Shown: positions 1-64,000 of the stretch, piece by piece | Layout of the letters: each line of letters starts with the position of its first letter | Numbering within the stretch: position 1 is the stretch's first letter | The notes under the pieces: model-generated | The model's database searches: none | Told to the model about the DNA's origin: nothing | The model's input: the letters and a program-made list of their open reading frames with translations, nothing else | Translations under genes and position numbers: made by a program | Assembly (NCBI GenBank): GCA_003142185.1 | Contig: PLOR01000096.1 | Coordinates: forward strand, 1 to 64,000 | Length of the DNA stretch: 64,000 nucleotides | Direction: 5' to 3' | Origin: Bryobacterales bacterium | Lineage (GTDB): Bacteria > Acidobacteriota > Terriglobia > Bryobacterales > Bryobacteraceae

Positions 1-130
1 ACAGGTGTGGTCGGGGACCTGCCTCACATGGGGCGAACATTTCCTGGCCGGCCGTCGTCATATTGAGAAGAGTGCTTCGTCTTAATCTCATGCCAGGTCA
101 ACGTTGCGGGCCAGCGGGAGTCTATAACTG

Positions 131-3100
131 GTGAAACGATCGGATTGCGCCGGCTCCTGCCGGCGCCGGAGAATTCCCCAATTGCGTACTATCCTCGCGG
201 CTGGCTTTACCCGGCCCGCTAAAACCTGCCTCCTTTTGTTGATGGCGGTTCTCAATCTGGCGGCCGTGGAGCACCACGGGCGAGTCACCTTCAACGGCTT
301 GCCGGTGCCAGGGGTCACGGTGACCGCGACCGAGGCCGGCAAGCGCCTGACTGCGGTGACGGACCAGCAGGGCGCCTACGCGTTCCCGGACCTCGCCGAA
401 GGAATCTGGACGATTCGCGTCGAGATGCTGTGCTTTGCGCCGATCGAGCGCGAAGTAGCGGTGGCGCCCGCCGCGCCCAGCCCCGAATGGCAGTTGCAAA
501 TGCTTCCGTTGGCGGAGATGCACGGCGCCGCTGCGCCAGCCGCACCGCCGGTGACGGCCAATGCGGCCTCCAGCCAGCCGCAACCGGCCGCGGCAGTGCC
601 CACGCCAGCACCGGTGCCCTCCATTCGCGGCAAGAAGAACGCGGTTCCCACGGTGGCTCCGCCGCAGAAGGGCTTTCAGAAAGCGGATGTGAACGCATCG
701 CCCGACGCCGCCAAGGTGGACAAGGAATCCGACAGCCAGGCCGTGACCGAGGCCGGCAAGGAGTCGAGCGACGGCTTCCTCATCAATGGCAGCGTGAACA
801 ACGCCGCCAATTCGGCCTTTAGCCAGTCGGCCGCATTCGGCAACTTCCGCCCCGGCGGCCGCGGGCTCTACAACGGCGGCATCGGCTTCACGATGGACAA
901 TTCGAACCTGGACGCCAGCCCGTTCTCCATCACCGGCCAGAATAGCCCCAAGCTTTCCTACAACCGCTTCACTGGCCTGGGCACTTTCGGCGGTCCGCTC
1001 AAGATCCCGGGCATGCACAACAATTGGCCTACTATCTTCGTCGCCTATCAATGGACGCGGAATCACAATGACAGCGTGCAAACCGGTTTGATGCCCACCG
1101 AGGCCGAACGCTCCGGCGATTTGTCGCAGGTGCTCGGCCTGGACGGCCAGCCGGTCGAGATCGCCGGTTTTCCGGGAAACCTGATCCCGCAGTCCCTCAT
1201 CAGCTCGCAAGCGCGCGACCTGCTGAGCCTTTATCCGCAGCCGAATTTCGCCGGATCGGCCGGATACAATTACCAGATTCCGACGCAGAGCGCGACGCAC
1301 CAGGACAGCCTGCAATCGCGGTTCAACAAGATGATCAACCGCAAGAACATGGTCAACGGCGGTTTCAATTTCCAGGACACCCGCTCCGACTCGCCCAACC
1401 TGTTCGACCTGGTGGATGAGTCGCATACGCTGGGCTTGAATGGCAACGTGAACTGGCGCCACTTTTTCTCGCAGCGGTTCACCTCGAGCTTCGGTTACTC
1501 CTACAGCCACTATTCTTCACGTGTCACTCCGTATTTCGCCAACCGCGTGGATGTTTCGGGAGATTTCGGCATCGGCGGTAACGACCAGAGCCCGGTCGAT
1601 TGGGGACCGCCGAGCCTGCAGTTTTCCTCCGGCATCAGTGGGATTTCCGATGCTCAGGCATCCAATAATCGGTTCCAGACCAGCGCCCTGTCGGCCAACC
1701 TGTTCTGGCTGCACGGCGCGCACAACATCACCTTCGGCGGCGATTTCCGCCGACAGCAGTTCAACTATCTGACGCAGCAGAACGCGCGCGGCAGTTTCAC
1801 CTTCACCGGTGCGGCGACCGAGATCTCCGCTAACGGCTCGCCCATTCCCGGCACTGGCAACGACTTGGCGGACTTCCTGCTCGGTGTGCCGGACACCAGC
1901 TCGATCGCGTTCGGCAACGCCGACAAGTATTTTCGGGAATCCGTTTCCGACGCTTTTGTGGCCGACGATTGGCGCGTCAGCCCGGGACTCAGCCTGAACC
2001 TGGGCCTGCGCTGGGAATATGGGGCTCCCGCCACCGAAGAGTACGGGCGGCTGGTGAACCTGGACGTCGCTCCGGGTTTTGCGAATGCGATTCCAGTGCT
2101 GGCTTCGGACCCGGTCGGCCCCCTCACCCTCCAGCACTATCCCGATTCGCTGCTGCGCCCCGACCGGCATGCCTTTCAGCCGCGCGTGGCCGTGGCGTGG
2201 CACCCGCTGCTGGGCTCCTCGATGGTGGTGCGCGCGGGTTACGGAATCTACTACAACACTTCGTTCTACCAGCCGCTGGCGCTGCAGATGGCGCAGCAAG
2301 AGCCGCTATCGAAAAGCCTCAGCGTCGCCAACACCACGACAATCACGGCGGCCGGCACCGTGGAGAATTCCCTGTCTCTGGCCAATGGGTTCCTTCCGTC
2401 GCTTGCCGCCGCCTTCGACACCTTCGCTATCGATCCCAACCTGCGCGCCGGCTATTCGCACAACTGGAATCTCTCCGTGCAGCGCGACCTGCCGGGATCG
2501 CTGGTGGCCACGCTCACTTATCTGGGAATCAAGGGCACCCGCGGCCTGCAGATGTTTCTCCCCAACACGTATCCGCTGGGCGCGGAAAACCCCTGCCCAT
2601 CGTGCCCGGCCGGGTATCTTTATGTGACCTCGAACGGCAATTCCACGCGAGAGAGCGGGCAGGCGCAGTTGCGGCGCCGTTTGCACAACGGGCTGTTGGC
2701 GAGCGTTCAATACACTTTCGCCAAGGCCATTGACGATTCCACCTTGGGCGGGCGTGGGCAAGGCGGCACGCTGATTGCGCAGAACTGGCTCGACCTGAGC
2801 GGCGAGCGCGGCCTGTCTAACTTCGACCAGCGCCATACGGTAAACGCGACCCTGCAATACACCACCGGGATGGGCGTGGCCGGCGGAACGCTGGTGGGCG
2901 GCTGGCGCGGCGCTGCGTTCAAGGACTGGACGTTCGTCCTACAGCCCACCGCGGGCACGGGGATGCCGCTGACGCCCATTTATCTGGCCGCCGTCAGCGG
3001 CACCGGCGTGACCGGGAGCATCCGGCCCGACTATACAGGCGCGCCGCTCTACAGCGATACCGGGGGCCGCAACCTCAATCCCGCGGCATACACCGCACCG

Positions 3101-3358
3101 CCCGCCGGCGAGTGGGGCGACGCCGGGCGGAATTCCATCACCGGGCCGGCGCAGTTCAGCATGAACGCATCCATGGCGCGAACTTTCCGCGTCACGGATC
3201 GCTGGAATGCCGACCTGCGGTTCGACGCGACCAACGTGCTCAACCATGTGACCTATTCGAGCTGGGTTACTACCGTTACCGACAGCGCCCTGTTTGGATT
3301 GCCCGTGTCGGCCAACGCCATGCGAGCTATGCAGGTCACCCTGCGGATGAGGTTTTGA
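131..3358 (+). CDS. Oar-like TonB-dependent receptor with carboxypeptidase-regulatory domain
   Basis: Outer-membrane beta-barrel protein of 1075 residues, probably involved in uptake or binding of large organic substrates. A hydrophobic signal stretch lies near residues 31-46. A carboxypeptidase-regulatory-like beta-sandwich follows at about 47-120, with the pattern of variable Gly-Val-Thr-Val and Gly-Ala-Tyr-Ala-Phe turns. A Pro/Ala-rich linker runs to about 200, and the rest is Tyr/Asn/Gly-rich barrel strands. The chain ends in Arg-Met-Arg-Phe, and a C-terminal Phe is typical of outer-membrane barrels. No clear plug domain is visible. The start is a GTG with GGGAG 10 bases upstream; a later start is possible because the n-region before the signal is long. 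It is followed by the VWFA gene on the same strand, separated by palindromic repeats. Confidence 0.85.
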   Translation: MKRSDCAGSCRRRRIPQLRTILAAGFTRPAKTCLLLLMAVLNLAAVEHHGRVTFNGLPVPGVTVTATEAGKRLTAVTDQQGAYAFPDLAEGIWTIRVEMLCFAPIEREVAVAPAAPSPEWQLQMLPLAEMHGAAAPAAPPVTANAASSQPQPAAAVPTPAPVPSIRGKKNAVPTVAPPQKGFQKADVNASPDAAKVDKESDSQAVTEAGKESSDGFLINGSVNNAANSAFSQSAAFGNFRPGGRGLYNGGIGFTMDNSNLDASPFSITGQNSPKLSYNRFTGLGTFGGPLKIPGMHNNWPTIFVAYQWTRNHNDSVQTGLMPTEAERSGDLSQVLGLDGQPVEIAGFPGNLIPQSLISSQARDLLSLYPQPNFAGSAGYNYQIPTQSATHQDSLQSRFNKMINRKNMVNGGFNFQDTRSDSPNLFDLVDESHTLGLNGNVNWRHFFSQRFTSSFGYSYSHYSSRVTPYFANRVDVSGDFGIGGNDQSPVDWGPPSLQFSSGISGISDAQASNNRFQTSALSANLFWLHGAHNITFGGDFRRQQFNYLTQQNARGSFTFTGAATEISANGSPIPGTGNDLADFLLGVPDTSSIAFGNADKYFRESVSDAFVADDWRVSPGLSLNLGLRWEYGAPATEEYGRLVNLDVAPGFANAIPVLASDPVGPLTLQHYPDSLLRPDRHAFQPRVAVAWHPLLGSSMVVRAGYGIYYNTSFYQPLALQMAQQEPLSKSLSVANTTTITAAGTVENSLSLANGFLPSLAAAFDTFAIDPNLRAGYSHNWNLSVQRDLPGSLVATLTYLGIKGTRGLQMFLPNTYPLGAENPCPSCPAGYLYVTSNGNSTRESGQAQLRRRLHNGLLASVQYTFAKAIDDSTLGGRGQGGTLIAQNWLDLSGERGLSNFDQRHTVNATLQYTTGMGVAGGTLVGGWRGAAFKDWTFVLQPTAGTGMPLTPIYLAAVSGTGVTGSIRPDYTGAPLYSDTGGRNLNPAAYTAPPAGEWGDAGRNSITGPAQFSMNASMARTFRVTDRWNADLRFDATNVLNHVTYSSWVTTVTDSALFGLPVSANAMRAMQVTLRMRF

Positions 3359-3400
3359 GATGATGCCGAACCAGAAATCCGCCGTGCCATCCCGGCCAGC

Positions 3401-3520
3401 GACGTGGCGCACGCACTCGTCGGTGCCGTGTCGAGACTCCTCTCGACACCCGGTCGGCGCTGGGAAGCCGGGCGTCGGCACGAGTGCCGACGCGGCACGC
3501 ACGAGTGCGTGCGCCACGTC
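3401..3520. repeat. Four-hairpin palindromic element, copy 1
   Basis: About 120 bp bounded by inverted arms starting GACGTGGCGCACGCACTC and ending with its near reverse complement. Each arm is itself a hairpin, with a GCACGCA/TGCGTGC stem and a 4-base loop. Between them sit a GTGTCGAGA/TCTCGACAC hairpin and then a GTCGGCA/TGCCGAC hairpin. The same element occurs at 36431, 47434 and 51574. Here it fills the gap between the receptor and the VWFA gene and happens to stay open in the VWFA reading frame. Confidence 0.9.
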
Positions 3521-3530
3521 GGCCGGCGGC

Positions 3531-3562
3531 GACAGGCCACGAAAGGCGATGGCCTGTCCTAC
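3531..3562. repeat. Short hairpin unit (family 2), single copy
   Basis: A GACAGGCCA stem, a 10-base loop, TGGCCTGTC and a CTAC tail. The same unit, with compensating stem changes, occurs in pairs at 17893, 33754 and 55544. The ATG at 3549 that best starts the VWFA gene lies in the loop/stem junction of this unit. Confidence 0.85.
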
Positions 3563-5618
3563 TTTGCTTGCCATTGTGGCCGCCGTTGCTGTCGCGGCGC
3601 AGCAGCCCGAACCGGTGGCGAAGTTTCAATCCACCACACAGCTCGTGGTGGAGACCGTCACGGTGAAGGACAAGGACGGCAAGACGATCGACGGTTTAAC
3701 TGCGAAGGATTTCGTGGTCACCGAAAACGGCCAGCCGCAAACCATCAGCTTCTGCGAATTTCAGCAGCTCGATAACACGCCCGCGCCGCCGCCCGCAACG
3801 GTGGCGCGGCTGACCGAACCGAAAGCCGCGCCGAACGTCACCAGCACGCCGATTGCGCCGGAAGCCCCGGGCGACATACGCTACCGCGACCGGCGGCTGC
3901 TGGCGCTCTATTTCGACATGAGCGCCATGCCGGTGCCGGACCAGTTGCGGGCGCTCCAGGCGGCACAGAAATTCCTGCGCTCGGGGATCGCCGCCGCCGA
4001 CCTGGTGGCCCTGATGGAGTACGAAGGCGGCGCGGTGAAAGTGCTACAGGACTTCACGGCCGACCGCGACCTGCTGCAGCAGACCATCCAGAAACTGATC
4101 GTTGGCGAAGGCGAGGGATTCCAGGAATCCGACAGCGACGACATGGCTTCGGACACTTTCTCCGCCTTCGGCCAGGACGATAGCGAATTCAACGTCTTCA
4201 ACACCGACCGCCAGCTTTCCGCCATTCAGACCGCCGCGAAGATGCTCGGCAATCTGAATGAGAAGAAGGCGCTGATCTACTTTGCCAGCGGCATGCGCCT
4301 CAATGGCGTCGATAACCAGGCGCAATTGCGCGCCACCACCAACGCCGCCATCCGCGCCAACGTGGCGCTGTTCACCATCGACGCGCGGGGCCTGGTGGCG
4401 TTGCCGCCGATGGGCGATGCCACCCACGGATCGGCGGGCGGCGCGTCCATGTATTCCGGCGCGGGCGCGATGGCCAATATGCAGAGTTTGCAAAGCTCGC
4501 AGGATACGATGTACACGCTGGCCTCCGACACGGGCGGCAAGGCGCTGCTCGATGTCAACGACCTGGGCCGCGGCATCCTCAATGCGCAGGAAGCCCTTTC
4601 CAGTTACTACATCATCGGCTACTATACGACCAATTCCGCATTGGATGGCAAGTTCCGCCGCGTGAAGATCGCGCTTAAGGAAATAACTTCGGCCAAGCTC
4701 GACTACCGCCAGGGTTACTTCGGCGGCAAGGAATTCAATAAGTTCACGGCCGCGGATAAAGAACGGCAGCTCGAAGAGGCGCTGATGCTCGGCGACCCCA
4801 TCACCGACCTGACCATCGCCATGGAGGTCAATTACTTTCAGCTCAACCACGCCGAATATTACGTGCCGGTGGTGATGAAGATTCCGGGCAGCGAGCTGGC
4901 GCTGGCGCGCCGCGGCGGCGCCGAGCGCACGGTGATCGATTTCATCGGCGAAATCAAGGACGAATACGGAACCACCATCCAGAACATTCGCGATAAGGTG
5001 GATATCAAGTTGAGCGGCGAAACCGCCGCCGAGCTGGTCAAGCGTCCCATCGAGTACGATACTGGTTACACGCTTCTGCCGGGAACTTACACCATCAAAG
5101 TGCTGGCTCGCGATGACGAAACCGGGCGCATAGGCACTTACATGAGTAAGTTCGTAATTCCTAATCTGAATAAGGAAGACAAGCGGATACCCATCAGCTC
5201 GGTGGTCCTGAGCAGCCAGCGGGTGGATTTGAAAGACGCTCTCTTCACCGCCGGCAAAGACAAGTTACAGGTGATGAATCCGCTGGTTCTGGACGGCCAG
5301 AAGCTGATTCCCAGCGTGACGCGCGTATTCAGCGCAGCCCGCGAGATGTACGTCTACCTGCAAGCTTATGAATCCGCCGCCGCGCCCGAGCCGGTGGTCG
5401 CCTTTGTGACCTTTTACCGCGGCCGGGCGAAGGTCTTCGAAACCCCGCCGTTGCAGGTGTCGGAGCTGTTGCAAAGCCGCATCAAGACCTTGCCGCTGAA
5501 GTTCAGCCTGTCGCTAGCCAAGCTGCCTCCCGGCCGCTACAACTGCCAGATCTCGGTAGTCGACCCGGCAGCGCAGAAAGCCGCGTTTTGGCAGGCGCCG
5601 ATTATGCTGGTGCCGTAG
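3549..5618 (+). CDS. Secreted VWFA-related protein (acidobacterial TIGR03436 type)
   Basis: Secreted or periplasmic protein of unknown role. The mature N-terminus has the family signature: a Val-rich strand, an Asp-Lys-Asp-Gly-Lys turn, then Leu-Thr-Ala-Lys-Asp-Phe and Glu-Asn-Gly-Gln-Pro-Gln. A von Willebrand A-like domain follows, beginning at the strand Leu-Ala-Leu-Tyr-Phe-Asp-Met-Ser. The metal site is degenerate (Asp-Met-Ser-Ala-Met rather than Asp-x-Ser-x-Ser). The remaining part, roughly 300 residues, looks like beta-sandwich domains. The start chosen is ATG 3549, which directly precedes a signal peptide (Leu-Leu-Ala-Ile-Val-Ala then Ala-Ala-Gln). The frame is open back to ATG 3360, but those 63 codons are palindromic-repeat sequence. 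No convincing ribosome site precedes 3549, so the start is uncertain. Confidence 0.8.
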   Translation: MACPTLLAIVAAVAVAAQQPEPVAKFQSTTQLVVETVTVKDKDGKTIDGLTAKDFVVTENGQPQTISFCEFQQLDNTPAPPPATVARLTEPKAAPNVTSTPIAPEAPGDIRYRDRRLLALYFDMSAMPVPDQLRALQAAQKFLRSGIAAADLVALMEYEGGAVKVLQDFTADRDLLQQTIQKLIVGEGEGFQESDSDDMASDTFSAFGQDDSEFNVFNTDRQLSAIQTAAKMLGNLNEKKALIYFASGMRLNGVDNQAQLRATTNAAIRANVALFTIDARGLVALPPMGDATHGSAGGASMYSGAGAMANMQSLQSSQDTMYTLASDTGGKALLDVNDLGRGILNAQEALSSYYIIGYYTTNSALDGKFRRVKIALKEITSAKLDYRQGYFGGKEFNKFTAADKERQLEEALMLGDPITDLTIAMEVNYFQLNHAEYYVPVVMKIPGSELALARRGGAERTVIDFIGEIKDEYGTTIQNIRDKVDIKLSGETAAELVKRPIEYDTGYTLLPGTYTIKVLARDDETGRIGTYMSKFVIPNLNKEDKRIPISSVVLSSQRVDLKDALFTAGKDKLQVMNPLVLDGQKLIPSVTRVFSAAREMYVYLQAYESAAAPEPVVAFVTFYRGRAKVFETPPLQVSELLQSRIKTLPLKFSLSLAKLPPGRYNCQISVVDPAAQKAAFWQAPIMLVP

Positions 5619-5662
5619 GGGGCGCTGGGGAACGAACAGGACAGCGAGTCGGGACATACGCT

Positions 5663-5950
5663 ATGATCGAAGCGATGGCAACGGTCCGCATTACGGAGGC
5701 CGAACTCGCCCGCGATATCCACGCCGTGCTGGCCCAGGTCCAGGAAGGCGTCGAAGTGATCGTGGAGCAGGACCATCGTCCGGTGGCGGTTATTCGCACA
5801 CCGCACCGGAGCGGACGGCCCATCTCGGAGATCCTCCGGCACGCGAAGGAGCGCAACTCCACGGTCACACTCGATCCTGACTTCGGAAAGGACCTGGAGG
5901 CGGTTATCGCCAGCCACCAGCAACCATGGCATCCGCCGTCCTGGGAGTAG
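5663..5950 (+). CDS. Phd/YefM-type antitoxin
   Basis: A 95-residue protein resembling the DNA-binding antitoxins of type II toxin-antitoxin systems. The pattern is Val-Arg-Ile-Thr-Glu-Ala-Glu-Leu, a helix of Ile-His-Ala-Val-Leu, Gly-Val-Glu-Val-Ile-Val-Glu and Pro-Val-Ala-Val-Ile, the usual Phd/YefM fold. The start may be ATG 5663 or the internal ATG 5675. The antitoxin frame overlaps a very short frame that looks like the first residues of a PIN toxin (5926-5982), so this is probably an antitoxin that has lost its partner. Confidence 0.75.
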   Translation: MIEAMATVRITEAELARDIHAVLAQVQEGVEVIVEQDHRPVAVIRTPHRSGRPISEILRHAKERNSTVTLDPDFGKDLEAVIASHQQPWHPPSWE

Positions 5951-5982
5951 TGCTCGACTTCAGCGTCGTCCTGAAGCTATAG
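5926..5982 (+). pseudogene. Remnant of PIN-domain toxin N-terminus
   Basis: An ATG overlapping the end of the antitoxin opens an 18-codon frame reading Met-Ala-Ser-Ala-Val-Leu-Gly-Val-Val-Leu-Asp-Phe-Ser-Val-Val-Leu-Lys-Leu, then a TAG. The Val-Val-Leu-Asp-x-Ser-Val pattern matches the first strand and first catalytic Asp of VapC toxins such as the one ending at 6741. The overlap with the antitoxin stop is the usual TA arrangement. No PIN body follows; the next gene is convergent and starts its 3' end at 5991. I infer a deleted toxin, but 18 residues is little evidence. Confidence 0.45.
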
Positions 5983-5990
5983 CGACCTTC

Positions 5991-6371
5991 TCACCCGACC
6001 AGGAGCGCAAGGCCGGCGGCGGCGGCGAATGCGCGAAAATCGCGGTCTCGCGTGAGGAGAGGAATCCCGCTATCGATGCAGCTCTGGGCGATCAGAGCAT
6101 CGCCGAGGCGCGCTTTGCGGCGCTTTGCCAGCACCTTCGCTCGTAACTCGGCGGCCCGTTGCCAATAGCCTGAACCTATCTCAACGAGAGGCAGCTCCGA
6201 GAGGGTTTGCGAAACCTCTGCAGGAAGCCTCGGGTCACTCAGCACCTCGGTGAGCACAACCGGCAGCATGAGCACTTGCCGGTCCTCAAGCGCCCTATCG
6301 AGCAGGTCCGTGTCTTCGCCGCCGTCTCCTTGCAGGAAGGCGATCCAGGTGCTGGTGTCAACCGCGATCAT
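5991..6371 (-). CDS. VapC-type PIN-domain ribonuclease toxin
   Basis: A 126-residue PIN-domain protein, predicted metal-dependent RNase of a type II toxin-antitoxin pair. The acidic residues expected at the active site are present: Asp5 in Val-Asp-Thr-Ser, Glu42 in Leu-Thr-Glu-Val-Leu, Asp91 in Gly-Asp-Ala-Leu-Ile-Ala and Asp109/111 near Leu-Thr-Arg-Asp-Arg-Asp-Phe. The length is normal for VapC. It overlaps the upstream antitoxin by 4 bases, so the two are translated together. The active site is intact, so it is probably functional. Confidence 0.88.
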   Translation of the reverse strand: MIAVDTSTWIAFLQGDGGEDTDLLDRALEDRQVLMLPVVLTEVLSDPRLPAEVSQTLSELPLVEIGSGYWQRAAELRAKVLAKRRKARLGDALIAQSCIDSGIPLLTRDRDFRAFAAAAGLALLVG

Positions 6372-6571
6372 CGGTCGGCCTTCAGATCGGCTAACGCGCG
6401 CGTGAAGCGAACCTTGCCCCGGAGTTGGCGCAACCGGGCATAGGCATGCGACGCCGCGACCAACTGCAGGCCGGTACGAACGGTCTCGGTGATGCCGCTA
6501 CCGCTGGCCCGTTGCGCCCTTTCGAGAAGCTCCGGCGGCACCTCGACGGTGATTTTGCGCGCGGTTTCCAT
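6368..6571 (-). CDS. VapB-type antitoxin of the 5991 toxin
   Basis: A 67-residue protein with a beta strand (Lys-Ile-Thr-Val-Glu-Val-Pro), Pro-Glu-Leu-Leu-Glu-Arg-Ala and Thr-Glu-Thr-Val-Arg-Thr-Gly-Leu, a ribbon-helix-helix-like antitoxin pattern. The ATG at 6571 has AAGG four bases upstream; a GTG three bases earlier is also possible. The leader contains two GGTATC direct repeats around a CATATG core (about 6581-6599), a plausible autoregulatory operator. It forms a co-directional pair with the PIN toxin gene that follows. Confidence 0.78.
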   Translation of the reverse strand: METARKITVEVPPELLERAQRASGSGITETVRTGLQLVAASHAYARLRQLRGKVRFTRALADLKADR

Positions 6572-6740
6572 CACGCCTTAAGATACCATATGCGATACCA
6601 GTGTTGAGTATGGCCTATTGACAAACCCCGTGCCAGTCTATGTGTTTCCATTTTCCGGGACTGGCGGCGCACCACACCCAGTGTCTCTTGGAAAATAAGT
6701 AAACATGTAGCATGTCACCCGTCTTCCGCGGTGGAATCGG

Positions 6741-7160
6741 CTATGGGGTCTCACTGCCGTGGGTGACAAGGGCCACCCCTTCGCCGGCGGCTGCCTTTCG
6801 CAGATCGCCGTCGAGCGTCGCCAAGGGCAAGCCCTCGCGCCGAGCCAATTCCAAATAGGCGGCATCGTATACAGACAGCCGGTGGGAGCGTGCCAGCCGA
6901 AGGACGGCGTTCTCGTCGGGCGACTGGTCCGCCCGCAGGCGCAGCAGCGAGAGGTTCATTAGAAAAGCGGCGGTGTCGGATTCCGCGATGCGCCGGCGGC
7001 GTTCGTTCACGATCAGGATATTCCGCACTTCGAACCACCACAGGCCGGGCACGACGCCCTCTTCGGCTTGCATTCGCTCGAAAGCCGCGCTGGCGTCGGG
7101 GTGGTCTTCATCGTCGAACGCCCAGCACGCCGTAACGGATGCATCCAGGACGAATGCCAT
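6741..7160 (-). CDS. VapC-type PIN-domain ribonuclease toxin
   Basis: A 139-residue PIN protein with the motif Phe-Val-Leu-Asp-Ala-Ser-Val at its start (Asp6), Glu44 in Trp-Phe-Glu-Val-Arg-Asn, Asp99 in Val-Tyr-Asp-Ala-Ala-Tyr and Asp117/119 in Ala-Thr-Leu-Asp-Gly-Asp. All four acidic positions of the nuclease site are present. Its start overlaps the stop of the antitoxin gene by one base. This is a second complete TA pair, about 370 bases from the first and of a different antitoxin class. Confidence 0.9.
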   Translation of the reverse strand: MAFVLDASVTACWAFDDEDHPDASAAFERMQAEEGVVPGLWWFEVRNILIVNERRRRIAESDTAAFLMNLSLLRLRADQSPDENAVLRLARSHRLSVYDAAYLELARREGLPLATLDGDLRKAAAGEGVALVTHGSETP

Positions 7161-7405
7161 CAGGACTTCCGTCCCTCATCGCGGGCCGACAACAACTCGG
7201 CCGTGGTGATTCCGCCGGTTCGCTTTCTGAGCTTTCGGATGGCCCCGAGGGCTTTGTCGATTTCCGCCTGGCGCCGATCGGGTTCGGGCACGATTCGCGC
7301 GATGCGGTGTCCATGGCGCGTGATGATCAGCGTCGCCCCCCGCTCGACTTCGTCCAGGAGCTGGGGAAGATGGGTTTTAGCCTCCGATGCTTGAATCTCG
7401 CGCAT
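7160..7405 (-). CDS. Phd/YefM-type antitoxin of the 6741 toxin
   Basis: An 81-residue antitoxin. The N-terminal half has the Phd/YefM pattern: Glu-Ile-Gln-Ala-Ser-Glu-Ala-Lys, Leu-Pro-Gln-Leu-Leu-Asp-Glu-Val-Glu-Arg-Gly and Ile-Thr-Arg-His-Gly-His-Arg-Ile-Ala. The charged C-terminal tail would wrap the toxin. Inverted repeats ATACAAT (7404-7410) and ATTGTAT (7435-7441) flank the start region. On the coding strand the distal one gives a TACAAT -10 box, so they could serve as promoter and operator for self-repression. Confidence 0.85.
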   Translation of the reverse strand: MREIQASEAKTHLPQLLDEVERGATLIITRHGHRIARIVPEPDRRQAEIDKALGAIRKLRKRTGGITTAELLSARDEGRKS

Positions 7406-7458
7406 ACAATCAACCAGCCGATTCGACCAGTCTCATTGTATCACGGGGTTCACGAAAA

Positions 7459-7557
7459 CAGGAAACACGTCGCCTGTCACGCGTTTCCTGCAAAGCGGGG
7501 TGGCTCATGCAGCCCACCTGCCAGGTTCCCGAAAGATAGTACTTTGGTCCCGGGAAC
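7459..7557 (+). ncRNA. Candidate GEMM-like (cyclic dinucleotide) riboswitch leader
   Basis: A structured leader about 105 bases upstream of the Flp pilin start. A CAGGAAAC/GTTTCCTG stem (7459-7466 with 7483-7490) is followed at once by CAAAGC. Then comes an imperfect GGTGGCT/AGCCCACC stem and the tail GCCAGGTTCCCGAA (7520-7533). GCAAAGC and GCC-GGTT-CCGAA are conserved pieces of GEMM riboswitches, but the usual GACGCAAAG context is not matched. The tail can instead pair in a second hairpin, GTTCCCG (7525-7531) with CGGGAAC (7551-7557), which could be an expression switch. The resemblance is by eye only. Confidence 0.35.
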
Positions 7558-7663
7558 GGTGTGATTTCCCACAAGGCCGAACCTGGAATCAGCAACTTGC
7601 GGACGTTAGTACGTGGCATTCCACCTGCCTTGGATCTCACCAACTTGCTGGAGGGCAAATCCA

Positions 7664-7849
7664 ATGTCGTTACTGACTTCGTTTTGGAACGGTGATCAAG
7701 GACAAGATCTGATCGAATACACGCTACTTTTGGCTTTTGTGACGCTGGCTTCGGCGGCGCTTCTGATCGGCGCCGGCGGCAGCATCCAGGGCATCTGGAC
7801 GACAACCAATTCCCAGTTGGCCGCTGCCGCCGCATCCGCGTCAACGTAA
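7664..7849 (+). CDS. Flp/Tad-type pilin
   Basis: A 61-residue prepilin. A short polar leader ends in Gly13, followed by Gln-Asp-Leu-Ile-Glu-Tyr, the Gly / xxxx-Glu-Tyr prepilin-peptidase site with Glu at +5 and Tyr at +6, then about 20 hydrophobic residues. The ATG at 7664 has GGAGGG ten bases upstream; an in-frame ATG at 7613 would put an atypical extension before the leader. No tad assembly genes (ATPase, TadB/C, RcpA, prepilin peptidase) are near, so this is a lone pilin gene. Possibly controlled by the structured leader upstream. Confidence 0.82.
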   Translation: MSLLTSFWNGDQGQDLIEYTLLLAFVTLASAALLIGAGGSIQGIWTTTNSQLAAAAASAST

Positions 7850-7905
7850 CGTTCCGCCGCACAGCGTCTTTGGGCGTTGCCGGGCCCGCAAGCTCCCGGC
7901 TGCGC

Positions 7906-9567
7906 CTACCCGACCAGCTCCGGCTCGCTGGCGCAGGTGCCGCAGCCTTTTTTCGCCCGCGCGGTCAGGGTGCGCATGGCTTCCTGGGTCTCGAACGGGA
8001 TGGAGAATTCTTTCTCGATCCGTTCGCGATAGACCGGGCCGGAATTGTACGCGCAGAACGGGTAAATGAGACCGTTGGGCGCGGCATAATGGATCACGCA
8101 GCGCTTCACGCGCTCCACGTCGTAATTGTACGAATCCATGAAGTGCATGCCGGCCAGCATCAGCGTGCGGTAGGTGAATCCGCCGGCTTCGCTTTCGCCG
8201 CGGCCGAATTTCTTGTCGGTCATGCCTTGCAGGGTTTGCAGGAACTTGTTGAAGGTGAGGCCCTGAGGCGCCTTCTCTTCGTGGAAGAACTTGCGCAGGT
8301 TGTTCCACGCCGAAATCTTGGTAAAGAACTGGATGCGGCGCTTGTCGGCCTTGCGCGCCAGTTCGTCCATCTCGCGCATCATCGGGCCGACCTCGACAAA
8401 CCGCGTCACCGGCACGGCCTTGCGGTTCTGATCGACGAACAGGTAAGTTCCCAGCGAACAGTGCGGATGGCAGCTCAGCGTGGTCGTCTGGTCGCCGCGC
8501 AGCGCGCTCAGCAGCTTCGAGAACGGCGTCACGCAGGAGAGCGGGAACCAATCCTCATACACGTCGCAAATGCCGGTCTGCTGCTGGACGGCGTGAGCGA
8601 AATCGGATAGCGTGAAGCGTTTCGCCTCCAGCTCATGGCGCGCGATGCGGCCGGTGAACGCCACCGGCTGGAAGCTGATGCCGCTCGAGCATTCGATGTA
8701 TTCGAGCGCCAGCCGCACGATATCGCCGATCTGGTGATCGTTGACGCCCTTGACGATGGTGGGAACGTAGACGATTTTGAGGCCGGCCTTCTTCACGTTC
8801 TCGATGGCGCGCAGTTTTTTCTCCCACAGCGATTCGCCGCGTGTGCGCCGGTACACGTCGTCGCAGACGCCATCGAATTGCAGGTAGAGCGTGTGCAGGC
8901 CGGCTTCCTTGGCGCGCTGGGCGAACTCCAGGTCGGTGAATTTCAGGCCGTTGGTCGCCACCTGCGTGTGCGAGAAGCCCATTTCCTTGGCCAGCCGCAG
9001 CACGTCGAAAAAGCGCGGGTAGATGGTCGGTTCGCCGCCGGAAAACTGCACGATGCGGCCCGCCACCGGCTTCTGGTCGCGCAGCGCCTGCAACATCTTC
9101 CGCACGGTTTCGAAATCCGGTTCGTAGAGGTAACCGGAAGCGTTGGCGTTGGCGAAACACACCGGGCAGGTCATGTTGCACCGGTTGGTCAGGTCCAGGT
9201 TCGCGAGACCCGTGTGGCTGGTGTGCAGGTTGCACAGGCCGCAATCTTCCGGGCAGGTCTTGGCGGTGGTCACGGCCGGGTTGGCCAAGCCGCGGTTGTC
9301 GCCGAACTCCCATTCTTCCATTTTCAGGTACAGTTTGGCGTCGGAGTAGACGATGTCGCGAAACTCGCCGTGGGTCGGGCAACGCTTCTCCATCACCACC
9401 TTGCCCGAATCCTCAAGTATCTTGGCGTCAATGAGTTGGGAGCATTCCGGACAGAGCGACCGGGTGGTTTTCGGAAGCCCCTTTTGAAGCGGCTGGATGG
9501 GCGAGCCCGAATAGGTAGTTTCCGGCTGGATTACCTGAAATTGCGCCATGCTGGAGATTGTAAACAA
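7906..9567 (-). CDS. Radical SAM protein of the tetraether lipid synthase (Tes/MJ0619) type
   Basis: A 553-residue radical SAM enzyme. An N-terminal rubredoxin-like set (Cys39-x2-Cys42, Cys63, His66) is followed by Cys105/Cys109/Cys112 in Cys-Pro-Glu-Asp-Cys-Gly-Leu-Cys, the radical SAM triad Cys130-x3-Cys134-x2-Cys137 in Asn-Arg-Cys-Asn-Met-Thr-Cys-Pro-Val-Cys-Phe, and Ser-Gly-Gly-Glu-Pro at 176-180. Further Cys clusters lie near the C-terminus. This order is that of archaeal tetraether synthase, which joins two lipid tails carbon-to-carbon with several Fe-S clusters. Acidobacteria make membrane-spanning lipids, so that role is plausible but inferred. The start is TTG 9567 (GAAGAGAG just upstream) or ATG 9549. 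It is transcribed divergently from the TauE gene. Confidence 0.85.
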   Translation of the reverse strand: MFTISSMAQFQVIQPETTYSGSPIQPLQKGLPKTTRSLCPECSQLIDAKILEDSGKVVMEKRCPTHGEFRDIVYSDAKLYLKMEEWEFGDNRGLANPAVTTAKTCPEDCGLCNLHTSHTGLANLDLTNRCNMTCPVCFANANASGYLYEPDFETVRKMLQALRDQKPVAGRIVQFSGGEPTIYPRFFDVLRLAKEMGFSHTQVATNGLKFTDLEFAQRAKEAGLHTLYLQFDGVCDDVYRRTRGESLWEKKLRAIENVKKAGLKIVYVPTIVKGVNDHQIGDIVRLALEYIECSSGISFQPVAFTGRIARHELEAKRFTLSDFAHAVQQQTGICDVYEDWFPLSCVTPFSKLLSALRGDQTTTLSCHPHCSLGTYLFVDQNRKAVPVTRFVEVGPMMREMDELARKADKRRIQFFTKISAWNNLRKFFHEEKAPQGLTFNKFLQTLQGMTDKKFGRGESEAGGFTYRTLMLAGMHFMDSYNYDVERVKRCVIHYAAPNGLIYPFCAYNSGPVYRERIEKEFSIPFETQEAMRTLTARAKKGCGTCASEPELVG

Positions 9568-9706
9568 GCTCTCTTCGAAAGACTACAATCAGGCTCTAAA
9601 GTGTGATTTCGGGAGGTCGTATGGCCGCTTTTGGGGGCTGAACGGCGCCGGCCCGCCGGCCCTCCCCCGCTGGCGCCGGCCTGTCACCCCGCGCTATGCT
9701 GCAATC

Positions 9707-10483
9707 TTGACCTCGACACTGGACTTGCCCCGCGCGGCGGTGGCCTTTGGCGCGGCGTTTCTGGCCGGGGCCATCAACTCGGTGGCTGGCGGCGGCACGC
9801 TGGTCTCGTTTCCGGCCTTGATCTGGCTGGGTCTCAACTCGGTGGCCGCCAACGCCACCAGCACGCTCGCCATCTGGCCCGGAACTGTCGGCAGCGCCTG
9901 GGGTTACCGCCGGGAAATCCGCTCGGCCGAGGCGCGCTTCCTGGCTCTCATCGTTCCCAGCCTGGTGGGCGGCCTGATCGGCGCTATCCTGCTGCGCTAT
10001 ACGCCCACTGTAATGTTCGATCGCATGGTGCCGTTTCTCATCCTTTTTGCCACCGTGCTGTTCATGGCGCAGGAGCCGGTACAAAGGATGCTCAAGACCG
10101 CCGACGCCGCCGCCCACCGCTCCACGCGGTGGCTGGTTGGCGGGTTAGTGTTCCAGTTGTGCGTGGGCCTGTACGGCGGCTATTTCGGTGCCGGCATCGG
10201 CATTCTCATGTTGGCCGCGCTGAGCATTCTCGGCCTCCAGGACATACACGAAATGAACAGCCTGAAGGTGATTTTCGGCGGCTCGGTGAATGGCATCGCG
10301 GCGGCGTATTTCATCTGGGCGCGCATGGTGTACTGGCCGTATGTGCTGCTGATGGCCGTCGCCGCCATTCTGGGCGGCTATTTCGGCGCCGGCTTCGCGC
10401 GGCGGATGGGCCAGCAGGCCGTGCGCCGCACCGTGATCGCGATTGGCCTCGGCATGGCGCTGTCGCTGTTCATCAGAAAATAG
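9707..10483 (+). CDS. TauE/SafE-family membrane permease
   Basis: Inner-membrane protein of about 258 residues with roughly eight hydrophobic segments. The family signature is near the N-terminus (Ala-Gly-Ala-Ile-Asn-Ser-Val-Ala-Gly-Gly-Gly) and its half-repeat is in the middle (Tyr-Gly-Gly-Tyr-Phe-Gly-Ala-Gly-Ile-Gly). TauE/SafE proteins export or import sulfonates, sulfite or other small organic anions; the substrate cannot be told here. The frame is open back to 9548, but that part would be Pro-rich and overlap the divergent gene, so I place the start at TTG 9707; this is uncertain. No linked sulfur genes are present. Confidence 0.8.
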   Translation: MTSTLDLPRAAVAFGAAFLAGAINSVAGGGTLVSFPALIWLGLNSVAANATSTLAIWPGTVGSAWGYRREIRSAEARFLALIVPSLVGGLIGAILLRYTPTVMFDRMVPFLILFATVLFMAQEPVQRMLKTADAAAHRSTRWLVGGLVFQLCVGLYGGYFGAGIGILMLAALSILGLQDIHEMNSLKVIFGGSVNGIAAAYFIWARMVYWPYVLLMAVAAILGGYFGAGFARRMGQQAVRRTVIAIGLGMALSLFIRK

Positions 10484-10528
10484 CGGGGGACTACAGAGCT
10501 TGGCGCAGAACAACCAAGGCACGATAAG

Positions 10529-10624
10529 CCACGGATGAACACGGATAAACACTGATAAAACCGAAAACTTGTCTAAACGGCGCTTCCTTCGTTCTTATCC
10601 GTGTTTATCCGTGTTCATCTGTGG
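10529..10624. repeat. Inverted repeat of about 30 bases per arm
   Basis: Left arm 10529-10558 begins CCACGGATGAACACGGAT and continues with a second AAACAC-GAT unit. The right arm 10595-10624 is its near-complete reverse complement and ends GTTCATCTGTGG. Each arm carries repeated ACACGGAT-like words. A decayed single arm lies at about 11931-11956, after arsM. It could form a long hairpin after the permease gene; arsR starts 83 bases downstream. Confidence 0.8.
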
Positions 10625-10672
10625 CCCAAGATTTTCGGGCTTTTTCGCGCTCTGTAACGCATGCCTCCGCCC

Positions 10673-10710
10673 TTGACAATTTCCATATTTCTGCTATTGT
10701 CGAAATATGG
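10673..10710 (+). promoter_or_regulatory. arsR promoter and operator
   Basis: TTGACA (10673-10678), a 16-base spacer, TATTGT (10695-10700). A perfect 9-base inverted repeat, CCATATTTC (10683-10691) and GAAATATGG (10702-10710), covers the spacer and the arsR start codon with a 10-base centre. A repressor bound here would block both RNA polymerase and the ribosome region. Confidence 0.7.
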
Positions 10711-11057
10711 GCAAGGCCAAAACCAGCGCGGATCAGATGGTCCGCTACGCCGACATGTTTTCGGCGATGGGCACCGAGCCGCGGCTGCGCGTCATGCGGC
10801 TGCTGCTTTCGGCTCACCCGGACGGCCGGGTTGCCGGCGAGATTCAGAGCGAATTGGGCATTCCGAATTCGACGCTTTCGCATCACCTGGAAAAGCTCAA
10901 GAGCGAGGACCTGGTGAAGGTGCGGCGCGAGGGCACGTTCCTCTGGTACACGGCGAATACGGAGGCCTTGCGGGAACTGCTCGGTTTCCTTTATGCGGAG
11001 TGCTGCACCCGCAACCGGGCCATCAAGCCTTACGAAGTTATGCAATTTTGCAAATAG
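10707..11057 (+). CDS. ArsR-family metalloregulator
   Basis: A 116-residue winged-helix repressor. The helix-turn-helix reads Gly-Glu-Ile-Gln-Ser-Glu-Leu, [12 protein letters not shown], typical of ArsR/SmtB. The canonical Cys pair of the recognition helix is absent. Instead Cys99-Cys100 lie in the C-terminal helix, with Cys115 at the end, similar to the alternative As(III) site of Acidithiobacillus-type ArsR. It probably represses itself and arsM through the inverted repeat overlapping its start codon. arsM follows after 8 bases. Confidence 0.88.
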
Positions 11058-11065
11058 GAGGAATC

Positions 11066-11926
11066 ATGAGCGCACAGGATATCAAAGAGGTCGTCAAGGA
11101 GAAATACGGGCAGGCGGCTTTGCGTGCGGCTGCGGGCGGCAGTTCTTGCTGCGGGTCGGCGCCATCGTCGGAGGGCTGTTGCGATCCCATCACGTCGTCA
11201 CTATACGACGGCAGTCAAACCGGGCAGGTGCCGAAAGAGGCGGTGCTGGCTTCGCTCGGTTGCGGGAATCCGACCGCGCTGGCGCGGCTGATCCCAGGCG
11301 AGACGGTGCTCGACCTCGGTTCGGGCGGCGGCATCGACGTACTGCTTTCGGCCAGGCGGGTGGGCCCGTCGGGCAAGGCATACGGCCTCGATATGACCGA
11401 CGAGATGCTCGCGCTGGCGCGGGAGAATCAGAAGAAAGCCGGCATCGAGAACGCCGAGTTTCTCAAGGGAGAGATCGAAAACATTCCGCTGCCGGACAAT
11501 TCGGTGGATGTCATCATCTCGAATTGTGTGGTCAACCTCTCCGGCGACAAGGATCGCGTGATGCGCGAAAGCTTTCGCGTGCTGAAGCCCGGCGGCAGGT
11601 TCGCGGTCTCCGACGTGGTAGTGAAGGGCGACGTGCCGGACGAAGTGCGCCAGAGCGTGTTGCTGTGGATCGGCTGCATCGCCGGCGCGCTGCGCAACGA
11701 TGAGTACGCGAGCAAATTGGCCCAGGCGGGGTTCGAGGACATCGCCGTGGAACCCACCCGCGTGTATGACGTCGAAGATGCGCGCCAGTTCCTGGCCGGG
11801 CAAGGGTTCGATGTGGATGCGCTCGCGCCGCAGGTGGCCGGCAAGTTCATGAGCGCTTTCATTCGCGCGCGGAAGCCGCAAGCTTGTTGCGGCCCATCGT
11901 GCTGCGGAGAAGCCGCGAGGCAATGA
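11066..11926 (+). CDS. arsM: Arsenite S-adenosylmethionine methyltransferase
   Basis: A 286-residue enzyme that methylates As(III) with SAM, giving volatile or less toxic species. The SAM-binding loop Leu-Asp-Leu-Gly-Ser-Gly-Gly-Gly is at 82-89. The three Cys expected to bind arsenite are present: Cys66 (Leu-Gly-Cys-Gly-Asn-Pro), Cys154 (Ser-Asn-Cys-Val-Val-Asn-Leu) and Cys204 (Ile-Gly-Cys-Ile-Ala-Gly). Extra Cys pairs occur near both ends (28-29, 38-39 and Cys-Cys-Gly-Pro-Ser-Cys-Cys at the tail), as in many bacterial ArsM proteins. AGGAGG lies just upstream of the ATG. It is in an operon with the ArsR gene, so it is probably arsenite-induced. Confidence 0.93.
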
Positions 11927-12104
11927 GGGCCACGAATGAACACAGAGGAATACGGATGAAATTGACTGGGCTTATCGGTTTTCGTCCGCGTTTCCCGGCG
12001 GGGCACGAGGGTCTCCTTGGGGCGCGTGCAAGCCAAGAAAGCCTGCCCCACGATACAAGAGTAAACGGACTTGTTCTCTGTTATAGTCGGCTTGGGAAGC
12101 GAAT

Positions 12105-12578
12105 ATGGAACGGACCATTTCATTCACATTGAACGGCAAAGCGGCTCACGTGAAGGCTGACGACGAACGGATGCTGCTGTGGGTGCTGCGCAGCGATCTG
12201 GGCCTCACGGGCACGAAATTCGGCTGCGGCGAAGCGCTGTGCGGGGCCTGCACGGTGATTGTGGGAAACGATGCGGTGCGGTCATGCGCGACGCCGCTTA
12301 AGGCGGTGGCCGGCAAACGGGTCATCACGATCGAAGGGATTGGCCAGCACGGGCTGCACGCCATCCAGCAGGCTTTCCTGGAGCACTGCGCGTTCCAGTG
12401 CGGATACTGCACGCCGGGAATGATCCTGAGCGCGTATGCGTTGCTGCTGAAGACACCGCATCCGACGCGCGAGCAGATTGCGCGGCACATGGAGGACAAC
12501 CTGTGCCGGTGCGGCTCGCACGTGCGGATTCTGGATGCAATCGAGGAAGCCGCCCGGGCGGCAAAGGCAGGTGCGTGA
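12105..12578 (+). CDS. 2Fe-2S subunit of a xanthine-dehydrogenase-family oxidoreductase
   Basis: A 157-residue small subunit like IorA/CoxS. The plant-type 2Fe-2S motif Cys-Gly-Glu-Ala-Leu-Cys-Gly-Ala-Cys with a later Cys is in the first half. The second cluster, Cys-Gly-Tyr-Cys-Thr-Pro-Gly and Cys-Arg-Cys-Gly, is in the helical second half. It passes electrons from the molybdenum subunit encoded next, whose start overlaps this stop (TGATG). It has no signal peptide and would leave the cell folded, carried by its Tat-tagged partner. Confidence 0.92.
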   Translation: MERTISFTLNGKAAHVKADDERMLLWVLRSDLGLTGTKFGCGEALCGACTVIVGNDAVRSCATPLKAVAGKRVITIEGIGQHGLHAIQQAFLEHCAFQCGYCTPGMILSAYALLLKTPHPTREQIARHMEDNLCRCGSHVRILDAIEEAARAAKAGA

Positions 12579-14701
12579 TGGCTGAGAGCGCGATTGTACC
12601 GGGTGAAATGAAGCGTCGCGACTTCTTCGGAGCCGCGGGGGCGGGCCTGTTCGTCTTTTTCGGCGCGGACCTGGCGGAGGGTCAGGAACCGGGGAGGCTG
12701 CCGGGACGGCAAAGCGGTCCGACGGATTTCAACGCCTATCTGAAGATCGGGGCGGACGGCCGGGTGACGTGTTTCGCCGGCAAGGTGGAACTGGGCCAGG
12801 GCGCGATGACCGAGCTGGCAGGGGCTCTGGCGGAAGAACTCGATGTCGCGCTGGACACGGTAGACGCGGTGATGGGCGATACCGACCTGTGCCCGTACGA
12901 TATGGGCACCTTCGGCTCGATGTGCACGCCGCTGCTGTGGCCGGCGGTGCGAAGAGCGGGGGCGGAGGCCAGAGCGGTATTGGTGCAAATGGCGTCGGAG
13001 CGGTTGCAGGTGCCGGCCAGTCAATTGCAAGTTCAGGCGGGGATCATCCGCGAATCGGGCAAGCCGTCGAATGCGGTTACTTACGGACAACTGGTGGAAG
13101 GGAAGCGGATCGAGCGGCACCTGGCGGACGTGCCCGTAAAGGCGGCGGGATTCAAAGTGATCGGCACGTCACTGCGGCGCAAGGACGGGCCGGACAAAGT
13201 CACGGGCAAGGCGCAATATGCGGGCGACTTGCTGCTGCCGGGGATGCTGCACGCGGCCATTCTGCGGCCGCCGGCGCACGGGGCGACGCTGAAATCGGCG
13301 GACACTTCGGCGGCGGAAAAGTTGAGCGGCGTGCGGGTGGTGAAGGACGGCGGGATGATCGCAGTGCTCGATGAACGGCCCGACATCGCGGTGGCGGCGC
13401 TGGGCAAGATTAAGGCCGAGTGGGAGAACGCGCCGGCCGGTCCCGACGACAAAACGATTTTCGACCACATTCAGAAGACCGCGCCGCAGCCGCGGGTGGT
13501 GGGCCAGAGCGGCGATCTGGCGGAGGGCGAGCGGCTGGCGGCGAGCGTGATCGAGGAAACGTATTTGAATAGTTACGTCGCTCACGCTCCCATCGAGACA
13601 CACTCGGCGACGGCGCAAATCGAAGACGGCAAAGTCACGGTGTGGGCCAGCTCGCAAGCTCCGTTCCAGGTGCAGCGCGCCGTGGCCGCGGCGCTGGGAG
13701 TGCCGGCCGAGAAGGTGCGGATTATTTCCCGGTACGTCGGCGGCGGGTTCGGCGGCAAAACGGAAGCGGACCAGGGAGTGGAGGCGGCGCGTCTGGCGAA
13801 GATCACGGGCAAACCGGTGCAGGTGGTCTACAGCCGTCAGGAAGAATTTTTCTACGACCGGTTCCGGCCGGCCGCGGTGATGAAGATCCGCGCCGGAGTG
13901 GCAGGCGGCAAAATCGTGCTATGGGAAAACCAAGTGTTCGGGGCGGGGGATCGGGAAGCCAATCCGTTTTACGACATCCCGCACAAGCGAGTGACCTCGG
14001 CGGGCGGATGGATGGGCGGGAATCCCGCCGGGATGAACCCATTCGCGGTCGGTGCGTGGCGTGCGCCATCGGTGAACAGCAACACGTTCGCGCGGGAATC
14101 GCATATCGACACGTTGGCGATGAAAGCGGGGATTGACCCGCTGGAATTCCGGCTGAACAACCTGACGAATGAGCGGGTGCGGCGCGTGCTCGAAACCGCG
14201 GCCAAACGGTTCGGCTGGAAGGCCGGACACGCGCCCAGCGGCCGCGGCGCTGGGATGGCGTGCGGCATGTATTCCAACGCCTGCAACGCCACCATGGTGG
14301 AAGTCGTGGTGAACCGAGGCACGGGCGCGGTCGAAGTAAAGCGCGTGGTGATGGCGCTGGACGAGGGGCTGGTGGTCAACCCCGACGGAATGCGGCAGCA
14401 GGCCGAAGGCTGCGTCATCATGGGCCTGGGCTACTCGCTGGCCGAGGAAGTGCGCTTCCGCAACGGGGAGGTGCTCGACACCAACTTCGACAGCTACCGG
14501 ATTCCGCGATTCTCATGGGTGCCGAAGATCGAAATTGTGCTGGTGGAGAATCCCGAGATGCCGGCGCTGGGCGGCGGGGAGCCACCGATTATCGCCATGG
14601 GCGCGGCGCTGGCCAACGCTATCTTCGATGCGGTGGGGGTTCGGGTGGTGCAGTTGCCGATGACGCCGGAACGCGTGAAAGCGGCAGTGGCAAAGGCCTG
14701 A
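12578..14701 (+). CDS. Molybdopterin-binding subunit, isoquinoline 1-oxidoreductase type, Tat-exported
   Basis: A 707-residue catalytic subunit. A Tat leader (Lys-Arg-Arg-Asp-Phe-Phe then a hydrophobic run) is near the N-terminus. The molybdopterin-binding landmarks are Gly-Gly-Gly-Phe-Gly-Gly-Lys around residue 390 and Gly-Gly-Gly-Glu-Pro-Pro close to the C-terminus, whose Glu is the expected catalytic base. With the small subunit it would hydroxylate an aldehyde or N-heterocycle in the periplasm. There is no FAD subunit and no cytochrome subunit here, so the electron acceptor is unknown. An in-frame ATG at 12398 lies inside the small-subunit gene; ATG 12578 is preferred because of the TGATG overlap and the leader. 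Confidence 0.9.
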   Translation: MAESAIVPGEMKRRDFFGAAGAGLFVFFGADLAEGQEPGRLPGRQSGPTDFNAYLKIGADGRVTCFAGKVELGQGAMTELAGALAEELDVALDTVDAVMGDTDLCPYDMGTFGSMCTPLLWPAVRRAGAEARAVLVQMASERLQVPASQLQVQAGIIRESGKPSNAVTYGQLVEGKRIERHLADVPVKAAGFKVIGTSLRRKDGPDKVTGKAQYAGDLLLPGMLHAAILRPPAHGATLKSADTSAAEKLSGVRVVKDGGMIAVLDERPDIAVAALGKIKAEWENAPAGPDDKTIFDHIQKTAPQPRVVGQSGDLAEGERLAASVIEETYLNSYVAHAPIETHSATAQIEDGKVTVWASSQAPFQVQRAVAAALGVPAEKVRIISRYVGGGFGGKTEADQGVEAARLAKITGKPVQVVYSRQEEFFYDRFRPAAVMKIRAGVAGGKIVLWENQVFGAGDREANPFYDIPHKRVTSAGGWMGGNPAGMNPFAVGAWRAPSVNSNTFARESHIDTLAMKAGIDPLEFRLNNLTNERVRRVLETAAKRFGWKAGHAPSGRGAGMACGMYSNACNATMVEVVVNRGTGAVEVKRVVMALDEGLVVNPDGMRQQAEGCVIMGLGYSLAEEVRFRNGEVLDTNFDSYRIPRFSWVPKIEIVLVENPEMPALGGGEPPIIAMGAALANAIFDAVGVRVVQLPMTPERVKAAVAKA

Positions 14702-14716
14702 AGCTGCGTAAGAATG

Positions 14717-14732
14717 CGCCCGCAAGCGGGCG
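14717..14732 (+). terminator. GC-rich hairpin after the molybdenum hydroxylase genes
   Basis: CGCCCGC, AA, GCGGGCG: a perfect 7-base stem 16 bases after the stop. No T run follows, so it may be a transcript-end hairpin rather than a classical terminator. Confidence 0.4.
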
Positions 14733-14811
14733 TTGGCAAGCTAAAGCGCGCCCCACCAACGCAAGCGACTGGTTGGCGTGACACGAGGCAGCGAAGGCTC
14801 GAGAGGAATCC

Positions 14812-17800
14812 ATGCGGGGACTGATAGTGGCCGGAATTGTTTTGCTGGGAAGCGGTTTGCCTTCGCGTGGGGCATCGTATTACCCGGTGCGGCTGGACGA
14901 TCCCAAGGCCGTTTACCTGACGCAAGATCAATTTTTGGTTCGCGGCGACGGCAATGCCGACGATAGTGCGGCGATTCAGGCCGCGGTTGACAAAGTCCAG
15001 CAGACCACCGGCGAGGGGATACTCTTTGTTCCGGAGGGACGCTACCGCGTCACCCGAACCATCTATGTCTGGCCGGGCGTGCGATTGATCGGCTATGGCG
15101 GCAAGCGTCCGGTATTCGTGCTGGCGGATAAGACGCCGGGGTTCCAGCAAGGGATCGGTTGCATGTTCTTCTTCACGGGCCGGAGACTGGACGGCTCGGC
15201 CTCCGCGGGACGGGACTTCGGCGTGCCCGCGCCGCCGCCGGGAACCGTTCCGCCGAATTCGAAGGTCGTCGATGCGAACTCCAGCACCTTCTATTCCGCG
15301 ATGAGCAATATTGATTTCGAGATCGGCAGCGATAATGCGGCGGCGGTCGGAATCCGTTTTCACGTCGCCCAGCACGGGTATCTGGCCCACATGGATTTCC
15401 GGATCGGCTCCGGCCTTGCCGGCGTCCAGGACGCGGGTAACGAGGCGGAGGATCTGCATTTTTACGGCGGCCGGTATGGCATCCTGACGCGCAAGCCGTC
15501 GGCGGCCTGGCAATTCACGGTGATCGATTCGACCTTCGACGGCCAGCGGGAGGCGGCCATCCGGGAGAACGAAGCGGGACTGACGCTGGTCCACGACGAT
15601 TTCCGCAACGTGCCCACCGCGATCGCGATCGACCCGCATTATTCCGACCAACTTTGGGTGAAAGACGCGCGGTTCGAGAACATCGGCGGCCCCGCTATTC
15701 TGATCGGCAATGAAAACAGCCGGATGACTGAGATCAATCTGGAGAATATCGTCTGCCATAAGGTGCCCGTGTTTGCGCGATTTCGAGAGAGCGGGCGGCA
15801 GCTTGCCGGAGCCGGAGAGATATACGAGGTGAAAGCGCTTTCGCATGGACTGACACTCGCGGCGCCAGGCGGGGCCGGTGAGATTGAGACGAGATATGAT
15901 GCCGCAGCGCTCGAGACGCTGCCGCCATCGACACCGAACGCGATTCGAGGTTTGCCGCCTACGGGCGAATGGGTCAACCTGCGGGCCCTCGGTGCGAAAG
16001 GCGACGGTGCGACCGACGAGACCGCGCTGATTCAGAAGGCGATAGCAGAGCATCGCGTGATTTACATTCCTACCGGCCACTACATCGTCAGCGACACGTT
16101 GCGGCTGCGCCCCGACAGCGTGCTGATCGGGCTCCATCCGAACCAGACGCAGATCGATATTCCCGATTCGACGCCGGGGTTCCAGGGGCCCGGCCCGGCC
16201 AAGCCGCTGCTGGAGGCTCCGCGCGGCGGAGACGACATTGTGACGGGCATCGGTATTTCGACCGGTGGTATCAACAGCCGTGCAGTGGGCGCGCTGTGGA
16301 TGGCGGGCAAGGATTCGCTGATGGACGACGTGCGCTTTCTGGGAGGCCACGGAACCATCGGCCCCGCCGGCGAGCGGCAGAGCCCGTATGCCGCCAATCT
16401 GTTCTCGGATCCGGATCCACACCGGCGTTGGGACGCGCAGTATCCCAGTCTGTGGATCACGCATGGCGGCGGCGGCACCTTCGCGGACATCTGGACGCCG
16501 GACACGTTCGCGCAGGCGGGACTCTATATCTCCGATACGACCACCCCGGGCCATATCTACGAGTTATCCGCCGAGCATCATGTTCGCACAGAAGTCAGGC
16601 TCGACCACGCGGCCAATTGGGAGATTTACGCATTACAGACCGAGGGAGAGCGGGAGGAAAGCGCATCGGCGATTTCGCTCGAGATCGACCACTCGAAGAA
16701 CATAACCATTGCGAACTATCACGGCTATCGCGTGGTCAGAAGTTATCACCCGGTTCCGTACGCGGTTCACCTGTATGAATCGAGCGGCATACGGTTCCGG
16801 AATGTCCACGTGGATCACAACAGCGCGATGACGAAGTGCGACGAATTCGGCTGCCGACAGCAGACCAGATCGGGCAAGGTCTCTTTCGAGAACTCGATTG
16901 TCGATCAGACGAATGGCACGGAGGTGCGGGACCGGGAGTTCGCTTGGCTGGATGTCCCCGGCAATCCAGCTCCGTCAAAACCTCGCGGGCCATCCCCGGT
17001 GGTCGAACCGGGAGCCGCGGTGGAGAAGTTGTGGGGCGGTTTCTACAACATCTCCGGCGCGGCCGTGGACGCAACTGGCCAATTGTATTTCGTGGATGCG
17101 CACCAGCAGCGCATCTACCGGTGGTCGCCGGAGAGAAAGGATCTCGCCGTAGTCCGCGACAATCCACTCGATCCGGTGAATCTCGCCTTTGACAAGGCAG
17201 GCGATCTGATAGTTGTCTCTTCCGGCGGAAAAGGTTTGACCGTTTATTCCTTCCGTCCGGACGGGGCGGAAGATCGGATCACCGTTCTTGCGCCGGAGCG
17301 TTCCGCGGAGCGACCGGGCGCGACTGCAGTCCTACCAGTGAGTTATTGGGTAAACGGCGATTTCACCAACACCCTATCGACCCAGACTTACGAATACACT
17401 ACGCTGGAGCAGCTCTTCACCAAGGTTGTATCTACGAGGATGCCCTATCAGTATGTCTCTCCGGATGGCAGCGTTTTCATTCCGGGCGACGATGCATTTG
17501 TGCAGGGGCCGGCATATTTCGGATATAAGTTCGGCTATATCCTGCAGGCGTTTGGCCTGGCGATCGCCGTTCCAGGGAAGCCATTCTATGTCACCAACGA
17601 ATCGGAACAGAGGACTTACAGCGGCAGCGTGAATGCGGATGGGACTCTTTCCGGCCTCAAGGTATTTGCGGAGCAAGGCGGAGAAAGTCTCACCCAGGAT
17701 AGCGCGGGGAATGTCTATCTGGCCGCCGGGCAGGTGTTCGTATACAACTCGGCGGGAAAATCGATCGATACGATCCCGGTACCGGAGCGTCCGCTCGATA

Positions 17801-17892
17801 TCGTCTTCGGCGGGAAGGATCGCCGCACCCTCTTTATTCTTACGCAATCTTCTCTGTACGCCGTACGCACGCGGTTCGGCGGGCTAAGGTAA
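14812..17892 (+). CDS. Secreted double beta-helix (pectate-lyase-3 like) and NHL/SMP-30-type propeller protein
   Basis: A 1026-residue exported protein. After a signal peptide (residues 1-21) comes a right-handed beta-helix domain with the Gly-Asp-Gly-x-Ala-Asp-Asp-Ser-Ala-Ala-Ile-Gln-Ala-Ala entry motif (about 45-60) and Gly-x-Tyr-Arg-Val-Thr. A second copy starts near 390 (Leu-Gly-Ala-Lys-Gly-Asp-Gly-Ala-Thr-Asp-Glu-Thr). Tandem helices of this sort occur in GH55 exo-beta-1,3-glucanases. The last ~290 residues are propeller-like, with Asn-Leu-Ala-Phe-Asp-Lys-Ala-Gly-Asp-Leu and Gly-Asn-Val-Tyr-Leu-Ala repeats. It may bind or cleave a polysaccharide; the substrate is unknown. GAGAGGAAT precedes the ATG. 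Confidence 0.8.
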   Translation: MRGLIVAGIVLLGSGLPSRGASYYPVRLDDPKAVYLTQDQFLVRGDGNADDSAAIQAAVDKVQQTTGEGILFVPEGRYRVTRTIYVWPGVRLIGYGGKRPVFVLADKTPGFQQGIGCMFFFTGRRLDGSASAGRDFGVPAPPPGTVPPNSKVVDANSSTFYSAMSNIDFEIGSDNAAAVGIRFHVAQHGYLAHMDFRIGSGLAGVQDAGNEAEDLHFYGGRYGILTRKPSAAWQFTVIDSTFDGQREAAIRENEAGLTLVHDDFRNVPTAIAIDPHYSDQLWVKDARFENIGGPAILIGNENSRMTEINLENIVCHKVPVFARFRESGRQLAGAGEIYEVKALSHGLTLAAPGGAGEIETRYDAAALETLPPSTPNAIRGLPPTGEWVNLRALGAKGDGATDETALIQKAIAEHRVIYIPTGHYIVSDTLRLRPDSVLIGLHPNQTQIDIPDSTPGFQGPGPAKPLLEAPRGGDDIVTGIGISTGGINSRAVGALWMAGKDSLMDDVRFLGGHGTIGPAGERQSPYAANLFSDPDPHRRWDAQYPSLWITHGGGGTFADIWTPDTFAQAGLYISDTTTPGHIYELSAEHHVRTEVRLDHAANWEIYALQTEGEREESASAISLEIDHSKNITIANYHGYRVVRSYHPVPYAVHLYESSGIRFRNVHVDHNSAMTKCDEFGCRQQTRSGKVSFENSIVDQTNGTEVRDREFAWLDVPGNPAPSKPRGPSPVVEPGAAVEKLWGGFYNISGAAVDATGQLYFVDAHQQRIYRWSPERKDLAVVRDNPLDPVNLAFDKAGDLIVVSSGGKGLTVYSFRPDGAEDRITVLAPERSAERPGATAVLPVSYWVNGDFTNTLSTQTYEYTTLEQLFTKVVSTRMPYQYVSPDGSVFIPGDDAFVQGPAYFGYKFGYILQAFGLAIAVPGKPFYVTNESEQRTYSGSVNADGTLSGLKVFAEQGGESLTQDSAGNVYLAAGQVFVYNSAGKSIDTIPVPERPLDIVFGGKDRRTLFILTQSSLYAVRTRFGGLR

Positions 17893-17971
17893 GGTAGGAC
17901 AGGCCATCGCCTTTTGTGGCCTGTCGCCGCCGCCGGATGACAGGCGACGAAAACCGATCGCCTGTCCTACC
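17893..17971. repeat. Head-to-head pair of family 2 hairpin units
   Basis: Unit 1 (17893-17925): GGTAG, stem GACAGGCCA, 10-base loop, TGGCCTGTC. Unit 2 (17939-17971), inverted: GACAGGCGA, loop, TCGCCTGTC, CTACC. Both stems are perfect, and they differ at one position by a matched pair change. The pair begins directly after the stop codon of the beta-helix gene. Confidence 0.88.
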
Positions 17972-18214
17972 ACCGCCGCGCTCTCGACGGACAACAGGTC
18001 CCGAAGCACCAGTACGTTCATTTGGGGTAGGCGTAGTACATTTGCGCCGAAGTGGAGTTTACGGAGCGGCATGGTGTGATACCTTTGGCAGGGTCCGGCA
18101 GGTCAAGAGGGAAATTCGGCACCAAATCGAAATGGGAGCACGTGGGGAAAGCCCGGTCCGTGCACCGGGGGGATCCCGATGATTGGCAGGCCGCAGACTA
18201 AAGGAGAAAAAGGG
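17972..18214. other. Intergenic region with possible RNA structure
   Basis: No gene is supported. The part 18095-18175 contains AGAGGGAAATTCGG, a GCACG/CGTGC stem enclosing GGGGAAAGCCC, and a GC-rich run after it. Parts recall riboswitch or group II intron hairpins, but no family could be assigned. It ends in the AAAGGAG ribosome site of the next gene. Confidence 0.3.
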
Positions 18215-18979
18215 ATGCGAGAGATGCGTTTGATTCGGTGCTGCCTAGTAACAACGGCGCTTGCGATGACGATACTGTCGGTTCCATCACCGGCACAAGA
18301 ACAACAGCGGAACATAAGGTCGGTCCTGTTCGTCAAGGTCAAGGCGGATCGGGTTGGCGACTGGAAGGCCGCGGTCAAGGATTACGCGGCACTGATGAAG
18401 AAGGCGGGCGTGGAGCAGGGATTCACGGCCTGGTCGGCGCAGAGCGGGCCCGACGAGTACGCCATCGTTTGGTACTCGGCCAATTGGAAGGAACTGGATC
18501 AGAGCGGGGACCCGAAGATCAAGCCGGTAGCGGCGGATCTCGCGCGCATAATCGCCCGGTTGCAAGGCGCCAGCGCGAGCTTAGAGACCTGGGTCGATGA
18601 GATTCAACCGGACCTGGTCGTCAGGAGTAAAGAACTGCCCAAGATGGTTCGCACGGGAAGGATTCGCGTGGCGTACGGCAAGACGGACGACGTGCTTGCG
18701 ATCTTCAGAAGCGACACTCTGCCGGCGATGAAGAAGGCGGGAGTCAGCGACTTCGGCGTGGCGATTGCCCGCTTTGGTACGCCCAACAACGAGATCCACA
18801 CCTACTCGTCCTTTAACGGATGGGCGGATCTGGATGCGCCCTATGGCGTCCAGAAGGGAATGAGCGACGAAGCATACAAAGCCTATCAAGCAAAACTGCG
18901 GCCGATCGTCGAAAGTATCGAATGGACCATGTGGCGCTTCGAGCCGGACCTGAGTTACGTTCCAGAGTTGAAGCCTTAA
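18215..18979 (+). CDS. Secreted protein of unknown function
   Basis: A 254-residue protein with a clear signal peptide (basic start, a hydrophobic run ending Val-Pro-Ser-Pro-Ala-Gln). The mature part seems to hold two similar halves of about 110 residues. Each has a strand-helix pattern (Val-Leu-Phe-Val-Lys-Val-Lys-Ala-Asp and Ile-Arg-Val-Ala-Tyr-Gly-Lys-Thr-Asp, each followed by an amphipathic helix) like ferredoxin-fold dimeric alpha-beta barrel domains. I do not recognise the family with confidence. The ATG at 18215 has AAAGGAG ten bases upstream; an ATG at 18179 is in frame but would add a polar extension before the signal. Confidence 0.7.
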   Translation: MREMRLIRCCLVTTALAMTILSVPSPAQEQQRNIRSVLFVKVKADRVGDWKAAVKDYAALMKKAGVEQGFTAWSAQSGPDEYAIVWYSANWKELDQSGDPKIKPVAADLARIIARLQGASASLETWVDEIQPDLVVRSKELPKMVRTGRIRVAYGKTDDVLAIFRSDTLPAMKKAGVSDFGVAIARFGTPNNEIHTYSSFNGWADLDAPYGVQKGMSDEAYKAYQAKLRPIVESIEWTMWRFEPDLSYVPELKP

Positions 18980-19034
18980 ACAACGTACGTGCGGTGAGTT
19001 CGCGGTGGGCCGGCGACGGCTCACTGCGCTCGCT

Positions 19035-19364
19035 TCATGCCAGGGCAAGGCGGCAGATTCCATAGATGGCGAATGCGGCGATGCCGAAGGTCCATAGGCG
19101 CGGTCGCCACGGGGCATTCCAAAAGAGCGAGAACAGAAGGGCGAAGCCGAGTGGACTGAGGGCGTTGAAGTGAATCGCCTGGCTCCAGTGCCCCTTGGCG
19201 AGCGCGCAGAGGCCGCGTGTGAGGCCGCACAGAGGGCACGGCTTGCCGCTGAGCCAATAGAAAGGGCAAGCGCGAAACGAGGGCTCCGCTTGAGGCGAGG
19301 CCCAGCACAACAGCGCCAGGAGAAGGCCCGCGCCAACCAGTCGCAAGGCGGGCGAGGCGCCCAA
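19035..19364 (-). CDS. DUF2752 membrane protein
   Basis: About 109 residues with three hydrophobic segments and the family motif Cys-Pro-Phe-Tyr-Trp-Leu-Ser-Gly-Lys-Pro-Cys-Pro-Leu-Cys-Gly-Leu-Thr-Arg-Gly, then His-Phe-Asn-Ala-Leu-Ser-Pro-Leu. The function of DUF2752 is unknown. The start TTG 19364 lies 4 bases after the upstream stop, suggesting translational coupling; the frame is open further upstream inside the previous gene, so the start is uncertain. It forms an operon with the zinc-ribbon membrane protein. Confidence 0.8.
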   Translation of the reverse strand: MGASPALRLVGAGLLLALLCWASPQAEPSFRACPFYWLSGKPCPLCGLTRGLCALAKGHWSQAIHFNALSPLGFALLFSLFWNAPWRPRLWTFGIAAFAIYGICRLALA

Positions 19365-19368
19365 CCTG

Positions 19369-20067
19369 CTACAGCGCGTCGATGGTCCGCTGCTCGAATC
19401 CGACAATTTCTTTGTACGCCACGGTAATGGCTGCAATCGTCAACGGCACCGTCACCAGCAGCCCGACGACGCAGCACAGCAGCCCCAGAACATTCACCAG
19501 GAACGCCAGTATCAGGAACATGGTAAAGCCGAAATAGTCCTGCTTCACGACGGCGTGACTGGCCTGCATGGCCGGCCAGAAATCCATCCGCTTGTCCACG
19601 ATGAACAGGTAGGTGAACTTGAGCGCCGCAGCCACCACCAGTCCGGGGATGATGCAGAAAATCGTCCCAATGAACGTGAACACGCCAATCAGCAAGGTCG
19701 CCACCAGCGTCGGGATGAAATAATTGAACCCCTTGAAGAGATCCGCGAAATCGGCGCGGCGGCCCGTCATCTTCTTCATGGTGTAGATGTGGAAGCCGGT
19801 GATGAGCGCGCCTTGGATAAACGGCACTCCGTTGAGCAGGAAGAAAATCAGCGCGGCCAGGGCGTAGGTGCCCATGTCCGCCTTCACCAGATCCCAGCCG
19901 GCTCCGATCCACCGGCCGGCGTTCACTTGCACGGACGTTGGCGGCGTCCATGCGGGGGTTGGCGGCACAGCGCCGGAAGCGGCGAGAGGCCCGGCGAACG
20001 ACTGGCCGCAATTCGGACAGAACTGCTGGTCCGACCGGACTTGGGTACCGCAGCGATCGCAAAACAT
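19369..20067 (-). CDS. Zinc-ribbon membrane protein
   Basis: A 232-residue protein that begins with a zinc ribbon (Cys-Asp-Arg-Cys-Gly then Cys-Pro-Asn-Cys-Gly, residues 3-22). A Pro-rich linker follows, then a membrane domain with four or five hydrophobic segments. The arrangement resembles DUF-type glycerophosphodiester/YciC-like membrane proteins fused to a ribbon, but the role is unknown. ATG 20067 is preceded by GGAGATTCC and leaves the ribbon at the very N-terminus; the longer frame to 20139 adds only charged residues. Confidence 0.75.
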   Translation of the reverse strand: MFCDRCGTQVRSDQQFCPNCGQSFAGPLAASGAVPPTPAWTPPTSVQVNAGRWIGAGWDLVKADMGTYALAALIFFLLNGVPFIQGALITGFHIYTMKKMTGRRADFADLFKGFNYFIPTLVATLLIGVFTFIGTIFCIIPGLVVAAALKFTYLFIVDKRMDFWPAMQASHAVVKQDYFGFTMFLILAFLVNVLGLLCCVVGLLVTVPLTIAAITVAYKEIVGFEQRTIDAL

Positions 20068-20174
20068 GAAGGAATCTCCGTACCAGGATATACGATGGGA
20101 AACTGCCCGGGGTTCGCGCCGGGTGCGAGATAAAGTCACTGGCGCACGAGGCGCCGGATCGCGGGTTCATCCTT

Positions 20175-20236
20175 TTGCTTGACAAGCAACAGAATTGTCG
20201 CTATCATTTTCAATGAAGCAACAAACTTGTTGCTTC
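20175..20236 (+). promoter_or_regulatory. Promoter with two palindromes ahead of the ATPase operon
   Basis: A near-consensus sigma-70 promoter: TTGACA (20179-20184), a 17-base spacer, TATCAT (20202-20207). The -35 box sits inside a perfect palindrome, TTGCTTG-A-CAAGCAA (20175-20189). A second, GAAGCAACAA-AC-TTGTTGCTTC (20215-20236), lies in the leader. Both contain AAGCAA/TTGCTT, as expected for two sites of one dimeric regulator, or for a leader hairpin. GGAGG and the GTG start follow. Confidence 0.75.
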
Positions 20237-20253
20237 TGATTCCGGAGGTGGCA

Positions 20254-21483
20254 GTGACAGCGCGGATACTGGCGGGAGGCGTTCCGGAGCCGGACGAATT
20301 GGTCGGCCGGGACCACACGATTCGATTCATCTGGGACCAATTGCGGGGCAACAACATCCTGCTGGTGGCGCCGAGGCGTTTCGGGAAGACGGGAGTGATG
20401 AACCACCTCCTGAAGCGGACCGAGCCCGGGTACGTCGCGGTCTATCTGGATGTGGAGGATGTTCACGATCCGGAGGTGTTCTGTTCCAATCTGATTGCGG
20501 CTCTTTTGGAGCACGACAAGCTACGCGCAATCGTCAACGGCGCCAAAGCGCTGCCCAAGAAATTTCTGGAATTCGTCAGATCGCAGGTTGGCACCGTGAA
20601 GACGGAAGGCTTCGAGATCGGTCTGCGAGAGGTGGTGCCGCGGGACGAATGGAGCAGCATCACGCGGGCGTTGCTTGTAGAAATGGAGAAGGCAGAGGAT
20701 ACGGTCCTTTTCATCCTCGACGAGTTTCCGCAACTGATCGAGAACGTGGCGCGGAAGCACGGGGACGAAGCGGCCCGAGTGTTTCTCCAGTGGTTCCGGT
20801 CGCTACGCATGAGACAAAAAGACGTGCTGCGGCGCTATCGGTTTGTGCTGGGCGGTTCCACCAGCATCGACCTGACCCTGCGCCGGCTGGACGTGCCCGA
20901 TAAGCTGAACGACTTCTGCCGGGTGCCGATTGAAGCGCTCACACGGGAACACGCGGAAACGCTTCTCGACGCGCTGGCGCTAGCTTCCGGGCTGCATTTC
21001 ACGGCGGATGGGAGGGCCGCGGTGTTCGAACTCATCGCGCCGCCGGTGCCCTATTTCCTGCAGTTGTTCGTTTCGCAGATCAAGCTGGAAGAGAAGCTGA
21101 AGGACAAGGAACTCGGCAAGGAGGATGTCACCGACTTGTATCACCGCCGGGTGCTGGGGCCGACGTGCCGCGCCTACTTCGACTATTACCGGCAGCGGTT
21201 GAAGCGTTACGGGGAGAAGGGGCAGCGGGCGGCGCTGGCCGTGCTGCAGGAGGTGGCACACGCGCCTACGGGCCGGGTGTCGGACAGCGCGCTCTACGAC
21301 GTCTACCGGCGCGCGCGGGGCAAGGGGGCCACCAGTTTCGAGTTCAGCGAGATCATGGCCGATTTGGAGAGTGACTTCTATCTGCTGCTGGACCTGAAAA
21401 CCAACGAGTACGGTTTCCTGTTGCAGGTGATGCGGGACTGGTGGAAGCGGTTCAGCCGGATGGTGGGACGGAAACCGAAATAG
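20254..21483 (+). CDS. P-loop ATPase with C-terminal winged-helix region (PF01637-like)
   Basis: A 409-residue ATPase. Leu-Val-Gly-Arg-Asp (16-20) precedes the Walker A Ala-Pro-Arg-Arg-Phe-Gly-Lys-Thr (39-46). Walker B is Val-Leu-Phe-Ile-Leu-Asp-Glu-Phe-Pro (151-159), and Phe-Val-Leu-Gly-Gly-Ser-Thr-Ser is a sensor-like strand. The remainder is helical, with a winged-helix-like end. Such proteins are related to STAND/ORC-like switch ATPases, but the cellular job is unknown. The GTG at 20254 has GGAGG five bases upstream; the open frame upstream would run through the promoter. It is coupled to the next ATPase, whose ribosome site overlaps this stop. Confidence 0.8.
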   Translation: MTARILAGGVPEPDELVGRDHTIRFIWDQLRGNNILLVAPRRFGKTGVMNHLLKRTEPGYVAVYLDVEDVHDPEVFCSNLIAALLEHDKLRAIVNGAKALPKKFLEFVRSQVGTVKTEGFEIGLREVVPRDEWSSITRALLVEMEKAEDTVLFILDEFPQLIENVARKHGDEAARVFLQWFRSLRMRQKDVLRRYRFVLGGSTSIDLTLRRLDVPDKLNDFCRVPIEALTREHAETLLDALALASGLHFTADGRAAVFELIAPPVPYFLQLFVSQIKLEEKLKDKELGKEDVTDLYHRRVLGPTCRAYFDYYRQRLKRYGEKGQRAALAVLQEVAHAPTGRVSDSALYDVYRRARGKGATSFEFSEIMADLESDFYLLLDLKTNEYGFLLQVMRDWWKRFSRMVGRKPK

Positions 21484-21492
21484 GAGCGGCCG

Positions 21493-24400
21493 ATGGCATA
21501 CGCACACTTGTCGTACGATCCCTGGGAACTGGAGCGGGAGGAACGCGAGAAAAGGTTTGTAGGGCGGGAAGCGCTGCTGCAGCGAGTGATGGGTGCGGTC
21601 GCGGAGCAGCAAGGGCATGGGACGCTGCAACATTACCTGCTGCTGGGGCCGCGCGGAATCGGCAAGACAACCTTGTTGCTGACGCTGCGGGACCGGGTGC
21701 GGGACCGGCTCTCAGCGCAGTGGTGGTGTGTGCAGCTTCGCGAGGAAGAGTATTTCGTCCAAACGCTGCGCGACCTGCTGGAGCTGGTGTTGAGCGGACT
21801 GGCGGATGAGGAAGCACTGCCCGATGCGAAGGAACTGGCAGAGCGGGTGCGTGGAGAGGGGAATCCCGAGCGGAGCCTGGCGCTGGCAGTGGACGGGTTG
21901 CGCGCCTTGACAGCGAAGCATGGCAAGCGGGTGCTGCTACTGGTCGACAATTTCGACCGGGTGTTTCCGGCCACAGCGACCGGTCGCGATAAGAAGCGCG
22001 CGCCGGAGAGCGAATTCCGGTCGTTCCGGAAGCTGCTCAGCCGGGAGAGCTTTCTGATGGTGATCGGTGCGTCGGTGCGGCTGTTTGAGGAGATCGCGTC
22101 GTACGACCGGGCCTTCTTTAACTTTTTTGTGCCGGTCGAGGTCCCGAACCTGGACGATGATGAAATCTGCGAGCTGCTGCGGCGGTGCGCGGAGGTGGAG
22201 GGGAACACCAAGTTTCTGGATCAGCTTGCCGCGATGAGGGACAAGGTGCGGGCGATCACCTACATGACCGGAGGGAATCCGCGGCTGGTGGTTATGCTGT
22301 ACGATGTGCTGCGGCAGCACGAGATGGCCCCGGTGGTGCAAGCGCTGCGGGAGACGGTGGGCGGACTGACGCCGCTGCTGAAACACGTCCTCGACGACAT
22401 GCCGCGGCAGCAGAGCAAAACGTTGGATGCGCTGATGCGCCTGCAAGGAGTCGCATCGCCGAACGAGATCGCGAAGCTGGCGCGGCTGCCGCTGAACGTG
22501 GTTACCGCACAGCTCGGCAGATTGCGGGAGGGCCGGTTTCTCGCGAGTGAGGGAGAGGGGAAGGGCCGTCCGGCCACGTACCGGATATCGGATCCGATGT
22601 TTCGCACCTGGTACCAGATGCGTTATCTGCGCCCCGCGGGCCGGAGGGTGGAACTGTTTGTGGAGTTCATCCGCGCGTGGTTTTCGGTGGAGGAGCGGCG
22701 GAAGTTTCTGGATGACAAGTGGCGGGAGTTTGGAACCGGCCGGCGGCTGGGCATGGAGGCGGCGCTATCGATCCAGCATTATGCGGCCGCCCTCGAGGAC
22801 AAGCAGGAGCAGTGGGGGCACGTCCAGCATCTTGTCGAAGTCATGGTGAAGGAAGGCAGGGAGCACGAGGCTGCGATGCTGCTGGCGGAGTCAGAGGAGC
22901 CGGGCGCGTTAACTGAGAAAAGCTTCGACTCGGCAGGATACCGGCTGCTGGGAAACCAGAAGCTGGCGAAGGGTGATTTTGACGGAGCGACGGCGGCGTT
23001 TCGGGAGGCACTGCGGAAGGAGCCGGGGAACACGGCGGCGAGGCTGGGCCTGGGAGTTTGTCTAGGAAAGGCCGAGAAGAATGATTCAGCAGTGAAGGAG
23101 CTAGGACGAGTTGTCAGCTGCAAAGGTGCTCCAGCGGACCAAGTTGCAATGGCGCTCTTCTACCGCGGCCTGGTGAAGGAGCAACTCGGGGACGCGCCCG
23201 GGGCGATCGCCGACTACACGGCGGCCGCGGAATTGGCCGGTGCTCCGGTAGTCGTGGTTGCCCAGGCCCTCTCAAACCGCGGCGTCAAGAAGGGGGGACT
23301 CGGGGATGTGCAAGGGGAGATTGCCGACCACACGACAGCCGCGGAGTTGAAGAGTGCTCCGGTGAACGAAGTTGCTAGGGCGCTCGTCAACCGCGCCTTC
23401 GCGAAGGGGAAACTCGGAGACGTGCACGGGGAGATTGACGACTACACGGCGGTGGTGGAGTTGGCCGGCGCTCCGGTCGAAGGCATTGCGAGGGCACTTG
23501 TCAACCGGGGCCTCGTTAAAGGGCAACTTGGGGACGCACAGGGCGGGATTGCCGACTACACTGCAGTAGTGGAGTTGGACGGCGCTCCAGCGGACCAAGT
23601 TAGCGCGGCGCTTTTCAGCCGCGGCATTGCGAAGAGGCGACTCGGAGACACACAGGGCGAGATTGCCGACTACACTGCAGTGGTTGAGCTGGCCGGCGCT
23701 CCCATAGACCGAGTTGCCTGGACACTATTTAGCCGGGGTATTGCAAAAGGGAAGCTGGGAGACGCACGGGGGGAGATTGCGGACTACACTTCAGTGGTAG
23801 AGTTGGCCGGCGCTCCGGTGGAGGAGGTTGCCAGGGCTCTCTTCAACCGGGGCACTACCGAGTTAGTCCTTGGGGACGTGCAGGGGGCAGTTGCCGACTA
23901 CACGGCAGTGGTGGAGTTGGCTGGCGCTCCTATGGACCAAATTGCCTCCGCACAGGTGGGCCGGGGCTACGTGAAGCGGACACTCGGCGACCTACCGGGA
24001 GCGATTGCCGACTGCACGGCGGTTGTGGAGTTGGCCGGCGCCCCGTTCGAGCCAGTTGCCTGGGCGCGCCACATTTGCGGCGTCGCTCTAAGCGAACTCG
24101 GGAGAACGGAGGAAGCGATCTCATCTTTCCAACGATGCGTGGAAATGAAGGCCAGCGCGGAGACCGTTCACGGATCTTTCGCCAAACTAGCGAGCATCCT
24201 CCTCGCCAACAAGCGAGATGCCGAAGCTGCGGGTTGGATGGCGCGACTGCACGAGTTCGAAACACCGGACCTGTCGCTGGAGGCTCGGCTGGAAGCCCGA
24301 ATTCAGGTGATCGCGCAGGCTGGGACCGAACATGGCCCCGACGCCGCGGAAGCGCTGCTAGACGCGGCATTGCGCGGGGGACCAGAAGACGTTCGGGCGC

Positions 24401-24546
24401 GGCTGGAATTCTTGGGGCCGGCAATTCAGTACGCGAAGTCGGGAGACGACCTGGCGCTGTCCCGGTTGCCGGAGCGGGAACGCGACGCGGCAAAACAGAT
24501 CGCGGGCAGCATCACGAAGAAGGACGGAGGGGCGGCGAAGAAATGA
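21493..24546 (+). CDS. P-loop ATPase with winged helix and nine 38-residue TPR-like repeats
   Basis: A 1017-residue protein. Phe-Val-Gly-Arg-Glu (22-26), Walker A Gly-Pro-Arg-Gly-Ile-Gly-Lys-Thr-Thr (52-60) and Walker B Val-Leu-Leu-Leu-Val-Asp-Asn (147-153, with Asn replacing the usual Glu) form the ATPase. A winged helix follows at about 330-400. TPR-like helices begin near 470, and a regular array of nine 38-residue repeats covers 543-884. The plan (switch ATPase plus repeat sensor) is that of STAND proteins used in signalling and defence. No effector domain is visible, so an effector would have to be a partner. It lies 9 bases after the other ATPase gene. Confidence 0.8.
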   Translation: MAYAHLSYDPWELEREEREKRFVGREALLQRVMGAVAEQQGHGTLQHYLLLGPRGIGKTTLLLTLRDRVRDRLSAQWWCVQLREEEYFVQTLRDLLELVLSGLADEEALPDAKELAERVRGEGNPERSLALAVDGLRALTAKHGKRVLLLVDNFDRVFPATATGRDKKRAPESEFRSFRKLLSRESFLMVIGASVRLFEEIASYDRAFFNFFVPVEVPNLDDDEICELLRRCAEVEGNTKFLDQLAAMRDKVRAITYMTGGNPRLVVMLYDVLRQHEMAPVVQALRETVGGLTPLLKHVLDDMPRQQSKTLDALMRLQGVASPNEIAKLARLPLNVVTAQLGRLREGRFLASEGEGKGRPATYRISDPMFRTWYQMRYLRPAGRRVELFVEFIRAWFSVEERRKFLDDKWREFGTGRRLGMEAALSIQHYAAALEDKQEQWGHVQHLVEVMVKEGREHEAAMLLAESEEPGALTEKSFDSAGYRLLGNQKLAKGDFDGATAAFREALRKEPGNTAARLGLGVCLGKAEKNDSAVKELGRVVSCKGAPADQVAMALFYRGLVKEQLGDAPGAIADYTAAAELAGAPVVVVAQALSNRGVKKGGLGDVQGEIADHTTAAELKSAPVNEVARALVNRAFAKGKLGDVHGEIDDYTAVVELAGAPVEGIARALVNRGLVKGQLGDAQGGIADYTAVVELDGAPADQVSAALFSRGIAKRRLGDTQGEIADYTAVVELAGAPIDRVAWTLFSRGIAKGKLGDARGEIADYTSVVELAGAPVEEVARALFNRGTTELVLGDVQGAVADYTAVVELAGAPMDQIASAQVGRGYVKRTLGDLPGAIADCTAVVELAGAPFEPVAWARHICGVALSELGRTEEAISSFQRCVEMKASAETVHGSFAKLASILLANKRDAEAAGWMARLHEFETPDLSLEARLEARIQVIAQAGTEHGPDAAEALLDAALRGGPEDVRARLEFLGPAIQYAKSGDDLALSRLPERERDAAKQIAGSITKKDGGAAKK
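23119..24144 (+). repeat. In-frame array of nine 114-bp repeats
   Basis: Each unit encodes 38 residues with the consensus Glu-Leu-Ala-Gly-Ala-Pro-Val, Ala-Arg-Ala-Leu-x-Asn-Arg-Gly-x-x-Lys, Leu-Gly-Asp-x-x-Gly, Ile-Ala-Asp-Tyr-Thr-Ala-Val-Val. The middle units are the most alike and the first and last are diverged, as expected for an array growing by tandem duplication. Confidence 0.85.
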
Positions 24547-24590
24547 GCGGCGGGGCGGTGTCCGATGCGCGCAAGAGAATGAGAGCAGGG

Positions 24591-24628
24591 GCGCGACCAG
24601 GGGGTCGCGCGCGGACGAGGGCGTCCGC
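24591..24628. terminator. Double hairpin between convergent genes
   Basis: GCGCGACC-AGGG-GGTCGCGC (24591-24610) is followed directly by GCGGACG-AGGG-CGTCCGC (24611-24628). Both stems are perfect and both loops are AGGG. It lies between the ATPase operon and rpoN, so it could end transcripts from both sides. Confidence 0.6.
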
Positions 24629-24654
24629 CCCACGTAGGCCCGCATGCCCGGCCC

Positions 24655-26259
24655 CTACGGCCGCTCGCGGCGCTGGTGGGTGGAAGGGATCTTCATATCC
24701 TCGCGGTACTTGGCGACGGTGCGGCGGGTGACGTCGATGCCTTCGGACTGGAGCATGGCGGTGACCTGCTCATCGGTGAGCGGCTTGCTGCGATCCTCGG
24801 CCTCGATCATCTTCTTCACCCTGCGTTTGAGCAGCAGCAGCGGAGTGCCGCTGCCGGACGGGCCTTGTACGGCTTCGGAGAAGAAATAGCGCAGCTCATA
24901 AACGCCCTGCGGCGTATGCACGTACTTGCTGGCGACGGCGCGGCTAACGGTGGAGGGGTGGACGCCGACTTCTTCGGCCACGTCCTTGATCATCATGGGC
25001 TTGAGCGAATCGAGGCCGTGGGCGAGGAATTCGGTCTGGCGGCGCACGATGGCCTGACAGACCTTGAGGATGGTCTGCTTGCGCTGCTCGATGTTCTTCA
25101 TCAACTGAATGGCGGAGGTGTAGCGTTCGCGGACATAGTCGCGGACTTCCTTGGTGGCGCCCTGGTCGCGGTCGAGCATGCGGCGGTACTGGGCGTTCAA
25201 ACGTAGCTGCGGCACGTCCTCGTCATTCATCTGGATGATGTAGTCGTCGCCGTCCTTGATGAAGGTTACGTCCGGTTCGACCACCCGCGCGCCGGCTCCG
25301 GAATAGCGCAAGCCGGGCCGCGGATTGAGGTGGCGGATCATGTAAACGGCGATTTCGATGTGATCGAGGGGCCGTCCCAGCAGGCGCGCCATCTCTTTGT
25401 ATTGCCGGGTTTCGAGCAGGCGCATGTGGCTGGAGACGATCTGCCAGGCGACACCGCCAGTGCCGTTGATGCTCGAGATCTGCAGCAACAGACACTCGCG
25501 CACATCGCGCGCGCCGACGCCGGCCGGATCGAGCGATTGCACGGCGGCGAGGGCCGCCTCCACGGTTTCGGTCTGGTGTTCGCCGTGGGGCGCGATTTCC
25601 TCAAGCGACGCCGTTAGATATCCGTCTTCGTCCAGGTTGCCGATGATGGCTTCCGCGGCGTCGCGCACCGGGTCCGGTATGACGACCACGGCCAACTGGG
25701 AGCGCAGATAGTCGCCGAGGGTGACGGGAGCGGAGAGGAAGGTTTCGAAGGACGGTTTTTCGACCGATTCGGCGGCCGGGCTCTTGTAGCCCGGATCGAG
25801 GTAGTCGTCAAAGAAGCTGCCGAAATCGATCTCGTCGAAAGGGTCGGCCGCGGCGGGTTCAGTGGGTGGATCGCCGGCGGTCACGGCTTCGGGCTCGATG
25901 GTGGTGACGGTGGCGGTTTCCTCGGGGTCCGGGAAGAGATTACCGTTGATGGCGACGTCAGCCCGCTCGCCATCGGCGGTGGAAGTTTGGTTGCCCGGCG
26001 TGGCTTCGAGGATCTGCCTGTCGGCGGGGTCGGCCGTCGCCTCGGCCTCTAGCAGCGGCAACAATTCTTCGGGAGTGATCTCCTCGCCGGCTTCCTCGGT
26101 GGCCTCTTCGAGGACTGGGTTCTTGACGATCTCCTGAGTGATCATCTCCTTCAGTTCCAGCCGGTTGAGCTGAAGGACCGTGACCATCTGGACGAGGCCC
26201 GGCGTGAGGATCTGCTTCTGCGACACCCTCAACTGTAGTCTTGGCGACAGGAAGCTCAT
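24655..26259 (-). CDS. rpoN: RNA polymerase sigma-54 factor
   Basis: A 534-residue sigma-54. Region I at the N-terminus has the Leu/Gln pattern (Leu-Gln-Leu-Arg-Val-Ser-Gln-Lys-Gln, then Leu-Gln-Leu-Asn-Arg-Leu-Glu-Leu) used to contact activators. An acidic, Thr/Ala-rich region II covers about 50-150. The core-binding region and a helix-turn-helix (Val-His-Pro-Ser-Thr-Val-Ser-Arg-Ala) follow. The RpoN box Arg-Arg-Thr-Val-Ala-Lys-Tyr-Arg-Glu is near the C-terminus and reads the -24 element. It directs genes that need enhancer-binding ATPase activators. GGGAG lies six bases before the ATG. It stands alone here, without the usual hpf or lptB neighbours. Confidence 0.95.
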   Translation of the reverse strand: MSFLSPRLQLRVSQKQILTPGLVQMVTVLQLNRLELKEMITQEIVKNPVLEEATEEAGEEITPEELLPLLEAEATADPADRQILEATPGNQTSTADGERADVAINGNLFPDPEETATVTTIEPEAVTAGDPPTEPAAADPFDEIDFGSFFDDYLDPGYKSPAAESVEKPSFETFLSAPVTLGDYLRSQLAVVVIPDPVRDAAEAIIGNLDEDGYLTASLEEIAPHGEHQTETVEAALAAVQSLDPAGVGARDVRECLLLQISSINGTGGVAWQIVSSHMRLLETRQYKEMARLLGRPLDHIEIAVYMIRHLNPRPGLRYSGAGARVVEPDVTFIKDGDDYIIQMNDEDVPQLRLNAQYRRMLDRDQGATKEVRDYVRERYTSAIQLMKNIEQRKQTILKVCQAIVRRQTEFLAHGLDSLKPMMIKDVAEEVGVHPSTVSRAVASKYVHTPQGVYELRYFFSEAVQGPSGSGTPLLLLKRRVKKMIEAEDRSKPLTDEQVTAMLQSEGIDVTRRTVAKYREDMKIPSTHQRRERP

Positions 26260-26355
26260 CCGACTCCCATGATATCACCGGAACAATGCCGGCCCGCGCG
26301 GAGTATTGCTCGAAATCGAACAATACTCCACGCGAAAGCGGGACGGCCAGGCGGG

Positions 26356-29658
<3,303 letters not shown>

Positions 29659-30096
29659 TGATTTCCCCGGAGGGCGCGGACACGGAGGTGCGCTCCCTAA
29701 GAGGATAGCAGACCGGGCCGAAAGGTTGAATACGCGTAGGTACTGGTTTCTTAGTACGTCGGTTCACGAGAACAAATAAGATCAGATTCACCAGCTAAAG
29801 ATGTAAAGGATATGTGAGCCTTGTAGTGCTGACGCAGTGCCAGATGGCGCAGTGTCCTGCCGCGTGAACGGAGTCAATTACGACCCAATGAGCATCGGTC
29901 GAAGCTCTCGAAGTCGCTTGATCTCCCCCGCGTTGGGCTGCGGGGTCCCACCGCGGCCCCCAGCGACTGCATAACGCGACTCCTGGCCCCGCTGGGCGCG
30001 TGCGGCTACCTGCCCGAAGGACGCGGCCAAGCAAACTGCTGGAAAAGGGCCGGTCGCGCTAGCCGTCATAGTCCAGCGCAACACTCCACCAAGGAG
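29659..30096. other. Intergenic region without a supported gene
   Basis: 438 bases between two minus-strand genes. A short minus-strand frame (29878-30084, 68 codons) matches nothing I recognise and has no ribosome site. GTACT (29734) and AGTAC (29753) around a T-rich centre form a small inverted repeat in the leader of the NHL gene. Nothing else is evident. Confidence 0.5.
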
Positions 30097-32241
30097 CTAT
30101 TGGGATTGAACCGGAATCATGGCGCCGGCGGGTGAACCGGCGCCGCCGTAGGTCGCGATCACCTGGTTGTCGCCGTTAGCCGCCAACGACGGCACCACCA
30201 CGTTGAGCTGATACAGGCCCGGGCTGATGAGTCCCGCGAATTGGACCGTCGCCGATATCCCGCCGATGGTGACGATGGGCCAGGGCGTGGGCAGAACGCC
30301 GGTCTGCACCGCAGAGCCAGCCGTCACGGGCGAGGTGGGAAGGCCGAGCCCGTCGCAGAACAACAGGATGGTTTCGCCGGGCGCAGCCGGAGTGAAGGTG
30401 TAACCAGGCACGGACAGGGAGGCCGGCCCCAGGTAGCTATAGTTCGCGTGCAGGGCGGCAACGTGGACGCCATCGCCGAATCGCAGAAAGCCGGGCGAGA
30501 CCGCCTGCAGGTTCGCGGTGAACGCGGCGCTGGTCGAGGTCCCGTTGTACACGGTTACCGAGACGGGTCCGGTGCTGGAATCGAGCGGCGTGAGGACATT
30601 CACCTGGGAGCCGCTTACATAGTATATGTATGCCGGCTTGCCGTTCACGGTGACGGTGACGGTGTCCAACACGGTTGGCATCTGGCCGGAGGCGAAAGAC
30701 GGCGCAGTGCTCCAGGTGAGCCCGCCCTGGCCGAGGCTGGCCGGCGCCAGATCGATGCCATAGATCGAGACCCAGGTATTCTGGGCGATACCGGATCCTC
30801 CACCGGAGACGCCGATGCCGGTGATGGTTGGGGATTCGGCGGTGAGATTGAGAAAAACATCAGCGCCGCCGCTGGGCAACTGCAACAGCACGGATTGGAG
30901 AAGCTGAGCGAAGTTGGAGCTAAGCGAGACGTTCAGGGCCAGTGGCTGAGGTGGCAACGAGGCAGTGGCTATATCGGCGCGGCCGTCGCCATTGAAATCC
31001 GCCGTGGTGATATCCGTGGGAACGACGGAGGTGGAGGCCGGCAGGACGATGGGGCTGCCGAACGTCCCGTCGCCATTGTTAGGCCGGATCTGGACGGCGC
31101 CGCTAGGGGCCGTGCCCACAGCGGAGAAGGCGATTGTGGCCTCGACCAGGTCGAGCCTGCCCGTTTCCAGAACGCCGGCCAGCGTGGCGTCGGAGACGTA
31201 GTTGGGCTCTGCCGTGTCGAAACTGATCGTGAAATTGCCTTTGCCGTCGCCAAGAAGCACCGTCACGCCGGCGTTGTCCACGCTGGCGCCGGCGCCCACC
31301 AGGTTGAGGTAGAGACAGGAGCCGGCAACTACGAGGTCGAGCTTGCCGTCGCCGTTGACATCGGCGGCCAGCAGGACAGTCCCCGAGGTCGCCGGCAACT
31401 GGGAGAACACCGGAGTCTTGAATGTTCCATCGCCGTTGCCTAGCGCGACTTCGAGCCACGGAGCGCCATTGCTGTCGTACGCGGCGGCTACCAGGTCGGC
31501 CTTGCCATCGCCGTTGAAATCGCCCGCCACGACCGATAGCGCCATGATGCCCGTGAAGGGAAGACTGGAAGGAGTCTGAAATGTGCCGTCGCCGTTGCCC
31601 AATAGGAGATACCAGGCGACCGTGAACGTGTTCCCGTCATATCCGGGGATGACGAGGTCGAGCTTGCCGTCGCCGTTGAAATCCGCGATAGCCGGGTGGA
31701 CCTGGCCAATCATCAGATTGCCGGTCCAGGCGCCGAGTGGCAATGTGGTGGAGATCGGTGTGCCGAAGGTTCCGCGTCCGGCGTTCGGCAGAACCAGCAC
31801 TTGGCCCATGGCACAGACTACCAGCAGATCGGGTTGCGCGGCGCGGGTGAATTTTGCGCTGGCGATGTACGCAGCGGAGCATCCGGTGGGTAGAGTGACA
31901 GTGGCAGCCTGTGAAAACGTGCCGCTGCCGCTACCCAGGTAGACCGAGACCGTCGCCGAAGCGGCGTTGGCGATGGCGATATCCTGGAACCCATCGCCAT
32001 TGAAGTCGGCCGCGGTAATTCCCAGCGGGGCTTGTTGCGCCGGAAGCGCCAACGGCGCCGCGAAGCTGGGAGTCGCCGCGGATGCCGCCCGGGAAAACAG
32101 CAGGCAGAGAAACAGCAGTACGGTGCATGGAGCGGCAAGAGCCCGCCAAACCATGAGGGAACCGGTCAGGGTACAACTCCGCGTAATCGCCATTATCGCC
32201 AGGGCCTTTCGGGACCACGTCAGGGGGTCCGTCAGATGCAT
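30097..32241 (-). CDS. Secreted FG-GAP/VCBS-repeat protein with TIGR03437 C-terminal domain
   Basis: A 714-residue exported protein. The hydrophobic signal core is at about 36-54 after a long basic n-region. FG-GAP/VCBS blades follow, each with Asp-Phe-Asn-Gly-Asp-Gly-x-x-Asp-Leu-Val calcium-loop wording, making a seven-bladed integrin-like propeller to about 450. The TIGR03437 domain fills the C-terminus (Val-Asn-Gly-Lys-Pro-Ala-Tyr-Ile-Tyr-Tyr-Val, Gln-Val-Asn-Val-Leu-Thr-Pro, Gly-Leu-Tyr-Gln-Leu-Asn-Val-Val-Val-Pro). ATG 32241 has GAGGG upstream; an ATG at 32154 would give a shorter, more ordinary signal peptide. It lies behind the NHL gene promoter region on the same strand, but the 438-base gap argues against an operon. 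Confidence 0.85.
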   Translation of the reverse strand: MHLTDPLTWSRKALAIMAITRSCTLTGSLMVWRALAAPCTVLLFLCLLFSRAASAATPSFAAPLALPAQQAPLGITAADFNGDGFQDIAIANAASATVSVYLGSGSGTFSQAATVTLPTGCSAAYIASAKFTRAAQPDLLVVCAMGQVLVLPNAGRGTFGTPISTTLPLGAWTGNLMIGQVHPAIADFNGDGKLDLVIPGYDGNTFTVAWYLLLGNGDGTFQTPSSLPFTGIMALSVVAGDFNGDGKADLVAAAYDSNGAPWLEVALGNGDGTFKTPVFSQLPATSGTVLLAADVNGDGKLDLVVAGSCLYLNLVGAGASVDNAGVTVLLGDGKGNFTISFDTAEPNYVSDATLAGVLETGRLDLVEATIAFSAVGTAPSGAVQIRPNNGDGTFGSPIVLPASTSVVPTDITTADFNGDGRADIATASLPPQPLALNVSLSSNFAQLLQSVLLQLPSGGADVFLNLTAESPTITGIGVSGGGSGIAQNTWVSIYGIDLAPASLGQGGLTWSTAPSFASGQMPTVLDTVTVTVNGKPAYIYYVSGSQVNVLTPLDSSTGPVSVTVYNGTSTSAAFTANLQAVSPGFLRFGDGVHVAALHANYSYLGPASLSVPGYTFTPAAPGETILLFCDGLGLPTSPVTAGSAVQTGVLPTPWPIVTIGGISATVQFAGLISPGLYQLNVVVPSLAANGDNQVIATYGGAGSPAGAMIPVQSQ

Positions 32242-32546
32242 CGCGCCCTCGATCTGCGGCAGGGGGGATGAGGGACAGCTCGGAGCCCGCCGAAATCCTG
32301 TGGAGGACCGAAGACAACCAGGATTTCCATTTTGGCTCCCGGTCTTCAGTCAGATTATCACAGGCCGCCAACTCTTGATCTCCAAATTGCAGTTTTTCGG
32401 CGACGCGCGATCCCTGGAAATCGATCTTCAGCGAAACGTTGAACGAGAGCTGGAATGGTGGATTTTGTTTCTCACCCATTGGGTGTCGACCTCCGGAGTG
32501 GGATCCAGGGGACCCGTGAAACCACCGGATCCCCCTGGGCAGCTCG

Positions 32547-33050
32547 CTAGGACCGCTGTAGTTCCGTAACCAGGGCCTCAAGGCGATCGTAGCTGATGCC
32601 TGCGCCTTTAGCCATTCCGGATGCCATAACCATGTCACGCACTTCCAGCGACGGATAGTGCACTGTCGTCGTGAGGCGCGTCTTGCCGCCCTCTTCGCTG
32701 AATTCGGCCGTCACCACCGAGACGGTGTCGGGAAACTGCTCGAAGATCTCGGTGAACACGAGCCGGCTGGGCGGCGCGATTTCTCGGTATTCGCCGTGGA
32801 AGGCGGCCTCGCCCTTGGGGTGGCGATTGACGAAACGCCAGGCGCCGCCGGGGCGAAGATCGATTTCACACACGGGGACTGAATAGCCCTCTGCCAGGCA
32901 ACCCCACCAATGTTTCACGTGTTCGGGTTTCGTCATCGCCTCGAACACCAGGTGCCGCGGGGCATTGAACAGGCGCGTCAGTCGGATTTCGCAATCCGAC
33001 GGCGTCGTGACCTTAAAGCTTTCGCTATTTGCGGTGCTGCTTCCTACCAT
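32547..33050 (-). CDS. SRPBCC (AHSA1-type) domain protein
   Basis: A 167-residue START-like protein. The family pattern is visible: Phe-Asn-Ala-Pro-Arg-His-Leu-Val-Phe-Glu-Ala-Met-Thr-Lys-Pro-Glu-His, then Trp-Trp-Gly, Glu-Ile-Asp-Leu-Arg-Pro-Gly-Gly and Arg-Leu-Val-Phe-Thr-Glu. Such proteins bind small hydrophobic ligands in a deep pocket; the ligand is unknown. Its start overlaps the end of the ArsR-type gene by 26 bases, and AGGAAAG precedes the ATG. ArsR-SRPBCC pairs are common operons in which the regulator controls both genes. Confidence 0.88.
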   Translation of the reverse strand: MVGSSTANSESFKVTTPSDCEIRLTRLFNAPRHLVFEAMTKPEHVKHWWGCLAEGYSVPVCEIDLRPGGAWRFVNRHPKGEAAFHGEYREIAPPSRLVFTEIFEQFPDTVSVVTAEFSEEGGKTRLTTTVHYPSLEVRDMVMASGMAKGAGISYDRLEALVTELQRS

Positions 33051-33387
33051 GAGCTTTCCTCTCCTTTGCCTTCAGTTGTTGTATATACTCGTCCAATCGA
33101 TCCAGCCGCTCTTCCCAGACTTTCCGGTAGCGTTCGGTCCAATCGGACACTTCTTTCAGGGGACCGGCCTTGATTCGGCACCGCCGCCATTGCGCGTCCC
33201 GCCTCTGCGCGATCAATCCCGCCCGTTCCAGCACACGAAGGTGCTTCGAGACGGCGGGCATGCTCATTGCGAACGGCTCGGCGAGTTCGCCAACCGAGCA
33301 TTCGCCCAAGAGCAGACTGGCCAGGATGGCTCTGCGAGTCGGGTCCGCAAGCGCTGCGAACGTAGTACTCAATCGATCACTCGTCAT
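33025..33387 (-). CDS. ArsR-family regulator of the SRPBCC operon
   Basis: A 120-residue winged-helix regulator. Ala-Asp-Pro-Thr-Arg-Arg-Ala-Ile-Leu and Glu-Cys-Ser-Val-Gly-Glu-Leu-Ala-Glu-Pro-Phe, Ser-Met-Pro-Ala-Val-Ser-Lys-His-Leu-Arg-Val-Leu form the helix-turn-helix. The metal-binding Cys pair is absent, so it is not a metal sensor; members of this subgroup respond to other signals. It overlaps the SRPBCC gene. A strong promoter and a 12-base palindrome lie upstream, consistent with self-repression. Confidence 0.9.
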   Translation of the reverse strand: MTSDRLSTTFAALADPTRRAILASLLLGECSVGELAEPFAMSMPAVSKHLRVLERAGLIAQRRDAQWRRCRIKAGPLKEVSDWTERYRKVWEERLDRLDEYIQQLKAKERKAHGRKQHRK

Positions 33388-33402
33388 TGTGCATCACTAC
33401 TT

Positions 33403-33450
33403 GGTTAATTAACCTAATGGTTTTATACAACGCGCCGCGGTGTTTGTCAA
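33403..33450 (-). promoter_or_regulatory. Promoter and palindromic operator of the ArsR-SRPBCC operon
   Basis: On the minus strand: TTGACA (33450-33445), a 17-base spacer, TATAAA (33427-33422). A perfect palindrome GGTTAATTAACC (33403-33414) lies just after the -10 box, between promoter and start codon, a good place for repressor binding. Confidence 0.75.
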
Positions 33451-33498
33451 CAGAAAAAACTGCATCTTCGCGGAACCAGCGGGCCAGGCGTACCCAGC

Positions 33499-33738
33499 CT
33501 ACGGGCGGCGCACGGGGCGCGTGCGTTTCAGGTGTGCGTTGAGGTGGCCGAGCGACGCGAACTGGCCGGCGTAGACCGCGGTGCGCGTGGGGCTGGGCTG
33601 GCGGCGCGGGTCGAAATCGCGGCGGCGAAAGAGGTCGGAAGACGCAATCACGGCGGCGCCCATGGGGCGGTATTCGTAGGTGCCTTGCGCCCACGCCACC
33701 TCGGTGTCGAGCCACAGATAGAAGCCCATCGGCTTCAT
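33499..33738 (-). CDS. Small protein of unknown function
   Basis: A 79-residue protein starting Met-Lys-Pro-Met-Gly-Phe-Tyr-Leu-Trp-Leu-Asp-Thr, with a basic, Pro/Arg-rich C-terminus. I recognise no family. The frame is open further upstream to 33819, but that stretch is family 2 repeat sequence, so ATG 33738 is preferred. No strong ribosome site is seen, and the gene may not be real. Confidence 0.4.
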   Translation of the reverse strand: MKPMGFYLWLDTEVAWAQGTYEYRPMGAAVIASSDLFRRRDFDPRRQPSPTRTAVYAGQFASLGHLNAHLKRTRPVRRP

Positions 33739-33753
33739 CTTATCCCAGCCGTC

Positions 33754-33842
33754 GGTAGGACAGACGATCGGGTTTTGTCGTCTGTCGTTCGCTGACCGCG
33801 ACGGGCGGCGACAGGCCACGAAAAGCGATGGCCCGTCCTACC
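33754..33842. repeat. Head-to-head pair of family 2 hairpin units
   Basis: Unit 1 (33754-33786): GGTAG, GACAGACGA, loop, TCGTCTGTC, a perfect stem with a matched change relative to the 17939 unit. Unit 2 (33810-33842), inverted: GACAGGCCA, loop, TGGCCCGTC with one mismatch, CTACC. The CTA at 33838-33840 is also the stop codon of the minus-strand YkgJ-type gene. Confidence 0.85.
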
Positions 33843-34362
33843 TCCGGAACCGCAATTCGTCCTTGAAAGCTTCCAGGCAGTTGTAGACGATGGGGCAGAC
33901 CGAGGCGCGATCGACGAACTGCCACATGCGGCTGGCGATGGAGCCGTTGCCGCGAACCAGGTGCGGATAGTGCTGGCAGATGCCTGGGCGCGCGTCGTAC
34001 ACCGAGCAGAGGTTGCCTTCCAGGAAGACGCAGCCGGCGGCTTCGCTGAATTTCAGGACGCGCGTCATCTGCCCTTCGTCTTCTTCGAGCATCGTGTAAT
34101 CGGCAATGAACCGCTCGGGGGTGGTGTGCAAATGCCGCGCCAGCTTTTCGATGTCGCGCCCGGTAACTTCGGTGGTCGAAGTCTTGCAGCAGTTGGCGCA
34201 TTGGGTGCAATCGATCCGCTCCTGGATGCCTTCGGCGATGCGCCGCAGGATGCGGTCGGAATGATCGCGAGATTTCATGAAGCTGCGAAACTTGAAATTC
34301 TCGTCGCGCTTCTTTTCACCCAGTTGCTCAATCTGCACCAGGTCGGTGATCAATTCGCCCAC
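33838..34362 (-). CDS. YkgJ-type cysteine-cluster protein
   Basis: A protein of about 174 residues with the cluster Cys-Thr-Gln-Cys-Ala-Asn-Cys-Cys-Lys, followed by Cys-Val-Phe-Leu, Leu-Cys-Ser-Val-Tyr-Asp-Ala-Arg-Pro-Gly-Ile-Cys and Val-Cys-Pro-Ile-Val-Tyr-Asn-Cys. This is the CxxCxxCC pattern of UPF0153/YkgJ proteins, thought to bind iron or zinc; the function is unknown. The start GTG 34362 is a guess; TTG 34401 is also in frame. Its stop codon lies within the tail of a repeat unit. A decayed copy of its first codons is found at 34707-34796. Confidence 0.8.
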   Translation of the reverse strand: MGELITDLVQIEQLGEKKRDENFKFRSFMKSRDHSDRILRRIAEGIQERIDCTQCANCCKTSTTEVTGRDIEKLARHLHTTPERFIADYTMLEEDEGQMTRVLKFSEAAGCVFLEGNLCSVYDARPGICQHYPHLVRGNGSIASRMWQFVDRASVCPIVYNCLEAFKDELRFRR

Positions 34363-34485
34363 GAAGACGATTGTGCCACACAACCGCCGCCGACTGCGCA
34401 ATTACTCCGCCAGATAGGGTTGGTAGCTGGCCTCCACGGGCTTGACCGCGCCGCTCAACCTGCGACACTGGGTTGGGAGGAAGGT

Positions 34486-34710
34486 ATGAGCTCTGAGAAA
34501 GACTATAAGGGGTACCTCATAATCTCACATCCAAATCCGCGCGGAGACGCCGGGTGGGGCGCACAAGTCGCGATTCTGCGGGTCGATCCGGCACCGTTGG
34601 AATTCAAAGGTTATGTTTTCCTCGATGAGACTTATGCTACCCAAAATCTTGCCCGCGACGCGGGGATCAAAGCGGCGGAGAGAAGGATCGATCTGGACGA
34701 TCTTCCCTAG
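34486..34710 (+). CDS. Small conserved-looking protein of unknown function
   Basis: A 74-residue protein with a strong ribosome site (GGGAGGAAGG) before ATG 34486. It has alternating strands (Gly-Tyr-Leu-Ile-Ile-Ser-His-Pro; Gly-Ala-Gln-Val-Ala-Ile-Leu-Arg-Val) and a C-terminal helix (Asn-Leu-Ala-Arg-Asp-Ala-Gly-Ile-Lys-Ala-Ala-Glu). It looks like a small beta-beta-alpha domain. No family is recognised. It sits between the YkgJ-type gene and a fragment of its duplicate. Confidence 0.65.
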   Translation: MSSEKDYKGYLIISHPNPRGDAGWGAQVAILRVDPAPLEFKGYVFLDETYATQNLARDAGIKAAERRIDLDDLP

Positions 34711-34796
34711 CGACGCTCAAATGTCCGTTTGCGTGGCGTGGCAGTGAGTCGCTGGATTCGCACTAGGTCGGTGATTAACTCGCGCGGCTTGCTCAC
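34707..34796 (-). pseudogene. Fragment duplicating the YkgJ-type gene N-terminus
   Basis: A 29-codon minus-strand frame contains Glu-Leu-Ile-Thr-Asp-Leu-Val-Arg-Ile-Gln-Arg-Leu, close to Glu-Leu-Ile-Thr-Asp-Leu-Val-Gln-Ile-Glu-Gln-Leu at the start of the YkgJ-type protein. It then ends in Thr-Phe-Glu-Arg-Arg and a stop, with no cysteine cluster. I read it as a truncated duplicate. Confidence 0.45.
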
Positions 34797-34830
34797 GGAG
34801 ACAGGAGGTATCGGGCGTGACCGGCCCCCG

Positions 34831-36411
34831 CTACCGCAGTTTGAGCCGGCGAACGAGCGCCGCGCATTCCTCAACGCGCAGCAGCCAGACGGCAGCCAGG
34901 TAGACGACGCCATAGGCCGCGATCACCGTCAGTCCGAATTTGAGCGGGTGATCCGGGCCGAGCGCAGCCTTCACTCCCCACGCGGCGGCGGCGGCAACCG
35001 CGGCGGCGAGCCAGAGGCGCGTGACCAGCGGTCCGGGCAGGCCGGTGCGGCCGATGCGGCGGTTGAGCTCGCGGCGCAGCAGCGTGAATTCCACCCATCC
35101 GGCCACACCCGCGGATGCGGTGAGCCCGGCCACGCCCCACCTCGGATCGACGCCGATCCAGTGGGGAAGCGGAATAGCGCACAGGTAGCCCAGCCCGGTG
35201 GTGAGGACGACGCGCACAATGGCGAAGCGCAGCGGCGTGCGCGTATCGCGCAGCGCATAGTATGCGGAAGAGTAGAGGCGGCCCATGGTTTGCGCCAACA
35301 GTCCTACCGCGGAGCCGGCCAGGATGGCCCATACGTAGCGCGAATTGGCGGCGGTGAAGCGGCCGGATTGAAATAGCACGGCGGTGATGACGCCGCCGAG
35401 CGCCAGAAAGGCCATCGCCGAAGGAACGACGAAAAATGCGATCTGGCGAAGCCCGGAATCCAGGCGCCGGCGCAGGTGAGCGGCCACTTCGTCCGCCCCG
35501 CCCAGCGCGCTCGACATGGCGGGTAGTTCCGCCGCCGATACCGACATACCGAACAAGCTGACCGGCAGCAGGTACAGCGTCTGCGCGTTGGTGAGGCCGG
35601 CCACCGCGCCGGTGCCCAACAGGCTCGCCAGCAGCGAATCCACCCATCCACTGATTTGCACCACCCCGCGGCTGAAGAACACCGGGCCGAAATTGCGCAG
35701 CACTTCCCGCACTTGGGGAGCCCGGGTATCGAGGCTGGCCCGCAACCCGCGCGCCAGGCGCAGCACGACGGGAAGCTGGACGCCGAACTGCAACGCGCTG
35801 CCCGCCACAGATCCCCAGGCCAGGGTGACCGCGAGTGCGTCCGCCGGCTGGCGGCGGAACAGCACCAGGGCGGCGATCATCGCCAGGTTCCATGCCACGG
35901 GCGCTGTGTAAGAGAGAAAGAACTTGCGATGGCTGTTGAGAATGCCGAGGCACCAGGCGGAGAGCGAAAGCAGGCCGGCGCCAGGAAACAGAACGCGCAC
36001 GATGCGGATGGTGAGCTCGCGCTTGGCGCCGTGGAAACCGGGGGCGATCGCGTCGATCAACCAGGGCGTGGCCAGCATGCCGGCCGCGACCAGCGCCGCG
36101 GAAGCCAGCGCCAGAATGGAACCGACGGCGCCGGCCACGCGGCCGGCTTCCTCTTCGTCGCCTTCAGCCAGCAAGCGGGCGTACACCGGAATGAACGATG
36201 CCGACAGGACGCCTTCGCCGAACAGGTTCTGCAGGAAATTGGGAATGCGGAAGGCCGCGTTGAAAGCGTCGGCGGCGTCATAGAGGCCGAAATAATGGGA
36301 GAAGACGCGCTGGCGGACCAGGCCGATCAGGCGGCTGAGCAGGATGCCGGCGCCGACCAGGGAGGCGTGACGCGCGGTGGATGAAGGCTGGCTGCTCTTA
36401 GGGCTCGTCAA
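34831..36411 (-). CDS. murJ: Lipid II flippase
   Basis: A 526-residue membrane protein of the MurJ/MviN family, which moves lipid II across the inner membrane for peptidoglycan synthesis. About 14 hydrophobic segments are visible. The N-terminal signature Gly-Leu-Val-Arg-Gln-Arg-Val-Phe-Ser-His-Tyr-Phe-Gly, then Asp-Ala-Phe-Asn-Ala-Ala-Phe-Arg-Ile-Pro-Asn and Leu-Phe-Gly-Glu-Gly-Val-Leu-Ser-Ala-Ser-Phe-Ile-Pro-Val, is diagnostic. The TTG at 36411 is the furthest start that keeps the first helix complete; it has no strong ribosome site. A four-hairpin element lies 20 bases upstream. Confidence 0.95.
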   Translation of the reverse strand: MTSPKSSQPSSTARHASLVGAGILLSRLIGLVRQRVFSHYFGLYDAADAFNAAFRIPNFLQNLFGEGVLSASFIPVYARLLAEGDEEEAGRVAGAVGSILALASAALVAAGMLATPWLIDAIAPGFHGAKRELTIRIVRVLFPGAGLLSLSAWCLGILNSHRKFFLSYTAPVAWNLAMIAALVLFRRQPADALAVTLAWGSVAGSALQFGVQLPVVLRLARGLRASLDTRAPQVREVLRNFGPVFFSRGVVQISGWVDSLLASLLGTGAVAGLTNAQTLYLLPVSLFGMSVSAAELPAMSSALGGADEVAAHLRRRLDSGLRQIAFFVVPSAMAFLALGGVITAVLFQSGRFTAANSRYVWAILAGSAVGLLAQTMGRLYSSAYYALRDTRTPLRFAIVRVVLTTGLGYLCAIPLPHWIGVDPRWGVAGLTASAGVAGWVEFTLLRRELNRRIGRTGLPGPLVTRLWLAAAVAAAAAWGVKAALGPDHPLKFGLTVIAAYGVVYLAAVWLLRVEECAALVRRLKLR

Positions 36412-36430
36412 GAGATAAACTTACCATCCG

Positions 36431-36549
36431 GACGTGGCGCACGCACTCATGCGTGCCGCGTCGAGACTTTTCTCGACACCTCTTTTTCCAAAGGCGCCGG
36501 GCGTCGGCATGAGTGCCGACGCGGCACGCACGAGTGCGTGCGCCACGTC
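36431..36549. repeat. Four-hairpin palindromic element, copy 2
   Basis: Same order as copy 1: outer arm, TCGAGA/TCTCGA hairpin, a non-conserved stretch, GTCGGCA/TGCCGAC hairpin, outer arm. Lies between murJ and the dehydrogenase gene, both on the minus strand. Confidence 0.92.
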
Positions 36550-36627
36550 GTTCGCCATGATTTTGCATTCCCGTATCCTGACGGGCTCTTAGGTTGGATG
36601 GATTCGGGTATGCGTCTCGCGCGCGGC

Positions 36628-37692
36628 TTACGCCAGCTTCTCCAGAACCGCGGCGGCGACGGCTTCGGTGGAGCTCGATCCGCCGAGATCCGGCGTGCGG
36701 ACTTTGCCCCCCGCCAGCACGGCGGCTACGGCGGCTTCGATTTCGCGCGCGGCGTCGCCGATCTGCAGATGGTCGAGCATCATGGCGGCGCTGAGAATGG
36801 TTGCCAGCGGGTTGACCACGCCCTTACCCGCGATATCCGGCGCCGAACCGTGGACCGGCTCGAACATCGAAGGGAAGCGGCGGAGCGGATCGAGATTGGC
36901 GCTGGCAGCCAGACCCATACTGCCAATGATGGCGGCGGAGAGATCGCTCAGAATGTCGCAAAACAAATTGGAGCCCACCACCACGTCGAAGCTTTCCGGG
37001 CGGCGCACGAAATTCATGGCGGCGGCGTCCACCAGCAGCGATTCGGTTTCGACATCGGGAAATTGCGCCGCCACATCGCGAAATGTCCGGTCCCAGAGCA
37101 CCATGCTGAAGCCCTGGGCGTTGGATTTGGTGATAGACGTGACACGCTTTTTCTTGTTGCGCGTCACGGCCAGCTCGAAGGCGAAGCGCACGATGCGTTC
37201 CACGCCGCGGCGGGTGAACACGGAAGTCTGGATGGCGACTTCTTCCGGCTGTTGATGGTAGACGAATCCGCCCACCTGAGCGTACTCGCCTTCGGTGTTT
37301 TCGCGGACCACCACGAAATCGATCTCGCCGCCCTTGGGCCTGGCGAGCGGCGACCGGACGCCTGGATAGAGATACGCCGGGCGCACGTTGGCGAATTGAT
37401 CGAAGGCGCGCCGGATGGGGAGCAGCAGGCCGTTGAGGGTGAGATGGTCGGGGATGTCGGGGTGGCCGACGGCGCCGAGCAGGATGGCGTCGCAGGATTG
37501 CAGCAGATCGATGGCCCCGGCCGGCATCATGCGTCCCCAGCGGAAGTAGTGTTCCGCGCCCCAGTCGAAATCCTGAAACGCGAAGGCAATTTTGTGTTTT
37601 TGCGCGACGCGTTCCAGAACGCGCCTGGCCTGCGGCACGACCTCCTGGCCCACGCCGTCGCCCGCAATCACCGCGATCGTGTAAGTTTTCAT
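36628..37692 (-). CDS. Isocitrate/isopropylmalate-family dehydrogenase (tartrate/D-malate type)
   Basis: A 354-residue NAD-dependent decarboxylating dehydrogenase. Ile-Ala-Val-Ile-Ala-Gly-Asp-Gly-Val-Gly-Gln-Glu-Val at the start and Gly-Ser-Asn-Leu-Phe-Cys-Asp-Ile-Leu-Ser-Asp, then Glu-Pro-Val-His-Gly-Ser-Ala-Pro-Asp-Ile-Ala-Gly, are family marks. Ile-Pro-Asp-His-Leu-Thr-Leu-Asn-Gly-Leu-Leu-Leu-Pro-Ile-Arg-Arg, with Ala-Asn-Val-Arg-Pro, resembles tartrate dehydrogenase/D-malate dehydrogenase (TtuC/DmlA) rather than LeuB. No leuCD neighbours are present, which supports this. The ATG at 37692 starts the fold directly. Confidence 0.85.
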   Translation of the reverse strand: MKTYTIAVIAGDGVGQEVVPQARRVLERVAQKHKIAFAFQDFDWGAEHYFRWGRMMPAGAIDLLQSCDAILLGAVGHPDIPDHLTLNGLLLPIRRAFDQFANVRPAYLYPGVRSPLARPKGGEIDFVVVRENTEGEYAQVGGFVYHQQPEEVAIQTSVFTRRGVERIVRFAFELAVTRNKKKRVTSITKSNAQGFSMVLWDRTFRDVAAQFPDVETESLLVDAAAMNFVRRPESFDVVVGSNLFCDILSDLSAAIIGSMGLAASANLDPLRRFPSMFEPVHGSAPDIAGKGVVNPLATILSAAMMLDHLQIGDAAREIEAAVAAVLAGGKVRTPDLGGSSSTEAVAAAVLEKLA

Positions 37693-37723
37693 GGTCCGAA
37701 ACTCGATTCTCGCACGCGCCCGG

Positions 37724-38782
37724 TTACGCCGGCCGGTCCCGGTCGAGATGGATTTCGCGGGTCGGATACGGAACCGCGATACCTTCTTCGCGCAGGCGGC
37801 GGAGAATACGCTTGCGCAACTGGTGGCGGATGCCGTACTGCTGGGAGAATTCGGCGATCTGGTAGTTGAGCGTGAAGCCCAGCGAGGATTCGCCAAAACC
37901 GGGGTCGAGCGAGGCCGAAGGCGCCGGCTCGGCCAGCAGGCCGGGAATGTCCTTGGCGCCCGCGGTGGCGATCTCGACCAGCAGGCCCTCCACCTGGTCC
38001 GGGTCGGCATCATATGGGACGTTCACCTGGAGCGAGGAAGACATGCGCTGCACGGGCAGGTGGTAATTGGTGACGATGGTCTGGGCGAGCTTGGAATTGG
38101 GCACGATGACCAGGTTGTTGCCGAGCGACCGGATGGCCGTCGATCGCCAGCCGATGTCCGACACGTAGCCTTCCTCGCCGCTCGAGAGCTTGATGTAATC
38201 GTTCAGCCGCATTTGCCCGGCGACGGCGATGTAGAAACCGGCAAAGAGGTTGGAGAGCGTGTCCTGCATGGCCAGCGCGACGGCAAGGCCGCCCACGCCG
38301 AGCGCAGTCAGGATCGGCGTGACGTGGACATCCTCGGCGCTCAACAGCAGCAGCAGCCCCAGCACCAGCGCCGTGAGTTCGGCCAGCGTGGTGGTGAGCG
38401 TGGTGACGGGCAGCGCGCCGGGGATCTGGCTGCCGTAGGCGCGCACCAGGTCTCCGGCGGTGCGCATCGCCATCAGCGTGAAGCTGGCAATCCACAATGC
38501 GATCAGGATTCGGGGAGCGTACTTGTCCGTGACGATGGGCGGCAGCGGTGCCGACTGGATGGCAAGATGGACGGACAGGATGAGCGCCCAGATGGTGGTG
38601 GGGCCGCTCAGCGCCACGCAAAGCACGTGGCCGGGACGGCTGCCGGTGCGCTTTACCCAGGCGCGCAGGCCGCGCAAGATGAGGCTGCGCACCAGGTACG
38701 CGATGGCGAAGGTGGCCACCAACACGATTCCCGGCGCGATCAGCAGCCTGGGCTCGTGCGCCAGAGCGCGGAATGTCTGCAT
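37724..38782 (-). CDS. MscS-family mechanosensitive ion channel
   Basis: A 352-residue inner-membrane protein. Four or five hydrophobic segments lie in the first 190 residues. The pore helix is Ala-Leu-Gly-Val-Gly-Gly-Leu-Ala-Val-Ala-Leu-Ala-Met-Gln-Asp-Thr-Leu-Ser-Asn-Leu, the conserved MscS TM3 pattern. A beta domain follows (Gly-Tyr-Val-Ser-Asp-Ile-Gly-Trp-Arg-Ser-Thr, Val-Ile-Val-Pro-Asn-Ser-Lys-Leu) and then the C-terminal cytoplasmic part. It would open under osmotic down-shock. Its start is 24 bases from the divergent secretin gene. Confidence 0.93.
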   Translation of the reverse strand: MQTFRALAHEPRLLIAPGIVLVATFAIAYLVRSLILRGLRAWVKRTGSRPGHVLCVALSGPTTIWALILSVHLAIQSAPLPPIVTDKYAPRILIALWIASFTLMAMRTAGDLVRAYGSQIPGALPVTTLTTTLAELTALVLGLLLLLSAEDVHVTPILTALGVGGLAVALAMQDTLSNLFAGFYIAVAGQMRLNDYIKLSSGEEGYVSDIGWRSTAIRSLGNNLVIVPNSKLAQTIVTNYHLPVQRMSSSLQVNVPYDADPDQVEGLLVEIATAGAKDIPGLLAEPAPSASLDPGFGESSLGFTLNYQIAEFSQQYGIRHQLRKRILRRLREEGIAVPYPTREIHLDRDRPA

Positions 38783-38806
38783 GGTTCCTATCCAGCATCA
38801 CATAAA

Positions 38807-41758
38807 ATGGCTGCACGTTACAGCCCATGCGCCCGTCATTTTGATGTGCGGTGGAGTGTGCCCATACTGGCGTTGCTGCTGGCCGGTTGCCTGGCGGCGG
38901 AAGAACTGAGCGCGTGGGAGCTGTACGAGTTCGGGCGGGACGCGGAAAAGAAGGGCCAGATGGCGCAAGCTTACCTGCTGTATTCGGAAGCCGCCGCGCT
39001 GGAGCCGCGCAACCAGACGTACTGGCTGCGCAGCCAGGCCGTTCGTTCGCGCGCAGCCCTGGAAGCAAAGCCGGTTCCTCCAGTAACCTCGGCGACCGGC
39101 AATGGCAGCCTGGAGGAAGCCGGCCCGCCGCTGGAGGCTGCCACCACGGTCGACCTGGCGGATGCGAGGAAGGCACTGCCGACGTCGGAGATGGCGGGCG
39201 GGGATCTGATCCGGGATTTCGATCTGAGTGGAGACTCGAAGCAGGTGTATACGGACGTGGCCAAGGCTTTCGGCCTGGACTGCGTCTTCGATGGCGACTA
39301 CCAGCCGCTGCCTGCGCTCCATTACCGCCTGGACGGCGTGGGGTACCGGGAGGCGCTGCACGGCCTCGAATTCGCCACGGGAACGTTCATAGCGCCGCTC
39401 TCCCCCAAGCTGTTTCTGGTGTCGAAAGACACGCCGGAAAAACGAAGGCAAAACGAGCCGGTGGTGGCGGTGACCATTCCGCTGCCGGACGCCGGCGTGC
39501 AGCAGGACTTCACCGGCCTGGTGGACGCCGTGAAGCAGGCGACCGGGGTTGAGAAAACCAGCGTCGATTCGCAGACGCGAATGCTGGTGCTTCGCGGCAG
39601 CCTGTCGCGCGTGCTGCCAGCCCAAGCAATGCTGGAGCAACTTCTTTATCCACGGACTCAGGTGATGATGGAGCTGGAGCTGGTGGAAGTCAGCCGCAGC
39701 AAGACGAACACGTATGGCGTGGATTTTCCGACCATGTTCTCGCTGACCGCACTGACTAACTGGCTGGGTAATCAGGTAACACTTCCCACGAACATCAGCG
39801 GGTTGCTCTCATTCGGCGGTGGTAAGACATTGCTGGGAATGGGAATCATGGACGCCGCCGCGGTGGCGCAAATGAGCGAAAGCACCGGCAAGGTGCTGTG
39901 GGCCACCGAATTGCGCGGCGAAGAGCGCCAGCCTACCACGCTGCACGTGGGCAACCGTTACCCTGTGCTCACATCCGGCTATTTCGGAGAGTCGGGCTCT
40001 TCGGCAACATCGGGCACCACGGGCACGGGGACTAGCATTGGCTCCGGGACTGGCACCGCTACGGGCGTCGGCACTTTGACCCTGAGCCAGAACACGGTAG
40101 CGTGGACCTACAATTCGGCGGGTGTATCCCCGCAGGACGCCAGTGTCAAGGTCACCAGCAGCAATGGAGCCATCGGCTACACGGCCACGGTGGCCAGCTC
40201 CAGCCGGTGGCTGGTTGTGAACTCCGCGACAACCGTTTCGGGTACCCTGCCAGCCACACTGACCGTTTCGCCCGGCGGCGCGCTCGCGGCGCTTGACACT
40301 GGTTCTTACGTTGGCACGGTGCAGGTGAGCGGGTCGGACGGCTCCGTCACATACTTCACCGTAACCCTGACGGTCAATGGCGGTGCGCCGAATCTCACCG
40401 TCACTCCCAGCACCATCCCGCTGGCCGCCGTGGCTGGCGGCTTGACGGCGCAACAAACGGAGACGGTGACCAGCACCATCGGCGGGACTCTTTCGGCCAG
40501 CGTGATCGGACCCGGCCTTTCGCTATCGGTTTCCGCGAGCACGGTGACCGCCAACACACCGGCCTACGTTACGGTTCAGGGGAATCCCGCGGGACTGTCA
40601 GCGCTGACCTATCTCGGCATTCTTAGCGTGACCGTGGGCGCCGTTACCGAGGAGACGCTGGTGACCTTCAACGTGACTTCGAGCGGGAGCTTGGTGCTGA
40701 GCCCTTCTTCGATTCCCTGGACTTATACCTCCGGCGGAAGCCTGCCGGCGGCCACCAGCGTGACAGTATCGAGCAGCGGTACCGGCATCACGTTTACCGC
40801 GACCGCATCGAGCGCGAGCTCATGGCTGTTGGTGGACGGCGTATCGACTCTCTCGGGGACTCTGCCTGCTGTTCTTGTCCTCAGCCCCGCCTCCAGCCTC
40901 GCGGATCTCGGCACGGGCACTTATCAGGGCACGGTCGCATTGAGTGGATCGGATGGCTCCCTCGCTTACATTAATGTGACTTTGACCGTCAACGGGGGAA
41001 CCGCCAGCGGTCTCACGGTTACGCCGAACCCGGTCTCGCTGAGCGCGTCTCTCGATGGTTCCACTGTGTCGGCAACCGTTACGGTGACCAGCGGGACCAG
41101 CGGAGCCTTCTCGGCGACCGTAACCGGATCCGGTCTGTCGCTTTCGGATGTCGGCTCGACGGTGGCGGCAAATACGGCGACCGCCTTCACTGTGTATGCA
41201 AATCCTTCGGGCCTTACGGCGAGTACTTACGTCGGCGCCATTACCGTCACCGCGGCGGGTGTCACACAGACTGTTCAGGTGAGCTTCAGCGTGGGTGCGA
41301 TCAGCAGCGGAAGCAATGGGACCTCCGTCTATACACCGGCTCCCTCGTTCACATTCGAGGACTTAGGGCTGAGTTTGAAATTGACGCCGATGGTGCACGA
41401 CCTGAACGAGGTGTCGCTCGATATCGAAGCCGAGGTCAAGCTGCTCACGGGCCAATCGGTCAACGGCGTTCCGGTGGTCTCCAACCGTAGCGTGAAGTCA
41501 GTGGTACGGCTGAAAACGGGCGAGTGGGCGGCAGTGGCCGGATTGTTGGATACGAATGAAGGACGCAACATCTCGGGGTTGGCCGGCCTTTCCGAGATCC
41601 GCTTCCTGGGCCCGCTGCTGAGCACGCACGAACACGACACGTCGCGTGACGAGGTCATCCTGCTGGTGCGGCCCCGCCTGTTGAGCGAGCCGCCCAGCGA
41701 GCATGTGTCGCGCGCGATCGCGGTGGGCACGGACACCAGACCGGCCACCATCTTCTAG
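38807..41758 (+). CDS. Secretin-domain protein with a large Ig/BACON-like insertion
   Basis: A 983-residue outer-membrane protein related to GspD/PilQ secretins. After a signal peptide there is a TPR-like stretch (Gly-Gln-Met-Ala-Gln-Ala-Tyr-Leu-Leu-Tyr-Ser-Glu-Ala) and N-domains (about 140-280). The secretin domain starts with Met-Met-Glu-Leu-Glu-Leu-Val-Glu-Val-Ser and Thr-Leu-His-Val-Gly-Asn-Arg-Tyr-Pro-Val-Leu-Thr. It is then split by a Ser/Thr/Gly linker and four beta-sandwich modules (about 423-832). It resumes with Phe-Glu-Asp-Leu-Gly-Leu-Ser-Leu-Lys-Leu-Thr-Pro and ends with Leu-Ser-Glu-Ile-Arg-Phe-Leu-Gly-Pro-Leu-Leu and Leu-Val-Arg-Pro-Arg-Leu. No other secretion genes are near. The frame is open upstream to 37691, but that part overlaps mscS. 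Confidence 0.85.
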   Translation: MAARYSPCARHFDVRWSVPILALLLAGCLAAEELSAWELYEFGRDAEKKGQMAQAYLLYSEAAALEPRNQTYWLRSQAVRSRAALEAKPVPPVTSATGNGSLEEAGPPLEAATTVDLADARKALPTSEMAGGDLIRDFDLSGDSKQVYTDVAKAFGLDCVFDGDYQPLPALHYRLDGVGYREALHGLEFATGTFIAPLSPKLFLVSKDTPEKRRQNEPVVAVTIPLPDAGVQQDFTGLVDAVKQATGVEKTSVDSQTRMLVLRGSLSRVLPAQAMLEQLLYPRTQVMMELELVEVSRSKTNTYGVDFPTMFSLTALTNWLGNQVTLPTNISGLLSFGGGKTLLGMGIMDAAAVAQMSESTGKVLWATELRGEERQPTTLHVGNRYPVLTSGYFGESGSSATSGTTGTGTSIGSGTGTATGVGTLTLSQNTVAWTYNSAGVSPQDASVKVTSSNGAIGYTATVASSSRWLVVNSATTVSGTLPATLTVSPGGALAALDTGSYVGTVQVSGSDGSVTYFTVTLTVNGGAPNLTVTPSTIPLAAVAGGLTAQQTETVTSTIGGTLSASVIGPGLSLSVSASTVTANTPAYVTVQGNPAGLSALTYLGILSVTVGAVTEETLVTFNVTSSGSLVLSPSSIPWTYTSGGSLPAATSVTVSSSGTGITFTATASSASSWLLVDGVSTLSGTLPAVLVLSPASSLADLGTGTYQGTVALSGSDGSLAYINVTLTVNGGTASGLTVTPNPVSLSASLDGSTVSATVTVTSGTSGAFSATVTGSGLSLSDVGSTVAANTATAFTVYANPSGLTASTYVGAITVTAAGVTQTVQVSFSVGAISSGSNGTSVYTPAPSFTFEDLGLSLKLTPMVHDLNEVSLDIEAEVKLLTGQSVNGVPVVSNRSVKSVVRLKTGEWAAVAGLLDTNEGRNISGLAGLSEIRFLGPLLSTHEHDTSRDEVILLVRPRLLSEPPSEHVSRAIAVGTDTRPATIF

Positions 41759-41763
41759 GGTGG

Positions 41764-41817
41764 GGCAGGTTTCAACCTGCCAACGCCCGCCGGCGGGCGC
41801 GGGATCACGATTCCCGC
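41764..41817. terminator. Hairpin cluster between convergent genes
   Basis: GGCAGGTT-TC-AACCTGCC (41764-41781), CGCCCGC-CG-GCGGGCG (41784-41799) and GCGGGA with TCCCGC (41799-41817). It fills the gap between the secretin and GH39 genes and could terminate both; no T run is present. Confidence 0.5.
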
Positions 41818-41824
41818 CTGACGT

Positions 41825-43411
41825 TCACATCTTGCGCAACACGAGCAGGCAAACCTCGTTGGTTGTGAGCGGAGACTGAAACTGAAAGCGGCCGCCGGAA
41901 ACGGATATGATCCGGCTCGCGGATGGTTCGCCGCTGGCGGCGCTGGAAATTGCGCTGACCTGCGCCTTGGTGAGTTGCGACGGCGCGCCGAGATCCAAAT
42001 AAGTCGTGTAAGCGTCATTCTGCCGGTAGCCAACGCGATAGACTTGTTCGAAGTAAGTGCCGTCCGGAAGATTCGTCAGATCGACGGTTACCGGCGGCTT
42101 GGGCGCGGGCGGCAGATCTCTCTTATAGTAAACCTGATCGTTCAAACGATCCGGCGGCGCAATGGGCGTGAAATCCCAGAAGAGCACCTGAATACCACCG
42201 TCCCGATCGGTACAAACCCAGGACGATTTGTCGGCATTGACAATTTCCGTATCACCCAGCCGGCTGAGGAATCGATAGGCATGGTAAGCGGGCTTCTTGA
42301 TGCCCTGATAGTTGAGCAGGCCGAAACCACCGTGAAACGGCGTCATGCGCGGGCCGTTTTCTTCAAAGATATCGGTGAAGGTCCAATAGGACATCGAATC
42401 CACGGATTCCTGCGCACCCTTGATCTTATCGAGGATGAAGGCAGCCTGATGATACTGGTCGTGAATCGGATCGGTGGGCGTGTAGGCCGAGCTCCACTCG
42501 GTGAAATGCAATTCGAGCTTGGGCAGCGGCGAATTCCGAATTAATTCGCGGGAATGAACCATGCGGTCGCGGACCGCGCCAGGGTCGGCATCGAGGACGG
42601 TTCCGCGGTTTCCGGTCTCGTCGAAAAAGCCTTCTTTCACGCCGTACGCGTGCGTGGAGACGAAGTCGATCGGCACTTTCTCGCGGGCGCAGAACTGGAC
42701 CAGCGCCTCTTCGAAACGGAAGGGGATAGCGGACGCCGGTCCGCCAACGCGATAACCCGGATCGATCTTCTTGATCGCTTCGGCGGTAACCCGATACAGC
42801 TTCAAGTACTCTTCGAGAGTCGATGTGTAGAACGGCTTGATATCGGGTTCGTTCCACACCTCGAAGTACCAGGTTCTGACTTCCTCCTTGCCGTAACGTT
42901 GTTCCCAATGGCGGATCAGCGCGGTAATCAGACCAGCCCACTTATCATAGGATTTCGGCGGTGTGATGTTACCCTTCCACCAGAAGACGGTATCCTTTCC
43001 GCTGGCCAGGGCGGAGGGCATGAAACCGAGCTCGACGAACGGCTTGATGTGCAAGCGCAGCAACTCATCATACAGTTGATCGACGTACTGAAAGTTATAT
43101 GCCGGGTTGCCCTTGGCATCTTCCTGGTAGACGCCCATATCATCGTGCAGCAGGCCATGCATGCGGATATAGTCGAACCCGATTTCGCTCTGGACGAGGG
43201 CGAGTTGTTGCTGCCAGTCGGCCCGCAATCCCTCGTTGGCGCGGCCGGCTCCGATGCATCGGCGGAAGACCTTGCTGTGCGGCCCGCGAACGTGGTGCAA
43301 GTCCGCGGAGATCACCCGCGGGGCGGCGGATGGCGTCTGCGTGAAGACCAGCGCGCTCGATGCCAGCATCGCGCCCAGCAGGCGCAGCGGCGTGTGGTTA
43401 GAAAGAGTCAT
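41825..43411 (-). CDS. Secreted GH39-type glycoside hydrolase
   Basis: A 528-residue exported glycosidase with a signal peptide (about 1-30). The TIM barrel carries the acid/base Glu188 in Glu-Val-Trp-Asn-Glu-Pro-Asp and the nucleophile Glu305 in His-Phe-Thr-Glu-Trp-Ser-Ser, as in GH39 beta-xylosidases and alpha-iduronidases. A C-terminal beta domain (about 410-528) follows. The substrate is likely xylan side chains or related oligosaccharides, but this is inferred. It is downstream of the M1 aminopeptidase on the same strand with a 24-base gap. Confidence 0.9.
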   Translation of the reverse strand: MTLSNHTPLRLLGAMLASSALVFTQTPSAAPRVISADLHHVRGPHSKVFRRCIGAGRANEGLRADWQQQLALVQSEIGFDYIRMHGLLHDDMGVYQEDAKGNPAYNFQYVDQLYDELLRLHIKPFVELGFMPSALASGKDTVFWWKGNITPPKSYDKWAGLITALIRHWEQRYGKEEVRTWYFEVWNEPDIKPFYTSTLEEYLKLYRVTAEAIKKIDPGYRVGGPASAIPFRFEEALVQFCAREKVPIDFVSTHAYGVKEGFFDETGNRGTVLDADPGAVRDRMVHSRELIRNSPLPKLELHFTEWSSAYTPTDPIHDQYHQAAFILDKIKGAQESVDSMSYWTFTDIFEENGPRMTPFHGGFGLLNYQGIKKPAYHAYRFLSRLGDTEIVNADKSSWVCTDRDGGIQVLFWDFTPIAPPDRLNDQVYYKRDLPPAPKPPVTVDLTNLPDGTYFEQVYRVGYRQNDAYTTYLDLGAPSQLTKAQVSAISSAASGEPSASRIISVSGGRFQFQSPLTTNEVCLLVLRKM

Positions 43412-43435
43412 GAAATCGCCTATTCGAATTCACGG

Positions 43436-46054
43436 TCACCGCGCGAAGAATTGCGCCACGTCTTCGGATTGAGCGGCGCGCTGGGCTTCGCACAATCGGA
43501 TGCCTTCCAGCACCTGCGCGTAATTGCGCGGGCCGCCGAGGAAGCCGCCGACGCGATCCTGGAAGAATTCGACGAACGCGCGGCGGGAGGGCTCGTCGCA
43601 GAACGGCCCGCCGACAAACGGCAGCGACGCGGCAGCATCGAAGTCGCCACCGCGCGGTAGGCGCTTCAGAACCTCGTCATAGTGAGCCTTGAGGAACTCG
43701 AAGGGCAGCGATTGGGTTTGCGGATTGGCGAGGCCGCTGAGCATCAGGCCGAACGTTTCCCGCACGTCCAACTGGGGAAACAGGAGCAGGGCGAGCGCCT
43801 GTTGAACGATTTTGGGATCGCGGAAACTGCCCAGCGCGGCGATGATGGCACGGCGCTCGCCGCGGTCCTGGGTCTTCTTCAATTCGGCGAGCAGGCGGTC
43901 GAACAAGTCCTGGCCGCCGGCAAACGCGGCGGTCGAAAGCGTCACGCGCAGCATGTCTGGGTCAATCCCCTTGCGGCTATCCAGCCAGCCGAGGGCCATA
44001 CGGCGGGCCTCGGCTTGGAGCGCAGGGTCGTCGCCCTCGCGTGCCACGAAAGGAACCAGGCTGGCGCGCATGAGACGGGTGTCTGCGTCGTCATCCGGCT
44101 TGGTCGACCAGCCGAGGTCCGCCGCGCGAGCCCCGAACGTCTTGCGAATGAAGGCGGCGTAGTTGGGAAGAAGCGCGGGAGGCACCAGAACACGCGCACC
44201 GCCAACGATTTCGCGGGATTCGGCGGCGAGCTGCCGCTCGGGCGAATTGGCGAAGGTGCGCGCGGCGGCGAGCGCGGCGCTCTCTTTGGCGTCGCCGGAA
44301 CCGGCCAGCGTCTTCAGGTCGTGCAACAGTGTTACGCGCTCGGCGGCGTTGAGCCAATCGCTCTTCTCGCCGAACAACTTCTCCAGGAGTCCTCCCCGGT
44401 AGGAGGTGATGTAATAGCCGGTGGCGTTGGCGTTGGCGGAAATCTCGGCCGGGCAGGAGGACGCGTTCTTGAGCGGGAATTCAGCGCTGGGTTTATCGAG
44501 CAGGAAGCACTCCGTGGCGGAGCTGTCGGCGGCTTCGTATCGCACGCAGACGGGTACTTGCCACTGAGCGCCCTGCGCGCCCGTGGAGCCGAGCGGAAAG
44601 TAGCGCTTCTGACCGATCGCCACGCGCGGTTGGCCGGCGCACTTCAGCTCGACCGAAATCTCCGGAATGCCGGGCTGGTCGAGGAAGGTCTTGAAGGCGG
44701 CGGCAAGTTGTGGCTTGCCCGCCGTGGCGATGGAATCGAGGAAGTCGTCGGCGGTCGCGTTGCGGTAAGCGTACCGCTTGAAGTAAGCGGTCACGCCGGC
44801 ACGGAATTGCCGTTCGCCGGTCCACACCTCAAACATGCGGATGACGGCGGCGCCTTTTTCATAAGTGATGTCGTCGAAGGCGTTCGCGACGTCGTCCTTG
44901 GCTTCGATGGGCTGGCGGATCTGGCGCGCGGTGACCAGGCTGTCGGATGCCATGGCGCCGAACTTGGTTTCGAGGTCGGTCAGCCGGGTGTTCCAGTCCG
45001 GCTGCCACTCAGCCAGAATCTTGGACGACATCCAGGTGGCGAAGGCTTCATTGAGCCAGATGTCGTTCCACCAGGCGGTGGTCACCAGATCGCCGGACCA
45101 TTGGTGCGCCAGCTCATGGGCCGCAACCGAGGCATAAGTGCGCTGGCGATTGATGCTGTCGGTAGCCGGGTCGGCCAGTAGGATAGTCTGCCCATAGGTG
45201 ACCAGGCCGGCGTTCTCCATGGCGCCGAAACCGAACGTCAAGGGGATGGCGACTTCGTCGAGCTTCTCATAAGGGTAGGGAACGCCAAAGTAATCTTCCA
45301 GGCGGTCGATGATGGTGGCCGTGACTTGGGCGGCGTACCGGGCTTGGGCGGCCTTGCCGCGCGGCGTGACGATGCGCACCGGCACGTGATTGCGGCCGGC
45401 GTTGCCGGCGTCGACCACATCGAAGGGGCCTATGGCGAAGGCGACCAGGTAAGTGGGCAGCGGCTTGGTTTCGGCGAAGACCACGCGCTTCATGCCGTTC
45501 GGCTCGCCGGTTTCGGAAAGCTGCGGCGTGTTGGAGAACGCCTTGTCCGCCTGGGGAATGTGTAGCGTGAGCTGCCATGGCGTCTTGAAGTCAGGCTGGT
45601 CGAAGCAGGGAAAAGTGCGGCGCGCGTCAAGCGCTTCGAATTGGGTGAACAAGTATGGCGTGCCGGCGTCTTCGCCCGGGAAAATTCCGGCGATCGAGTT
45701 GGCGCTGATTTTGCCCTGGTAGACGATGTGAATTTTCGCCGGCCCGGCGGGAAGCGCGGCGGGCAGGCGGAGCGCGATGAAGTCGCCGCCGGCGGATTCG
45801 ACGGCCGCAGGCTGGGAGTTGACCGTGACTTGCTCGATGCTGAGGTCGGTGGCATTCAGCCACACCAGCGAGGCCGGCTTGGCGAGCGCGATGTCGATAT
45901 CGATGACGCCCGAAAAGGTAGCGGTCCCCGGCACAGCCGTCAGATCGGCGGCGTAGCGCGTAGGACGAATATCCGCGCCGAGGCGCAGCTTGGGAGCGTC
46001 GGCGGCTAGCAGGCAAAACGAGCAAGCGAAGAAAGCAAGGGCAAGTGTGCGCAT
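43436..46054 (-). CDS. Exported M1-family zinc aminopeptidase
   Basis: An 872-residue metallopeptidase with a signal peptide (about 1-18). Gly-Ala-Met-Glu-Asn (277-281) recognises the N-terminus of the substrate, and His-Glu-Leu-Ala-His (313-317) with Glu336 binds zinc. A helical C-terminal ERAP1-like domain (about 530-870) closes over the active site. It would trim peptides in the periplasm or outside the cell. The length agrees with ERAP/PepN-like enzymes. GH39 follows on the same strand. Confidence 0.95.
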   Translation of the reverse strand: MRTLALAFFACSFCLLAADAPKLRLGADIRPTRYAADLTAVPGTATFSGVIDIDIALAKPASLVWLNATDLSIEQVTVNSQPAAVESAGGDFIALRLPAALPAGPAKIHIVYQGKISANSIAGIFPGEDAGTPYLFTQFEALDARRTFPCFDQPDFKTPWQLTLHIPQADKAFSNTPQLSETGEPNGMKRVVFAETKPLPTYLVAFAIGPFDVVDAGNAGRNHVPVRIVTPRGKAAQARYAAQVTATIIDRLEDYFGVPYPYEKLDEVAIPLTFGFGAMENAGLVTYGQTILLADPATDSINRQRTYASVAAHELAHQWSGDLVTTAWWNDIWLNEAFATWMSSKILAEWQPDWNTRLTDLETKFGAMASDSLVTARQIRQPIEAKDDVANAFDDITYEKGAAVIRMFEVWTGERQFRAGVTAYFKRYAYRNATADDFLDSIATAGKPQLAAAFKTFLDQPGIPEISVELKCAGQPRVAIGQKRYFPLGSTGAQGAQWQVPVCVRYEAADSSATECFLLDKPSAEFPLKNASSCPAEISANANATGYYITSYRGGLLEKLFGEKSDWLNAAERVTLLHDLKTLAGSGDAKESAALAAARTFANSPERQLAAESREIVGGARVLVPPALLPNYAAFIRKTFGARAADLGWSTKPDDDADTRLMRASLVPFVAREGDDPALQAEARRMALGWLDSRKGIDPDMLRVTLSTAAFAGGQDLFDRLLAELKKTQDRGERRAIIAALGSFRDPKIVQQALALLLFPQLDVRETFGLMLSGLANPQTQSLPFEFLKAHYDEVLKRLPRGGDFDAAASLPFVGGPFCDEPSRRAFVEFFQDRVGGFLGGPRNYAQVLEGIRLCEAQRAAQSEDVAQFFAR

Positions 46055-46122
46055 AGGTGACTAGACCAGTGTAATGCGTTCCACGCAGCGCGGGACGGAC
46101 CTCGCCTGCCGGATTCGCCGAG

Positions 46123-46374
46123 TCAATAAGCCTGGCCGCGATTGTCGACGTCGGTCACAATGATGCTGCCAGGCTGATCGAGAGTGAAAAAGATACGCCA
46201 CTTGCCAACACGCAGGCGATAACGGCCTTTCAGCGCACCCTTCAGCGCCTTGACGTCGCCAAGACCGGTAGCTGCTAGGGATTCCAATGCGCGAACGATA
46301 CGTCCCGCGTCGGACCAATCCATGTGAGCGAGTTCGCGTTGAGCGGCAGGCCTATAGGCCAGAAGCCGCTTCAC
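46123..46374 (-). CDS. RelE/ParE-type toxin
   Basis: An 83-residue protein with the RelE fold pattern: Ala-Gln-Arg-Glu-Leu-Ala-His-Met-Asp-Trp at the N-terminal helix, then Lys-Gly-Arg-Tyr-Arg-Leu-Arg-Val-Gly-Lys-Trp-Arg-Ile-Phe-Phe and a final strand Ile-Val-Thr-Asp-Val-Asp-Asn-Arg-Gly-Gln-Ala-Tyr. The Tyr-Arg-Leu-Arg-x-Gly-x-Trp-Arg core is typical. It would cleave mRNA at the ribosome. It overlaps the upstream antitoxin by 4 bases. Confidence 0.85.
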   Translation of the reverse strand: MKRLLAYRPAAQRELAHMDWSDAGRIVRALESLAATGLGDVKALKGALKGRYRLRVGKWRIFFTLDQPGSIIVTDVDNRGQAY

Positions 46375-46610
46375 AGACCCAGCCGCTGTTTTAACTCGCT
46401 GTGCGAGATGGTGTCTCCCGGCTCGGCCTCGGCGGCCAAAATGCGGGCGACTGTCTCTGCATCGACCTCCTCTTCGGGGGCCTCCGCGAGCCGGCGAGCC
46501 AACTGCTCATCGCTAATGGGCTGCGAGGTTTCCAGAAGGGTCAGGAGAGCGTGGACTTGCGGCGAAGGCAAGGTGTCGATGATCTCATGAAGCCGGTCCA
46601 AGTCACTCAT
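46371..46610 (-). CDS. Antitoxin of the 46123 RelE-type toxin
   Basis: A 79-residue acidic, mostly helical protein (Asp-Arg-Leu-His-Glu-Ile-Ile-Asp; Val-His-Ala-Leu-Leu-Thr-Leu-Leu-Glu; ending Ser-Glu-Leu-Lys-Gln-Arg-Leu-Gly-Leu). It is of a type often found before RelE-like toxins, with a helical C-terminal toxin-binding tail. GGAG lies just before ATG 46610; the frame runs further up, but through sequence that overlaps a divergent gene. Confidence 0.75.
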   Translation of the reverse strand: MSDLDRLHEIIDTLPSPQVHALLTLLETSQPISDEQLARRLAEAPEEEVDAETVARILAAEAEPGDTISHSELKQRLGL

Positions 46611-46730
46611 GATTCGCTCCATTTCAAGCGGGCGATGCAACTTCAGTATACCGAACGGGGACGAAAGCGAGAGGTTCGCCAGCATTGGCCTTTGGCGCAT
46701 CGGCATCAAAATGCGCGCTATCCTCGAAGC

Positions 46731-46982
46731 ATGAGGACAACCGTATCGCTGCCGGACTCGCTGCTCGATAGCGCCAGGCAAGCCGCTGCGGAGCGCGGCA
46801 TCACCTTCAGCGAGCTGGTTGAGGATGCGCTACGGCTCCTGCTGGCACGAGCGCCTGCCGGCGCGGCAGCGCCTTTCCGGCTTCACACCGTGCGCGGAAG
46901 ACTGGTGGATCCGGGACTCGATCTGAGCCGCACCTCGGCGCTGACGGTTCAGGAAGACGAAGCGAGCTTTCGCTGCCGGTGA
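46731..46982 (+). CDS. Ribbon-helix-helix antitoxin (VapB type), unpaired
   Basis: An 83-residue protein starting Met-Arg-Thr-Thr-Val-Ser-Leu-Pro-Asp-Ser-Leu-Leu-Asp-Ser-Ala, then Gly-Ile-Thr-Phe-Ser-Glu-Leu-Val-Glu-Asp-Ala-Leu-Arg, the classic ribbon-helix-helix of VapB antitoxins. Normally a VapC gene follows at once; here the next gene is the convergent rhaM and no PIN frame is found. Either the toxin is lost or this acts as a stand-alone regulator. Confidence 0.78.
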   Translation: MRTTVSLPDSLLDSARQAAAERGITFSELVEDALRLLLARAPAGAAAPFRLHTVRGRLVDPGLDLSRTSALTVQEDEASFRCR

Positions 46983-47022
46983 AATAACGCCCGCCCCGAA
47001 CGCCTCCAGTTGCGCCCGCCGC

Positions 47023-47340
47023 TTACTCCAGCCGGAAAACTTCCTTCATCATCGCGAAGCGTTCGCCAGGCTGTAGGTCCGGTACCGGTTCGAAAAGGCG
47101 GCTCATCAACTGCTGCCAGCGCAGGTTGACGGGGTCGCGGTCGAGCTCATCCCACGCCTTGTCGAAATCGTCGACGCGCAGGCTCAGCACCAGTTCCTGG
47201 CCCCGCCGGAAGATGGAGTAATCGGAGATGCCCACTTGCTTGAGTTTGGCCAGCAACTCCGGCCAGACGCGCTGGTGCTCGCGCTCGTACTCTTCGATAG
47301 CGTCCGGCTTGATGCGAAGTTGGAATGCGAATCGTGGCAT
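47023..47340 (-). CDS. rhaM: L-rhamnose mutarotase
   Basis: A 105-residue enzyme that interconverts alpha and beta L-rhamnose. The family marks are Phe-Gln-Leu-Arg-Ile-Lys-Pro, Tyr-Glu-Arg-Glu-His-Gln-Arg-Val-Trp-Pro-Glu-Leu, Ile-Ser-Asp-Tyr-Ser-Ile-Phe-Arg and Trp-Gln-Gln-Leu-Met-Ser. The catalytic His (His22) and Tyr (Tyr18) region is intact. It lies near the rhamnose isomerase on the same strand, separated by a palindromic element. Confidence 0.9.
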   Translation of the reverse strand: MPRFAFQLRIKPDAIEEYEREHQRVWPELLAKLKQVGISDYSIFRRGQELVLSLRVDDFDKAWDELDRDPVNLRWQQLMSRLFEPVPDLQPGERFAMMKEVFRLE

Positions 47341-47433
47341 ATTAGGGACCGTTTTGTAACAACTGCTGCGAGCCGTTGAACTACTATTTCACAACAGGCC
47401 CTAGGGCTTGTCGGAGAATAACTTTGTCATTCC

Positions 47434-47556
47434 GACGTGGCGCACGCACTCATGCGTGCCGCGTCGGCACTCATGCCGACGTAGGGTCCCGTCGCAGCGC
47501 GAAGCAGGTGTCGAGAAAAGTCTCGACACGGCACGCACGAGTGCGTGCGCCACGTC
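47434..47556. repeat. Four-hairpin palindromic element, copy 3
   Basis: The same outer arms as copies 1 and 2, but with inner hairpins in reverse order (GTCGGCA/TGCCGAC first, GTGTCGAGA-AAAG-TCTCGACAC second): the element is in the opposite orientation. Located between rhaM and rhaI. Confidence 0.92.
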
Positions 47557-47593
47557 GGTCGTAAGGTCTGGCATGGTTCTTTCACGATAAGCC

Positions 47594-48787
47594 CTAGGCG
47601 TAACTCGAAACCCCAGCCATGTTCCGCTGGCGGCGCTCAGCCGTCACACGCTCCAGGTAGCCGCTCTGGCGGAAGGCGTCCATCGGGTCGGCGGGCAAAC
47701 CCCTGACCTTCGCCCACTCGCGGATGGCGGGCCTCACGTCGGTGGAGAACGCGTCCTTCAGGCAGTTTTCGGCATCCACCAGGGCGCAACTCTTCTGGCC
47801 TGCGGCGAGTTTCTCGTGATCCACCAGCGCGGCCTTGGCGTAAAGCTCCATGGCCGTCTGGACGGTCTGAATCATCGCCTCGATCTTGCCTTTCAGGTTG
47901 TGGCTCTGATCGATCATGTAGGCGATATCGGCGCGCGCGCCGGTCTCCCATTCGAAAAACAGGATCTCGTGAAAAATGCGGAAGGCCTGGTAGGGATCGA
48001 TGGAGCCCATGGTGAGATCGTCGTCAGCGTAGCGCCGGTCGTTGAAGTGAAAGCCGCCGAGCATCCCGAGATCCAGCAGCCACGCCACAATCTGTTCGAT
48101 ATTCTGCGCCTGGTAGTGATGGCCGGTGTCCACCAGCACCTTGGCCTGCGGGCCAGCGGAACGGGCGAATTCGAGCGCCATCCCCCAATCGCCGATATCG
48201 GTGTGATAGAAAGCGGGCTCGAAGGGCTTGTATTCGACCAGCATGCGCTGGCTTGGATCCAGGCGTGCGTGGGTGGTCCGCAGGCCCTCTTCAAACCAAC
48301 GCTTGCGCTGCCGCATGTTCTGCGTGCCCGGATAGTTGCTGCCATCGGCGAACCAAAGTGAAACGTCGCGGCTGTTCAGGCGTTTGCCGATTTCGACGCT
48401 GTCCAGCAAGTGGTCGAGCGCGGCTTGGCGAATGGCGGCATCGGGGTTCCCGAGCGATCCGTATTTGTAAATCTGGTCCTGAAACACGTTGGGGTTGATG
48501 GCGCCGGCGCGCAGGCCGTGCGTGGCGGCCAGCGAGCGCACTTCATCCACGTCGCCCACGCCTTTCGGCAGATCCCAAAGCACGTGCAGCGCCACCGACG
48601 GGCACACCCCGGTCCAGCGGTGAACCTGTCCAGCGTCGCTGAACTTCTCCGCGACGGTGCTGGCGGCGGCGGCTTGCTGGAACTTGCCGAAGCGCGTGCC
48701 GGTGTTGGCAAATCCCCAACTGGGCAGCTCGATTTGAAAGCGGTCGAGCGCGGTGTGAATGAGCTCGCTCTGTCGATTGTTAGTCAC
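47594..48787 (-). CDS. rhaI: L-rhamnose isomerase (Pseudomonas stutzeri type)
   Basis: A 397-residue TIM-barrel isomerase converting L-rhamnose to L-rhamnulose with two metal ions. The sequence shows Glu-Tyr-Lys-Pro-Phe-Glu-Pro, Val-Asp-Thr-Gly-His-His-Tyr-Gln-Ala-Gln-Asn, Phe-His-Phe-Asn-Asp-Arg-Arg-Tyr-Ala-Asp-Asp-Asp and a later Asp-Gln-Ser-His-Asn, the metal and substrate residues of the RhaI group rather than E. coli RhaA. The start is GTG 48787, with AGG upstream. It is divergent from the GH106 gene, so one rhamnose-responsive promoter region could serve both. The kinase and aldolase that should follow are not in the window. Confidence 0.9.
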   Translation of the reverse strand: MTNNRQSELIHTALDRFQIELPSWGFANTGTRFGKFQQAAAASTVAEKFSDAGQVHRWTGVCPSVALHVLWDLPKGVGDVDEVRSLAATHGLRAGAINPNVFQDQIYKYGSLGNPDAAIRQAALDHLLDSVEIGKRLNSRDVSLWFADGSNYPGTQNMRQRKRWFEEGLRTTHARLDPSQRMLVEYKPFEPAFYHTDIGDWGMALEFARSAGPQAKVLVDTGHHYQAQNIEQIVAWLLDLGMLGGFHFNDRRYADDDLTMGSIDPYQAFRIFHEILFFEWETGARADIAYMIDQSHNLKGKIEAMIQTVQTAMELYAKAALVDHEKLAAGQKSCALVDAENCLKDAFSTDVRPAIREWAKVRGLPADPMDAFRQSGYLERVTAERRQRNMAGVSSYA

Positions 48788-48870
48788 GTTTTGCCTGGCC
48801 TATAGTTCAAATGATGCCACGGCAGCGGGGGAAACCAAAGCCTGCGCCGGGGCGCTGGCATTAGATTAGC

Positions 48871-51561
48871 ATGGTAAGAATGCGATGGAGTGTACTTGCG
48901 GCGGGCGCGGCGTGTGCGGCTTTGCTATGCTCCCAGCCCGCGCCGCGCGACGCCGTGGACGATCTGCGTGCCGCCTTTGCGCACCCTCCGGATGACTGCC
49001 GGATCATGATGCGCTGGTGGTGGTTCGGCCCGGCGGTCGAGAAACCCGAGCTCGAACGCGAGCTGCGCACCATGAAGGACGGCGGCATTGGCGGCGTGGA
49101 GATCCAACCCGTGTATCCGGTGATGCTCGACGACCCGGCGCGCGGACTGGTCAACCTGCCGTATCTTTCGGATGGCTTTCTCGATGCCGTGAGTTTCGCC
49201 AACGACAAAGCGCGCGAGCTGGGGATGCGCGTCGATATCACGCTCGGCAGCGGCTGGCCCTATGGCGGACCGCACACGCCGATCGATCTCGCTTCCGCCA
49301 GGCTGCGCGTGGAACGCCGGCCCGTGCCGGCCAATGCGGGAACGCTGCGGATGCCCAAAATCGGCCAAGGCGAAAAGTTCATCGCGGCATTTATCGAGCG
49401 CGGCCACGGATTCGATCGCATCACCAATATCGACGACGCCGGAATGCATGTTGCGCCGGAAGGCCCAGCCGGTGGCGCGTTCATCTTCATCGCCAGCCGC
49501 ACTCGCCAGGCCGTGAAGCGCGCGGCGGTGGGCGCCGAGGGTCCGGTGCTCGACCATTACAACGCCGCAGCCATCGAAAATCACCTGCACTATGTCGGCG
49601 ACCGCTTGATGCAGGCTTTCGGCGCGCACCCGCCTTACGCGGTATTCAGCGACAGTCTGGAAGTATACAGCTCGGATTGGACCGGCGATTTCCTCACGGA
49701 ATTTCAAAAGCGCCGCGGTTATGACCTCACGCCTTACCTTCCCGCGCTGGCCGACCAGATGGGCGAGATCACCTCGAGTATCCGGCACGATTGGGGCAAG
49801 ACACTGACCGAGCTCGCCAACGAACATTATCTGACGCCGCTGCGACAGTGGGCCGCCGCGCATGGCACGCGCTTCCGTTCGCAGAACTACGGCATTCCGC
49901 CGGTGAACCTTTCGAGCAACGCACTGGTCGATTTGCCGGAAGGCGAGAACTCCGCATGGAGGCGCTTTTCGGCGACGCGCTGGGCGTCCTCGGCCAGCCA
50001 TCTGTACGGGCGGCCGGTGACTTCGTCGGAGACGTGGACGTGGCTGCACTCGCCGGTCTTCCGCGCCACCCCGCTCGACATGAAGGCGGAAGCCGACCTG
50101 CACTTCTTGAACGGCATCAATCAACTGGTGGGCCACGGCTGGCCCTATTCGCCGCCGCAGGCCGGAGAGCCCGGCTGGCACTTCTACGCCGCGGCGGTCT
50201 TCAATCAACACAACCCGTGGTGGATCGTGATGCCCGATATCACCGCGTACTTCGAGCGCGTAAGCTGGCTGCTGCGGCAAGGCGAGCCGGTCAACGATGT
50301 GGCCCTATATCTTCCCACCGCCGACGCTTATGCGGGCTTCACGCTGGGGCACGATTCGGTGAATCAATCGATGGACCGGCTGCTCGGCCCCAACGTGATT
50401 CCACAGATTCTGGACGGCGGCTACAACTACGATTTCATCGACGATGAGGCCATCGCCGCGGTGGGAATCAAGTATCCGGTGCTGGTGCTGCCGAACGTGG
50501 AGAGAATGCCGCTGAAGACGCTCGTAATGATCGCCGAGTACGCGCGCAAAGGCGGCATCGTCATCGCCACCGGCCGCGCTCCCTCGTTGGCGCCGGGATT
50601 CCTGGAAGCCAAAACGGACACGCCGCAGATCCACGAGCTGGCGCAGGCACTGTTCGAAGGGGCCGGCGCGCGTGGGCATTTGGTGAAGGACGATGCGAAG
50701 CTGGGCGAGACGCTGCACGGCTTGCTGAAGCCCGATGTGACTGCCCCGCCCGAGATCGGGTTCGTGCATCGCAAGCTGGCGGCGGGGGACGCATACCTTT
50801 TGGTCAACACTGCCAACCATCGAGTTCATGGCGCGTTGGGATTCCGAGACGGTGCGCCGCTTGAGTTGTGGGATCCTTTCACTGGCAAGACGTCGGAATT
50901 GCCGCTCCCCGCGGCAACCGATATTGACCTGGCGGCTTACGAGTCGCGCATCATCGTGACCCATTCCGGGCCGGTGTCGGTTTTCGGGCCTGGCACTTCC
51001 GAGCCGGCCGCAAAACCTCGCGTCGTGCTGGATCTGAGCGCCGGCTGGAAAGCGACCTTCGCCGGTTCCGCGCAGCCGGTGACGATGGACCCGCTGACCT
51101 CCTGGACTGAGATCGCCGGCATGAAGAACTTCTCTGGTACCGCAACCTATGAGAAGACGTTCAAAGTGGACCCTGCGATGCTCAACGGGCGGCACCGCTT
51201 CTACCTCGATTTCGGCGAAGGTACGCCCGTACCTGCGCCAGAGCGGCGCGGCAACGGCATGCGCGCGCTGCTCGAAAGCCCGGTGCGCGAGGCCGCTGTC
51301 GTCTATGTCAATGGTCAGCGCGCCGGTTCAGTGTGGCATCCGCCGTATGAAATCGAAATCACCGGTCAGCTTCACGCCGGAGAGAATTCGCTGCGCATTG
51401 TGGTGGCGAACCTCGCCATCAACGCGCTCGCCGCGCAGCCGCTGCCGGACTATCGCGCATTGATCGCCAAGTACGGCGACCGGTTTCAGGACCAGGATAT
51501 GAAGAACATCCAGCCGCTGCCCGCTGGAATTCTGGGCCCGGTGCGAATCGTGGCGCGGTAA
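48871..51561 (+). CDS. Secreted GH106-type alpha-L-rhamnosidase
   Basis: An 896-residue exported glycosidase. A signal peptide (about 1-22) precedes a domain starting Met-Met-Arg-Trp-Trp-Trp-Phe-Gly-Pro, Gly-Gly-Ile-Gly-Gly-Val-Glu-Ile-Gln-Pro-Val-Tyr-Pro and Asp-Ile-Thr-Leu-Gly-Ser-Gly-Trp-Pro-Tyr-Gly-Gly-Pro, features of GH106 and its relatives. The C-terminal ~150 residues form a jelly-roll sugar-binding domain (Tyr-Glu-Lys-Thr-Phe, Val-Tyr-Val-Asn-Gly-Gln, Val-Trp-His-Pro-Pro-Tyr). It would release L-rhamnose for rhaM and rhaI, its divergent neighbours. Confidence 0.87.
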   Translation: MVRMRWSVLAAGAACAALLCSQPAPRDAVDDLRAAFAHPPDDCRIMMRWWWFGPAVEKPELERELRTMKDGGIGGVEIQPVYPVMLDDPARGLVNLPYLSDGFLDAVSFANDKARELGMRVDITLGSGWPYGGPHTPIDLASARLRVERRPVPANAGTLRMPKIGQGEKFIAAFIERGHGFDRITNIDDAGMHVAPEGPAGGAFIFIASRTRQAVKRAAVGAEGPVLDHYNAAAIENHLHYVGDRLMQAFGAHPPYAVFSDSLEVYSSDWTGDFLTEFQKRRGYDLTPYLPALADQMGEITSSIRHDWGKTLTELANEHYLTPLRQWAAAHGTRFRSQNYGIPPVNLSSNALVDLPEGENSAWRRFSATRWASSASHLYGRPVTSSETWTWLHSPVFRATPLDMKAEADLHFLNGINQLVGHGWPYSPPQAGEPGWHFYAAAVFNQHNPWWIVMPDITAYFERVSWLLRQGEPVNDVALYLPTADAYAGFTLGHDSVNQSMDRLLGPNVIPQILDGGYNYDFIDDEAIAAVGIKYPVLVLPNVERMPLKTLVMIAEYARKGGIVIATGRAPSLAPGFLEAKTDTPQIHELAQALFEGAGARGHLVKDDAKLGETLHGLLKPDVTAPPEIGFVHRKLAAGDAYLLVNTANHRVHGALGFRDGAPLELWDPFTGKTSELPLPAATDIDLAAYESRIIVTHSGPVSVFGPGTSEPAAKPRVVLDLSAGWKATFAGSAQPVTMDPLTSWTEIAGMKNFSGTATYEKTFKVDPAMLNGRHRFYLDFGEGTPVPAPERRGNGMRALLESPVREAAVVYVNGQRAGSVWHPPYEIEITGQLHAGENSLRIVVANLAINALAAQPLPDYRALIAKYGDRFQDQDMKNIQPLPAGILGPVRIVAR

Positions 51562-51573
51562 AGGGCATCGACC

Positions 51574-51693
51574 GGCGTGGCGCACGCACTCATGCGTGCC
51601 GCGTCGGCACTCGTGCCGACGCTTGGTTCTTCAAACAACGACAGGTGTCGAGAAGAGTCTCGACACGGCACGCATGAGTGCGTGCGCCACGTC
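51574..51693. repeat. Four-hairpin palindromic element, copy 4
   Basis: Same orientation as copy 3: GTCGGCA hairpin first, then GTGTCGAGA-AGAG-TCTCGACAC. Sits between the convergent GH106 and aldo-keto reductase genes, starting about 12 bases after the GH106 stop. Confidence 0.92.
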
Positions 51694-51711
51694 GCGATGG
51701 AAAGTTTTGCC

Positions 51712-52605
51712 CTACGCCATTACCCGCGCCATGCGGTCGATGGCTTCGTCGATCTCCGCGGTGTTCTTGAAGCCGAGCGTGACCGAATCCACGCAGCCCA
51801 GATTCATGGCGAATTTCATCGCCCGGTCGCGGTCCGCAAAGTCGGTGTAGCTGCCCTCGCCCACCAGTTTCATGCTGATCACGCCCATCCCCTGCTGGTG
51901 AACCGCCTTGGTGTGCTTCACCACTTCGTCCACGCTGCCGATATCGTTGGTGTCGCGCAGTTGCTCGGTGTCCATGTGGATGCCGGTGTGATTCATGCGG
52001 ATCATGGCGATATCCAGCCATTGGTTGCCGGGAAAAGTCCGCAGCGCCGGCAGGCCATGCACCGAAGCGCCGTGGGACAAAATGATCTTCTTGTCCTTGG
52101 CTTCGGACATGGCGTCCTGGAGCGGCCTGTAATCCTGCTGCCAGGTGGGAGGGCGCAGGCAATGCAGCAGCAGAATGTCGATGTACTCGGAGTTCAACTG
52201 CCGGCGGTACATGTCCATCTTTTCCGCCGGCGGCGGCCCATAAGGCGGCGTACTATATTTGGTCATCAGTTGATAGCTTTCGCGCGGCAGACCTTTCAAC
52301 GCGGTGGCCAGCATTTCGGGCATGCCGTGATAACCTTCGGCCGTTTCGAAAAACCGGATACCGCGGTCGTAAGCATAGCGCACTAAGCGCGTGAACCCGT
52401 CCTGTCCGAGTTCCCGCTGCACGCCGCCGCTCTTGCTGCCAGTGCCGAATGCGAGGCGCGTGACCTTGACGTTGGAGCGCCCGAGCATTACCAAGTCCGT
52501 GGCCGTGCGCTTGCCCGTGTCGGCCAACGCCCTGCCGCCCAAACCGGCCGCCAGGCCAACGCCCGCGGCGGTCCATAAGAAATCTCGTCTGGTGGAATGT
52601 GCCAT
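51712..52605 (-). CDS. Tat-exported aldo-keto reductase
   Basis: A 297-residue oxidoreductase. A Tat leader (Thr-Arg-Arg-Asp-Phe-Leu then a hydrophobic run, cleavage near Ala28) precedes the aldo-keto reductase barrel. Tyr-Asp-Arg-Gly-Ile-Arg-Phe-Phe-Glu-Thr-Ala-Glu-Gly-Tyr holds the catalytic Tyr, and Leu-Met-Thr-Lys-Tyr holds the Lys. Asp-Ile-Leu-Leu-Leu-His-Cys and Gly-Phe-Lys-Asn-Thr-Ala-Glu-Ile complete the pattern. GGGAGGG lies just before the ATG. Its place beside rhamnose and lactate genes suggests aldehyde or sugar oxidation, but an exported NADP enzyme would have to fold with its cofactor before export. Confidence 0.87.
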   Translation of the reverse strand: MAHSTRRDFLWTAAGVGLAAGLGGRALADTGKRTATDLVMLGRSNVKVTRLAFGTGSKSGGVQRELGQDGFTRLVRYAYDRGIRFFETAEGYHGMPEMLATALKGLPRESYQLMTKYSTPPYGPPPAEKMDMYRRQLNSEYIDILLLHCLRPPTWQQDYRPLQDAMSEAKDKKIILSHGASVHGLPALRTFPGNQWLDIAMIRMNHTGIHMDTEQLRDTNDIGSVDEVVKHTKAVHQQGMGVISMKLVGEGSYTDFADRDRAMKFAMNLGCVDSVTLGFKNTAEIDEAIDRMARVMA

Positions 52606-52695
52606 CGTTCCCTCCCTTTAGCCCAGTACTTACCGTCACTCTACCACTTTGCAAGCGTGTTAGGATAGCTCCGGTAGCACCTCAAAAGGCGCGCT

Positions 52696-53436
52696 GTGAA
52701 CGTATCTCTATTTATTACGTGCTACAACGACACGCTCTTTCCGGCCACGGGAAAGGCTGTAGTCGCGGTATTGGAACGGCTGGGCCACACCGTGGAGTTC
52801 CCGCAGGCGCAGACCTGCTGCGGGCAAATGCACTACAATACCGGCTACCAGAACGATGCCCGGCGCATGATGCTGCACTTTCTCGAAGTGTTTCGCGACG
52901 CCGAGACGATCTGCGTGCCCTCAGCGTCCTGTGTGGCGATGATCCGGGAGCATTTCCCGAAGATGGCGGCCGCCAGCCCCGACGCCTCCGTGGGCCGCGA
53001 CGTGGACGCGCTGCTGCCGCGGGTGTACGAGTTCTGCGAACTGCTGGTGGATAAGTTCCGCACCGTCGATACCGGCGCGTCCTTTCCGCACACGGTGACG
53101 CTGCATACCACCTGCCACTCCCTGCGCGGCACCAAGATCGGCGAGCGCCCGGTGCAGTTGCTCCGCGCCGTGCGGGGCCTTAGCTATGTCGAGCTGCCGC
53201 AAGCGGACCAGTGCTGCGGCTTCGGCGGCACCTTCGCCATCAAGAACGCGGATGTCTCGGCCGCCATGCTCAGCGACAAGGTCCGCGCCATCCTGGACAC
53301 GCAGGCGGAAATCTGCACCGCGGTGGACAATTCCTGCCTGATGCACATTGGCGGAGCGCTCAGCCGGCAACGGGCCGGCGTTCGTTGCCTGCACCTGGCG
53401 GAGATCCTGGCGTCCACACCGGGAGAGTTCGCATGA
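52696..53436 (+). CDS. lutA: Lactate utilization Fe-S protein LutA
   Basis: A 246-residue protein of the LutA/LldE family with two CCG domains: Cys-Cys-Gly-Gln-Met-His-Tyr-Asn-Thr-Gly-Tyr and Cys-Cys-Gly-Phe-Gly-Gly-Thr-Phe-Ala. It contributes to the LutABC complex that oxidises L-lactate to pyruvate on the inside of the membrane. The start is GTG 52696, with AAAGG upstream. lutB begins in an ATGA overlap with this stop. The gene is divergent from the aldo-keto reductase. Confidence 0.92.
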   Translation: MNVSLFITCYNDTLFPATGKAVVAVLERLGHTVEFPQAQTCCGQMHYNTGYQNDARRMMLHFLEVFRDAETICVPSASCVAMIREHFPKMAAASPDASVGRDVDALLPRVYEFCELLVDKFRTVDTGASFPHTVTLHTTCHSLRGTKIGERPVQLLRAVRGLSYVELPQADQCCGFGGTFAIKNADVSAAMLSDKVRAILDTQAEICTAVDNSCLMHIGGALSRQRAGVRCLHLAEILASTPGEFA

Positions 53437-54863
53437 GCGTCAAGGTAGGACAAGCGGCCGAAGCGCCATCTTTTGCCAAGGCGTCCCGCGGAGCGCTGGG
53501 CAACACGCAACTCCGCCATAACGTGCGCAACGCCACCGACGTGATCCGCGCCCGGCGCGCCCATGCCGTGGCCGAAACACTGGATTGGCCGCAACTGCGC
53601 GATTCCGCGCGCGCCATCAAGGACCACGTGCTGCGCCACCTGGGCGCCTATCTGGAGCAGTTCGAAGCCGCTTGCACCGCCGCCGGCGGGAAAGTACACT
53701 GGGCGCGCGATGCGGACGAGGCCAATCAGACGGTCATCGATATCATCCGCTCGCACGGCGCATCCGAGGTCATCAAGGTGAAAACCATGACTTCGGACGA
53801 AACCGCGCTCAACCCCGCGCTGGAAGCGGCCGGCATCTCGCCCATCGAAACCGATCTGGCCGATCTCATCATCCAACTCGGCGGCGACAAGCCTTCCCAT
53901 ATCGTGGTGCCGGCGCTGCACCGCAACAAGGCCGAGATCCGCCGCCTCTTCATGGAGAAGATGCAGCTCCAGGATTTGGGGGAACGCGCCGAGGACCTGG
54001 CCGCCGCGGCGCGCCGCTATCTGCGCGAGCGGTTCCTGCGCGCCAGCGTGGGTTTGAGCGGCGCGAACTTTGCCATCGCCGAATCGGGCTCCCTCTGCGT
54101 GGTGGAATCGGAAGGCAACGGCCGCATGTGCGTCACCTTGCCCAAGGTCCTGATCAGCCTGGTGGGCATCGAAAAAATCGTTCCCACGTTCGGCGATCTG
54201 GAAGTGTTCCTGCAACTGCTGGCGCGCTCGGCTACCGGCGAGCGCATGAACCCGTATAACTCCGTATGGACCGGCGTTACGCCCGGCGACGGTCCGCAGG
54301 AGTTCCACGTGGTGCTGCTCGATAACGGCCGCACGGGTGTGCTGGCCGACCCGGAATCGCGCGCCACGCTTGCCTGCATCCGTTGCGGCGCCTGCCTCAA
54401 CATCTGTCCCGTCTACCGTCAGACGGGCGGCCACGCTTATGGCTCGATTTACGCCGGGCCGATCGGCGCCATCCTGACGCCGCAGTTGCAGGCGATGAAG
54501 CATTCGCAATCTCTGCCCTACGCGTCAACGCTTTGCGGCGCCTGCTACGATGTCTGTCCGGTCAAGATCGATATCCCGGAAATTCTGATTCACCTGCGCA
54601 GCAAAGTGGTAAAGGGTCACGGCGCGCCGCTCGCCGAGCGACTGGCGATGAAAGCGGTGGCGCGAGCGTTTTCGAATGGCGGGCGCCTCGAATCGGCGCA
54701 GAAACTGGTGCGCATCGCGCAGAAGCCGTTCGTCGAGGACGGCGTGATCGGGCGGCTGCCCGGCATGCTGGCGAACTGGACCCGCTTCCGCGACCTGCCC
54801 GAAGTTCCCGCTGAATCGTTCCGCCAATGGTGGGCTGCGCGCCGGCGCAAGGAGATCCCATGA
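53433..54863 (+). CDS. lutB: Lactate utilization iron-sulfur protein LutB
   Basis: A 476-residue protein. An N-terminal LUD domain (about 60-290) is followed by two 4Fe-4S motifs: Cys-Ile-Arg-Cys-Gly-Ala-Cys-Leu-Asn-Ile-Cys-Pro and Cys-Gly-Ala-Cys-Tyr-Asp-Val-Cys-Pro. It passes electrons from lactate oxidation to the respiratory chain. ATG 53433 overlaps the lutA stop, and its own stop overlaps the lutC start, so the three are translated as one unit. Confidence 0.93.
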   Translation: MSVKVGQAAEAPSFAKASRGALGNTQLRHNVRNATDVIRARRAHAVAETLDWPQLRDSARAIKDHVLRHLGAYLEQFEAACTAAGGKVHWARDADEANQTVIDIIRSHGASEVIKVKTMTSDETALNPALEAAGISPIETDLADLIIQLGGDKPSHIVVPALHRNKAEIRRLFMEKMQLQDLGERAEDLAAAARRYLRERFLRASVGLSGANFAIAESGSLCVVESEGNGRMCVTLPKVLISLVGIEKIVPTFGDLEVFLQLLARSATGERMNPYNSVWTGVTPGDGPQEFHVVLLDNGRTGVLADPESRATLACIRCGACLNICPVYRQTGGHAYGSIYAGPIGAILTPQLQAMKHSQSLPYASTLCGACYDVCPVKIDIPEILIHLRSKVVKGHGAPLAERLAMKAVARAFSNGGRLESAQKLVRIAQKPFVEDGVIGRLPGMLANWTRFRDLPEVPAESFRQWWAARRRKEIP

Positions 54864-55507
54864 GCGCCGCCAAGCTGGACGCCAGGCAGGAGATCCTCGA
54901 ACGAATCCACCACGCCGCTGGCGGCGCCGGCGATCGCGCCGCCGAGTACGCAGCGATTCCGCGGGAGTACCGGCGCGAAGGCGGCATGGCGCCCGAGGCG
55001 CGGCTGGAGCTGTTTGCCGCCCGCCTTTACGAATACGGCGCCAGTGTCTACCGCTGCACCGCGGCGCAGATCGCCGATGCCGTGGCGCAGGCGCTTACCC
55101 AGCGCCGCCGCACCGCCATCGTGGTTTCTCACGGCGTGCCCGCGAGCTGGCTGCCCGATGGCTTCGAATTCGTCGAGGACAACGACCTCAGCTATGCCGC
55201 GCTCGATCAGAGTAACGGCGTGCTCACTGGCTGCGAGGCGGCGGTTGCTTTCACCGGCACCATCATCCTGCGCCATGGACCCGGTCAACCGCGCCGCGCC
55301 GTTACCCTGGTGCCCGATTATCATCTTTGCGTGGTCCGGGCGCAACAGATCGTGGAAACCTTGCCGGAAGCCATCCGCCGCGTGGAGGAGTTCCGCGCGG
55401 CGCCGCTCACCACCATCTCCGGACCCTCCGCTACCTCCGACATCGAGATGACCCGCGTCAAGGGCGTTCACGGTCCCAGAACGCTGGACGTAGTGCTGGT
55501 GCTGTAG
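54860..55507 (+). CDS. lutC: Lactate utilization protein LutC
   Basis: A 215-residue LUD-domain protein, the third component of LutABC. Ala-Val-Ala-Phe-Thr-Gly-Thr-Ile-Ile-Leu, Leu-Val-Pro-Asp-Tyr-His-Leu-Cys-Val-Val and Ile-Ser-Gly-Pro-Ser-Ala-Thr-Ser-Asp-Ile-Glu-Met are family patterns. It overlaps lutB by ATGA, with GGAGA upstream. In rhamnose catabolism the aldolase product L-lactaldehyde can be oxidised to L-lactate, which this complex would use, explaining its position. Confidence 0.92.
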   Translation: MSAAKLDARQEILERIHHAAGGAGDRAAEYAAIPREYRREGGMAPEARLELFAARLYEYGASVYRCTAAQIADAVAQALTQRRRTAIVVSHGVPASWLPDGFEFVEDNDLSYAALDQSNGVLTGCEAAVAFTGTIILRHGPGQPRRAVTLVPDYHLCVVRAQQIVETLPEAIRRVEEFRAAPLTTISGPSATSDIEMTRVKGVHGPRTLDVVLVL

Positions 55508-55543
55508 CGGCTCACCTGGACCGGAAATCGGCGGCGCAGGCCA

Positions 55544-55635
55544 GGTAGGACAGACGATCGCCTTTTGTCGTCTGTCAAGTGGGGCGTATCGTGCCGAGGC
55601 GCGACAGGCGGCAGAAACCGATCGCATGTCCTACC
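55544..55635. repeat. Head-to-head pair of family 2 hairpin units
   Basis: Unit 1 (55544-55576): GGTAG, GACAGACGA, loop, TCGTCTGTC, a perfect stem. Unit 2 (55603-55635), inverted: GACAGGCGG, loop, TCGCATGTC, with two mismatches, CTACC. It lies between the convergent lutC and cupin genes. Confidence 0.85.
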
Positions 55636-55655
55636 TCGAGCCGCAAGGGAGGTTC

Positions 55656-56099
55656 TCACTCTCCTTCGTGGCCCAGCGCAATCACAAAATACTGCGCTCG
55701 GCCGGGTCCGGGGTTGCGAACGCCGTGTTCCTGGTTGGAGGCGGCCCACACTACCGAACCGGCTTCCACGCGCGTGGTCACCGATCCCAATGTCACATCG
55801 AGCTGGCCGGTTTGGAGCATCACCACTTCTTCGTGCGCGTGCTTGTGCGGAGGGTGAGACGCCATGCCAGGACCCAGATCGGTCAAGTGCAGTTCGACGT
55901 GATAGCCAGTGTGCGTCGCGCCGTCGAAAACCTGGCGCGATTGGTTCGGCCCGTTAGTCGTCACCGGCAGATCGCCGTAACGGTAGACGCGCGACTCGAT
56001 GAGTTTCTTGTCTTCCTTCTTGGCGCTGCTCTGGTCTTGGCCCTTGGCGGCGGCCAGCGCCGGCAGCAAGAGGGCAATATCTCTGCGTGAGTATTTCAC
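55656..56099 (-). CDS. Exported cupin-domain protein
   Basis: A 147-residue protein with a Tat-like leader (Ser-Arg-Arg-Asp-Ile-Ala-Leu-Leu-Leu) and one cupin barrel. His-Pro-Pro-His-Lys-His-Ala-His-Glu-Glu and a later Glu-His-Gly-Val form the metal-binding cupin motifs. The likely role is binding or isomerising a small sugar-like ligand in the periplasm; the substrate is unknown. The start is GTG 56099. The hydroxypyruvate-isomerase-like gene lies just upstream on the same strand, 42 bases away. Confidence 0.85.
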   Translation of the reverse strand: MKYSRRDIALLLPALAAAKGQDQSSAKKEDKKLIESRVYRYGDLPVTTNGPNQSRQVFDGATHTGYHVELHLTDLGPGMASHPPHKHAHEEVVMLQTGQLDVTLGSVTTRVEAGSVVWAASNQEHGVRNPGPGRAQYFVIALGHEGE

Positions 56100-56141
56100 A
56101 CGCTCAGTGTATACCGGCGGCCGCGCGCCGGGAAGCCCGGC

Positions 56142-56987
56142 TCACACGTCGAAAATGCGCACCGCCTGCTCCAGGCTGGCGATGGCGTCGCGTCCCGGCG
56201 CCGGCCAATACTCGTGCGCAACATAGCCGGTGAAGCCCAGTTCCGCGATGGCCTGCGCGATGAACCGGTAATTGAGTTCCTGCGTTTCATCGATTTCGTG
56301 CCGGCCCGGATTGCCCCCGGTGTGGAAATGGCCGATCCACTGATAGTGGTCGCGAATGTTGCGGACGATATCGCCATCCATGATCTGTGCGTGGTAGATG
56401 TCGAACAGGATTTTCACCCGCGGCGAGTTGACCCGCTGCATTACCTCCACGCCCCAGGCGACGTGGTCGAACATGTAGTCCTTGTGATTGACCTTGCTGT
56501 TCAGCAACTCCATGCAGATGTTGACGCCTTTGTCTTCGGCGTGCGCCTTGACGCGGTTCAGGAAGGCCACGCAGTTGTCCGCGCCCTCGGCGTCGGCCAT
56601 GCCCTGTCGATTGCCGCTAAAAGTGATGATGCTGGGGACGCCATTGGCCGCCGCGTCGTCGAGCGCCTGGTGCATCGCCTTTTCGAGCGGCGCGTGATTT
56701 TCGGTGCGGTTGAGCGCATCGGAAATGGTGCCGCCCGGTCCCGGCGGCCACATGGTGGGCGTCAGACCGTACTTCTTCAGCATCGGCCATTGTTCGGGCC
56801 CCTCCAGGTCGTAGCCCTTCAAGCCCAGGCGCGCGGCCGTCCGGCAGGTGTCTTCGAAGCTCATGTCGTGCGCAAACACTCCGCGCGTCACGCATTGTTT
56901 CAGGCGGCCCTTGCGGGGCGGCGGTGCGGGCGTCTGCGCGGCCGCGGCCGTCAACGCCACGGCAGGCAGGAAATCTCGACGACGCAT
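56142..56987 (-). CDS. Tat-exported hydroxypyruvate isomerase-like (xylose isomerase-like TIM barrel) protein
   Basis: A 281-residue protein. A twin-Arg leader (Arg-Arg-Arg-Asp-Phe-Leu) precedes an AP endonuclease 2/xylose isomerase-like barrel. Met-Glu-Leu-Leu-Asn-Ser-Lys, Ile-Leu-Phe-Asp-Ile-Tyr-His-Ala-Gln, Ile-Gly-His-Phe-His-Thr-Gly-Gly-Asn-Pro-Gly-Arg-His-Glu-Ile and Gly-Tyr-Val-Ala-His-Glu-Tyr match the Hyi group metal site. GGAGG lies before the ATG. Most known relatives are cytoplasmic; export here is a feature of acidobacteria and planctomycetes. It likely forms an operon with the cupin. Confidence 0.88.
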   Translation of the reverse strand: MRRRDFLPAVALTAAAAQTPAPPPRKGRLKQCVTRGVFAHDMSFEDTCRTAARLGLKGYDLEGPEQWPMLKKYGLTPTMWPPGPGGTISDALNRTENHAPLEKAMHQALDDAAANGVPSIITFSGNRQGMADAEGADNCVAFLNRVKAHAEDKGVNICMELLNSKVNHKDYMFDHVAWGVEVMQRVNSPRVKILFDIYHAQIMDGDIVRNIRDHYQWIGHFHTGGNPGRHEIDETQELNYRFIAQAIAELGFTGYVAHEYWPAPGRDAIASLEQAVRIFDV

Positions 56988-57045
56988 TGGAAGCCTCCCA
57001 GACCAAGAGGTTAACTTATTTCGTGGCGCGGCCTGTCAGGCTGCT

Positions 57046-57162
57046 GAGCCGAGAGTCGTCTCGGCTTTTCTTTCTTTTCTTCGGATAGCACCAGAGCGCG
57101 CATACCGAACCCAGGGAGCCGGTCCGGGCCAAACCAAGAAAAGCCGAGACGACTCTCGGCTC
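57046..57162. repeat. 27-bp perfect inverted repeat with nested hairpins
   Basis: The left arm (57046-57072) begins GAGCCGAGAGTCGTC; the right arm (57136-57162) is its exact reverse complement. Each arm alone forms GCCGAGA-4-TCTCGGC. The element lies just after the receptor gene stop and could end its transcript. Confidence 0.88.
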
Positions 57163-57189
57163 TGCAAGCTGGACAGCTCGCGCCACGCG

Positions 57190-60100
57190 TCAGAACTCCA
57201 GCCGCAGCGCCATCTGGCCTTGCCGCGGCGCGTTGGACTGGCTGCTCACCACGCCGAAACTTGCGAGGCTGACGTTCGATCCCGGTGCGCCGTATACCAC
57301 GCGGTTGAACACGTTGAAGAATTCGGCGCGGAAGATCAGCGTCACCCGCTCGGTAATCTCCATGCGCTTCACCGCGCCGACGCTCTCATTCAAATTCCAC
57401 GGCGCACGCAAGCTGTCGTAGGATCGCGCCGCGCTGCCGAATGTGAAGGATGCGGGCACCGCGAACGCCGCCGGATTGATGTAACGGTCCACCGCCGGAT
57501 TGAAATTGCTGTAGCTCATTTCGAGCGGCACACCCGAAACTACGTTCGGCCGCAGCGTGGAGTTGAACAGCGGCAGCGTATTGTTGGCGGTCAGCACGAT
57601 AGGCGTGCCCGCCCAGTATTGATCGATATTGGTGAGAGTCCATCCAGCCATCACCTTGCCCAGCGCGCCGTGCTGGAAAAAGCGCTTGCCTGGCCCGAAC
57701 GGCAGATCGTAGAGGAAGCTGATGGAAACCGCCTGCGGCACATCGGTGTCGCTCACAGCTTTTTCCAATCCACGGTTGTAATATGTCTGCCCCGCCGGTC
57801 CGCCGCCGGCGGCTACGTCGGCGTCGGTGAGAGTCTTCGACCACGCGTAGGCCACCACGCCGGTCAGCCCGTGAGAGATGCGCCGCTCCATTTTCATCTG
57901 CAGCGCGTGGTAGGTCGAGTCGCCGTTCGGGTTGCTGAGGTTGGTGATCGTCAGATACTGCGGGAACGGCCGCAGTGCCTGCGCCACCGAGCCGGTGAAC
58001 CCGGGGTAGGGAAGGGGAATGCCCGCCGCCTGCGCGGCCGCCGAAGTCACCGGCGCGGTGAGCAGGTTGCCCAGGCTCAAATAACTGGGGTTCAGCTCAT
58101 TCGGCTGAATGAGAGCGGTTCCCAGGCGCGTGCCTTTCACACCGACGTAATCGGCTTCCACCAGCAGGTTCGCAATCAGCTCATGCTGCACGCCCACGCT
58201 CCAGTTCTGAAAGTAGGGCGGCCGGCCGTCGCCGGCGCCGATCATCGTCACCGCCGAGCCGTTGACCACCGTGGGGCTGATATCGGGCGGGCGCACGTAG
58301 TTCTGCGGAAAGCCGCTGTCCCAGTTGAAGGCCGGCGTGACGCCGTTGTTGGGGCTGGCGAAAACCGGCGATGCGTTGAAGCCGAAACCGAAACTCTGCG
58401 ATTGCCGCAGACCTGCGTCGGCGTTGCCCGGCCCGTAATAAATCCCGTAGCCGCCGTGCACGGTGGTCTCGGGGCTGGCGGCCCAGGCGAAGCCCACCCG
58501 CGGCCCGAGATTCTTGTAGTCCGTGTTCGCGAAGCTGGTCAACCCGCTGCGGCCGGCGCCGGTGCCGAGAAATTCGATTGCACCCGGCAGGTTCCCCGCG
58601 CCGGGATTAGGAAGCGTTGGGTCGAAGCTCGCCAGGTTGTCGTGCGCTTCCGTGCGCGGGAAATAGATTTCGTAGCGCAGGCCCAGGTTCAGCGTCAGCG
58701 TGCGGCTGATTTTCCAATCGTCCTGCGCGAACCCGGCCAGGTACCGGTAGCGAATGCCCGGAACCAGCGTGAGCTGGTTGAGCTGGCCCTGGTGCACATC
58801 TCCCAGCAGAAAACTGGCGAACGCGCTGCCGGTGGACGAGCTGCCGGGCAGCCCGGTCTCCAGCGTGTTGAAAGCGAAGTTGCCCTGCGAGCCGAAATAA
58901 TCCGCGCCGTTGGTCTGGAGCCAGCGCGCATCGGCGCCGAACTTCAGGCTATGCCGGCCGCGCATCCAGCCGGCCGTGTCGTCGAGCTGAAACACGTTGT
59001 TCATCTGTTCGCCCACGGTCTTGGTGCCGTTGGTCGATCCCCAGGTTGTATAGCCGTCGTTGAACGTCACGTAAGGGAATGCGTTGCCGGCGCCCGTTTG
59101 GACGCCGGTCAGGCCGATCTGGTTCGGCCAGTTCTGGTTCGCGGCCAGCGAGTTCCACAATTGCGCCTCGCGCGTGAAACCGAATGCGGCGTGGTTGAGC
59201 AGCCGTGACGATGGCGACCAATCGTCGCTCAAGCGCGCCCAGCGCGAGTTGTAATCGGTGTTGAGCCCATTGGTGAAGGGATCGGGCAAGGTGTCCGGAT
59301 TGATCTGCGCCTGGCGGCCGACATAGAGGAAGCCGCTGAGCCGATTCGCGTCAGTGAAAGAATGATCGATCTTCAGATCCACCTGGTCGCGGCTGAAACT
59401 GTTCGCGCCCAGCGCGAGAAAGTTATTGAGGTTGCCGCCGTTGGTCGGCTGCGGCAGCAGCGGCAGGATCTTCGATGAAACCGAGCTGTAGTCGCTTTGC
59501 GGAATCTGGTTACCCGGATACGGCGTGCGCGTGTAAGCGCCGCTGGCGGTTAAGGTCGTGGTCGTGGGATCGTAAATCAAAATCGGCTTGCCGCCGCTAC
59601 CCACCAGCGAGGAGAAATTGCCGTCGCGAAAAGCGTCTGGCGGAATGCTCGCCAGCGAATTCGACGACGATTGCTGGTAGCGAAACCCGCTGTAGACGAA
59701 ATAGAAGAACGTACGCTTGCGCCCGTCATATAGATGCGGGATTGCAACCGGGCCACCCATCGCCGCGCCGAATTCGTTTTGCCGGTTGACCGGCGCCGCC
59801 GTGGCGAAGAAGCCGCGCGCATCGAACACGTTGTTGCGCAGGTAGTCGAAAACCGCGCCGTGAAATGCGTTCGTCCCCGACTTGCTTGAAAACACTTCAA
59901 ACCCGCCGCCGGTGCGGCCGTACTCCGCGCTGAAATCGCTGTTCACCAGGCGGAATTCCGAGACGGCTTCGACCGATGGATAGGTGAACAACGTGCCTCC
60001 GCTTTCCGGGCTGGTGGCGCCAACGCCATCGAAGATCACCTCTTTCGCGCGGGATTGCGAGCCATCGATCTGCGTGTTGGAAGCGGTGCCGGTGACGCCA

Positions 60101-60576
60101 GGCGTGAGGAAGATGAAGCTTTCCGGATTACGCATGTTGCCGGAAACCGAAAGCGGAAGATCGGTGACGAGCTTTTCGGTGATGGCGGTGGAATTGTCGG
60201 AGGTTGTGGTGTCGATGACAGGTGTGACGGCGGTTACATCGATAGCCACCCCGTCACCTCTGAACACCCAGGGCACGAGGTCGAGCGTGACCGTCTCGGC
60301 CACATGTATCTGGACTCTTTGGGTGTCGGGGTTAAAGCCCTCTGCGACGGCGCTCACGCTGTAGATGCCCTGCGGCAATTGCCGTAGCGCGTAAGCGCCA
60401 AATCCAGTGCTCGTCGTGGCGTACTTTAGGCCGGTGGCCTGATTGACGGCTTCCACCGCGGCGCTAGGTATCACCGCACCCGTCTGATCCGTCACTAGCC
60501 CCGTCAGCGTGCTGCGGTCCGACTGCGCCACCGCCGCCGTCGCCGCCAAAAACAAAATCGCAAGGTTTCTTAGCAT
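57190..60576 (-). CDS. Oar-like TonB-dependent receptor with carboxypeptidase-regulatory domain
   Basis: An 1128-residue outer-membrane protein. A signal peptide (1-18) ends in Ala-Val-Ala-Gln. A carboxypeptidase-regulatory domain follows (about 20-105: Leu-Thr-Gly-Leu-Val-Thr-Asp-Gln-Thr-Gly-Ala-Val-Ile-Pro). Then there is a plug-like segment (Asp-Leu-Pro-Leu-Ser-Val-Ser-Gly-Asn-Met-Arg, Glu-Val-Ile-Phe-Asp-Gly-Val-Gly) and a large barrel ending in Leu-Arg-Leu-Glu-Phe. It probably imports or binds carbohydrate. ATG 60576 gives a standard signal peptide; the frame extends upstream to 60966, but that part is not protein-like. It is divergent from the 61017 gene. Confidence 0.87.
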   Translation of the reverse strand: MLRNLAILFLAATAAVAQSDRSTLTGLVTDQTGAVIPSAAVEAVNQATGLKYATTSTGFGAYALRQLPQGIYSVSAVAEGFNPDTQRVQIHVAETVTLDLVPWVFRGDGVAIDVTAVTPVIDTTTSDNSTAITEKLVTDLPLSVSGNMRNPESFIFLTPGVTGTASNTQIDGSQSRAKEVIFDGVGATSPESGGTLFTYPSVEAVSEFRLVNSDFSAEYGRTGGGFEVFSSKSGTNAFHGAVFDYLRNNVFDARGFFATAAPVNRQNEFGAAMGGPVAIPHLYDGRKRTFFYFVYSGFRYQQSSSNSLASIPPDAFRDGNFSSLVGSGGKPILIYDPTTTTLTASGAYTRTPYPGNQIPQSDYSSVSSKILPLLPQPTNGGNLNNFLALGANSFSRDQVDLKIDHSFTDANRLSGFLYVGRQAQINPDTLPDPFTNGLNTDYNSRWARLSDDWSPSSRLLNHAAFGFTREAQLWNSLAANQNWPNQIGLTGVQTGAGNAFPYVTFNDGYTTWGSTNGTKTVGEQMNNVFQLDDTAGWMRGRHSLKFGADARWLQTNGADYFGSQGNFAFNTLETGLPGSSSTGSAFASFLLGDVHQGQLNQLTLVPGIRYRYLAGFAQDDWKISRTLTLNLGLRYEIYFPRTEAHDNLASFDPTLPNPGAGNLPGAIEFLGTGAGRSGLTSFANTDYKNLGPRVGFAWAASPETTVHGGYGIYYGPGNADAGLRQSQSFGFGFNASPVFASPNNGVTPAFNWDSGFPQNYVRPPDISPTVVNGSAVTMIGAGDGRPPYFQNWSVGVQHELIANLLVEADYVGVKGTRLGTALIQPNELNPSYLSLGNLLTAPVTSAAAQAAGIPLPYPGFTGSVAQALRPFPQYLTITNLSNPNGDSTYHALQMKMERRISHGLTGVVAYAWSKTLTDADVAAGGGPAGQTYYNRGLEKAVSDTDVPQAVSISFLYDLPFGPGKRFFQHGALGKVMAGWTLTNIDQYWAGTPIVLTANNTLPLFNSTLRPNVVSGVPLEMSYSNFNPAVDRYINPAAFAVPASFTFGSAARSYDSLRAPWNLNESVGAVKRMEITERVTLIFRAEFFNVFNRVVYGAPGSNVSLASFGVVSSQSNAPRQGQMALRLEF

Positions 60577-61016
60577 GAGATCGTCGTCCGGCATCGGCCG
60601 GGAACTCTTAGTGTTCCACTTCAGCAGTGGAATGGGCAAGAGCCGAACAGAGTGCCGGTACGCGATACAAAGCGACGAAAATCTCGACCTCCGAAGAAAC
60701 TCACAGGAATCTGAGCGTATGGAAGCGGGGTTTCTTGGGGGCTTGATACACAGCTCATCATATCCCCATGCGCTCGGAAATGTAGAAATCTCGAGCAGCC
60801 GGGCCTCCCCGGCCCTGCCTTCAACGATGCTGAACAGACCCACACGAAGCTGGCAGGGGATGCTTCGATCTTCGTAGAGCGCCGCAGCAGCCGCTATTCT
60901 AACCCCGGGCTGGAACTCCGCCGCAGCGCCCCATGCGGCCGGCGCCGGCGAGGCCGGTCCAGTCACGGCTGGAAATGGCGCTTCAATTGCTCATTCGCCC
61001 GAGAGGTGCAAATCTT
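60577..61016. other. Intergenic region between divergent surface-protein genes
   Basis: 440 bases with no supported gene. It must hold the promoters of both flanking genes. No clear -35/-10 pair stands out. A GCCGGG-CCTC-CCCGGC hairpin-like stretch (about 60800-60817) and a GC-rich end near 60940 are the only structures seen. GAGAGG precedes the right-hand start codon. Confidence 0.5.
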
Positions 61017-63374
61017 ATGACGATTCGGTTCAGGCGTTTGCCGCCGCCCCCAGATGCGCTGCGGCACAATAACTCAGCGCGCGTGGCGTTTGTCGCCATC
61101 GCATTACTCCTCATAACCGGGCCGTTAGCGGCTGCGCCTCCGTCTCCGTTCTCCACGTTCCTGGTCGCGAACGCCACCGTGCAGGGAATCGGCCACGATG
61201 CAGCCGGCAACGTCTTCGTTCTGGGAACCGTCACTAACAGCCCTATTCCAGGCCGCGCGACGAGTCTTTTCGCCGCCCGCTTCGACCCCAACGCTACCAC
61301 GACCACCTACTTCGTCTATCTGGGCAGCGGCAGCGACGTAGCAGGGGCACTGGCCGTCGACGCGCAAGGCAACGCCTACATCACGGGCCATACGACGTCG
61401 AACGATTTCCCCGTTACTTCCGGTTTCAGCGGGTCCGGCGGCCCGTTCGCGATCAAACTGGACCCGACCGGAGCGGTCGTGTACGCAACATTGTTCGCCG
61501 GCGCCGTTGCGGCAACCCCCACGGCAATCGCGGTCGACAGCAGCGGCAGCGTCGTCATCTCCGGCATTGGGCTGCAGGGCTACACTACCGCTTCGGCCGT
61601 GTTCTCATCGAATGGCCTCAGTGATGATTTATTTGTGATCAAACTCGATCCTTCCGGGACGAAGGTCGTGTTCGCCGCCTTGGGGATATCCGGAAGCCAG
61701 ATCGCGCTCGGCCCACAAGGTGACATCTTCCTCGCGGGCACTGCGCCTTCCACACCATTTCCCCCGTATCCGACGACGCCTGGCGCATACCAAACCACGT
61801 TTTCGCCCGCCTGTCTCCCGGCTATGTTCGGATGCGACTATGCGAGCCCGCAACATGTTACGCACCTCAGCGCCGACGGCATGCAGTTGCTCTACTCCAC
61901 CTTCATTTCCGGACTGAGCGGCGCAAACAATTCGGGTCTGGCGGTGGACAGCGCCGGGAACGCTTATGTTACGGGAATGGCGACCACGTATGTAACGGGA
62001 GCCACCACTTCGACGACAGATTATCCTTACACGGTCACGCCGGGCACTGGCGACCGAATCGGACTGTTTCTGACGAAACTGGACCCCACCGGCTCGAAGC
62101 TGCTTTGGTCCGTCCCGCAGGGCGGCAGCTCTCTGGCGCTCGATGCCGATGGCAACCCGGTGGTGGGCGGGTATTCTTCCACCGGCCCGGCTTACAGCGC
62201 GTATGGCCAGACTCCGCCACCTGCCGGCAATACTCCCGCCGCGTGTCTTCCCAACGGAACAACCGTGCAATCGAGTGCGTATGTCCAGCGTTTCAAGGCG
62301 CAGGATGGCAGCCTCGCCGCGACCGAACTCTTGAGCGCCACCGTGTCGTTCAACGTGACACCACCGGCCATAGCGGTCGAGCCGGATGGCCGCATTCTGC
62401 TCGCGGGCGACACCACATATCCGGACGTCCCGCTTTCGCCCGGCGTCGTGTTCAGCGAAGCTGCCGCGCAGCGTGCGGTCCCGGGAGTGTTCCTCGCCGC
62501 ATTCGATCTTTCGACGCCCGTCGCTGGCCCGCAGGTCAGTTGTGTCACCGACGCCGCAACGCTGGCGCTGGTCGGCCCGGTCGCGCCCGGCCAGCTCGTG
62601 TCGCTTTTCGGTTATGAGCTTGGTCCGCAGACGGGAGTATCGGGATCCGCCTCCGGCCAGACTCTGTTTCCCACTTCTCTGGGGAACGTGCAGGTGACGT
62701 TCGATGGCGTTCCGGCGCCGCTGCTCTATGTCTCTTCAAGCCAGATCAACGCGCAGGTCCCGTTCGAGGTGGCGTCGCAGACCTCGACCGTGATGACCGT
62801 TTCCATCGCTCCGGATTCGGCCAGAGCCTATAGCACCGCAGCTGCCCGTCTATTCGCCGTCGCCGAAAGCAGCCCGTCTCTGTTCGTCGATACAAGTGTG
62901 CCGCCGCCGAACTGCGTCCCGGTGACGTTCAGCGGCTTCGCCTCGCTGGTCGCGCTGAACAGCGACGGCTCGCTGAACGGCTGCGGCAATCCCGCCAAGC
63001 CGGGAAGCACCGTCACCGTTTTTCTCAACGGCGTGGCGGCAAAGCCGGACAACGGCGCCTTTTTCCCTGCCACCGGGAGCATCACCGGTTCGGACACCGG
63101 CCCATTCGGCAGCCAGGTGGACGTGCGGGGAGGCTCGGCGTTGGCGCCAAACGGCGACGTGGCTTCGCTGGCTGCCGGCCCGCTGTTCCCGGTGACCGGC
63201 TCGATTGCCGGAGTCGACCAACTCGCCGTCCAGCTTCCTGGAATAGCAGCGTCCGGCTTACAGGCGATCTCTCTGGCAGTGGCAATCAACGGTATCCCCG
63301 CCGCCCCGTTGGCTTACGACACGGAGACCGCCTCCGCGATCCAGCCGGAAGTAATCGTTTGGGTGGAGCAGTAA
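61017..63374 (+). CDS. Secreted SBBP-type propeller protein with TIGR03437 C-terminal domain
   Basis: A 785-residue exported protein. The signal peptide hydrophobic core is at about 23-38. SBBP/beta-propeller repeats follow with the wording Ala-Val-Asp-x-x-Gly-Asn-Ala-Tyr-Ile-Thr-Gly and Phe-Val-Ile-Lys-Leu-Asp-Pro-Ser-Gly, to about 500. The last ~270 residues are a TIGR03437 domain (Val-Ala-Pro-Gly-Gln-Leu-Val-Ser-Leu-Phe-Gly, Val-Thr-Phe-Asp-Gly-Val-Pro-Ala-Pro-Leu-Leu-Tyr-Val, Gln-Ile-Asn-Ala-Gln-Val-Pro-Phe). ATG 61017 has GAGAGG upstream. It is the third protein of this plan in the window and is divergent from the second Oar-like receptor. Confidence 0.87.
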   Translation: MTIRFRRLPPPPDALRHNNSARVAFVAIALLLITGPLAAAPPSPFSTFLVANATVQGIGHDAAGNVFVLGTVTNSPIPGRATSLFAARFDPNATTTTYFVYLGSGSDVAGALAVDAQGNAYITGHTTSNDFPVTSGFSGSGGPFAIKLDPTGAVVYATLFAGAVAATPTAIAVDSSGSVVISGIGLQGYTTASAVFSSNGLSDDLFVIKLDPSGTKVVFAALGISGSQIALGPQGDIFLAGTAPSTPFPPYPTTPGAYQTTFSPACLPAMFGCDYASPQHVTHLSADGMQLLYSTFISGLSGANNSGLAVDSAGNAYVTGMATTYVTGATTSTTDYPYTVTPGTGDRIGLFLTKLDPTGSKLLWSVPQGGSSLALDADGNPVVGGYSSTGPAYSAYGQTPPPAGNTPAACLPNGTTVQSSAYVQRFKAQDGSLAATELLSATVSFNVTPPAIAVEPDGRILLAGDTTYPDVPLSPGVVFSEAAAQRAVPGVFLAAFDLSTPVAGPQVSCVTDAATLALVGPVAPGQLVSLFGYELGPQTGVSGSASGQTLFPTSLGNVQVTFDGVPAPLLYVSSSQINAQVPFEVASQTSTVMTVSIAPDSARAYSTAAARLFAVAESSPSLFVDTSVPPPNCVPVTFSGFASLVALNSDGSLNGCGNPAKPGSTVTVFLNGVAAKPDNGAFFPATGSITGSDTGPFGSQVDVRGGSALAPNGDVASLAAGPLFPVTGSIAGVDQLAVQLPGIAASGLQAISLAVAINGIPAAPLAYDTETASAIQPEVIVWVEQ

Positions 63375-63487
63375 GTCGCGCAAACGGTCCCAGCCCGAGC
63401 CGCGGTTTAGAACCCCGGGGGCATGTGGCCGGGGACCCGGAGCCCCACCTCCGCTTCACGCTAAACTAAGAGTTCTCCGCGAACAAC

Positions 63488-64000
63488 ATGCCTGGCATTT
63501 ACGCCCGCTGGATCGACAATTGGGAACGCAAGCTCGCGACGCGCGATACCAATCGCGTGGTGCGGCCGTTTGAATGGGGATTGGACTGGCTCGGCAGGCT
63601 CGACTTTCCAGCGCTCCCCGATTACGGGAACGGCCGTCCGCGCGAAGCGCTCGACCGCTTCGCCCAAGAGGCGCTGGGCGATTCGGATCGTTTCTTCAGC
63701 TACCGTGTGCCATCGGATTATCAACTGCGCGAGGGCCATCTCACCTTCACCAGTCCGGTCGAGACGCCGTACCCGGAGAACAACACCGTGCACGCGCAGT
63801 GGTTTCCGGCCGAGCGCTCGCCGCGCCGGGCCGTGCTGGTGCTGCCGCAATGGAACGCTGGCGTGGATGGCCACGTCGGGCTGGCCAAGCTGTTGAACCG
63901 CTTCGGCGCGAGCGCCCTGCGCATGAGCATGGCGTACCATGCCGAGCGCATGCCGGCCGAGTTGCAGCGCGCCGATTACCACGTCTCGAGCAACGTGGGC
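63488..64000 (+). CDS. Alpha/beta-hydrolase-like protein, cut by window end
   Basis: The first 171 codons of an open frame with no stop before the window edge. It starts Met-Pro-Gly-Ile-Tyr-Ala-Arg-Trp-Ile-Asp-Asn-Trp-Glu and has Val-His-Ala-Gln-Trp-Phe-Pro-Ala-Glu, Ala-Val-Leu-Val-Leu-Pro-Gln-Trp-Asn-Ala-Gly and Leu-Leu-Asn-Arg-Phe-Gly-Ala-Ser-Ala-Leu-Arg-Met, the strand-loop pattern of the N-terminal half of alpha/beta hydrolases. The nucleophile motif would lie beyond the edge, so the assignment is tentative. There is no signal peptide. Confidence 0.7.
   Translation, partial: MPGIYARWIDNWERKLATRDTNRVVRPFEWGLDWLGRLDFPALPDYGNGRPREALDRFAQEALGDSDRFFSYRVPSDYQLREGHLTFTSPVETPYPENNTVHAQWFPAERSPRRAVLVLPQWNAGVDGHVGLAKLLNRFGASALRMSMAYHAERMPAELQRADYHVSSNVG

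Follow-up and report, generated by a model that had tools for sequence, protein, structure and literature searches.

Ig-like modules at the predicted tip of the central gate of an acidobacterial secretin, and unlike folds there in its relatives

Introduction

An orphan secretin gene of a Bryobacterales bacterium (contig PLOR01000096.1, of which the first 64,000 nucleotides were analysed as one stretch and are here called the window) encodes a protein whose secretin domain is interrupted by four Ig-like modules, which alignment with XcpD puts on the tip of Gate 1, the hairpin that forms the central gate. Related secretins carry unlike folds, or none, at this same gate site, which is new here, and it looks as if exchangeable parts can naturally dock on the gate of such pores. 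Across the secretins with cargo the tip bears 240-540 residues of folded protein, and since the folds also differ between relatives, the gate would tolerate far more than has been thought. Like GspD/PulD/XcpD, PilQ, pIV and InvG (PF00263), the window protein has the barrel strands, the double pivot glycines and the Gate 1 position of the secretins. The literature listings and abstracts searched, which cover few of the subscription journals, contain no account of a secretin gate with inserted domains.

Architecture of the secretin gene

The protein combines an N-terminal helical region, pre-barrel domains (aa ~136-279) which we take to be N0/STN-like and then N1-like, and a secretin domain in two parts (Table 1; residues of the structural model are converted to protein numbering by adding 27). 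Some orthologs give weak TPR matches in the N-terminal region, mostly below the Pfam cut-off. The C half scores 82.4 bits with PF00263, whose gathering cut-off is 27.5, and the window secretin scores 83.9 bits in the whole-genome profile search; the N half alone gives 5.9 bits against solved secretins, a non-significant sequence match. None of the NCBIfam cut-offs is reached (GspD 83.7 of 351.35 bits, PilQ 54.3 of 284.35, MshL 59.2 of 250.2 and SctC 38 of 238.45), and the insert itself may depress these whole-protein scores. Fold comparison with VIA-align, which skips the insert, matches PilQ, pIV and GspD over model residues ~190-938 (aa ~217-965), the best three at Z 13.8-14.2: PilQ 6ve2 (Z 14.2, rmsd 7.0, 265 residues), pIV 7ofh (Z 13.8, rmsd 6.3, 226 residues) and GspD 5zdh (Z 13.8, rmsd 10.6, 270 residues). 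Both flanks are secretin, the C half by HMM and both by predicted fold. The preliminary description of this DNA had proposed a secretin domain split by an insert at 40075-41300, and this is borne out: the interval corresponds closely to the module block, the flanking strands are secretin by PF00263, VIA-align and the XcpD alignment, and in the full-chain structure prediction the modules lie in sequence inside a secretin domain whose two parts, before and after them, both align to solved secretins.

Translation from the alternative start GTG 38846 would give LAGC, a lipobox by the usual rule. A crude lipobox pattern occurs in 12 of 55 rows of the window's family and in 0 of 11 rows from Acidiferrales, and a lipoprotein nature was therefore rejected as a trait of the family.

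Table 1. Features of the secretin gene, in positions of the window
Feature	Position	Strand	Remarks
Orphan secretin gene, 983 aa	38807-41758	+	ATG 38807; alternative start GTG 38846
N-terminal helical (TPR-like) region, ~aa 36-86	38912-39064	+	From the model
Pre-barrel domains, ~aa 136-279	39212-39643	+	Helices and strands seen in the model
Secretin domain, first part, ~aa 285-396, ending with first gate strand VGNRYPVLTSGYFG	39659-39994	+	
First pivot Gly, aa 382	39950	+	Alignment to XcpD through ortholog L043
N-side Gly/Ser/Thr linker	39995-40066	+	pLDDT < 50
Module A	40067-40384	+	Beta module resembling A' in sequence
Module B	40385-40687	+	Top single-domain match sialidase domain 2ber, Z 10.6, rmsd 2.1
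Module A'	40688-41002	+	Matches GH115 domain 4zmh, Z 9.3; 54.8% identity to A
Module B'	41003-41305	+	47.5% identity to B
C-side short Ser/Gly/Asn linker	41306-41329	+	
Second gate strand and remaining secretin domain	41330-41683	+	
Second pivot Gly, aa 854	41366	+	Alignment to XcpD through ortholog L043

Position of the insert

In a phmmer search of the PDB with the insertless ortholog L043, VGDRFPILTSGYFG...FEDLGFSLKMTP pairs with VGQNVPFQTGSYTTNSE...VERKDIGVSLKVTP of XcpD (5wln). Numbered along the 5wln chain with an offset of 34, the two glycines are residues 466 and 496, and the insert would enter at ~477-480; according to Barbat et al., the XcpD central gate comprises residues 466-496 (31 residues), and residues 477 and 480 are at the gate tip. 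The two pivot glycines of the window protein correspond, via L043, to G466 and the Gly at position 496 of XcpD, which gives a central gate of 473 residues against 31 in XcpD. By this alignment the pivot glycines enclose the insert, which sits on the hairpin tip of Gate 1; this refines the earlier assignment to the gate or loop part of the barrel.

In T2SS secretins, the Vibrio-type top gate or cap gate is likewise an optional, lineage-specific extra in a secretin loop, but it is apical, lies between alpha10 and alpha11 and measures 34-101 residues in all. Because the pivots at aa 382 and 854 align to those of XcpD, the insert belongs to the central gate and not to this apical region. Barbat et al. 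and the pIV paper PMC8563730 describe the central gate as the conserved seal of the studied secretins, in which point changes make the membrane leaky, and place the gate tip in the lumen.

The inserted modules

The insert (aa 397-841, 39995-41329) consists of a linker, the modules A, B, A' and B', and a second, short linker. Modules A and A' are 54.8% identical (z 21.7 over shuffled partners) and B and B' 47.5% (z 16.9), against 28-33% for pairs of an A-type with a B-type module, two of which were tested and gave z 4.0 and 3.2. These values identify A-B-A'-B' as a duplicated pair, far beyond chance, as had been recognised in the preliminary description together with the flanking Gly/Ser/Thr linker (Table 1).

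The AlphaFold2 model of the window protein, built with 42 aligned orthologs, has a mean pLDDT of 78.3 and a pTM of 0.38; the module blocks mostly reach a pLDDT of 80-92 (lowest 61) and the linkers stay below 50. Owing to the low pTM the domain folds are usable and the relative placement of the parts is not. VIA-align pairs the insert region with single domains of sialidase, GH115 and SraP at Z 8.7-10.6, all of which we take to be Ig-like; the sialidase domain 2ber aligns at Z 10.6 with an rmsd of 2.1 over 94 residues. The predicted fold of the cargo modules is accordingly Ig-like. Of the original label, Ig/BACON-like, the first half thus stands on predicted fold and the second is not supported by Pfam, where modules A and B match no family and give no BACON match even at E 10. 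At the head of the Foldseek list stand ciliary central-apparatus proteins, a tandem-repeat RTX adhesin and cadherins; the first secretin, PilQ 6w6m, comes at rank 30.

Modules of the A/B type are also present in long multi-module proteins outside this secretin, and several of these frames start with segments that look by eye like signal peptides. The A/B gate cargo contains 0-0.5% Lys plus Arg. In the A/B modules of 26 other loci (L059-L084) the mean is 0.9% (0-3.4%); charge depletion was therefore discarded as a sign of residence in the pore, the K/R-poor composition being a property of the modules and not of the gate.

Between the window and its nearest relative with the same layout (G329, of the same genus) the modules have a dN/dS of 0.229, compared with 0.137 for the N part and 0.091 for the C part of the flanks; dS is similar across the parts (0.88-1.01), and the 28 linker codons have a dN/dS of 0.261. 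The modules are thus constrained in this species pair, although less than the barrel, and they diverge faster than the flanks in both sister pairs. An assembly chimera was rejected, since three other genomes have the A-B-A'-B' layout and the modules' dN/dS against the nearest one is 0.23.

Cargo in the family of the window

Secretins with modules at the gate were found both in the family of the window and in a second family of its class. In the former, 237 genomes were searched and the N part was matched in 236; weak matches (E ~1e-12 to 1e-17), among them those in G305, G320, G323, G333, G337, G347, G455, G459 and G460, may represent a paralogous secretin. Pairing of the N and C pieces was attempted in 187 of the 237 genomes, 50 not being entered, and gave 9 gaps of more than 60 residues, 8 of them real inserts, with 155 genomes without such a gap and 23 unpaired; six of the latter (G080, G113, G089, G153, G029 and G346) have no insert at the locus. 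A gap of 103 residues in G403 was rejected as cargo because the match had ended early, and its locus (L042) is without an insert.

The 8 genomes carry four unlike kinds of cargo at the gate. The A-B-A'-B' cargo is shared by the genomes of the window and G329, which belong to one genus, and by G462 and G463; G411 has four Ig_3/I-set stretches (I-set Ig repeats), G419 and G421 have 8 and 7 FG-GAP_3 stretches, respectively, and G105 (L041/L024) has a pair of repeats of ~100 residues each, without a convincing Pfam match. A reading of the G105 cargo as Flagellin-IN was dropped, as the likeness was by eye alone and found no support in Pfam. Between the pivots the gate measures 28-42 residues in the 44 cargo-free rows and 272-567 in the 19 rows that carry cargo, as determined with a pattern that worked in 63 of 67 rows and failed in L032, L042, L048 and L092. 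Since most of the family is without cargo, the cargo is dispensable for the basic function, and the ordinary gate of most orthologs implies that this type of pore is useful without it.

An FG-GAP propeller in Candidatus Acidiferrales

The second family, Candidatus Acidiferrales ('gp2' Acidobacteria), belongs to the same class as the window. All 11 loci fetched have a long insert at the gate site with FG-GAP-like repeats in the alignment, and Pfam finds 7 FG-GAP_3 stretches each in L093 and L091. In at least 71 of the 89 genomes, as counted by eye, a single match begins in the secretin part and continues into the propeller (start at or before query residue 153, end at or after 479, with the first pivot Gly at query 403). 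The frames of G268 and G130, at 618-620 residues, are too short for a propeller, and in the genomes beyond these the matches are cut, split or ambiguous. A scan of named records gave 66 loci, 63 of them acidobacterial and 3 weak ones from other records. Among 297 genomes of other families of the phylum (E <= 1e-25), rows on G060:C1 and G099:C4 start at query 343-347, within the secretin part, and continue into the propeller, in frames of 7410 and 2308 residues. No further row covering both parts was found among the matches listed for these genomes, to whose secretins the query is distant.

The AlphaFold2 model of the propeller form (39 sequences, L093 first) has a mean pLDDT of 73.4. Blocks of the propeller reach 89-97 between residues 431 and 640 and 62-95 between 641 and 780, and the secretin sequence that precedes the gate is partly below 50; as the pTM is 0.45, the relative placement of the parts cannot be read from it. 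The modelled propeller aligns to integrin alpha propellers with Z 35.7 and an rmsd of 2.5 over 326 residues, and the best 50 matches listed in the fold search are all integrins; Foldseek puts other propellers first, including those of fungal lectins, and integrins lower. FG-GAP repeats and fold are what this form has in common with the propeller of the integrin alpha subunit and, unlike the latter, it is bacterial and lies within the gate of a pore. The alpha-I domain of integrin is also a domain within a loop of a receptor, and as protein and fold are other ones the likeness is an analogy only. In L091 (G259) a He_PIG putative Ig domain is itself nested in the gate-borne propeller, an insert within an insert.

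Evolution of the cargo

In a tree of 67 rows (LG+C20, duplicates L041 and L047 omitted) the 11 propeller secretins of Acidiferrales form one clade (100/100), and the pair comprising the window secretin is sister to the I-set form (100/95). The state without cargo involves 6 changes, 5 of which are forced by well-supported branches; the A-B-A'-B' state involves 2 changes, both forced, and so does the pair of FG-GAP forms within the family of the window. Because the tree forces at least 5 gains or losses, the cargo has been repeatedly gained, lost or replaced, and a single origin with many losses and several separate gains are both allowed.

The A-B-A'-B' layout is spread over four genomes in two clades, and the identity of the insert between the clades (53-57%) is equal to or above that within the pair L036-L037 (50.4%). 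Horizontal exchange of the cassette may explain this; the four distances still favour the order of the flanks, and saturation would give the same pattern. In the sister species L036 and L037 the flanks are 71.5 and 77.3% identical, and their cargos resemble each other less than the 57% that they share with the more distant cargo of the window, which may reflect saturation or exchange.

The gate tip could be a permissive loop which takes up mobile modules without much function. Cargo in few genomes of the window's family, the several gains or losses required by the tree and the faster evolution of the modules than of the flanks in both sister pairs would fit such a tolerated passenger, yet it is rendered improbable by the module dN/dS of 0.23, by a four-module layout that recurs in two clades (four genomes) and by the presence of propeller sequence in at least 71 of the 89 genomes from Acidiferrales.

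Proposed mechanism

It is proposed, at what we regard as about even chances, that the protein is an outer-membrane secretin whose folded gate-tip cargo would be held as a crown at the cell surface. According to PMC6155069, the Gate 1 tip of InvG shifts by ~40 Å on opening and is extended towards the lip, and the pore widens from ~15 Å to ~75 Å. Assuming 1.21 cubic Å per Da and a cylinder height of 80 Å, 15 cargos of 42 kDa would fill ~7.6e5 cubic Å, compared with ~3.5e5 for a cylinder of 75 x 80 Å, and as this is about twice the volume, the cargo would have to protrude from the lumen. In a ring of 14-15 subunits the cargo would thus be too bulky to sit wholly in the lumen. The Gate 1 hairpins would keep the raised, lip-directed position seen in open InvG, and the modules that they hold would crown the pore mouth at the cell surface. 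The crown modules may bind ligands or surfaces such as a glycan, the matrix or other cells, and their binding or crowding could set the degree of pore opening. The gate-tip position with the secretin fold on both sides, the unlike folds in orthologs, the repeated gain, loss or replacement of cargo, the module dN/dS of 0.23 and the A/B modules in long multi-module proteins, several with signal-peptide-like starts, speak for the crown. Against it, the folded modules must get to the outer side during assembly, and the cargo is absent in most of the window's family. Cargo that is swapped or dropped among related species is what would be expected of a surface-exposed recognition part.

The modules could instead hang below the gate into the periplasmic chamber, where they would bind the secreted substrate, peptidoglycan or a partner, or plug the pore; the preliminary description had allowed for either side of the membrane. 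Folded domains would then not need to pass the gate, the N-side linker is flexible, and a gate tip within the lumen would let the modules exit either way. However, the open Gate 1 swings towards the lip and not inward (PMC6155069), the closed N-module of XcpD, at ~45 Å according to Barbat et al., is tight for 14-15 folded cargos, and unlike folds at one site are explained more easily by an outward recognition surface, so that a periplasmic position is possible but rather doubtful.

An extension of the surface crown, which we consider unlikely, is a ligand-sensing secretin in which the gate cargo is the receptor, and binding of a glycan, a surface or a partner cell moves Gate 1 and opens or locks the channel. 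If true, it would be the first natural secretin family with swappable gate-borne receptors, as far as the literature was searched, exchange of the cargo would alter what the pore responds to, and most Acidiferrales genomes would encode FG-GAP propeller receptors. The family offers a natural experiment on the movement of the secretin gate and a gate tip that could serve as a ready insertion site for reporters or binders. It is also a candidate system by which soil Acidobacteria could recognise surfaces.

Genomic surroundings and other secretins

The near neighbours of the secretin gene encode MurJ, isopropylmalate dehydrogenase, MscS, GH39 and an M1 peptidase, with MscS divergent from it and 24 bases between the two starts. 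No secretion genes are among the near neighbours tested, in agreement with the first account of the locus, and none are among the genes listed, and named by eye, at the loci of relatives, where the neighbours are different. Three more secretins are present in the genome, all with ordinary gates (the third judged by eye); their settings, again by eye, are a T2SS-like cluster (C10) and a Tad-like cluster (C54), both on contigs other than that of the window, and a second orphan TPR-secretin (C84). PF00437 ATPases score above the cut-off on C10, C92, C54 and C13, and a PilM-like match in the genome stays below its own.

An orphan gene of this kind could encode a ring that has lost its conduit and is a mere anchor for the display of adhesive modules, without gating or secretion, and the three other secretins with ordinary gates could do the transport. 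The gate strands and pivot glycines are nevertheless kept, purifying selection acts on the flanks (dN/dS 0.09-0.14) and most orthologs have an ordinary gate, all of which makes the loss of the conduit very improbable.

The second TPR-secretin-like frame of the genome, on C84 (G000:C84, L113:3703-6285, + strand), has 861 residues and an ordinary gate. Within the window, a protein of 1017 residues with an AAA_16/nSTAND1-type ATPase and TPR repeats is encoded at 21493-24543 on the + strand. At 30100-32241 on the - strand, ~6.6 kb upstream of the secretin, lies a gene for a 714-residue FG-GAP repeat protein, whose repeats are of the type found on the gates of relatives.
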